A DNA stretch of 32,703 nt, taken from positions 1-32,703 of the forward strand of contig JAAOYC010000031.1 in NCBI GenBank assembly GCA_018221125.1, written 5' to 3'. This DNA comes from Candidatus Woesearchaeota archaeon. GTDB taxonomy: Archaea; Nanobdellota; Nanobdellia; Woesearchaeales; WJKL01. The notes beneath the pieces are model-generated. The model worked only from the letters and a program-made list of their open reading frames with translations. It did not search any database and was not told the DNA's origin. This document shows positions 1-32,703 of the stretch, in pieces. Position numbers and translations under genes: made by a program. Position 1 is the first letter of the stretch; each line of letters starts with the position of its first letter.

Positions 1-1323
1 GGAACAGCAGGAGGCCAGAGATATACAATAAGATTTACTGTTAATGAGGAAACAGGAGAACAAACATTTTCTAAAGGAACATTCGGAACAGGAGCCAACG
101 AATTTACTGTTAATAATGAAGAAGTGATGTCACAGATATTGTCTTTAAGCAAAGACGCTGATAAGGTTGAGCCTAGTGCAGGTAATCTCATAATCAGGAA
201 AGATGGAGAGATAGAAGGAAGAGTTGCACATGGAACCTATGAAGGTGTAGAGGGATATACTGTCTACAACAAGTATGATGGCAGGAATCCAGAGAGAATA
301 ACCACTGTATCAGATGATGGAAAAACAAGGATAACAGAGACTTATGATTATGGCATTGACTTAAATGGAGACGGAAAAATACAAGGAAGCGATGAGAAAA
401 ATGCAAGAACCTCAACAGGATGGGAAAAGACAGAAGAGATTGATAGAACAGTAACTTACAGAGAAGTAGATCATAAGATCAAAGTAGTAGAAAAAACAAC
501 AAGAAAATATGAACAAACAGATAAAGGAGCTGACAACACAAAAAGCTATACAGATCATACAGTGGATAGTACAACAGGACAGCCTCAGCGAATAACAATA
601 ACAAAAGATGGAAAGACTGCTACAGTGAAATTTACAGATGAAAACGGAGAGCCGCTTGATGCACCTTCATATGAGGGAGACGAAACTTTGCGGAAAACAC
701 TAGAAGAAGAATATGCTAATGAGCATGGAGCATGGACTTCAAAAACAGTTTTCTCAGCAATCAATTATGTTCTTACAGAGTTCCAGGGATTAGGCTTTTA
801 CTCAAGATTCCTTGATGACGAAAACATGGCTCGATGGAGGGAAGGTGTTGACGAGTTCTTCTCAGAAAGCATCTTTGGGATTGAATACTGGAAATCAGGG
901 ATATGCTCAGAATGGTTTGATAATGAACTGGATGAATCAGGAGTTGCATTTATGGAAACACCAGCTGGATTGGCTACAGCAGCTGCTCATGTAGAGGGAA
1001 AGATAAGCTCAGCAACAGAGCATCCGAACGGAACAACAGTATATCTCTATAAAGTATCAGCTTTCCTGAGATTGATAGAAGAGGAAGATGGAGAAGACAC
1101 TATATTCAATATCCAATTAACAAAAGGAAGCCAAACAAAAAATCTGTTAAGCGAAAACCAGAAAATAGAGCCAGGAGACGACTGGAGTGCAGCAGGAACT
1201 GACATCCTTATAGTGCAGGATACTGTAAGATATACAAAAGCTTGTATACATTTTATAAAAAGAGGGCAGTTTGATAAGTATTCAGAAGATATCAACAGTA
1301 GGCTATGCAATAGAATAAGATGA
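1..1323 (+). CDS. Surface/exported protein, 5'-truncated by the window edge
   Basis: The frame is open from base 1, so this is the C-terminal 440 codons of a longer protein; the GTG at 124 is only the first possible start inside the window and is probably not used. The visible part is polar and acidic, with short strand-rich stretches resembling beta-sandwich surface modules. Near residues 120-131 there is a DxNxDGxIxxxD loop like an EF-hand or dockerin calcium site. The last 200 residues form a separate Trp- and Cys-containing domain (Cys in SGICSEW, KACIHF and SRLCN) that I do not recognise by name. The stop overlaps the next start (ATGA), so it is probably co-transcribed with the membrane and exported proteins downstream. 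Cell-surface location is inferred from composition and neighbours; the signal peptide, if any, is outside the window. Confidence 0.75.
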   Translation, partial: GTAGGQRYTIRFTVNEETGEQTFSKGTFGTGANEFTVNNEEVMSQILSLSKDADKVEPSAGNLIIRKDGEIEGRVAHGTYEGVEGYTVYNKYDGRNPERITTVSDDGKTRITETYDYGIDLNGDGKIQGSDEKNARTSTGWEKTEEIDRTVTYREVDHKIKVVEKTTRKYEQTDKGADNTKSYTDHTVDSTTGQPQRITITKDGKTATVKFTDENGEPLDAPSYEGDETLRKTLEEEYANEHGAWTSKTVFSAINYVLTEFQGLGFYSRFLDDENMARWREGVDEFFSESIFGIEYWKSGICSEWFDNELDESGVAFMETPAGLATAAAHVEGKISSATEHPNGTTVYLYKVSAFLRLIEEEDGEDTIFNIQLTKGSQTKNLLSENQKIEPGDDWSAAGTDILIVQDTVRYTKACIHFIKRGQFDKYSEDINSRLCNRIR

Positions 1324-2075
1324 AACTAAAATATTTTAAAGACCAATTAAAGGATTTTCTGGATTCATTTAGATTAAAGTTCAGTTTCCTTCAGATTATG
1401 CTGTTTGATTTGATATTCTATGCAGCAGTGATGCCTTTGACATATGCTGTAGCATCCATGGTAAACAAGCAGGGAGAAGGAATAAACACTGCAATGCTCA
1501 CACAAGAAGCAATAATGCAGGCATCAGAGGCAGAGCTTGTAGCATTAACATCCCAGATCAGAGGGCTTGTTGTAGGAGCAATAGTTGGCTTTGGATTACT
1601 GGCAGTGATTACATTAGCTGTCTGGTCTTTAACAAGAGGATTGATATATTCAAAACTATTAGGCAAAAAATACACTTCAAAATATTTCAAAAAATCTCTG
1701 CTGCTCAACTTAGTTTTAGGATTAGGTCTTCTATTGATAATACCTTTCATAGCAGTTTTAGTAAGAACACAAAGTGTATTCTTGGTATATGTTGCTTTTA
1801 TAATAATATTAGCAGCAGCTTACCTAGTAACATTGACCTATATCCAGTTTACAAAAAAGAATGCAATATTTAATTCAATCGGAGAAGGATTTAGTTTTGG
1901 AGCAAAAGCCCTTCCAAGACTTTTGCTTCCAGGATTGTTAATCTTAATTGTAGGATTCCTGATAAATAAGATAACATTAAGGCTTCCGTCTTCCCTTTAC
2001 ATCTCATTAATCATCTTTGTAGCCTATATGGCATGGGCAAGAACATATTTCATATCAGAAACAAAAAAAATATAA
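1320..2075 (+). CDS. Multi-pass membrane protein of unknown function
   Basis: A 251-residue hydrophobic protein. After a basic amphipathic N-terminus (residues 1-22) come a first membrane span at about 25-47, an outside-type loop with an amphipathic helix (about 50-80), and four or five further spans (about 82-105, 128-150, 155-178, 198-216, 222-240). It ends in a short basic tail after a Trp-Ala-Arg-Thr-Tyr-Phe segment. The start overlaps the upstream stop by ATGA and the next gene begins one base after its stop, so it sits inside an operon. The layout and the C-terminal W-x-x-x-Y-F pattern resemble the membrane protein at 10010-10858, and the two bracket the large exported proteins. I do not recognise a named family. 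A scaffold or export role is inference from position only. Confidence 0.8.
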   Translation: MKLKYFKDQLKDFLDSFRLKFSFLQIMLFDLIFYAAVMPLTYAVASMVNKQGEGINTAMLTQEAIMQASEAELVALTSQIRGLVVGAIVGFGLLAVITLAVWSLTRGLIYSKLLGKKYTSKYFKKSLLLNLVLGLGLLLIIPFIAVLVRTQSVFLVYVAFIIILAAAYLVTLTYIQFTKKNAIFNSIGEGFSFGAKALPRLLLPGLLILIVGFLINKITLRLPSSLYISLIIFVAYMAWARTYFISETKKI

Positions 2076-2076
2076 A

Positions 2077-2643
2077 ATGAAAATAAGCAACAAACAAATC
2101 ATATTAGATAAGGTAATAAATGAATTAGATAGGTTTGTTATAGATTTTACAAATATATTAAAAAAACATACAAACTATGTCATTGTTAGTGGTTATGTCA
2201 GTATTCTTTTTGGAAGAACCAGAACAACAGAGGATATAGACCTTCTAGTACCTAAGATGAATCTGGTAGATTTCAAGAAACTTTATCAGGATATTCTATC
2301 AAATAATTTTTGGTGCATCAATGCTGAAAATCCTGAAGTGATCTATAACGATTATTTAAACAAGGATATAGCAGTGAGATTTGCCAGAAAAGATGCAGCT
2401 GTCCCAAACATGGAGTTTAAACTTATAAGAACAATAGTGGACAAAACAAGTCTAAAAGAATCTATAGAAGTTAAAATAGGAAAAAACATCTTAAAAATAT
2501 CTCCACTCGAGATGCAGATAGCTTTTAAAAAGAAAATCCTTGGAGCTCCCAAAGATATGGAAGATGCCAGACACTTGGAAAAATTATTCAAAGATAGTTT
2601 AAATATGAAAAAGTTAAAAAAATATGAACAGATGTTAAGATGA
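2077..2643 (+). CDS. Nucleotidyltransferase-like protein (AbiEii/MNT type)
   Basis: A 188-residue protein of the DNA polymerase beta-like nucleotidyltransferase superfamily. Residues about 38-58 contain a Ser-Gly-Tyr core followed by FGRTRTTEDIDLLV, the TxDIDLL signature seen in AbiEii-type transferases. The C-terminus has the Pro-Leu-Glu...Lys-Lys...Lys-Asp-x-x-Asp pattern (SPLEMQIAFKKK, then PKDMEDARHLEKL) that usually closes this fold. Family members transfer NMPs to RNA or protein and often act as toxins or as antitoxins paired with a small protein. Here the stop overlaps the start of a 47-codon gene (ATGA), suggesting a two-gene module inserted in the surface-protein operon. The third catalytic acidic residue is not obvious, so activity is uncertain. 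Confidence 0.75.
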   Translation: MKISNKQIILDKVINELDRFVIDFTNILKKHTNYVIVSGYVSILFGRTRTTEDIDLLVPKMNLVDFKKLYQDILSNNFWCINAENPEVIYNDYLNKDIAVRFARKDAAVPNMEFKLIRTIVDKTSLKESIEVKIGKNILKISPLEMQIAFKKKILGAPKDMEDARHLEKLFKDSLNMKKLKKYEQMLR

Positions 2644-2783
2644 TATTTGACAAAAAGAAAAATCAAAAAGAAAGATTTGAATTTATTGATTTTTGGGTAG
2701 AATACATGAAAACCCATGAAGACAAAGAATGGTCTAGGCAGCAGGCAATCATTATCAATTCAGTATTAAAAAGAACTAAATAA
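2640..2783 (+). CDS. Small 47-residue protein paired with the nucleotidyltransferase
   Basis: A short ORF whose ATG overlaps the nucleotidyltransferase stop (ATGA) and which ends 4 bases before the start of the exported protein at 2788, so it fills the gap exactly. The product is highly charged and helical: a basic head (MIFDKKKNQKERF), an aromatic segment (FEFIDFWVEYMKTH), then DKEWSRQQAIIINSVLK. The dense fit between neighbours and the protein-like composition support a real gene. By position it could be the cognate partner of the transferase, as in two-gene toxin-antitoxin pairs. I know no named family for it, and the partner role is inference. Confidence 0.65.
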   Translation: MIFDKKKNQKERFEFIDFWVEYMKTHEDKEWSRQQAIIINSVLKRTK

Positions 2784-2787
2784 GAAA

Positions 2788-4707
2788 ATGTCAAAAAAAA
2801 GAGGTCAGATAACGATTTTCATAATCCTTGGAATAATTATACTACTTTCTATTTTCCTGTTCATCTATTTTAGAGAGGCAGTAACTGTTTTTACACCAGA
2901 GAGGGTTATTCCTCCTGAGCTGGAGCCTTTGGATAATTTTGTCGGAGGCTGTGTAAACAGGATAGCAAGAGACGGACTTAACATTCTAGGTGCAAATGGA
3001 GGCTTCATCAGGTTCCCTGATGATATTGAGCTAGACCCAGGAGCTTCATTGAGAACAAATCCATTATTCCCCTCAATAAAAGTTCCTTTGTGGCATTTTA
3101 GAGGCACAACAAGAGTGCCTTCTGAAGACTACATGAAAGAGGATCTGGCTTATTACATCGACCAGAACCTTGATGAATGCCTCGATAACCTAGAAGCCTT
3201 CCAGGAGCAGTTTGAGATAATAGAGCTCGAGCCAAGAAAAGTATTTGTAGAATTGACAGACAGAAGCGTTGATGTTATCCTGGATTACAGGCTTGAGATA
3301 AGGTCATTAGCAGAAAATCAGACAACAAGAATAAATGAATTCAGGACTTCAGTTCCAGTAAGGCTGAAAACAGTTTATGAATTAGCGAGAAAAATCCTTG
3401 ATGAAGAGATTCTAGAGAAATTCATAGAAGTAAGGACCATTGACTTGCTGGCATTAGATGATGATATCCCTTATACAGGAATGGAATTCACATGCACCCC
3501 AAAAATTTGGTATATCCAGGATGTAAAGGCAAAACTAAAAAAATTGCTAAGAGCCAATCTTCCTATGATCAGGGTTGACAAAACAAGCTACCAGCCTGTT
3601 CCTCCAGACCAGCAGTATGTGAAAACCCATTACATATGGGATGTAACTGACTTAAAATATCCAACAACACATGTAAGCTTCAGTTATGAGGAATCATGGC
3701 CAATGGAGATGTATGTAAGGCCAAATGACGGCCCTATCCTAAAATCAAATGCTCAAAGAGGATTTGATCTGCTTTCATTCATGTGCATCCACATGCATCA
3801 CTTCACTTATGATATAAGATACCCTGTTCTAACAACAATAACAGATGACCAGGGAAAAAATCACGAGAAATACACATTTAGCTTTGCATTCGAAGCAGGC
3901 ATTGACCATAACTTCCCAGACAATACAAACTTTGGAATAAGTGAATTTAACTTTGAGCCAAGAGAAACATCAGAAAGATTCTGCCTTGAATCTGTAAAAA
4001 ACACCCTAAAAATCAGGACATTTGAGAATTTCACAACATTGTTTGGAGAAGAACACAATGATCTTCCAGGTGTTAATCTAACCTACACATGCATCAGATT
4101 GAAATGCCCAGTAGGACAGACAGAATGGCAGTTCAGAGGGCAGGAGGCATCTATTACAAAACAAGTTCCTTTCTGCGTGAATGGCGTTTTAAGAGGAACA
4201 AAAGAAGGCTACAAAGAGAACTATATCTTTGTAAGCACTGACTCAGAAAAGACAGTTGACCTTTACTTAACACCAATTATCTCCAAGAACATAACAGTTG
4301 TAAAACACTCTGTTTACGGGCAAAGAGTTGGTCAGGAAGAGTCTCTGAAAGACCAGTCAGCAATAATCACAATCAAAAAAGACAGGCATAAAAGTACAGC
4401 AGTATTCCCAACAGAATATCAGGGAGTATTATCTGAATTAGAATTCCTTGGAAAATGGGATTATACATATAATATTGAAATATTTTTAGTAGATGAAGAG
4501 ACCACTCTGGGAGGAGGCACAATATCAGGAGGATATAAAGCAAGCTGGACAATCCCTTGGAACAAGATAAAAGGAGCAAGAGAGATAAAATTCCATGTAG
4601 TTGAATGGCCTCATGTAGGAGAAGATGATGCAGAGAAATTTTTCGAATATATGACCAATCTTGAGGAGATGTCCCAGCAAGTCCCTTCACCAGAATTCAC
4701 AATATAA
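2788..4707 (+). CDS. Large exported protein with QITIF N-terminal membrane anchor
   Basis: 639 residues. The N-terminus (MSKKRGQITIFIILGIIIL) is a basic head, Gly-Gln and a 20-residue hydrophobic segment, resembling archaeal class III (prepilin-like) signal sequences, although the residues after Gln differ from the classic pattern. The rest is soluble and probably outside the cell. It carries scattered Cys residues (for example GGCVNR, LDECLDN, FTCTP, FMCIHMHH, RFCLES, YTCIRLKC, PFCVNG), enough for several disulfides, and a His-rich patch (CIHMHHF) near residue 332. No catalytic motif is evident. It starts 4 bases after the small ORF and ends 2 bases before the 1764-residue gene, so the two large products are probably made together and may interact. 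Function is unknown; a pseudopilin-like or surface-assembly role is inference. Confidence 0.8.
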   Translation: MSKKRGQITIFIILGIIILLSIFLFIYFREAVTVFTPERVIPPELEPLDNFVGGCVNRIARDGLNILGANGGFIRFPDDIELDPGASLRTNPLFPSIKVPLWHFRGTTRVPSEDYMKEDLAYYIDQNLDECLDNLEAFQEQFEIIELEPRKVFVELTDRSVDVILDYRLEIRSLAENQTTRINEFRTSVPVRLKTVYELARKILDEEILEKFIEVRTIDLLALDDDIPYTGMEFTCTPKIWYIQDVKAKLKKLLRANLPMIRVDKTSYQPVPPDQQYVKTHYIWDVTDLKYPTTHVSFSYEESWPMEMYVRPNDGPILKSNAQRGFDLLSFMCIHMHHFTYDIRYPVLTTITDDQGKNHEKYTFSFAFEAGIDHNFPDNTNFGISEFNFEPRETSERFCLESVKNTLKIRTFENFTTLFGEEHNDLPGVNLTYTCIRLKCPVGQTEWQFRGQEASITKQVPFCVNGVLRGTKEGYKENYIFVSTDSEKTVDLYLTPIISKNITVVKHSVYGQRVGQEESLKDQSAIITIKKDRHKSTAVFPTEYQGVLSELEFLGKWDYTYNIEIFLVDEETTLGGGTISGGYKASWTIPWNKIKGAREIKFHVVEWPHVGEDDAEKFFEYMTNLEEMSQQVPSPEFTI

Positions 4708-4709
4708 AA

Positions 4710-7700
4710 ATGATAAAGAAAACAATGAAACTAATGGCAGTATTCATGGTTCAGCTAATCATATTTCTTCCATTAGTGTCATCCTTGGAAATATCTAATG
4801 TTGCAGCTAAAGACTCAACAGACAAGTTCGCGCTGATAACATGGGATACAGACGAGCCAGCTGACAGCAGGGTATTCTATGGAGAAGACAAGGAAAATCT
4901 TGCTTTGACAAAAACAGATATTGACAAGACAAGAAACCATTCAATGTTCATAGGAGATCTTCAGCCTTCAAAAGTCTATTATTACAAGGTCAAGTCTGTT
5001 AATGGAGGAACAGCAGAAGATGATAATGGGGGCCAGATGCATGCTTTCCAGACACAGCAGACAGACAATCTTCCGTCTTATATTGAGGTTGTTATCCCGG
5101 AATATTCCAACAAGGCAAGAATAGATATCAATGGAAAGACAGAGCCCCTGACAAGAGTGGACTTGTATGTAAATGATGTAAAGATAAGAAAATCAGACCC
5201 AAATGAAAAAGGAGAATTTAATTTCCCAAGTGTTGAGCTGAGTGTATTCAGGACAAACGAGATAAGGATAAATGCAGTTGATTCAGCAGGAAACACCGCT
5301 GAAAAAATCTTTTCTTCAACAGTTGACTTGATCCAGCCCGAGGTAACAATCCCTGGCCTGCCGTCCATTACAACAGAACCTTCCTTAGAGATATCAGGAA
5401 CAATTTCAGAACTAGCATTCCTTGAGATATCCTTGAATGAAGAAGTTATGTTTGGAGAATCACTTTCAAACTTTTCAGAAACTCTTTCCTTGGAAGAAGG
5501 AGCAAACAGCATAAAGATAAGAGCAATTGACAGGGCAGGCAACACAGCATCATTGACAAGGTCAGTAATCCTTGATACAACTCCCCCAATAATTGAAAAC
5601 CTAAAGCCAGAAGCAGGAGCATTTTTCTACGAGGGAGGAACAGAAACAAACATTGATGGAGATACAGAGCCCAATGCAAAAGTTGAATTATATGTTGACA
5701 AAGAGCCGGATGGAAGGCCTCATCTCAAGACAGATGCTGATCCAAACGGGCATTTTGAATTTGATGATGTTGATTTAGAAGGGCCTTTCCTGGAGCATAT
5801 CGGAGGACTGGAAGGAGATATAGAAATTGGTTATGCTCCGGTTCCTTCAGAAGAAACAACAGAAGAAGCTGAATCACTAAGAGAACAGGAAAGAAGAGGA
5901 GAAGGCAAGCAGGAAGAAAGAACTGTCAAGCTTTATTTTGTTGTAAGAGATGCTGCAGGACATGTAACCCAGGAGCAGATAAGCTATACAATAGGCACCT
6001 GCTTTGCAGGAGGGATGAACTGGGGAGTCAACAATCTTATTGAATACCAGTCTCCTAATCTTCTAAGTCCAGAAAGATTGGGAGAAGGAACAGAGCTGAT
6101 ATCAGCAATACTAAATCTTTCTTACAGAGGCTTTGGAGAAAATCCCCAGATAAAAAGCATAAGATTTGAAAAAGCCTGCGATGCAACAGAGATGGCTACA
6201 GATGAAAGATACAACATGAGCTGCAAGATAATTCCAAATTCTCCAACTTTATTAAAAGGAAATGACAAAAAGACATTATGGTATCTGAAATATAATCTGA
6301 ACAAGCTTGAAGGGCTTGATGATTTTACAGAAGATCTGAAAGAAGACCTGTCAAGACAATTTTGGTTCCCGTTAAAGATAAAGATTGAATATACCCATAA
6401 ATTATACGGAGGAAATGAGACAACAGAGTTCCAGACCTCTTGCATAAGGCTTGCTTATGTTGTTGATACAAGCAGGGTAGATCCTCGTGATGTTCTTCCT
6501 GACTGGCTTTTAGAAGATGGAACAGAATTCTTAAATGAAACAATCACAGATTTGAATAATTTAATTAAACAGTTAGATACTGTTGTAAAATATGCTGCTA
6601 TTGCATGCCTTGTTGGATTTGCAGCAAAGACATTGACAATAATGTACAGAAACTGGCAGTCTTGGTGGGATTATCTGCAGGACAAGACAATCTCTGTTAA
6701 AGATGATAAAGATAAGACCAAATGCCCTAAGCCTGGAAAAACAACAAAAAAAAGGATAGGGGCAGGAGGAGCAATCACTGATGATACAACCCAGGCTGAT
6801 CTGAGCACAGAGGCATTGGAAAACCGATGTCCTGCAGCAGCAGCTGCATGGAAAACAGAAGCAAGCGCATACAACTTATACAGGTGGGCTTGCGACAGGT
6901 TCCTTTGCTCAGGAACACCGGCAAAATGGACAGAAAAAGCAACACCTGTTGAAGTAAGGCAAAGAATAGAAAAAGGAAGGCTCTGCGCAGGAGAAGTAGG
7001 AACAGACAGGAAATTCTTAAGACCAGACCAGGAATGCTCTGATAAGCAGAAAAAACCTTGCTGGGAATATAGCGGCAAGCTGTATGTATTTTCAGGAAAA
7101 ACAACCACTAAAGAGGATGGAGGGACATACTATGAACTTCAGGAAGTCCCGGGTCCTGGAAGACTTCCAAGTCTAAGGACATTAGAGGCAGAAAGAGACA
7201 ATCAGGGAAGGCCAATGCTTATCCTGAAAAAAGATTGTGCAGAAGAATGCGAGAAAAGAGGATATCTTGGAGATAAAAAAGCAAAACCTCCTAGAGCCCC
7301 TGGAGAATGCATATCTAAGATATCAGAAGTTCTTGATTATGAGCATGCATTTGAACAGTCAGCTATCTGTCCAAATAAAGACCAGACCTGTTATTGCATC
7401 GGAAGGAAGCTGACAAAAGAAGAGCGTGCAGAAGTTACAGCAGTAGGAGAAGAAGAAAAAGAAAAATGGGATTATCGTTATGATAAATTAGGATACATAA
7501 CATATGACAAGTACAAATATTATGAGGGAAGAGACAAGTCAGCCTGCTTTGGGCAGGATAATTTTATATTCCGTGATAGCCCTTATCTAAATCCTCAGGA
7601 GATGATTCCAGCATTCCAATGCTTGTGTGTAAGCCAGATAAAGAACAGGCTTGTTTTGCTAAGAAACATGATGCAGGGATTATACAACTGCTTGATGCAG

Positions 7701-10004
7701 ATAAAGACAACAGGAACAGCAGATGCAGGCATATGCAAGGAGATATTTACTCAATATGTATGCAAATGGTTATATAGATTAGTATCATATTTCATGCAGG
7801 GCTGCATGCCTTGGTCAGGAACAGGCAAGGATAATGAAGTAGGGATAGAGGATTATATACAGGCAGGTTCCAGTTCAATCTTTGGAGGAGTATTTGAATC
7901 AACATCTGATCTCCAATCTGATTATGACAGCGCTGCAATGGATAATTTCCTGGGAGTTGGAGAAGAAACTGTTGCAAACAAGATCTGCCTTGGAGCAATG
8001 ACAGGAGATTGGGGATGGGATTTGGAAGGATTCATGGACACAGCATATGCAACACCATTCTACACATCTGCAAGGGCATTCCCGGCTGACAGGGAATACT
8101 TGACATGGAATCCAACTAATGATCTATCAACATATGAATACCAGGTTGCATGGATGATTGCTCCTGGCTGCGAGCTGGACAGCTATACAGTCAGCCTTGC
8201 TTGCGTAACAGACAATGAATTTTTCACCTTTGATGGGGTTAGCTGCGAGGGATTAAGAGAGAACCAGAATTCCCCTTCAGGCGGCTGTGATTGCATAGGA
8301 GTTTCCCAGAGCACTGCAGTAAACAAGGTTTCGCAAGACAGGCCAGGCCCTGCAAAGATAATCTATACTTCAAGAAGGGTTTCTCAGGGAATATTCCAGG
8401 ACGGAAGCAGGCATGTCACTGCTGAAGAAGCCCGCAGGTATGATCATGTCAAGATTACTGCCTATGTAAACAATGATGAGGATTTCCAAAAATGCATTCC
8501 AGAAGCAAACAGGGTTGGAAACAGGATTGGAGTGTTCTATTCTCCAATAACAGACGCAACAACTCATGACATAGCAGCATGCAGATGGGATCTTATCTCA
8601 GGTCAGTTCTTATGCAGGGGAGGAGGCCTGCTATGGGATCAAAGAGGAAGAGCTTACTTTGGAGATATCAAATGCGGAGACCAGGACTGCAAGGACAAGG
8701 AATTCTATGCAGGAGATAGAATAAGCATAAGCGACTTACAAGCCTATGCACAGGGAAAAGACCAGTGCCTGCAAGTCACCCTGAAGAATGGCTATGGATC
8801 AACTGTCTATAACAGAGACTTCCTTGTTAAAGCTAATCCAGACGATTCATCCCAGTTTACAAAAATCTCACCCTCTCCATTTAAAGTAGATATGATAGAA
8901 AAGCTGGATGATCCACATTTCACACGCTCAGTTCCAAGATATACGATTACTCCAACTGGATTAGTGCTAAGCAGGATAGAAGAGCAGGGAGAAATAACTG
9001 CTATTCCAGGAAACTATCCAATATGGATAAGACACGTTCAAACACCAAGTATAGGAAAATTCAATGGAGATTTCAGCCTTGATGGAACTACCTGGATTCC
9101 ATTTACTAAAGATACAGAGTTTCCTCCAATAGGAGGGATAAAATTCCAGATCAAGCAAAAGCCCCTTGGAGTATCAGAAACAGGGCAAAAGCAGTTCACG
9201 ATTAAGATAACACCTGTGTCAACAGTTGTAACACAGGCACCATGGCATCTATTCCTTGAATTAAGGCATTATCCAGAAGAAGGACAGTCCTGCACAGACT
9301 CGCGCTCAGAAGATATGATAAGCTATCAGGGAATCTTCCAAAAAAGAGACATTACATTATCAATTCTTCCTAAAACCCAGCAAGACTATAATAGATGTGA
9401 TCCAGGAGGAACAGTCTTTAACAGGAATGCGCAATGTGACTGCAACAGAGATGGAACAAAGACAGGAGCAGAAGATTGCGATGGAGACACAAAGGTTTAT
9501 TGCTATCAGAATAATCTTGAACAACAACCATCTTGCAAAGAGATACCTGCTTGCGTAACAGGAGACAGGCTAAACTCTGCTGCCTGCGACTGTGACTTAT
9601 ACGGAACAATAGATGAATATGAAAAAACTTGCAAGTACTGCATAGATAATATCTATTGCAGTGATACAAAGCCTGAGGTTGCAATTGCTGCTCAACCATC
9701 GCTCCCAACAGCAGATACATTAATAAAAACACTGACACAAGAAGAACTTAAAAAACTAAGAAATGCAGAATCCACTGCACCTTCTGATGCTTTGTGGATA
9801 TTGATTGAACATGGGGGTGACATTGTTTATTTAAAAATAATTGATAATCTATTATATGGCCAAAAAATAGGAGACATATGGAGAAGAACATCATATTCAG
9901 AAGACCCAACACAGAGAGTCATATATAGAAAAGTGAATGGGGGATTGCAGGTGTATTCCATGAAATATGATGTATGGCAGCAGACCCATATAATAACAAG
10001 ATAA
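4710..10004 (+). CDS. Giant Fn3/Ig-like, Cys-rich membrane-anchored surface protein
   Basis: 1764 residues with an N-terminal signal peptide (about residues 1-25). Residues 27-115 resemble the fibronectin-type module of purple acid phosphatase-like proteins (ITWDTDEPADSRVFYG, then YYYKVKSVNG). Three Ig-like repeats follow (about 125-205, 210-290, 295-425), each with an AVDSAGN-, AIDRAGN- or VRDAAGH-type strand near its end. A single strong membrane segment lies at about 622-645 (YAAIACLVGFAAKTLTIMY). After it comes a very Cys-rich half, including a helical amphipathic segment near 975-1035 with spaced Cys, and a DxNxDGT/DxDGD calcium-like stretch near 1575-1595. No enzyme motif is visible. 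The size, repeats and anchoring fit a surface adhesin or envelope-spanning component. It lies 2 bases after the 639-residue gene. The mid-protein membrane segment makes the topology ambiguous. Confidence 0.8.
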   Translation: MIKKTMKLMAVFMVQLIIFLPLVSSLEISNVAAKDSTDKFALITWDTDEPADSRVFYGEDKENLALTKTDIDKTRNHSMFIGDLQPSKVYYYKVKSVNGGTAEDDNGGQMHAFQTQQTDNLPSYIEVVIPEYSNKARIDINGKTEPLTRVDLYVNDVKIRKSDPNEKGEFNFPSVELSVFRTNEIRINAVDSAGNTAEKIFSSTVDLIQPEVTIPGLPSITTEPSLEISGTISELAFLEISLNEEVMFGESLSNFSETLSLEEGANSIKIRAIDRAGNTASLTRSVILDTTPPIIENLKPEAGAFFYEGGTETNIDGDTEPNAKVELYVDKEPDGRPHLKTDADPNGHFEFDDVDLEGPFLEHIGGLEGDIEIGYAPVPSEETTEEAESLREQERRGEGKQEERTVKLYFVVRDAAGHVTQEQISYTIGTCFAGGMNWGVNNLIEYQSPNLLSPERLGEGTELISAILNLSYRGFGENPQIKSIRFEKACDATEMATDERYNMSCKIIPNSPTLLKGNDKKTLWYLKYNLNKLEGLDDFTEDLKEDLSRQFWFPLKIKIEYTHKLYGGNETTEFQTSCIRLAYVVDTSRVDPRDVLPDWLLEDGTEFLNETITDLNNLIKQLDTVVKYAAIACLVGFAAKTLTIMYRNWQSWWDYLQDKTISVKDDKDKTKCPKPGKTTKKRIGAGGAITDDTTQADLSTEALENRCPAAAAAWKTEASAYNLYRWACDRFLCSGTPAKWTEKATPVEVRQRIEKGRLCAGEVGTDRKFLRPDQECSDKQKKPCWEYSGKLYVFSGKTTTKEDGGTYYELQEVPGPGRLPSLRTLEAERDNQGRPMLILKKDCAEECEKRGYLGDKKAKPPRAPGECISKISEVLDYEHAFEQSAICPNKDQTCYCIGRKLTKEERAEVTAVGEEEKEKWDYRYDKLGYITYDKYKYYEGRDKSACFGQDNFIFRDSPYLNPQEMIPAFQCLCVSQIKNRLVLLRNMMQGLYNCLMQIKTTGTADAGICKEIFTQYVCKWLYRLVSYFMQGCMPWSGTGKDNEVGIEDYIQAGSSSIFGGVFESTSDLQSDYDSAAMDNFLGVGEETVANKICLGAMTGDWGWDLEGFMDTAYATPFYTSARAFPADREYLTWNPTNDLSTYEYQVAWMIAPGCELDSYTVSLACVTDNEFFTFDGVSCEGLRENQNSPSGGCDCIGVSQSTAVNKVSQDRPGPAKIIYTSRRVSQGIFQDGSRHVTAEEARRYDHVKITAYVNNDEDFQKCIPEANRVGNRIGVFYSPITDATTHDIAACRWDLISGQFLCRGGGLLWDQRGRAYFGDIKCGDQDCKDKEFYAGDRISISDLQAYAQGKDQCLQVTLKNGYGSTVYNRDFLVKANPDDSSQFTKISPSPFKVDMIEKLDDPHFTRSVPRYTITPTGLVLSRIEEQGEITAIPGNYPIWIRHVQTPSIGKFNGDFSLDGTTWIPFTKDTEFPPIGGIKFQIKQKPLGVSETGQKQFTIKITPVSTVVTQAPWHLFLELRHYPEEGQSCTDSRSEDMISYQGIFQKRDITLSILPKTQQDYNRCDPGGTVFNRNAQCDCNRDGTKTGAEDCDGDTKVYCYQNNLEQQPSCKEIPACVTGDRLNSAACDCDLYGTIDEYEKTCKYCIDNIYCSDTKPEVAIAAQPSLPTADTLIKTLTQEELKKLRNAESTAPSDALWILIEHGGDIVYLKIIDNLLYGQKIGDIWRRTSYSEDPTQRVIYRKVNGGLQVYSMKYDVWQQTHIITR

Positions 10005-10009
10005 ATAAA

Positions 10010-10858
10010 ATGAAAAAACCAAAAAATATCCAGGAAAATATAATCTTAGATTCATTAAAAGAATCAGTAGATGTAATAAAGAAGAAAAGAGGCTATTTTG
10101 GAATACTTTTCATAACTCAACTGGCTTTCATAATTGCATTGTTCTTTATATTAGGCGCATTTGTAGCTTACTCAACCCAGATGATGGAGCAAGCTCAGAC
10201 TTTCTTTGAAGACTTAGGGGATGTTCCAGCTGATATGGATCCAATTGGAACAGCCAGCTTATTGGAGAATGCAGATGAAATCTCTGTAGTCTACAACAGC
10301 ATGATGGATTTCAGGAACAGAATGGTATTATTAGGTTTCATAGCATTTGGAATATACTTATTATTAGGAGGATTGAATTGGGATCTGGCTAATCTTATGG
10401 TTAATGAAAAATCTTCTTTTATCCTGTATGAAGTGATGTTTTTCATCTCTACTGCAGTCTTCACAATAACAGCATTCCTTTTCACAGGCTTTTTCATAAG
10501 CCTCTTAAACTATATTGGAACAGGACCATTGGCAAGACTGATATTCATGATAGTATTGACAATGATATTCTACTTTGCATTCATCTCCTTTGGTTTGATA
10601 AACAAATATGATACAAAGCAGAAGACGCAGTTCCTAAAGCATACAATCAGGCTTGGCTACAAGAAATTCGGGACATTATTATTCAGCTTTTTCTTCATGC
10701 TGCTGATAATAAGCATATTTGCAGGAGTTATCTATTATTCATTGACAGACCCAATCTGGATTTTCCCAATAGCAGGCATCTTCTTGTTTATCCTTGCACT
10801 GGCATGGGGAAAGATATATTTCCTGATTACAGTTAAAAAAGTAAATGAAAAAATTTAA
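10010..10858 (+). CDS. Multi-pass membrane protein, likely related to the 1320-2075 product
   Basis: 282 residues from the ATG at 10010, six bases after the preceding stop. An in-frame ATG at 9974 would overlap the upstream gene and add a poorly supported 12 residues. The protein has a basic N-terminus, a first span at about 36-60, a roughly 45-residue loop with an acidic amphipathic helix, then about five more spans, and a basic tail preceded by W-G-K-I-Y-F. The order of elements (basic head, span, outside loop, remaining spans, W-x-x-x-Y-F end) parallels the protein at 1320-2075. I infer distant paralogy, untested by alignment software. Its stop codon overlaps that of the convergent purine-operon gene. 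Function unknown; it probably works with the exported proteins encoded upstream. Confidence 0.8.
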   Translation: MKKPKNIQENIILDSLKESVDVIKKKRGYFGILFITQLAFIIALFFILGAFVAYSTQMMEQAQTFFEDLGDVPADMDPIGTASLLENADEISVVYNSMMDFRNRMVLLGFIAFGIYLLLGGLNWDLANLMVNEKSSFILYEVMFFISTAVFTITAFLFTGFFISLLNYIGTGPLARLIFMIVLTMIFYFAFISFGLINKYDTKQKTQFLKHTIRLGYKKFGTLLFSFFFMLLIISIFAGVIYYSLTDPIWIFPIAGIFLFILALAWGKIYFLITVKKVNEKI

Positions 10859-11784
10859 GAAACAGTTTCTGGAATCTCTATTCCATGTTCTTCGCATTTC
10901 TTAATGATATATTCCGGAACATCCATAGTTACACCAGGATTCATCTCATACTTCCATTCTGTATTATGCATGCCTAGTTTTATAGCATTCTTCAGGCATC
11001 CTTCAACAGCTCCTTCAGTCTTTTTTTTGTCTTCTTTGCTCAATCTCTCCATATCACAGATTATCTGGATTTTCATTTCATAAATATCCTTATCATAAGC
11101 TTCTCTAAGATCTTTTGGCACATCAGCCCCTATTAAATCCAATGCATCAACATAAGAAAGGTCCAAAGATCCTTTTGTTTTGGTAAAGTATTTCTCAACT
11201 TCATCTCCCACAAATAAATTCACTGATTTTCCATCAGCATCAGGAAACCTATAACCTCTGCGCATAGGGTTTATCTTTCCCTCTATTTCTAGACCAAAAT
11301 ACAGGAATTCCATGCAGCTGATTTCAATATCTCCTTCTGCAAGCTCCCAATTAGTTTTGCGATGGTCATGCTCAAATCTCTGGGAATATTCCCCAGTTTG
11401 GAATTTGATTGCATTTTCCACTCCTAGTTCAAAATCAGAATTCAGTACTCCCAACTGCCATGTTATATCAACATATTTGTTTCTTCCGTGATTATGTGTA
11501 TATTCTTGTTTTGTCTCAACCAGAACTTTGCTTCCTGCTGACAGATCCTTGACTCTTTGATACAGGTCATTGACTGTCTTTTCCATCTCTTCATATTGTT
11601 TTTCATATCCTTTTGGAACTAATCCAAAATTAACAATCATAAAATCTTTAAACTCGTCTCCAGTTGATTCTCCATTTCTTATTTTTTTCCGGATTTCATT
11701 TTCTTTTTCATATCTTTCAGATTTAGCAGTTTCAATCTTTTTTTCTAACCCTTCAATATCTTTCATATCATCTTCTAATTTCAT
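10855..11784 (-). CDS. Unrecognised 309-residue protein at the end of the purine operon
   Basis: A soluble protein encoded 6 bases after purM on the same strand, so probably the last gene of the purine operon. The N-terminal 95 residues are charged and predicted helical or coiled (LEKKIETAKSERYEKENEIR). The middle (about 95-190) looks strand-rich, with Trp and His (YTHNHGRNKYVDITWQLG, then FEHDHRKTNWELAEGD). The C-terminal third is helical and ends in EYIIKKCEEHGIEIPETVS. I recognise no family or catalytic motif. An alternative start is the Met at residue 7. Its placement suggests co-expression with purine synthesis, but nothing in the protein itself shows a role in the pathway. Its stop overlaps the convergent membrane-protein stop in the shared tetranucleotide TTAA. 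Confidence 0.7.
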   Translation of the reverse strand: MKLEDDMKDIEGLEKKIETAKSERYEKENEIRKKIRNGESTGDEFKDFMIVNFGLVPKGYEKQYEEMEKTVNDLYQRVKDLSAGSKVLVETKQEYTHNHGRNKYVDITWQLGVLNSDFELGVENAIKFQTGEYSQRFEHDHRKTNWELAEGDIEISCMEFLYFGLEIEGKINPMRRGYRFPDADGKSVNLFVGDEVEKYFTKTKGSLDLSYVDALDLIGADVPKDLREAYDKDIYEMKIQIICDMERLSKEDKKKTEGAVEGCLKNAIKLGMHNTEWKYEMNPGVTMDVPEYIIKKCEEHGIEIPETVS

Positions 11785-11790
11785 TTTGCA

Positions 11791-12966
11791 TCAACTCGTA
11801 TATCCTATAAAGTCTTCTTTTCCTTTTTGACCTAATGGATTGTGTATCGTTGTTCTTAAATCTTCTTCATCACTTGCTTCTACTTTCCCGACAATCTTTG
11901 CTGTGTTCTTTCCTTGCTCACTCTCTCCTTGTTCATTGATCAGCTGAACAACTCTTTCTGCAATGTCTTGTGTAGGAACTATGTAGGCAAATCCCATACC
12001 CATATTCTGTTTTTTATAGGCTGTGTGGGCATCCCATCCAGATTCTTCCATAAGAAGCTTATGGATAGGCAGTGGTTCTAATGCATCAGTAATCTCAAAA
12101 GAGACTCCTTCTCCAACCCTGTTAAAATTATGAAGCCCGTTTCCTGTGATATTTACTCCATAGATATCCTTGCTATCAAATTCTTTTCCAACCAAAGCAG
12201 CTTCTACAAGATATAATGCTGTAGGAACCTGCATTGCTTCCAAAATAGTCTTTCCTTCCAGAATTTCTGGCTTGTCATCAAGCTTGAACCTTCCTTTGTA
12301 CTGGCTTTTCCATTCTTCCCTGTATTCAAAATCTGATGTGAATAATGCATGCCTTGCTCCAGTATAACCATTGCTGTGCAATCCGCTTGAAGAGACTCCT
12401 ACAATAGAATTTCCTGGCTTTGGATCTAGATTTGGAACTTTCTTTTTGTCAATATATCCAGTCATCACAATCCCAAAATCAACTCCTTTGTTAGGAACAC
12501 CCAATGAAATCATCTCATCAAGAGAAGCAGTCTCCATCTTTCCTATGTTCAGGTCCCATTGCACATCAGGTATCTTTATCCTTTCCAATGCATCAACAAA
12601 ACCATCCATGATTTCTCCCATATGCTTCTCTTCAACTTCAGTCTGGCAAGCCATATAGATGTTGATTGAATCAGGGATTCCATGGATCAATGTAGCCAAG
12701 TCATTTGCACTCATTGCAACACCATCTGTAGGCCCTTGTCTATAATTATTAGACCAAGCACTTAAGAAAAGCTTTGTCCCATTCCCGTCAACCAAGAACA
12801 CAGAGTAATAATTTGTATTTAGCGGATTTTCCCTTAATTCAGCAAAAAAGCCTTTTGCTTTATCCACTCTTCTGTTGAACAGCCAAGGCGCTCTTTCAAG
12901 AGCCTTTTTACCGCTTGCAATTGCAACTTCTTCACTTGCTTCATAATCAGCTGTATCTTTTGGCAT
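11791..12966 (-). CDS. purM: Phosphoribosylformylglycinamidine cyclo-ligase (AIR synthetase)
   Basis: 391 residues, of the PurM/AIRS family: ATP-dependent closure of FGAM to aminoimidazole ribotide, purine step 5. The family landmarks are present in diverged form: DGNGTK near residue 60 (usual DGVGTK), TDGVAMSANDL near 85 (the VAMxxNDL segment), VGVSSSGLHSNGY near 190 (glycine-rich loop starting the second domain), NITGNGLHNFNRV near 275 and NMGMGFAYIV near 320 (usual FNMGxGM). It is slightly longer than typical PurM (about 345). The start lies 7 bases after a GAGGGGG site located in the end of purO, and purO's TAA stop lies between that site and the ATG, implying coupled translation. Confidence 0.88.
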   Translation of the reverse strand: MPKDTADYEASEEVAIASGKKALERAPWLFNRRVDKAKGFFAELRENPLNTNYYSVFLVDGNGTKLFLSAWSNNYRQGPTDGVAMSANDLATLIHGIPDSINIYMACQTEVEEKHMGEIMDGFVDALERIKIPDVQWDLNIGKMETASLDEMISLGVPNKGVDFGIVMTGYIDKKKVPNLDPKPGNSIVGVSSSGLHSNGYTGARHALFTSDFEYREEWKSQYKGRFKLDDKPEILEGKTILEAMQVPTALYLVEAALVGKEFDSKDIYGVNITGNGLHNFNRVGEGVSFEITDALEPLPIHKLLMEESGWDAHTAYKKQNMGMGFAYIVPTQDIAERVVQLINEQGESEQGKNTAKIVGKVEASDEEDLRTTIHNPLGQKGKEDFIGYTS

Positions 12967-12968
12967 TT

Positions 12969-13793
12969 TTATTCCCCCTCATGCAGATTTTTAATAGCAA
13001 CTTGTTCTTTTTTGTATTCCCAATCATCTTTTGAAAGCATGCACGCTGAACTTACTGCAAATTTCCCCATTGCTTCGTAAATACCATTTGCAATATCCTG
13101 CTGGGTTTCAGGTATTACTGTTTCGACTTCTAATCTGATATCTCTTGGTTCTCCAGTAAAAGCAGGCAATGGATTTTGATTTACACCTTCATATGTTGCA
13201 ATCATTTTTGCTTGTCCTTCTACTAAAGGAAATTTATAGAAACAATGTAAAGGCTCTCCATTGGTATCCCTTTTAATTACACCCAACATAGCATAATCTC
13301 CTTGCACAACTCCGCATATCCTTGGTGTAAAATTTGGATCATCTGGTTCATAACAAGCAATGTCGATTGTTCTTCCGTCTTTTGTTTCCATATAGTGAGG
13401 CTCGCAAAAAGACATAGGCAGCAAATCTTCAATAGGAAGTTCTCTTTCCATAAATCTTCGGTACATATCAGCTGCATCTCCAATTAAATTTGTTTGCACC
13501 CCATTGCTTACTATAATAGTTCTACCAATTTTCACTATAGCATCATACACTAATAAAGAAGGGTCTCCTTTTGCAAGTTGTTCTGGATCTGTTACATCAA
13601 TAGAAATTCTTTTTTTATCTTTAGTAGCTTTAAGTTTTCTTGCCTGACTAGATTCACTTCTTCCAGAAAGACCATAAGCCACAACATTTGCTCCATCATA
13701 GCTATGCCCTGCATGAGAGCCTCTCTTTGTCCTTCCAATTATAATAACCCTTCCTGGGTATTCCATTTCAGCTAATTTTTCTAATCCTTCCAT
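12969..13793 (-). CDS. purO: IMP cyclohydrolase, archaeal PurO type
   Basis: Closes FAICAR to IMP, the last step of de novo purine synthesis. The sequence matches the PurO fold rather than bacterial PurH: PGRVIIIGRTKRG at the N-terminus, VAYGLSGRSESSQARKLKA (the YxxSxRSxxxR-type segment), VYDAIVKIGRTIIVSNGVQT, and YEPDDPNFTPRI (the Y-DxxNTPRI segment). At about 274 residues it is longer than methanogen PurO (about 200). I chose the ATG at 13793 because a GGGGGG site lies exactly 7 bases upstream, the spacing used by purM, purC and purD; ATG 13799 and TTG 13808 are in frame but too close to or upstream of that site. The presence of PurO is a strong archaeal marker in an operon whose purSL looks bacterial-like. 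Confidence 0.85.
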   Translation of the reverse strand: MEGLEKLAEMEYPGRVIIIGRTKRGSHAGHSYDGANVVAYGLSGRSESSQARKLKATKDKKRISIDVTDPEQLAKGDPSLLVYDAIVKIGRTIIVSNGVQTNLIGDAADMYRRFMERELPIEDLLPMSFCEPHYMETKDGRTIDIACYEPDDPNFTPRICGVVQGDYAMLGVIKRDTNGEPLHCFYKFPLVEGQAKMIATYEGVNQNPLPAFTGEPRDIRLEVETVIPETQQDIANGIYEAMGKFAVSSACMLSKDDWEYKKEQVAIKNLHEGE

Positions 13794-13812
13794 TTTCATT
13801 CCCCCCAAATTA

Positions 13813-14877
13813 TTATTTTAAAAATCCTCTGTCAGCCAATGCTGCTAGGATTACTTCTTTCCTTGGCTCTGTTGTTATTTCAGTTGGTGTTCCTGTTATT
13901 GCTTCTCTGATGTTGCAGTATAATACAACTCCATCTCTCAATACATCATCATCCATGTGGTGCGCTGCTAATTCAGCTTTTTTCTCTGGAGTATGCAGTT
14001 CAAGTCTTTCAACATAATCCCTGAAATGCTGCTTATCTCCCTGCACAATTGTAAATTCATTCTTCTCTTCATTCAATGCATATTTGTCCTTATCCCATAT
14101 CCTAGAAGAATCTGGTGTTACACATTCATCAATCAGGATAATCTTTCCATCTGGAAGATAACCAAATTCCCATTTTGTGTCTGCCAGCAGTTTTCCTTTT
14201 GATTCTAGATCTGAGTGTATCGTATTATATAATCTGAATGAAGCATCAACAACATAAATCAAATCTCCTGGAGTCTTTAATCCAAATGCTTGATAGTTTT
14301 TCCTGATTATGTCAACTGTAAGCTTTGGATCATCTACTTCTGGATCCATTCCTTCAAATTCAGGAATGTCAAAATCTTTTACCTGCCCTTTTGCAGTTGG
14401 TGTGAAGATGACTTCATCAAGCATCTCATTCTTCCTGTATCCAGGTCTTAGATTTACACCGCAGAATTCTGCTCCTTGTTCAGGGCCATTTGCTTTTGAA
14501 TAACCTCTCCATCCTGAGCCTGTAATATATTTTCTAAAGACCATTTCTACTAAAATCTGGTCTGCTTTATCCACAAGCCACGTGTTTGGAGCTAGGTTTT
14601 CCCTGAAATGATTTGGGATTATGTTTTCTGTTTTTCCAAAATATTTGGAAGAGATTCCATCTAAGTTATCTCCTTTTGCATATACTTGCCTCTTATGGAC
14701 AACATCGTGTGTTGATAAATCATCACTTGATACTATTATCAATTGTTCTCCAAGATCATAAACATTCCTTACTTTACCTGTTTTTGGAGGAGCTACAACC
14801 TTAACTTCAGGCCATATCTCTTTCTTCAGTGTGTTTTCCAGAACTTCTGGTGTTATTTGACTTTTATCTATTGTCAT
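13813..14877 (-). CDS. purC: SAICAR synthetase (phosphoribosylaminoimidazole-succinocarboxamide synthase)
   Basis: 354 residues. Joins CAIR and aspartate using ATP. Recognisable motifs in order: GKVRNVYDLG near residue 33 (nucleotide-binding strand), SSDDLSTHDVV near 50 (usual SDRxSAFD), ILVEMVFRKYITGSGWRGY near 107 (usual VEVVVRxYxxGS), LADTKWEFGY near 230 (usual LADTKFEFG), and LIDECVTPDSSRIWD near 250 (usual DExLTPDSSRFW). The last is the most conserved part of the family. The C-terminal extension of about 90 residues makes it longer than bacterial PurC (about 240) and closer to the long forms. The start has a GGAGGAG site 7 bases upstream, inside the last codons of purN. Confidence 0.9.
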   Translation of the reverse strand: MTIDKSQITPEVLENTLKKEIWPEVKVVAPPKTGKVRNVYDLGEQLIIVSSDDLSTHDVVHKRQVYAKGDNLDGISSKYFGKTENIIPNHFRENLAPNTWLVDKADQILVEMVFRKYITGSGWRGYSKANGPEQGAEFCGVNLRPGYRKNEMLDEVIFTPTAKGQVKDFDIPEFEGMDPEVDDPKLTVDIIRKNYQAFGLKTPGDLIYVVDASFRLYNTIHSDLESKGKLLADTKWEFGYLPDGKIILIDECVTPDSSRIWDKDKYALNEEKNEFTIVQGDKQHFRDYVERLELHTPEKKAELAAHHMDDDVLRDGVVLYCNIREAITGTPTEITTEPRKEVILAALADRGFLK

Positions 14878-14879
14878 TT

Positions 14880-15731
14880 TTATTCTCCTCCAATCTGAAA
14901 ACCATTATATCCTAAAGGTTTTCCATCAACATAAACAGCTCTCCATTCATCAAAATGAGCTTTCTCAGTTCCTAAACCAATCCTTCCTTCAGAAATCATC
15001 TTCAAAGCAGTTGTTAAAGCAGGCCAGTCACTAGCCTCTTTTTGTCTGTCTTGATGACCTATTTCAGTATCAGTTCCATCAACATACTGTCTTAATTGTG
15101 CTGTTCTTTCTTCAAGAGGAAGTCTCGAGAATTCTCCATTAACCCTAACCCAATGGCCTTGTGTCAAAATTTCTCCATGGTCTTCACCATCATCTACTAT
15201 AATTACTGAAGACTTTGTTGATAGTTCACCAGCTTTTATTGCATCATAAACAGCATCATCTCCAATATAAATTCTTGAATCTCCCTCACCGAATGGTGGC
15301 AGATGAGAAGGATGAATATTAATTATCTTGTCAGGATAAGATTCTAACAATGGCTCTTCAACTAATCTCATGTATCCTCCAAGAACAATCAAATCAATGC
15401 CAAAGCCCACTTCCTCTTCAAACATATGAAGTAAATGAACAATATCTTGATTGAATCTAATACTTTTTCTTTTGTATTTAGCCATTGCTTTAGAATTTCC
15501 TTGCGCTTTCTTCCAACTGCCGCATGCGTGGTAGCCATTAATCATCAATTGCTCAATCTCACTCAATTCCTTTAAATCAAATAGCTTGGCATTTGGTTTG
15601 TCAGAAAAAATCAAGACAGGTTCTATAACCTTGGCACATTCTCTTAGATTAGTGCCGCTTCCAGAGCCAAATCCAACCCAGTGAAAATCTTCTGGTTTTC
15701 CGTCATAAATTCTTTTTATTTCTTCTGTCAT
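14880..15731 (-). CDS. purN: Phosphoribosylglycinamide formyltransferase-like protein
   Basis: 283 residues of the formyltransferase fold, placed for formylation of GAR with 10-formyl-tetrahydrofolate. It has the N-terminal FGSGSGTNLRE loop near residue 21 (usual GSGxGSNxQ), LGGYMRLV near 122 (usual LAGFMRxL), IINIHPSHLPPF near 137 carrying the Asn and His catalytic pair, and IVDDGEDHGEIL near 180 carrying the catalytic-loop Asp. PurN is normally about 200 residues. The extra length is a helical insertion around residues 65-105 and a C-terminal tail of about 75 residues. The adjacent purD, whose product makes GAR, supports the assignment. The start is preceded by GGTTGG, encoded in the last codons of purD. 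Confidence 0.85.
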   Translation of the reverse strand: MTEEIKRIYDGKPEDFHWVGFGSGSGTNLRECAKVIEPVLIFSDKPNAKLFDLKELSEIEQLMINGYHACGSWKKAQGNSKAMAKYKRKSIRFNQDIVHLLHMFEEEVGFGIDLIVLGGYMRLVEEPLLESYPDKIINIHPSHLPPFGEGDSRIYIGDDAVYDAIKAGELSTKSSVIIVDDGEDHGEILTQGHWVRVNGEFSRLPLEERTAQLRQYVDGTDTEIGHQDRQKEASDWPALTTALKMISEGRIGLGTEKAHFDEWRAVYVDGKPLGYNGFQIGGE

Positions 15732-15733
15732 TT

Positions 15734-17074
15734 TTATTCCAACCCTTTATCACCAATATCATTTCTGTGGACAAATACTTCTACATCATTCAGTTCTCTT
15801 GTAGCTTTCATAATCACATCCACAGCTGCATAAGCTTTATCCTGCGCCCCCTCAAGCCCTTTAGCTGAATATGCAGTTACTCCAAGAACTCTTCCACCAG
15901 CAGTTACTATTTTCTTATCTTCCAAACCAGTTCCTGCATGGAAAACCTTAACATCGCGCCTTTTGGAAACTTCTTTCAATCCTCCAATTGGAAATCCTTT
16001 TTCATAGCTTGCAGGATAGCCATTTGATGCCATTACAATACAGCAGGAAGCTCCTGGCTTGAATTCAACATTTACTTCATCAAGTTTTCCATCCAGAGCA
16101 GCTGATATAGGCTTATACAATCCGTCTTTAAACATCATTACAGCTGGCTGTGCTTCTGGGTCTCCAAATCTGCAGTTATACTCCAAAATCTTAGGACCCT
16201 CTTCTGTCATAATAACAGCAGCATACAAGAATCCTTTGAACTCTTCTCCGCCTTTTTGCATTTCCCATACTAATGGTGCCATCATCTCATTTGCAACCTT
16301 TCTAACCATTGCAGGATCTGCAACCTTAGCAGGTCCATATGCTCCCATTCCTCCTGTATTCGGACCTTCGTCTCCATCAAGCAAAGGCTTGTGGTCTTGT
16401 ATAGACATTTCTAAAGGAACAACACTCCCTCCATCAGAAATTCCAAAAACAGAAAACTCCTGTCCAAATAATCTTTCAGAAATTAAAACCTCAGGACCAT
16501 AAGCTGCAGCATGTTCATGTAATTTAGATAAAGCTTCTTCTCCACTATCACAAACATAAACACCTTTTCCTCCTGTTAATCCTCTTGCTTTAATTACAAT
16601 TCCTTTAGGAGTAGCCATTTTCTTTATTGCTGCTTCAGCAGCATCTGTTGTAGTGCATAACATAGATTCTGCTTGAGGAATACCTGCCCTATACATTATA
16701 TCACTAGAATAAGATTTATCAGCTTCTATATCAGCAGCACCACTAGTTGGACCAAATATTCTGTCATATCCTCTTTCATTGAAAAAATCAACAATGCCAT
16801 CAACCAAAGGCTGTTCAGGACCAACAACAACCATATCAATACTTTCTTTTTCAACAAGGTCAGCAAGTTTTTCAAAATTCTCTTTTTTTGTTCCATCAAA
16901 AGCAACAAGTTCTCCAGAATCATCCTTTACTTTTACATTTTTTCCTTTTTTCTCAGCATCAGTTCCAGGATTTCCTTTTGCATAAAGAACTTCATCAACT
17001 TCTGAATCTTGAGCAATACTATAACCTAAAGCATGTTCTCTTCCTCCACTACCAATAATTAAGACTTTTTTCAT
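15734..17074 (-). CDS. purD: Phosphoribosylamine-glycine ligase (GAR synthetase)
   Basis: 446 residues, an ATP-grasp enzyme joining phosphoribosylamine and glycine. The start MKKVLIIGSGGREHALGYSI is the canonical PurD N-terminus, followed by YAKGNPGT, VVGPEQPLVDGIVDFF (usual GPExPLxxGxxD), KARGLTGGKGVYVC (ATP-grasp loop), LISERLFGQEFSVFGISDG, GPNTGGMGAYGPA (strongly conserved) and ILEYNCRFGDPEAQP (metal-binding strand). Length is close to the family norm of 420-430. It lies 12 bases after purQ with a GGAGGA site 7 bases before the ATG, and 2 bases before purN. An out-of-frame ATG lies inside that 7-base spacer. Confidence 0.95.
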   Translation of the reverse strand: MKKVLIIGSGGREHALGYSIAQDSEVDEVLYAKGNPGTDAEKKGKNVKVKDDSGELVAFDGTKKENFEKLADLVEKESIDMVVVGPEQPLVDGIVDFFNERGYDRIFGPTSGAADIEADKSYSSDIMYRAGIPQAESMLCTTTDAAEAAIKKMATPKGIVIKARGLTGGKGVYVCDSGEEALSKLHEHAAAYGPEVLISERLFGQEFSVFGISDGGSVVPLEMSIQDHKPLLDGDEGPNTGGMGAYGPAKVADPAMVRKVANEMMAPLVWEMQKGGEEFKGFLYAAVIMTEEGPKILEYNCRFGDPEAQPAVMMFKDGLYKPISAALDGKLDEVNVEFKPGASCCIVMASNGYPASYEKGFPIGGLKEVSKRRDVKVFHAGTGLEDKKIVTAGGRVLGVTAYSAKGLEGAQDKAYAAVDVIMKATRELNDVEVFVHRNDIGDKGLE

Positions 17075-17086
17075 TTTTCATTCCTC

Positions 17087-17884
17087 CTATTTCATAGCAT
17101 CTACTGCTGCTTTAAACATAAGACAGGTAGGCTCATAGACTCCACTTGTTGTTTCTTTTTCCCTCTTGACTGCAGCCCTGTCAGGTCTTTGGAAATCATG
17201 ATGCAGTCTTTCAAAATGAGGGAACAACACCAAATTATTATCCCATCCAAATCCTGCAATATCTGCAGTTGAACCATTTGGATTATATCTGTCTCCTTTT
17301 GATGATTTATAGAAATCGCACATATGCCCTTTTTCATATGTTAATGCAACCAGGTTTCTCTCTTTTACAACTTCTAATAAATCTTTTCTTATAGTTATCC
17401 TTCCTTCACCATGGGATATTGGAGCAAATATAGGATCTTCATACATTTTCAAATAACTAAGCCAAACATTATCATTTTTAGGATTGACTTTTGTATCCCA
17501 GAAACTTGTTTCGTGTTTTCCAGAATCATTCTGCATTGTTCCTACAGGTATTGGGAACAAATCTAATTTAGCCAAGACCTGCAGCCAGTTGCATACGCAA
17601 TATATTGGGAAACTCTCATCGTGTAGTTTTTCATATAATTTACCACGAAGCCCAGAAGCTTCAACTCTGTTTTTAATTGATTGTCCTGCTCCTAATTGGT
17701 CTCCCATTGTAAAACCGCCAGGCAATCCAGCTCCTTGATAATCATCTATTAAAGAAGGCTCTGCAATCAGATCATTCAGATGCCTGTACTCAACATCAGC
17801 TCCACCAAGCTTATCAAAACAATAACCTAATTCTTCATGTGAATTAATTCCAAGTCCAGTTGGTATTATTACTTTGGGTCTCAT
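17087..17884 (-). CDS. purQ: FGAM synthase glutaminase subunit, altered nucleophile elbow
   Basis: 265 residues of the class I glutamine amidotransferase fold, the ammonia-producing partner of PurSL. Visible landmarks: GLPGGFTMGDQLGAG near residue 54 (usual FPGGFSYGDxLRAG), PISHGEGR near 156, NPNGSTADIAGF near 201 and FPHFER near 221 (usual MPHPER) with His223 and Glu225. The nucleophile region reads YCVCNWLQ with Cys98. The usual pattern is Gly-x-Cys-Asn-Gly-x-Gln, so both elbow glycines are replaced, by Cys96 and Trp100. Activity may be changed, or the substitutions tolerated. The start overlaps the purL stop (ATGA), which supports stoichiometric expression of the two subunits. Confidence 0.88.
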   Translation of the reverse strand: MRPKVIIPTGLGINSHEELGYCFDKLGGADVEYRHLNDLIAEPSLIDDYQGAGLPGGFTMGDQLGAGQSIKNRVEASGLRGKLYEKLHDESFPIYCVCNWLQVLAKLDLFPIPVGTMQNDSGKHETSFWDTKVNPKNDNVWLSYLKMYEDPIFAPISHGEGRITIRKDLLEVVKERNLVALTYEKGHMCDFYKSSKGDRYNPNGSTADIAGFGWDNNLVLFPHFERLHHDFQRPDRAAVKREKETTSGVYEPTCLMFKAAVDAMK

Positions 17885-20800
17885 GCTGCTTTCTTAACCT
17901 CCTTGCCATGATAAACTCCTAACAAATCATCCACTGATTCAGATATAAGCTCATTAGTACCTTGAGAAATTCTTAAGCTGTCTCCCCCTACAACTCCAAC
18001 AAGACTGTATTTTTCATCAAATATTTTTTCAAACTCTGTTTTATTTCCAGCATTGATAGTAACAAGGAACCTTCCTTCTGTCTCGCTATACATCTGTTCT
18101 CTCCATGTTAAATTATCTTCCTGATGAACCCGATTCAAGTTCAAGTCAATTCCACGTTCTCCAGCCATTGCACTGCTCCTGGCAGCCATTGCTAATCCTC
18201 CTGCCTCAATATATATAGCTGATTGCAGTAATTTATTAGATTTATTTATTTTCTTGAAAGTATCAAACGCATCAGAAACATCTTCATCACTGACCTTTCC
18301 AATATGCAGGTCATCTTCCACTCTTTCTCCATACATATTATGATATTCAGAACCCCCTAGATTATCTTTAGTGCTTGCTCCAACAACATAAACTAAATTT
18401 CCTTCTTCTTTTACATCTATTGTAACTAAATCATCAACATTATCAATCTTAGCCATTGTAGTCATAAGAATTGTCGGGAATACTCCTCGTTTTACAACAT
18501 TTCCATCTTTATCATACATTGTTGCCTGGTTATACATGGAATCTTTTCCAGAAATAACAGGAATCTCACATCCAGTTATAACTTCTGCCATTCCTTTGTT
18601 AGCCTCAATAAGCATCTGTTGATATTCAGGCTGGTCAGAGCTCTGCCATAGTGCCTGGTCTGTTGCAACCATATAATCCATTCTTCCGCCCATTGCAACA
18701 TTATGGCCAATCCCCCTTAAGAATGCATTTCTTCCCATTTTTTCAGCATCAATATACACCTGTCTTTCTGAATGTCCATATGATTGTATAAGTCCTTCTA
18801 TATCTCCTAATTCTACTGAAGTGCATGCTGCCTTTGTTGAGACCCTTCCCTTGCCCTGTATGCAATGCTGCACACTCAGTCCTTTTACAGTGCTGTCCAT
18901 CCTGTCTGTAAAGCCGGCAACACTTCCTAAATTAGGTCTTCTATGCATTGCATCAAAGTCAGATTTGATCAGTCCTTCTAATGTCTCTCCAGCTTCACGC
19001 AATGTTTCTAAAACAGCATCATTAAATTTATACTTTAATTCATCTTTTTCTTGCTCTGATAATCTGTATTCAGCAGGCTTTAAGTTTCTATGAGGGAATC
19101 CATGATTTATAAAATCCATATCCATATCAACAACTTTTTCTCCATTTGCATAGACAATTGCCCTGCCAGAATCAGTAAAGCAGCCAATATCTGAAAACTC
19201 AACTTCATGCTCTTTCATTATAGCTTCAATCGCATCTTTATGTTTCATATCAACAGCAATTGCCATTCTTTCTTGCGACTCATTCAGGAAAAGTTCTGTA
19301 GCTGTCATTCCTTCATATTTTACAAGCAGCTTGCTCAAATCAATATCTAATCCGCCTGTTTCTTCAGCCATCTCAAGTGATGCGCAAGATACTCCTCCTG
19401 CCCCTAGATCAGTTATAAATTTGATATATCCTTTATCACGAAGCTCAAGCAAAGCTTCAAACATCTTTCTTTGAGTATAAGGATCCCCTATCTGAACAGC
19501 TGTTGCAGGAGAATTAGCACTATATTCTTCAGATGAGAAAGTAGAACCATGAATACCATCTCTTCCAGCTCTTCCGCCAATAATATACAATCTATCTCCA
19601 ACATCAATATGTTTTTCATGCGTAGGCTTTCCATTAACTTCTATTGGTGCTCTTCCCCAGCTTCCAACACCCACTTGGCATTTACCGTTATAATTTTCAT
19701 GATGCTGACAGATTGCTAAATTAAGAGCAATTCCCATCTGGTTTGCTCCTTCCTCAACACCAGAAACAACACCACCAAATATCTGCTTTGGATTAAGAAG
19801 TAATTCTTCAAGGCTGAATCCTCTATCCAATGCAGTTTTATCAGTAACATTCTTCCATTCCTCATCATCAGGAGTTATAATCTTCTTGAAATATTTTCTT
19901 TTATCATCTTTATGCCCTAAGAAATAAAACAAGAAATTTCCAATGACTTCAAATCCTAAACCAGTTCCAGCAGGGTCTCTGTTGACTCCAACAATTCCTG
20001 TTATTGATCCTCCATAAGGGTCTAAGGCTGAAGGTGAGTTGTGAGTTTCATTTTTTAAGCCAATAAGCCATTTATCATTAAATTTGAACACGCCAGAATT
20101 ATCTTTGTAGATTGAAACTCCAAGATGAGGTTTTTTCTTCAAAACTTCTAATGTTGGAGCCCTGATATATTCTTGGAATATTCCATTTTCTTTTCCAGGA
20201 ATAGATGCATTATACAAGGAATGCCTGCAATGCTCGCTCCACATTTGTGCAAGAAGTTCAAGCCCGACATCAGTTATTACTCCCTTTTTATTACCTTCTC
20301 CCTTTGTATGTAATTCAGATAAAGCATATTTAACTATTGCATCCATATAATCTAAATCATAATTATCCTTAACTAAGGCTAAAGTTCCACCTCTTAGCTT
20401 GTCAATATCTTTTTGGCTCATTTCTGGCTTTACAAGGTCCAGATTCAATGTTCCTAATTTTCCTGTTCTTCTTAATTCCTCGTTGTCCATGCTTCCCAAA
20501 TCAATAGGAAACATATTAGCACGTTCTCCTAAATCAACAGGATGGATCTTTCTTTCAAATCCTCCCTGTTCTTCAAATTCATTCCTTTTCAGAATAGTGA
20601 TACCATGGATCTGAGGATTAGACGCTACTCTTTCTAACTGGTCTTCTAAAGACTTATTGAATTCTCCTGTTATGTAATGGACATTTGAAGTGTAGACATC
20701 AGCATCTTCAACTCCAATCAATCCCAGATCTTTTTTTAATACTCTTGCAGAATTATCAGTTACACCTGGCTTGAAATCAACTTTTATTGCAAAACCCCAA

Positions 20801-21036
20801 TCTTCTCTTTTTACTCTCTGATTGATCAGTGCTTCTTGCGTAACAGGATGATGGACAAGTTTGCTCGTTCTTTCTAATCCTTCTACATCAAAATCCATAT
20901 CAAACGTGAAAAAACTTGTGCTGAATGCTCCTGCTTTCTTGATTCCAACATCTCTCAAAGCCTCTTCAAGAGCAGAAATAGTGTCACTTTCCCCTATTTG
21001 CTTATCAACAACTTCTATAGTATTTATACTGGCCAA
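17881..21036 (-). CDS. purL: FGAM synthase, PurS-PurL fusion
   Basis: 1051 residues. Converts FGAR to FGAM with ammonia from PurQ. The length lies between small PurL (about 730) and large PurL (about 1300, with its own glutaminase). The first roughly 175 residues resemble two PurS-like halves (VKVDFKPGVTDNSARVLKKDL and following strands), so it reads as PurSL with a separate PurQ. The PurL part has QMWSEHCRHSLYN near residue 270, KNETHNSPSALDPYGGS near 328 (usual KxETHNHPxAxxPxxG), DLGAGGVSCASLEMA near 548, and later SGKDSMYNQ and GGLAMAARSSAMAGERG. The only start in frame near the ribosome site is TTG, 8 bases after GGGGG; an ATG between them is out of frame. It is the first gene of the purine operon. 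Confidence 0.92.
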   Translation of the reverse strand: MASINTIEVVDKQIGESDTISALEEALRDVGIKKAGAFSTSFFTFDMDFDVEGLERTSKLVHHPVTQEALINQRVKREDWGFAIKVDFKPGVTDNSARVLKKDLGLIGVEDADVYTSNVHYITGEFNKSLEDQLERVASNPQIHGITILKRNEFEEQGGFERKIHPVDLGERANMFPIDLGSMDNEELRRTGKLGTLNLDLVKPEMSQKDIDKLRGGTLALVKDNYDLDYMDAIVKYALSELHTKGEGNKKGVITDVGLELLAQMWSEHCRHSLYNASIPGKENGIFQEYIRAPTLEVLKKKPHLGVSIYKDNSGVFKFNDKWLIGLKNETHNSPSALDPYGGSITGIVGVNRDPAGTGLGFEVIGNFLFYFLGHKDDKRKYFKKIITPDDEEWKNVTDKTALDRGFSLEELLLNPKQIFGGVVSGVEEGANQMGIALNLAICQHHENYNGKCQVGVGSWGRAPIEVNGKPTHEKHIDVGDRLYIIGGRAGRDGIHGSTFSSEEYSANSPATAVQIGDPYTQRKMFEALLELRDKGYIKFITDLGAGGVSCASLEMAEETGGLDIDLSKLLVKYEGMTATELFLNESQERMAIAVDMKHKDAIEAIMKEHEVEFSDIGCFTDSGRAIVYANGEKVVDMDMDFINHGFPHRNLKPAEYRLSEQEKDELKYKFNDAVLETLREAGETLEGLIKSDFDAMHRRPNLGSVAGFTDRMDSTVKGLSVQHCIQGKGRVSTKAACTSVELGDIEGLIQSYGHSERQVYIDAEKMGRNAFLRGIGHNVAMGGRMDYMVATDQALWQSSDQPEYQQMLIEANKGMAEVITGCEIPVISGKDSMYNQATMYDKDGNVVKRGVFPTILMTTMAKIDNVDDLVTIDVKEEGNLVYVVGASTKDNLGGSEYHNMYGERVEDDLHIGKVSDEDVSDAFDTFKKINKSNKLLQSAIYIEAGGLAMAARSSAMAGERGIDLNLNRVHQEDNLTWREQMYSETEGRFLVTINAGNKTEFEKIFDEKYSLVGVVGGDSLRISQGTNELISESVDDLLGVYHGKEVKKAA

Positions 21037-21044
21037 TCATAATT

Positions 21045-21097
21045 CCCCCTTAGGTCCCTATATATAGAGGTCTGATTAATTCATTTAAATATTTTTT
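21045..21097 (-). promoter_or_regulatory. Promoter and ribosome binding site of the purine operon
   Basis: On the minus strand an A-rich stretch runs into ATATTTAAATG (about 21083-21095), a good archaeal BRE/TATA match. A start of transcription about 25 bases further on, near 21060, would leave a short leader with the GGGGG site at 21045-21049. A second TATA-like run (CTATATATAG) at about 21059-21068 could serve instead. The upstream TATA is part of the 58-bp repeated element. Confidence 0.5.
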
Positions 21098-21138
21098 GTA
21101 GAATTTGTCGTCCTAAATTTGGGACAAATAGAATTATT
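21081..21138 (-). repeat. 58-bp intergenic repeat, copy 1 (upstream of purL)
   Basis: Aligns without gaps to 22167-22224 with 46 of 58 identical positions counted by eye. Both ends are perfectly conserved: TCATTTAAATATTTT on the plus strand at one end and GGACAAATAGAATTATT at the other. The latter contains the stop codon of the upstream minus-strand gene. The centre holds a near-palindrome, GTCCTAAATTTGGGAC, nested in TTTGTC...GACAAA. The TATA-like part serves as the upstream purL promoter candidate, so the palindrome would sit just upstream of it, where an activator or repressor could bind. Confidence 0.7.
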
Positions 21139-22084
21139 TTGAAGATTTATCTTCCACAGCATTAGTATTCCCAGTAACTGGATCAGTTATAGCCCTGCCT
21201 TTATATATCATTTCCAAATATCTTAATTCTCCTGACAGCACATATTTCTCTTCTTTGCCTCTTCTGCTAAAACAATGGATAACTTTTGAGCATTCTTCTT
21301 TCTCTAATAAACCATCTAATCTGTTTGGCGGAATACCTAAAGCTCTTGCTATCTTTTTCCTGGCACTGTTGGATGAAAGAAGCATAATTCCATTGAAATT
21401 ATCAAGTAATCTTATAAAACTCGCTCCAGAAATCATCCCTTCTTCTGTTCTTAGATATAATGCCACATCATTTGCTACATCTTCATCTCCAAAATAAGGA
21501 TGCACTTTCTTAAGAATCTTTTTCACATAAGAAACATCATACTTCTTGTCCTGCTCTAACTCTACAGCCTCTCCTTGAATCTTAAAACTTACTCTCGGTT
21601 CATATTCCCCTGTTTCCCTGCCTTTTGTTATCTGAAATATATTTTTTGTTGTCATTTCATAGGATATATCCTCTACAAGGCTCTCTAATCTTTTAGCTTC
21701 AATGCAAGGAATTTTTGTTTGGTTTATCCAAAGCAGATAAGGTTCTTTACAGCCTTTTAATTCTTTATTAAGCAGGATTTTAACTTCTTCAGCAGATGTT
21801 CCAGCCATTTCTGCAATTCTGCTATATTCTCCTGCAGTTAAGAGGATATGATGCTCTAAACTCTTTACTAAACCAACAATATCTTTTCCAGGAACAAGCA
21901 TTGCCTCTCCTGCAATCTTCTTCCATAACTGCTTTACTTTAGATTTATCCAGCCCTTCATAAGCATGAAGCATCATTTCTTCAAAAACAGGAAATCCATA
22001 ATCCAGCTCAGGATTCACAGGATACTCTCCTTTTTCTCCAGAAATAAATGGAAATGCAATAAATCTTTTTTTAGGCTCAGCCAT
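21134..22084 (-). CDS. Unrecognised 316-residue protein with helix-turn-helix-like segments
   Basis: A soluble protein upstream of the purine operon on the same strand. Two segments look like helix-turn-helix units: IAEMAGTSAEEVKILLNKEL near residue 89 and KKIARALGIPPNRLDGLLEK near 243. Between them lie a Cys-Trp-containing stretch (KGCKEPYLLWINQTKIPCIEA) and a strand-rich region (YEPRVSFKIQGEAVELEQD). The pattern would fit a DNA- or RNA-binding regulator, but I recognise no named family, and both helix-turn-helix readings are by eye. A TATA box, CTTTATAAAG, at 22106-22115 is about 26 bp from the ATG, suggesting a leaderless transcript. Its stop codon lies in one copy of a 58-bp repeat. Regulation of the neighbouring purine operon is possible but speculative. 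Confidence 0.65.
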   Translation of the reverse strand: MAEPKKRFIAFPFISGEKGEYPVNPELDYGFPVFEEMMLHAYEGLDKSKVKQLWKKIAGEAMLVPGKDIVGLVKSLEHHILLTAGEYSRIAEMAGTSAEEVKILLNKELKGCKEPYLLWINQTKIPCIEAKRLESLVEDISYEMTTKNIFQITKGRETGEYEPRVSFKIQGEAVELEQDKKYDVSYVKKILKKVHPYFGDEDVANDVALYLRTEEGMISGASFIRLLDNFNGIMLLSSNSARKKIARALGIPPNRLDGLLEKEECSKVIHCFSRRGKEEKYVLSGELRYLEMIYKGRAITDPVTGNTNAVEDKSSK

Positions 22085-22105
22085 AGAAAAAAGAAGTAAA
22101 ATATT

Positions 22106-22115
22106 CTTTATAAAG
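22106..22115 (-). promoter_or_regulatory. TATA box for the 316-residue gene
   Basis: CTTTATAAAG lies about 26 bp from the ATG at 22084, placing the start of transcription at or next to the start codon (leaderless). No ribosome binding site is seen. Confidence 0.5.
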
Positions 22116-22166
22116 TTTCTATTTTAAGGCGCAATTAAAATAAGAATCTTCATTATACCCAACAAA

Positions 22167-22224
22167 TCATTTAAATATTTTATCCAACTTCTGTTGTCAT
22201 AAAACTAGGACAAATAGAATTATT
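22167..22224 (-). repeat. 58-bp intergenic repeat, copy 2
   Basis: The partner of 21081-21138, same orientation and length with no gaps. It again contains the stop codon of the preceding minus-strand gene (TAA at 22220-22222), a TTGTC...GACAA inverted arm pair around a 10-base centre, and the TATA-like ATATTTAAATGA. Here the TATA-like end lies about 90 bases from the next start, so it may be a second, distal promoter or a decayed copy. Confidence 0.7.
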
Positions 22225-22897
22225 CTTTAGGTTTTTCTGGAGTAAACAAATGGCTGATATCCACTCCCTTTGGTGTAGGAATTGGGCCTTTATTTCCTCC
22301 TTCTTCTAATGCTTGAGAAATACCTTCCTGTAGGGTATAAGGATCTCTATTTTTCCCAACAGTTCCAGTCTTATCTCCAACTGAACAACTTCTATATCCT
22401 GAAGCACCACCATCTAAAGCATGCATTATGTGTTTACCAGGCCATGCTGGTATTCTATACCCTGCATTTATGCCACCATGTGAAAAAAGAACATCTCTAC
22501 ACTCTCCATCAATTCCAGTTAATACAGGTATTGGTTTTCCATCTAACAGATGTCCTGCATTAGGACCGCCCAGATCAATATCATAGAGAAAAACTCTGCT
22601 ATTCTCTACAAAGATTGGAAATGATGCTATGCCCACATCTGATTTTAATTCAGCCTCTATTCTTTGGTAATCTTCAGAACCAGCATAACCTTCTTGCTCT
22701 AGTCTATGCACTTGAAGAGCATTTGCTTCTATTCTCTCATATAATTTTCTTTTTCCCTCAGGCATTCCAGGGAAATAATGAGTTTCAACTTTAGCCGGAT
22801 CAATACCTCTTTCTCTAACCTGTTCTTGTCCTTCTTCATCTATATCTAAAGGAAGTAACCTCAATGTTCTCAATTGTGCTTTTAAATCTTTATCCAT
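22220..22897 (-). CDS. Unrecognised 225-residue soluble protein
   Basis: No family recognised. The first 85 residues are charged and helical (LRTLRLLPLDIDEEGQEQV, then KLYERIEANALQVHRLEQEG). The middle (about 88-175) is glycine-rich with hydrophobic strands and conserved-looking turns: FLYDIDLGGPNAGHLLDG, VLTGIDGECRDVLFSHGG and MHALDGGASGYRSCS. That stretch resembles an enzyme or binding core more than a structural protein. The C-terminus is a Pro/Lys-rich tail. No signal peptide or membrane span. Transcribed divergently from the SPFH gene, with TTTTTATA about 27 bp from the ATG and no ribosome site, so probably leaderless. Its stop lies in the second copy of the 58-bp repeat. Confidence 0.65.
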   Translation of the reverse strand: MDKDLKAQLRTLRLLPLDIDEEGQEQVRERGIDPAKVETHYFPGMPEGKRKLYERIEANALQVHRLEQEGYAGSEDYQRIEAELKSDVGIASFPIFVENSRVFLYDIDLGGPNAGHLLDGKPIPVLTGIDGECRDVLFSHGGINAGYRIPAWPGKHIMHALDGGASGYRSCSVGDKTGTVGKNRDPYTLQEGISQALEEGGNKGPIPTPKGVDISHLFTPEKPKE

Positions 22898-22920
22898 AGT
22901 AAAATAGAAAGATTCAGCTA

Positions 22921-22949
22921 TATAAAAAGGTGAGGGAAATATTTATATA
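22921..22949. promoter_or_regulatory. Divergent promoters of the 225-residue gene and the SPFH gene
   Basis: Minus strand: TTTTTATA at 22921-22928, about 27 bp from the ATG at 22897 (leaderless). Plus strand: ATTTATATA at 22941-22949, predicting a start near 22970 and a short leader with GGGGG at 22978-22982 before the SPFH ATG at 22991. The two boxes are only 12 bp apart, so the two promoters probably compete or share control. Confidence 0.5.
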
Positions 22950-22990
22950 CCGCAAGAAAAATCTTTATTTAAATCAAGGGGGAATGCAAA

Positions 22991-23740
22991 ATGGTATTTT
23001 ATAGTTTTTCAGGATTAATCGGCTTGGCAATATTAGTTCTTATCTCAAGCTTGAAAATTGTTAAAGAATATGAACGTGGAGTAAGATTCACACTGGGAAA
23101 ATATTCAGGAATAATGAATCCTGGATTAAAACTAGTCATTCCAGTTCTACAATCATGGCAAAGAGTTGACATAAGAGTCAAGGCAATTGATGTTCCTGAC
23201 CAGGATGCAATCACAAAAGATAATGTTTCATTAAAAGTAAATGCTGTTCTGTATTACAAAGTTGCTGATTCCAAGAAAGCAATAATTGAAGTTGAGCATT
23301 TCAACTATGCTGTTTCTCAATTAGCACAGACAACAATGAGAGATGTAGTTGGAGAAGTTACTTTAGACGAATTATTATCAAAAAGAGATTCTGTTTCTAA
23401 AAGAATAAGGGAAATAGTAGACAAAGCAACAGACCCTTGGGGAATAAAAGTAGAATCAGTTGAGCTAAAGCATGTTGAGCTTCCAGAGCAGCTGAAAAGG
23501 ACAATAGGAAAAGAAGCAGAAGCTGAAAGAGAGAAAAGAGCTGTAATAATCAAAGCATCAGGAGAAGTGATTGCAGCAGATAACATGGCAAAAGCAGCAA
23601 CAACACTGGCAACAGCACCTGGAGCCCTGCATCTAAGAACTCTGCAGACACTGAATGACCTAAGCTCAGACAAATCCAACACAGTTGTATTTGCAATCCC
23701 TCTGGAAATCTTAAGGGCAATGGAAAAACTGAAAGAATAA
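22991..23740 (+). CDS. SPFH/stomatin-like membrane protein (slipin type)
   Basis: 249 residues with one N-terminal hydrophobic hairpin (about 1-22) and then the SPFH core: VKEYERGVRFTLGKYSGIMNPGLKLVIP (typical stomatin opening), VDIRVKAIDVPDQDAITKDNV, VNAVLYYKVADSKKA and LAQTTMRDVVGEVTLDELLSKRD. It ends with the Glu/Ala/Lys-rich coiled coil (KEAEAEREKRAVIIKASGE) and a short C-terminal segment. Such proteins oligomerise on the membrane and often recruit proteases; many prokaryotic ones pair with an NfeD-like gene, which is absent here. The GGGGG site is 8 bases before the ATG; an ATG at 22984 in the spacer is out of frame. Confidence 0.92.
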   Translation: MVFYSFSGLIGLAILVLISSLKIVKEYERGVRFTLGKYSGIMNPGLKLVIPVLQSWQRVDIRVKAIDVPDQDAITKDNVSLKVNAVLYYKVADSKKAIIEVEHFNYAVSQLAQTTMRDVVGEVTLDELLSKRDSVSKRIREIVDKATDPWGIKVESVELKHVELPEQLKRTIGKEAEAEREKRAVIIKASGEVIAADNMAKAATTLATAPGALHLRTLQTLNDLSSDKSNTVVFAIPLEILRAMEKLKE

Positions 23741-23759
23741 TTCTTTTTTTATTTTTCTT
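23741..23759 (+). terminator. T-rich terminator after the SPFH gene
   Basis: Directly after the stop the plus strand reads as runs of seven, five and three T residues separated by single other bases, typical of archaeal oligo-T termination without a stem. Confidence 0.5.
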
Positions 23760-23807
23760 TGGAAATTGATTTAATGATAATTAAGTGAATAAGGGCAAGA
23801 ACCAGAA

Positions 23808-23850
23808 GGTTTATATATAACTAATTATATATCAACTATAGGTGATATAT
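23808..23850 (+). promoter_or_regulatory. Toxin-antitoxin promoter with candidate autoregulatory operator
   Basis: A TATA box (GGTTTATATATAAC, about 23808-23821) is followed by an 8-bp perfect inverted repeat, ATATATCA at 23827-23834 and TGATATAT at 23843-23850, separated by 8 bases. It covers the predicted start of transcription and the GGTGA ribosome site. Ribbon-helix-helix antitoxins normally repress their own promoter at such palindromes. Confidence 0.55.
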
Positions 23851-23851
23851 A

Positions 23852-24076
23852 ATGGCTCCAACAACCATACAACTTGATAAATCAATAGTAAACATATTGA
23901 AAGAGATACGGGAATATCCTAGACAGACATATAATGAACTGATTCAACATATGGTGCAGGTTTTTAAGAGCGTTAAAAAGAAAAACCAGTATGATGAATT
24001 CCTTCATAAGATTCAACAGGCTAAGATGCAGGAGATCTGGGACAATAAAGAGGATGAGGCATGGGAAAATGCCTGA
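23852..24076 (+). CDS. Antitoxin, ribbon-helix-helix type
   Basis: 74 residues. The N-terminus (TTIQLDKSIVNILKEI) has the strand-then-helix pattern of ribbon-helix-helix DNA-binding proteins, followed by PRQTYNELIQHMVQVF as the second helix. The C-terminal half (QAKMQEIWDNKEDEAWENA) is acidic and probably disordered, as expected for the toxin-neutralising tail. The gene precedes a MazF/PemK-like toxin by about 40 bases and has an inverted repeat over its own promoter. GGTGA lies 6 bases upstream of the ATG. It should neutralise the toxin by direct binding and repress the operon. Confidence 0.8.
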   Translation: MAPTTIQLDKSIVNILKEIREYPRQTYNELIQHMVQVFKSVKKKNQYDEFLHKIQQAKMQEIWDNKEDEAWENA

Positions 24077-24117
24077 TTTTTACCAGATCAAGCTGCGAAG
24101 GAACATGGTGAGTGAGT

Positions 24118-24429
24118 ATGCTTAAAGCAGGCGATGTAATATTAACACAGATTCAATTTACAGATACTTTTGAAATCAAAAAAAGACCTGCTTTAATTTT
24201 ATTTGAAGAACTGGATAACATAGTTGTAGCTGGAATAACAAGCAATAAAAAAATGAGAGGAGTTCCTCTTACTAAAAAAGAAGGTGCAGTCAAAGATAGC
24301 GTTATAAAATTAAATTACATTTTTACTATCTCTAAAATGATGATTGAAAAGACATTATTCTCTTTATCTAATGGAAAGAAAAAGATAGTTTTTGACGAAT
24401 TAGTAAATAGATTAAAGAATCTGCAGTAA
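24118..24429 (+). CDS. MazF/PemK-family toxin (endoribonuclease)
   Basis: 103 residues from the ATG at 24118. A GTG at 24112 is also in frame, but GGTGAG spaced 6 bases favours the ATG. The opening MLKAGDVILTQIQFTDTFE, then KKRPALILF, is the PemK/MazF hallmark (GDIVLxxFPFTD...KxRPALVL). Later AGITSNKKMR and DSVIKLNYIFTISKMMI follow the family order, the latter corresponding to the segment carrying the catalytic Ser/Thr. Family members cut RNA at short sequence motifs. Pairing with a ribbon-helix-helix antitoxin supports the call. Cleavage specificity cannot be read from the sequence. Confidence 0.85.
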   Translation: MLKAGDVILTQIQFTDTFEIKKRPALILFEELDNIVVAGITSNKKMRGVPLTKKEGAVKDSVIKLNYIFTISKMMIEKTLFSLSNGKKKIVFDELVNRLKNLQ

Positions 24430-24487
24430 ACAATTCTTGCCTTTTCTCAATTGTGCCTAATCTTTTCTATACACAAAAGAATTTAAA

Positions 24488-24502
24488 AGTTAAAAAAAGA
24501 AT
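24488..24502 (-). terminator. Oligo-T terminator of the 123-residue gene
   Basis: Just past the stop codon the minus strand has a run of seven T residues (24491-24497) after a shorter T run in the stop region. No stem is evident. Confidence 0.4.
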
Positions 24503-24504
24503 TT

Positions 24505-24876
24505 TTATTCATCCTCTTGGATATAGCATCTACTGTTGAATTTATTCATCCCATACATTCTTAAATTTACTTGAACACCAACATCTCCTGCCAGTAATAC
24601 TGCTTGAGCTCCACCCATTGACATTATCTGCATTGCTCCAGCTCCAACAACACCAACAGCTTTTCCTAATTTGTAATAAGTTGATTCACTGTCTAATCTA
24701 GGGTCAGCTTCAACTATTTTCACAGCAAATCCTCCTAGAGTTATATTATCAGTTAGATGAGTGTATAAACTTCCGATAGGATCAGAAGAAAGCGCCATGC
24801 CATGAGTAAGCCCTCCTAAAAACTGTATTTTTCCGTCATGCTTTTCCACAGCATCTTCTAAACATAGTTCTGTCAT
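24505..24876 (-). CDS. Unrecognised 123-residue protein
   Basis: A small protein with no family I recognise. It begins with an acidic head and then FLGGLTHGMALSSDPIGSLY. Residues 46-56 (ITLGGFAVKIV) look like a strand, and residues 70-98 (KAVGVVGAGAMQIMSMGG, then AQAVLLAGDVGVQVNL) are glycine-rich and hydrophobic. It ends in NSRCYIQEDE. The glycine-rich stretch could be one membrane helix or a packed beta core; there is no signal peptide. It is monocistronic by context: convergent with the toxin gene and preceded by its own TATA box (TTTTTATAAT) about 24 bp from the ATG, giving a leaderless transcript. Composition and promoter support a real gene. Confidence 0.6.
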   Translation of the reverse strand: MTELCLEDAVEKHDGKIQFLGGLTHGMALSSDPIGSLYTHLTDNITLGGFAVKIVEADPRLDSESTYYKLGKAVGVVGAGAMQIMSMGGAQAVLLAGDVGVQVNLRMYGMNKFNSRCYIQEDE

Positions 24877-24895
24877 GTAAAAGTATAATTATAGA

Positions 24896-24905
24896 ATTAT
24901 AAAAA
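24896..24905 (-). promoter_or_regulatory. TATA box for the 123-residue gene
   Basis: TTTTTATAAT on the minus strand, centre about 24 bp from the ATG at 24876, fits a leaderless archaeal promoter. Confidence 0.5.
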
Positions 24906-24933
24906 GCTTATGTAAAAAATAAAAATAAAAAAA

Positions 24934-25635
24934 TCACCTGATATTATAAACAAGTGATATCTGTCCTGTTACATCAACTTTCTGAGGCATTACCTGAGCA
25001 GCTTCGTCAACAGCCATTGCTCCAACTGTCTTTTCCATTGAATACATATAAGGCCTGTAGTGATAGCTTGATTCTGAAACAGATCTTACACTTCCAAGCT
25101 TTACACCTAGGCTGTCTGCAATTGTCTCAGCTTTCTCTTTTGCATTCTTTGTTGCCTCTGCCAAAGCCTGTTTCTTGAATTCCTGTTCTTTCTCCTCACT
25201 CAATCCAAAGTTGATGTTATTGATTGTATTTGCTCCATTGCTGACACAAACATCCACTATAGGTCCAACTTTATTCAGATTAGTTGTGCTTATCTTTAAT
25301 GTCTGGGTTGCTCTCCAGCCAACAACCTTGCTTTTTCCATCTTCATATCTTCTCTCTTCATACAAGCTTAATCTTTCTGTCTCAATATCATCTTCTGAAA
25401 TGCCCTTGTATCTTAATCCATCAATAATGTCATTGATTATCTTGTTTGCTTCATTTTGAGCATCTTCTGCAGTTAGCTTAACAACAGAGATTCCAGCCCA
25501 AACCTCTGCTTCATCAGGATCAAAAGTAAGCTCAGATGTTCCCTGCACATTAATCACTTTATTATCTCCTTGCTGGCATCCAACTAATGCCACCAAAGCC
25601 ATAATCAAAACCGCAATTATTATTTTTTTTATCAT
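24934..25635 (-). CDS. SIMPL-domain (DUF541) lipoprotein
   Basis: 233 residues from the ATG at 25635, which has GGAGGT 7 bases upstream; the frame extends upstream but without a ribosome site. The N-terminus (MIKKIIIAVLIMALVALVGCQQ) is a signal peptide with a lipobox ending at Cys20. The mature part has the SIMPL/YggE pattern: INVQGTSELTFDPDEAEVWAG, the AQNEANKIINDIIDGL helix with GISEDDIETERLSLYEERRY, GWRATQTLKIST, INNINFGLSEEKEQEF, then a helix and strand repeat ending VTGQISLVYNI. Members form envelope ring- or cage-like assemblies linked to oxidative stress in bacteria. It follows the serpin lipoprotein gene by 61 bases; a hairpin in that gap overlaps its ribosome site. Confidence 0.88.
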   Translation of the reverse strand: MIKKIIIAVLIMALVALVGCQQGDNKVINVQGTSELTFDPDEAEVWAGISVVKLTAEDAQNEANKIINDIIDGLRYKGISEDDIETERLSLYEERRYEDGKSKVVGWRATQTLKISTTNLNKVGPIVDVCVSNGANTINNINFGLSEEKEQEFKKQALAEATKNAKEKAETIADSLGVKLGSVRSVSESSYHYRPYMYSMEKTVGAMAVDEAAQVMPQKVDVTGQISLVYNIR

Positions 25636-25644
25636 TTTGTATAC

Positions 25645-25666
25645 CTCCAAAAATTTATTTTTGGAG
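25645..25666 (-). promoter_or_regulatory. Hairpin sequestering the SIMPL-gene ribosome binding site
   Basis: Perfect 10-bp inverted repeat (CTCCAAAAAT / ATTTTTGGAG) around a 2-base centre; in RNA two or three pairs next to the centre would open to form the loop. On the minus strand the downstream arm includes GGAG of the GGAGGT site that drives the SIMPL lipoprotein gene, so folding would hide the site. The alternative is a terminator-like stem between the serpin and SIMPL genes, but no T run follows on the minus strand. Confidence 0.55.
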
Positions 25667-25696
25667 ACCAGTGGAACTTGCTTCCACGCTGCCTCC

Positions 25697-26962
25697 TTAG
25701 TTTGCAGTAGGGTCAACTACTTTTCCCATAAATAAGATGTTTCCTGTTCCTTTTTCCTGTATCAGGAAGATAAATGGATGGTCTGCCCTGAAGATATTGG
25801 TGGGCATGGCAGCTGTCAGTTCCATGACAACAGCTGTTGCAGCTGCTGCTTCTGTTCCTTTTTCATCAACTTTAACATAAGCTTGATGGATTACATTACC
25901 AATGTAGAGATCATTTGAACCATCCATACCTGAGAAATCAGCCTGTCCTGACTTAAATGCAGTTGGCATTCCCATCTGCTCTAATGTTTCTTTCATAAAA
26001 TACTTTGTCTCAAACTTGAATTTAGGAAGATAGATTGAGTCCATCTTTGTCTCCTGCATTTTGCTTTTGTATTCATCAAGTTTTTCAGAGGATAATTCAA
26101 TATCTCCAAGAGTATAATCATAAGTAATTATCTCATGTGTTTCATAATCATATTCTTTTCCTTGTTTTGGCAGTAAAATCAGCATTGAAATTTTCTCGCC
26201 TTTGTAAGGTAACTCTAAAATTTGTAAATTCCCCATATCAGCATAATTTAATCTTGCCTTATCAGGATCCATGTACATCATTGGAACTTTTACTGTATTT
26301 TCTGGAGTTATCTTGAAATCATGTTCACGAGTATCAGATTTATCAAACTCCCATTCCCATGTTCCTTTGAAATAGATTGCATTTGTAAGAACCAACCTTG
26401 TCAATGGACCTAGTACCCCGCTTGGAATTAAATCTTTAATTTTATTGTTGGTCTGTTCTTCTATAAAACTATTAATAGTTTGTCTTGATTTTTCTGTTTC
26501 CTTGATAAAATCTACATTTACTGCTTTTCCACCATAATAATTTTCAACTTTGCTTGTATAATCCTGTAGAAAAGGGTAATCCTGTTGAACCCATAAAGCA
26601 TTTCCTGTCTTTAATTCATAAGCTTTGTTTGCTTCATTAATATTGTTATAAATTGCAGCAAAATTTGGCCTTAATATATTATTATCCGGAAAATGAAAAA
26701 CATCAGCTATCTCTTTTGCAGTATCCCCTTTTGCTCCTTCATAAGTCATTGCCAAAGCAGAAGAGATACTGTAAGGAGAGAAGAATGCATTTCCTTCTTG
26801 ATTTAGTTCTTTGTATAAATCAAAAGCAAATTGGTTGTTTGCATCAACTACCTGTTTAATTCCTTCAGCTGTTGCCTGGGAATCATCTGCAGGTATTGGT
26901 TTTCCACCGCATCCTGATATAATCAAAAGTGATATTAGCAATATACTCATTATTATTTTCAT
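25697..26962 (-). CDS. Serpin, lipoprotein form, probably inhibitory
   Basis: 421 residues from the ATG at 26962, which has GGAG upstream; an ATG at 26977 is also in frame. The N-terminus has a signal peptide with lipobox IISGC, so the serpin should be tethered outside the cell. The body has FAFDLYKELNQEGNAFFSPYSISSAL-type opening strands, LVLTNAIYFKGTWEWEFD (strongly conserved serpin shutter region), VPMMYM, LELPYKGEKISMLILLP, and the C-terminal DHPFIFLIQEKGTGNILFMGKV signature. The reactive loop has the inhibitory hinge GTEAAAATAV. Counting from the hinge Glu as P17, P1-P1' falls near Thr-Ala in MELTAAM, suggesting an elastase- or subtilisin-like target, which is an estimate. It is upstream of, and possibly co-transcribed with, the SIMPL gene. 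Confidence 0.93.
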   Translation of the reverse strand: MKIIMSILLISLLIISGCGGKPIPADDSQATAEGIKQVVDANNQFAFDLYKELNQEGNAFFSPYSISSALAMTYEGAKGDTAKEIADVFHFPDNNILRPNFAAIYNNINEANKAYELKTGNALWVQQDYPFLQDYTSKVENYYGGKAVNVDFIKETEKSRQTINSFIEEQTNNKIKDLIPSGVLGPLTRLVLTNAIYFKGTWEWEFDKSDTREHDFKITPENTVKVPMMYMDPDKARLNYADMGNLQILELPYKGEKISMLILLPKQGKEYDYETHEIITYDYTLGDIELSSEKLDEYKSKMQETKMDSIYLPKFKFETKYFMKETLEQMGMPTAFKSGQADFSGMDGSNDLYIGNVIHQAYVKVDEKGTEAAAATAVVMELTAAMPTNIFRADHPFIFLIQEKGTGNILFMGKVVDPTAN

Positions 26963-27004
26963 TTTATCAATCTCCATATAGTCATGTTAGAAGTTAAGGT
27001 ATAC

Positions 27005-27014
27005 CTTTATAAAT
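27005..27014 (-). promoter_or_regulatory. TATA box of the serpin gene
   Basis: CTTTATAAAT-type element on this strand (read as ATTTATAAAG), predicting a start near 26985 and a short leader that includes the GGAG before the ATG at 26962. Confidence 0.5.
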
Positions 27015-27051
27015 ACCTGTCGTAGATTGCAAGTTGAGTTGAAGTTAACCC

Positions 27052-27936
27052 TTATAAAACCTCTTTCAAAGACTTAATTGCAACTTCTATCTGTTTATTT
27101 GAAGGCTCTTTTGTTGTTATCTTCTGGACCAATAACCCAGGCATTGTGATTAATTTAAGCACTTTAAACTTGCTGTACTTATCACTTGCTTTCAAAACTT
27201 CATAAGATATAGCTGCAATAAATGGAATCAATAATATCCTCAAAGGAAACAAGATTCCTTTTTGCAGCCAAAAACCCAGATCTAAAAATCCAGAATAAAC
27301 AGAGATGACTAATATAGGGAGTATTGAAAACACTAAAATACTTATCATCAGGACAATGATCAAAAAGCTTGTCCCGCATCTTGTATGCAGTGTTGTAAAC
27401 TTCTTTGCATTAGCAACTGTTAATTTCTTTCCAGCTTCATAGCAGTGAACAGCCTTATGTTCAGCACCATGGTACTGGAAAACTCTCCTGATATCTTTCA
27501 TAAAAGATATCCCTATGACATATCCTAAAAACAACACAATCTTGATAACACCATCAATCAGATTAAAGAGGATTGGATTGACTTCTTCTTTAACCCCGCT
27601 AAAGATAGCCAGAACATAAGGCAAAGCAACAAAAAACAATAATGTAATGGAAAAAGTAAAAAACAATGTCAAAAACACATCTCTTTTTGTTATCTTCTCA
27701 TGCTCATCCAGCTGCTGGTCTGCACTCCAGAGCAAAACTTTTGTGCCTTTGACCAAAGTATCAATCAGGATAACAGCTCCTCTAAAAAAAGGCCATTTTG
27801 CATACTTGTTCTTCTTCAGTCTCTCTTTCTTTGTCTTGATCTTATTATTAGGCAGTCTTACAGAAACAGCTAGTTTTGTAGGAGAACGCATCATAACTCC
27901 TTCAATAACAGCCTGCCCTCCAATATGTTCAACCAT
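27052..27936 (-). CDS. DUF1385 (YqhQ-like) membrane protein
   Basis: 294 residues. It carries the diagnostic N-terminus GGQAVIEGVMMRSP, followed by FFRGAVILIDTLVKGTKVLLWSAD, then membrane spans (about 92-115, 128-150, 193-220, 236-256). Between spans 2 and 3 lies the conserved polar block FQYHGAEHKAVHCYEAG and FTTLHTRCGTSFL, with His, Glu and Cys typical of this family and possibly metal- or substrate-binding. It ends in a basic cytoplasmic tail. The family is widespread in Firmicutes, Thermotogales and some archaea; its biochemical role is not established as far as I know. It is divergent from the Ig-like gene and is probably leaderless. Confidence 0.9.
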   Translation of the reverse strand: MVEHIGGQAVIEGVMMRSPTKLAVSVRLPNNKIKTKKERLKKNKYAKWPFFRGAVILIDTLVKGTKVLLWSADQQLDEHEKITKRDVFLTLFFTFSITLLFFVALPYVLAIFSGVKEEVNPILFNLIDGVIKIVLFLGYVIGISFMKDIRRVFQYHGAEHKAVHCYEAGKKLTVANAKKFTTLHTRCGTSFLIIVLMISILVFSILPILVISVYSGFLDLGFWLQKGILFPLRILLIPFIAAISYEVLKASDKYSKFKVLKLITMPGLLVQKITTKEPSNKQIEVAIKSLKEVL

Positions 27937-27956
27937 AAAGAAATATTTTAATCTGA

Positions 27957-27999
27957 ATTATTTAAGTGTTTCTAATTCACAAAGCTTTTTAAAATATAC
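27957..27999. promoter_or_regulatory. Divergent leaderless promoters (DUF1385 and Ig-like genes)
   Basis: Minus strand CTTAAATAAT at 27957-27966 is centred about 25 bp from the DUF1385 start. Plus strand TTTTTAAAATATAC at 27986-27999 is centred about 27 bp from the ATG at 28020. Neither start has a ribosome site. Confidence 0.5.
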
Positions 28000-28019
28000 T
28001 AACTAATTAAATAACTAAT

Positions 28020-28835
28020 ATGGAAAATAATAGATGTAAAGGCATGCCTTGGTGGAGTTTACCCATCTTTGGAGCTGTGTTTATAATGGGATATATTCAT
28101 AGCAATATTATATTTCAAGACTATAGTCAACAAAAAAATCAGAATCAACAGAAAGTAGAAGTTTCTTCTAAAGCATCACAAAATGAGGAAACAAAATTAG
28201 AATATACTATAACAAAACAGGATTCAGTTCCAACATTTTTTGGAGGAGGAAGAGGTCCTAAAAAGATTTATTCTTCACCAGAAGAAAAAACAGGCATAAG
28301 CGCAGAGATACATGTTGGCGTACAAGATGAAGGAGGAAAAAATCCTGGTTTGGCTGAAATTGTTTTATATGAAGACGGAAAAAGAGTACCACACAACTTC
28401 TATATTAACAAAACAAATTGTCTTTCTTCAGTACCTGTTAAACACGAAGAACCTGGAAAACACACTTATTTTGTAGAAGCAACAGATTTTGATGGTAATA
28501 CAACAAAGTCAGATGAACTTTATATTGAATTTACTGGAAAATTATCAGACCTTCCTCCAGAGTTTATTAGATTTGAAGTAGGAGATAAAGGACAACTGTT
28601 AATGATGGTTTCTGATGAAGGAGATAATAAAGGAATTAAAACTGTCTCTGTATATGAAGAAGGCAAGCTAATAAAAGAATTTGATGGAAGAGGAGAATCA
28701 TCATTCCTCAAATCTATGCCTTTAACAGATAGAATTACTGATGGGAAAAGAAATAAATATTATGCAGAAGCAGTTGATTTAGGTGGAAACAGAGTAAAAT
28801 CAGACACCCTTGGAGTAACTTTAACAGAAAAATAA
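28020..28835 (+). CDS. Membrane-anchored protein with two Ig-like repeats
   Basis: 271 residues. An uncleaved-looking signal anchor lies at about residues 12-28 (LPIFGAVFIMGYIHSNIIF). A Gln/Asn/Lys-rich linker to about residue 60 and a glycine-rich spot (FFGGGRGP) follow. Two similar beta-sandwich repeats come next: the first has AEIVLYEDGKRV and YFVEATDFDGNTTKSD, the second KTVSVYEEGKLIKEF and YYAEAVDLGGNRVKSD. They resemble the DSAGN-type repeats in the 1764-residue surface protein. The protein probably projects from the cell surface. There is no enzyme motif. It has its own leaderless promoter, and the region downstream is decayed sequence. Confidence 0.8.
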   Translation: MENNRCKGMPWWSLPIFGAVFIMGYIHSNIIFQDYSQQKNQNQQKVEVSSKASQNEETKLEYTITKQDSVPTFFGGGRGPKKIYSSPEEKTGISAEIHVGVQDEGGKNPGLAEIVLYEDGKRVPHNFYINKTNCLSSVPVKHEEPGKHTYFVEATDFDGNTTKSDELYIEFTGKLSDLPPEFIRFEVGDKGQLLMMVSDEGDNKGIKTVSVYEEGKLIKEFDGRGESSFLKSMPLTDRITDGKRNKYYAEAVDLGGNRVKSDTLGVTLTEK

Positions 28836-28895
28836 TTATAACCCCAAACAATTATCAATCTCTTCAGCAACATCTCTTAATTCTTTGCATGTTTT
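28836..28895 (-). pseudogene. Remnant copy A of a regulator 3' end
   Basis: The minus strand encodes KTCKELRDVAEEIDNCLGL and a stop, matching the end of the intact regulator at 29616-30020 (KACKDLRDVAQEIDGCLGL). Upstream of these 20 codons the frame is broken by stops. A relic of a tandem paralogue, with its stop immediately next to that of the Ig-like gene. Confidence 0.7.
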
Positions 28896-28904
28896 AAAAA
28901 TATC

Positions 28905-28948
28905 TTATGTGCACATTTAAACGAAAGAATAAATGTTTATGTGCACAT
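28905..28948. repeat. Paired TTATGTGCACAT palindromic repeats
   Basis: The 12-mer TTATGTGCACAT occurs at 28905-28916 and again at 28937-28948, both with the 10-bp palindrome ATGTGCACAT. Their centres are 32 bp apart, about three helical turns. An inner inverted pair, ACATTT and AAATGT, lies between them. It could be a dimeric regulator site or part of a recombination relic. Confidence 0.5.
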
Positions 28949-28956
28949 ACAATTTT

Positions 28957-28989
28957 TTACAATCCCAAACAATTATCAATCTCTTTAAC
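28957..28989 (-). pseudogene. Remnant copy B of a regulator 3' end
   Basis: The minus strand encodes VKEIDNCLGL and a stop, a shorter second copy of the regulator tail (EIDGCLGL in the intact gene, EIDNCLGL in copy A). No intact frame continues beyond it. Confidence 0.6.
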
Positions 28990-29057
28990 CACTGGTCACT
29001 GGACATGTGCGCTTAAAGCTTATAAACTAGTTCTATCTAACATATGTAATGAAAAAA

Positions 29058-29118
29058 AGAAAAGTGGCCAAGAATGGCCAAAAACACCTGATTGAAAAAT
29101 CAAGTAAGCGTATCGAGC
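29058..29118 (+). pseudogene. Degenerate 5' part of a tRNA gene
   Basis: Aligns with bases 1-60 of the tRNA at 29167 (offset about 109). From the GTGGC at 29064 to TATCGAGC at 29118, 40 of 54 aligned positions match with one extra base, counted by eye. Many differences are G in the tRNA to A here. The acceptor strand (AGAAAAG) has no partner, the D-stem no longer pairs, and the T-arm is missing. A TATA-like CTTATAAA at 29019-29026 lies upstream. Confidence 0.65.
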
Positions 29119-29135
29119 AAATATATTATGGTAAT

Positions 29136-29150
29136 CAAAGTATATAAAGA
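29136..29150 (+). promoter_or_regulatory. TATA box of the tRNA gene
   Basis: AAAGTATATAAAGAT; the TATATAAA core is centred about 22 bp before the first tRNA base, consistent with transcription starting at or just before the tRNA. Confidence 0.5.
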
Positions 29151-29166
29151 TTTTGGTTTGGGTAAA

Positions 29167-29272
29167 GGCGAGGTGGCTGAGTCAGGCTTAAAGCGTCTGA
29201 TTGAAGGTCAGGTAGGCGTATCGAGCGCTTCGCGGGTTCGAAACGCTACTTACGGAAATCCCGTCCTCGCCG
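29167..29272 (+). tRNA. Type II tRNA (Ser-like) with T-loop intron and apparent GAA anticodon
   Basis: Folded by hand. Acceptor GGCGAGG (29167-29173) pairs perfectly with CCTCGCC (29265-29271), discriminator G at 29272, CCA not encoded. D-stem GCT/AGC (3 bp, as in Ser/Leu tRNAs). Anticodon stem TCTGA/TCAGG around loop TTGAAGG. Long variable arm AGGCG/CGCTT with a 7-base loop. T-stem GCGGG/CCCGT. The T-loop region is 23 bases; removing 16 (29243-29258) leaves TTCGAAT. Mature length is about 90. Class II shape and G73 are typical of archaeal tRNA-Ser, yet the only well-paired register gives anticodon GAA, a Phe anticodon. It could be a mis-specified Ser tRNA, a recently mutated gene or a tRNA-derived RNA. 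Confidence 0.7.
29243..29258 (+). other. Predicted 16-nt archaeal tRNA intron in the T-loop (59/60)
   Basis: A bulge-helix-bulge can be drawn exactly. Central 4-bp helix TTCG (29237-29240) with CGGA (29253-29256), including one wobble; 3-base bulges AA|A (29241-29243) and AA|T (29257-29259); the outer helix is the T-stem. Cutting at the standard positions removes ACGCTACTTACGGAAA and restores the canonical T-loop TTCGAAT. Confidence 0.65.
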
Positions 29273-29306
29273 CCCAAAATACCATAAGAAACATTTTGAT
29301 GAATGG

Positions 29307-29612
29307 TTAAAATAGTCCACTCATCTTTGATTTCAATGATGTAATTAATTCAGGTTGGTTATATTGATAAACATCAGGAATATCTAATGAAAGAATTTGT
29401 TTTTGCATATATTCCTTTGGAAATCTTTTGGAAAGCTCAGTTCTTTGTGAATCTTCCATAACTACAATAGCATCAGCCCATTGGAGATCAGAAGCTGTTA
29501 CAGGAGATTCATTAAACAATCCTGCAGACTTAGTTTCAAACATATCTTTAAACATTTTCTCTGCTGTTTTGCTTCGATTTTCGTTTTGATTGCAGATAAA
29601 CAATATTTTCAT
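29307..29612 (-). CDS. Small low-molecular-weight phosphatase-like protein
   Basis: 101 residues. The N-terminus MKILFICNQNENRSKTAE carries the C-x5-R phosphate-binding loop (Cys7 to Arg13, then Ser) of low-molecular-weight tyrosine phosphatases and arsenate reductases. ADAIVVMED (core strand) follows, and DIPDVYQYNQPEL near residue 77 supplies the likely general-acid Asp, although the usual Asp-Pro is Asp-Ile-Pro-Asp here. It is shorter than typical members (about 150), so it is a minimal version. It starts 3 bases after the winged-helix regulator gene and is probably co-transcribed with it. Substrate unknown. The stop lies 34 bases from the tRNA on the opposite strand. Confidence 0.85.
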   Translation of the reverse strand: MKILFICNQNENRSKTAEKMFKDMFETKSAGLFNESPVTASDLQWADAIVVMEDSQRTELSKRFPKEYMQKQILSLDIPDVYQYNQPELITSLKSKMSGLF

Positions 29613-29615
29613 AAT

Positions 29616-30020
29616 CTATAACCCCAAGCAACCATCAATCTCTTGAGCAACATCTCTTAGATCCTTGCATGCTTTGCTTACATCCTTGTGGATCTCTTCA
29701 ACTAATTCAGAAAGATTCTCAACTCTTAGCATGTATTTGTTCTTTTCTCTCACAACCATCCCAGAACTCATCAATTTATTCACATGATGCACAACAGTTC
29801 CTCTGCTCAGCTCTAATTTTAATGCAATCTCATCAGAAGATAGAGGCTCTTTTGCCTTTGAAGCCTTTAATAATTCAATAAAAATCCTAAAACAGGACTT
29901 ATCCTTGTCTCTTAGGTTGAACAATCCTAAGGAATTCCCAAACCACTGCAAAGACCTGTTGATATCCTTTTGCTCTGGCTTAGAGATTTTAATGATTGTT
30001 ACCCGCTTTTCAAATAACAT
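29616..30020 (-). CDS. Winged-helix (ArsR-like) regulator, candidate heat-shock repressor
   Basis: 134 residues. Residues about 40-90 form a winged helix: CFRIFIELLKASK, PLSSDEIALKLELSRGTVVHHVNKLMSSGMV (turn and recognition helix), then the wing VREKNKYMLRVE. The C-terminus is a helical tail (HKDVSKACKDLRDVAQEIDGCLGL) suited to dimerisation. It is divergent from grpE, with a palindromic AAATCAAC array at the grpE promoter. By analogy with archaeal heat-shock repressors such as Phr of Pyrococcus and HSR1 of Archaeoglobus (ArsR-like), it may repress grpE and itself. It appears leaderless, with a TATA-like CTTTAAATAAT about 27 bp from the ATG. The heat-shock role is inference from context. Confidence 0.85.
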   Translation of the reverse strand: MLFEKRVTIIKISKPEQKDINRSLQWFGNSLGLFNLRDKDKSCFRIFIELLKASKAKEPLSSDEIALKLELSRGTVVHHVNKLMSSGMVVREKNKYMLRVENLSELVEEIHKDVSKACKDLRDVAQEIDGCLGL

Positions 30021-30040
30021 ATTCCATTAAATATTTTACT

Positions 30041-30051
30041 ATTATTTAAAG
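30041..30051 (-). promoter_or_regulatory. TATA box of the regulator gene
   Basis: CTTTAAATAAT on the minus strand, centred about 27 bp from the ATG at 30020, predicts a leaderless transcript. Confidence 0.5.
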
Positions 30052-30063
30052 TTTTTCCAAAAA

Positions 30064-30076
30064 CTTTATATATAAG
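30064..30076 (+). promoter_or_regulatory. TATA box of the grpE operon
   Basis: CTTTATATATAAG, a strong archaeal TATA match. Transcription should start about 25 bp downstream, near 30095, inside the AAATCAAC palindrome array. The leader would be about 65 bases, with GGGGG shortly before the grpE ATG. Confidence 0.6.
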
Positions 30077-30087
30077 TAGTTTATCTT

Positions 30088-30115
30088 AAATCAACATGGT
30101 TGATTTAAAATCAAC
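30088..30115. promoter_or_regulatory. Overlapping palindromic operator at the grpE promoter
   Basis: Three 8-base half-sites in alternating orientation: AAATCAAC (30088-30095), GTTGATTT (30099-30106) and AAATCAAC (30108-30115), with spacers of 3 and 1 bases. The first pair and the second pair each form a perfect inverted repeat sharing the middle half-site. The array covers the predicted start of transcription, a position suited to repression by the divergent winged-helix regulator. Confidence 0.6.
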
Positions 30116-30162
30116 AAGTATGGTGTTTAGGAAATAGTTTTTCTTAAATCGGGGGATTTGAA

Positions 30163-30591
30163 ATGTCAGAAAAAAAGAAATCTAAGAAAAAAGAAGATAC
30201 TAAAGAAATCACTATTTTGCTGAAAAAAGTTCAGGCTGACTTTGAAAACTATCAAAAAAGAACTGAAAAAGAAAAACAGCAGTTTGTTGAATATGCCTGC
30301 TCAGATATGATTAAAGATTTGCTCCCAATTCTTGATTCTTTTGAACTAGCATTAAAAAATACTCAAAACAAAGACATAGAAGTGTTGTATAATCAGCTAA
30401 AACAGCTGTTAGAATCAAAAGGACTAGAGAAAATAAAAGCATTAGACAAGAAATTTGATCCTTTTTTGCATGAAGCATTGATACAGGAAGCTTCTGATAA
30501 AGAATCAGGCATTGTTTTAGAAGAACTGCAGACAGGATATAAGTTCAAAGATAATATTATCCGCCCAGCAAAAGTAAAGGTGAGCAAATGA
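30163..30591 (+). CDS. grpE: GrpE, nucleotide exchange factor of DnaK
   Basis: 142 residues. A Lys-rich head is followed by the long dimerising helix LLKKVQADFENYQKRTEKEKQQF (GrpE hallmark), then DMIKDLLPILDSFELAL (conserved LLPVxDNxERAL-type segment), LESKGLEKIKALDKKFDPFLHEAL (usual KxGVExIxxxGxxFDPxxHEAV), and EELQTGYKFKDNIIRPAKVKVSK (usual VxQxGYxxxxRVIRPAxVxV). It is shorter than E. coli GrpE (about 197) because the head is short. It releases ADP from DnaK. No dnaK or dnaJ lies in the window. The ATG follows a GGGGG site; the stop overlaps a 54-codon ORF (ATGA). Confidence 0.93.
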   Translation: MSEKKKSKKKEDTKEITILLKKVQADFENYQKRTEKEKQQFVEYACSDMIKDLLPILDSFELALKNTQNKDIEVLYNQLKQLLESKGLEKIKALDKKFDPFLHEALIQEASDKESGIVLEELQTGYKFKDNIIRPAKVKVSK

Positions 30592-30752
30592 GAATAGACA
30601 ATCCAGCAGGAGCAAGAGCAGCTTTTAAAGAACGCCATAAAGATTTGGAAACAATAGCAGCAAAAGCAGGCAGGATGGCCAAGCCGCAACCAATATACGA
30701 ACCTCTAAAATATGAAAATAAGCAAAAAGACTACAATAGCAGAAATCCTTAG
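30588..30752 (+). CDS. Small 54-residue basic protein, overlaps both neighbours
   Basis: The ATG overlaps the grpE stop (ATGA) and the ORF runs to a TAG at 30752, overlapping the next gene by 41 bases in another frame. The product is basic and Ala-rich (NPAGARAAFKERHKDLETIA, then AAKAGRMAKPQPIYEPLKY). The overlap at the front and coverage of the roughly 120-base gap before the next gene support translation, while the long overlap at the back weakens it. I recognise no family. If it is not a gene, this stretch is the untranslated link between grpE and the YkgJ-type gene. Confidence 0.4.
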   Translation: MRIDNPAGARAAFKERHKDLETIAAKAGRMAKPQPIYEPLKYENKQKDYNSRNP

Positions 30753-31224
30753 ATTAGGAGACAGCTGCAAAAGATGCAACAAGTGCTGCACTTATGGAAC
30801 TGGCTTTTTGACAAAAGCCGACATCCACAGGATTGCAAGGCATTTGAAGCTGACAGAAGCTGGCTTAAAGAAAACTTGTTTAGAACCTGTAACTAAATTC
30901 AACACAACATTATACCGTCCATTATCAGTAAAGAACAAGAAACCATACGGAACATGCATGTTTTTTAATGCAAGCAAAGGATGCACAATCCACAAGGTAA
31001 AACCATTGCACTGCAGGATATCAACCTGCGATGAAAATGGAGAAGAGATTTCAGTTTGGTTTCATCTGAATTATTTTGTCAATCCAACTGACCCAGAGTC
31101 TATAAGGCAGTGGAAATTATATTTGGATTCAGAAGGAAAGAACATCCCAGGAGGAACTGTTGAAGAATTAGTTCCTGATAAAAAGATATTAAAGAAAATA
31201 CTGAATTACGAGGTGCTAAAATGA
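30712..31224 (+). CDS. YkgJ-type cysteine cluster protein
   Basis: 170 residues. It contains the CxxCxxCC cluster, DSCKRCNKCCTYGTG at about residues 17-31, which defines the YkgJ-like family and is thought to bind zinc or an iron-sulfur centre. Further Cys and His follow in GTCMFFNASKGCTIHKVKPLHCRISTC (about 82-109), the usual second half of the site (C...C.IH..KP..CR). The C-terminal third is helical. Function is not established for the family. It lies in the grpE operon, and its stop overlaps the next start (ATGA). Confidence 0.85.
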   Translation: MKISKKTTIAEILRLGDSCKRCNKCCTYGTGFLTKADIHRIARHLKLTEAGLKKTCLEPVTKFNTTLYRPLSVKNKKPYGTCMFFNASKGCTIHKVKPLHCRISTCDENGEEISVWFHLNYFVNPTDPESIRQWKLYLDSEGKNIPGGTVEELVPDKKILKKILNYEVLK

Positions 31225-31673
31225 AGATTGAAAAAGCAAACACAGAAGAACTAAAACAATCAGTTCAATTGTATAAAGAAGCATTTCCAGTGCATAACAT
31301 CTTTCAAAAACCAGAAGATGAAGTTTTTAATTATCTGGAAACAATTGAAGGAGAACTTATTGTGGCAATTGAAGATGATAAAGTTGTTGGAGGACTGTTG
31401 ATAGTTTATGAAGAGAAGATCCCAGAACATACAAGAGCAAGATTCAAGCATATAGCAGTTGCAAAAGATCATCAGCATAAAGGAGTTGGCTCTGAATTGC
31501 TGAAAAAAGCAGAAGAGATTGTTGGAAAAGGAAAAATAGAGATTCACGCTGCTGAAACAGAAGAAGAACTTGCTGAATTCTATAAGAAGAATGGATATGA
31601 AGTAGAAGGAGAACTAAAATCTCATTACAGGCCAGGAGAAAAATGTACTATTTTAGGGAAGGTGTTAGAATGA
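31221..31673 (+). CDS. GNAT-family N-acetyltransferase
   Basis: 150 residues. The acetyl-CoA motif A is clear: ARFKHIAVAKDHQHKGVGSELLKKAEEIV (about 73-100), with the (Q/R)xxGxG/A loop as HKGVGS. The preceding strand VVGGLLIVYE and the following IEIHAAETEEELAEFYKKNGYEVEG (motif B, ending in the NGY common to GNATs) complete the fold. The substrate is unknown. Start and stop both overlap neighbours by ATGA, so it is translationally coupled in the operon. Confidence 0.85.
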   Translation: MKIEKANTEELKQSVQLYKEAFPVHNIFQKPEDEVFNYLETIEGELIVAIEDDKVVGGLLIVYEEKIPEHTRARFKHIAVAKDHQHKGVGSELLKKAEEIVGKGKIEIHAAETEEELAEFYKKNGYEVEGELKSHYRPGEKCTILGKVLE

Positions 31674-32299
31674 AGGTGGTTGTATTAATAGAAGGAGTTC
31701 ATGAAGATAAATTAGATGATGAAGGAAAAATCATTGGCTGCACTGAGATATGTGGAGCAATAACTTTATTGAAAGCAGAAAATGAAAAAGAAGAAAATAT
31801 TATTGTGGATACAGGAAATCGTGGTTTTGAACAAGAGATTATTACTGCATTGAAGAAAGAAGGACTAAAACCAGAAGATGTTGGTTATGTCATTAACACA
31901 CATAGTCATTTTGATCATCTTGCTAATAATTATCTTTTCAAAAATGCTAAAGTGACTGCAAGTGGAATATGGTTTAACAATCCTGATAGATCCCTGGACC
32001 TTATAGAACCAGCAAATATCCCTGGGATAGAGATAATTAGCACACCAGGCCATGCTCCAAGTCATATATCAGTTATAGTAAAAAGTGAAGGAAAAACATA
32101 TGTTATTGCAGGAGATGCTATGCATGAGAGATATATCAAAGAAGGATTGGTAGGTTTCCCGCCAAATCAAGATTATATTGACAGTGCCAAAAAAATAGTT
32201 GACATGGCAGATGTAATCATCCCAGGGCATGGAAGAGTTATACAAGGTAATGATTTAGAAGAATTAAAACAAGCTGTTTACAAGATGGAGGTTAAATAA
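31670..32299 (+). CDS. Metallo-beta-lactamase-fold hydrolase
   Basis: 209 residues from the ATG at 31670, which overlaps the previous stop and has GGTG 5 bases upstream; an in-frame ATG at 31643 would overlap the GNAT gene by 31 bases. It has the metal-binding motif THSHFDHLANN (His78, His80, Asp82, His83), TPGHAPSHISV (further His), IAGDAM (bridging Asp) and IPGHGRV (last His), so a dinuclear site is complete. The small size and MKVVVLIEGV opening resemble MBLAC1-like hydrolases. The substrate cannot be read from the sequence; candidates are glyoxalase II-type thioesters or nucleic acids. Confidence 0.87.
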   Translation: MKVVVLIEGVHEDKLDDEGKIIGCTEICGAITLLKAENEKEENIIVDTGNRGFEQEIITALKKEGLKPEDVGYVINTHSHFDHLANNYLFKNAKVTASGIWFNNPDRSLDLIEPANIPGIEIISTPGHAPSHISVIVKSEGKTYVIAGDAMHERYIKEGLVGFPPNQDYIDSAKKIVDMADVIIPGHGRVIQGNDLEELKQAVYKMEVK

Positions 32300-32300
32300 A

Positions 32301-32657
32301 ATGACTGAAAAAAAATCAATAAACATAGGGATCAATGATGGAAATGAATTCTTTGCTCACGAAACAAGTGTTCATTTTAATCCAACACAGTTCATCATAG
32401 ATTTTAGGAATATAACACCAAGACTAGACCCAAGAGCAAAAGAAACACCATTCATGGTATTAAAGCATAATCTGATATTGATTGACCCGTGGCATGCAAA
32501 AGAAGTCTTAAGGATCTTGACAAACACAATTGAAAGATATGAAAAGCAGTTTGGCAGGATTGACCAGCCAAAAGCAGTGAAGAAATACCTGAAAGAAGCG
32601 AAGAAGCTAAAAGACAAAAAAGTACCAAAATCACAAACACCAAGTTATATGGGGTAA
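32301..32657 (+). CDS. DUF3467 family protein
   Basis: 118 residues. It matches the DUF3467 pattern: VHFNPTQFIIDFRNITPRL, MVLKHNLILIDPWHAKEVLRIL (usual xxVxMSPxHAKxLL) and TIERYEKQFGRI (usual NIxxYExxFGxI). A basic helical tail follows (KAVKKYLKEAKKLKDKK). The function is unknown; the family is small and cytoplasmic. It begins one base after the preceding stop and ends 3 bases before the next gene, so it belongs to the same operon. Confidence 0.88.
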   Translation: MTEKKSINIGINDGNEFFAHETSVHFNPTQFIIDFRNITPRLDPRAKETPFMVLKHNLILIDPWHAKEVLRILTNTIERYEKQFGRIDQPKAVKKYLKEAKKLKDKKVPKSQTPSYMG

Positions 32658-32660
32658 AAG

Positions 32661-32703
32661 ATGGATGAGATAGAAGTCAAGATATTGGAGATCGATCCAG
32701 ATA
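32661..32703 (+). CDS. CYTH-domain protein (CyaB-like), 3'-truncated by the window edge
   Basis: Only the first 14 codons are present: MDEIEVKILEIDPD. The ExExK motif near the start (EIEVK) is the hallmark of CYTH enzymes (class IV adenylate cyclase CyaB or triphosphatases), and EIEVKILEID is a typical archaeal CyaB opening. The call rests on this short stretch and the operon spacing. Confidence 0.6.
   Translation, partial: MDEIEVKILEIDPD

Follow-up and report, generated by a model that had tools for sequence, protein, structure and literature searches.

As is proposed for the element described below, the PurR operators of bacteria coordinate nucleotide-synthesis operons through a shared operator, but they belong to bacterial promoters and to unrelated regulators. 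In archaea, the binding sites of several activators, including TrmBL1, Tgr, and Ptr2, are located upstream of BRE/TATA (PMC4158304). For TrmBL1 and Tgr, a motif upstream of BRE/TATA marks an activated promoter, while a downstream motif marks a repressed one, and Ptr2 and TFB-RF1 activate through contact with TBP or TFB (PMC4158304). The sites of TrmBL1 in P. furiosus and of Tgr in T. kodakarensis, termed TGM, have the form TATCAC-N5-GTGATA and belong to sugar regulons with a known regulator. The TrmB protein VNG1451C of Halobacterium salinarum, with the motif TACT-N7-8-GAGTA, has purine synthesis genes among its targets and can act as an activator from a position upstream of the promoter. The Halobacterium purine genes need a further, TrmB-independent regulator, which is as yet unidentified (PMC3794607).

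Here we describe a duplicated element in a 32,703-nt stretch of DNA from a Candidatus Woesearchaeota archaeon (the window). It resembles the TGM sites in that an inverted-repeat operator lies directly upstream of the BRE/TATA of biosynthetic genes, and differs from them in its sequence, TTGTCYCA-N6-GGACGACA, and in being found at nucleotide operons. By reading, neither the TGM motif nor the VNG1451C motif is present in the two copies, and a limited literature search returned no description of the present motif or of a shared purine/pyrimidine operator in archaea. Judged from sequence, what appears to be new is the operator and its regulon, not the mechanism. We consider it probable, at roughly 70%, that the element consists of an operator and a core promoter, and that it is the site of a putative transcription factor controlling de novo nucleotide-synthesis operons, most likely as an activator.

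All features of the window are on the (-) strand unless noted otherwise. In this direction the order is a 225-aa gene (22220..22897), copy 2 of the element, an orphan 316-aa gene (21134..22084), copy 1, and purSL with the rest of the purine operon. The first gene of the operon, purSL (17881..21036), encodes a fused PurS-PurL of 1051 aa, and the remainder (10855..17884) comprises purQ, purD, purN, purC, purO, purM, and a 309-aa gene. This 309-aa gene is the last of the operon (10855-11784) and has only sub-threshold family matches (TFX_C, TIGR00153). The purSL start is apparently a TTG located behind a Shine-Dalgarno-like GGGGG read from the sequence (21045..21049), and an out-of-frame ATG overlaps it (ATGATTG, 21034-21043). 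Elsewhere in the window, by eye, the gene at 25697-26977 reads as serpin-like (a protease inhibitor), in an archaeon, and small neighbouring genes at 23852-24429 on the (+) strand resemble an antitoxin and a PemK/MazF-type toxin.

The preliminary description reported a gapless match between 21081-21138 and 22167-22224, and the 46 identities in 58 positions were reproduced on the (-) strand. The similarity runs further, to 75 nt at 76%. The full duplicated segment takes in the 3' end of the 316-aa gene, final codons and stop, in copy 1 (21078..21152), and that of the 225-aa gene in copy 2 (22164..22238). Each upstream gene's TAA stop lies inside the copy, as had been noted (21134-21136 in copy 1 and 22220-22222 in copy 2). 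By comparison, when 0.8 Mb of composition-matched random sequence (order-2 Markov) is searched with copy 1, the best match is 33–35 of 58, and the best match elsewhere in the own genome is 33 of 58 (163-kb sample including the window). The TTGTC...GACAA inverted pair is present in each copy as claimed, but it is not in register, since the spacer is 13 nt long in copy 1 but 10 nt in copy 2, which places the right arms in different alignment columns. The core common to both copies is TTGTC-N10-GAC-N-ACA. The operator of copy 1 (TTGTCCCAAATTTAGGACGACAA, 21105..21127), upstream of purSL, matches the cross-genome consensus exactly. The operator of copy 2 (TTGTCCTAGTTTTATGACAACAG, 22191..22213) has diverged, with three mismatches to the consensus.

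Each copy ends in the BRE/TATA-like sequence AAATATTTAAATGA, at 21081..21094 in copy 1 and at 22167..22180 in copy 2. Within that of copy 1, the TATTTAAA box (21084-21091) is 13 nt past the operator and ~48 nt before the purSL TTG start. In a sample of own-genome genes inspected by eye, a G-rich Shine-Dalgarno tends to go with a TATA box ~50 nt before the start, and the copy 1 box therefore suits purSL. In copy 2, 83 nt separate the TATA-like sequence from the ATG that starts the 316-aa gene. An alternative TATA-like sequence, CTTTATAAAG (22106..22115), is located ~30 nt before this ATG, a leaderless position; among 88 sampled upstream regions of the own genome, TTTATA peaks ~30 nt before the ATG. 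Two further features were observed close to the boxes. A near-palindrome around CTATATATAG (21055-21073) lies between the TATA-like box of copy 1 and the purSL start and could represent an additional operator or an additional TATA, and a nine-codon ORF (MKILILIAP, 22128-22157) starts ~20 nt past the TATA-like box of copy 2.

The genome-wide search suggested in the preliminary description, for sites before other purine genes of the organism, recovered only the two copies. With strict and relaxed patterns, no further core sites were found in the 965-kb own genome at up to three mismatches. AAATATTTAAATGA occurs exactly only at the two copies in this genome, and six more sites have one mismatch. 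This same-genome search was of low power, since two genes that could have served as tests, purF and purB, were not found in the assembly, which is 78.6% complete. Separately, the intergenic TTTGTCCCTTAGTCTGGAC of the own genome (L043 17393, G000:C11), located immediately upstream of AGGTTTATAAAG, has a partial operator likeness with a score of 12.8.

Sites outside the own genome were sought by BLAST of copy 1 against 353 genomes of the same order. The strongest core-covering matches were both in G098, a genome of another family. One of them (C1:726165, E 3e-7) is directly upstream of pyrE-pyrF-pyrDK and just past a gene reading as ribosomal protein S27ae. The other (C1:311150, E 1e-5) is upstream of purSL-purQ, with a hypoxanthine phosphoribosyltransferase gene divergent from it. 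Over the segment from the operator to the TATA box, own copy 1 matches the G098 sites at 36 of 46 positions, compared with 34 of 46 between the two own copies. The cross-genome consensus is TTGTCYCA-N6-GGACGACA (TTGTC-N10-GAC-GACA). The preliminary description had stressed that the TATA-like ends stand at identical spacing. This is true of both copies, but by itself it is a mere consequence of the gapless alignment; it became informative because the two G098 sites keep the 13 nt too, so that this spacing is found in four sites of two genomes.

The consensus of the own and G098 sites also led, with three mismatches, to sites before pyrE in G304 and G306, and the refined pattern led to a site before pyrE in G305. 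In all three genomes the downstream gene scores best as pyrE. The operon order in G306 is pyrE-pyrF-pyrDK-pyrC-pyrB-pyrI-purF, and the G304 operon contains pyrE, a fused pyrBI, and a purF-like gene. In G306 (L095 1622-9594) and G304 (L093 4449-9025), purF is part of the pyrimidine operon or follows it immediately, which links the two pathways genetically. When 27 purL loci were scanned directly, the G036 purSL site scored 17.0, the top of 954 windows, and the weak G026 purL site (13.5) is possible only as an outlier. A scan of the genome contigs with PurSL returned no matches. In an alignment of eight sites, 13 of 25 columns are invariant. The G304-G306 and G036 sites depart from the 13-nt spacing to a TATA box.

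Based on this conservation across genomes, the preliminary description's proposal of a common operator-promoter tied to purine synthesis appears well supported. Sites stand before purSL in three families (f1, f58, f34), but the proposal was too narrow, since pyrimidine synthesis is linked as well, through pyrE in two families (f58, f85). The total match counts do not exceed those of the reversed-pattern controls, with 17 matches against roughly 65 for the own/G098 consensus and eight against eight for the refined pattern, so the case rests on the near-exact sites and their positions. Two of 13 untrained matches are within 200 nt before pur/pyr operons, with a chance of ~2e-5 under a rough model that assumes random placement and a guessed operon number. 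The consensus was refined using some of the sites it later recovers, and the pyrE sites of G304-G306, which belong to a single family, are only partly independent. Good matches also precede genes with no evident nucleotide role in G341 (one mismatch), G016, G103, and G107. Most of the order's purL loci in the 27-locus scan carry no site, including that of the 60%-identical G038.

In the mechanism we propose, a putative factor would bind the operator, which ends 13 nt before the TATTTAAA TATA box. The targets would be the own purSL operon, purSL-purQ and pyrE-pyrF-pyrDK in G098, the pyrE operons of G304-G306 with purF in or adjoining them, and purSL in G036. When nucleotides are scarce, the bound factor may recruit TBP or TFB and thereby activate these promoters. 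Activation is probably favoured over repression because the operator is directly upstream of BRE/TATA, as at the promoters activated by TrmBL1 and Tgr. The same operator could instead serve a repressor that, under an ample supply of purines or pyrimidines, blocks TBP/TFB or extends across the promoter, a mode of control seen at the nucleotide operons of many bacteria. Feedback repression is generally the commonest logic of biosynthetic operons. Repressors also form the majority of archaeal DNA-binding regulators (PMC4158304). Repression is nevertheless the less likely mode here, though the chief alternative to activation, as the position of the operator leaves the TATA box and the start site uncovered, unlike in TrmBL1/Tgr repression.

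A different explanation is that the copies have no role in regulation and stem from a segmental duplication specific to this lineage, their likeness being due to recent kinship. The left flank AATAATTCTAT is identical at 11 of 11 positions between the own copies only, compared with 3–5 of 11 where the G098 sites are included, and the final codons ahead of the stop are likewise common to the own copies alone. These features indicate that a duplication did happen, and copy 2 is likely the product of a local duplication of ~75 bp. This event may have carried the last codons of the upstream gene, the operator, and the TATA box, leaving a weaker version of the element before the 316-aa gene. A local duplication cannot account for the core, however, because the G098 sites conserve the core and its spacing to the TATA box before purSL and pyrE in another family, and kinship alone is thus an improbable explanation.

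The element could also be a 3' feature of the upstream genes, such as a terminator or a 3'UTR element, as the own copies and the G098 pyrE site, which follows the S27ae gene, start at or beside a TAA. The purSL genes of G098 and G036, however, have a divergently oriented neighbour, and with no transcript ending at the element a terminator or 3' role is excluded at these loci; the RNA also folds no better than its shuffles (z -0.1 to -1.1), which makes such a role highly improbable. A riboswitch or other leader RNA element of the purine operon, as the inverted repeats and the place upstream of a biosynthetic operon might suggest, is barely credible, given that the element lies upstream of the TATA box and hence, provided this box is the one in use, outside the mRNA of purSL, folds weakly, and has no Rfam match.

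Returning to the operator of a putative activator, the suggestion that the copies tie unknown genes to purine synthesis is weakly supported. Of the two genes, the 316-aa gene alone has a copy before it, while the 225-aa gene is upstream of copy 2, a position that puts it outside the control of the element. In addition, copy 2 has diverged, and the 316-aa gene has the TATA-like CTTTATAAAG of its own; this gene may nonetheless be co-regulated with purSL. By position, the 316-aa protein is a natural candidate for the regulator of the element. It has no relative in the 353 genomes of the order, G098 and the other site-carrying genomes included, or in the genome contigs. Family searches returned no match and no recognisable DNA-binding domain, its AlphaFold model is poor (pLDDT 46), and a fold search with this model was empty. 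The AlphaFold model of the 225-aa protein is also poor. For the 225-aa gene a single partial relative was recovered, in G098 (36% over 86 aa), away from nucleotide genes. The 316-aa and 225-aa proteins were considered as paralogues, but no similarity was found between them.

A 156-aa protein encoded beside the operator in G304 was considered as a regulator and dropped, since its homologues in G305 and G107 are kilobases from the site. Its similarity to the 316-aa protein is weak (E 0.47). It belongs to a conserved protein of 148-163 aa found in G304 (L093 9382-9852), G305 (L094 11148-11639), and G107 (L102 1902-2348), which has a winged-helix look by eye. No Pfam match was obtained for the G304 and G305 members and no NCBIfam match for the G304 member.

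In its boldest form, the proposal would be that one archaeal factor coordinates purine and pyrimidine synthesis through this operator in several families, and that the 316-aa protein is the product of its autoregulated gene, or its partner, in this organism. We regard this combination as rather unlikely. An operator common to purine and pyrimidine operons would nonetheless serve as a bait for finding a nucleotide regulator of the TrmB-independent type, and it lets one ask whether a single factor may balance both pathways in small-genome archaea.
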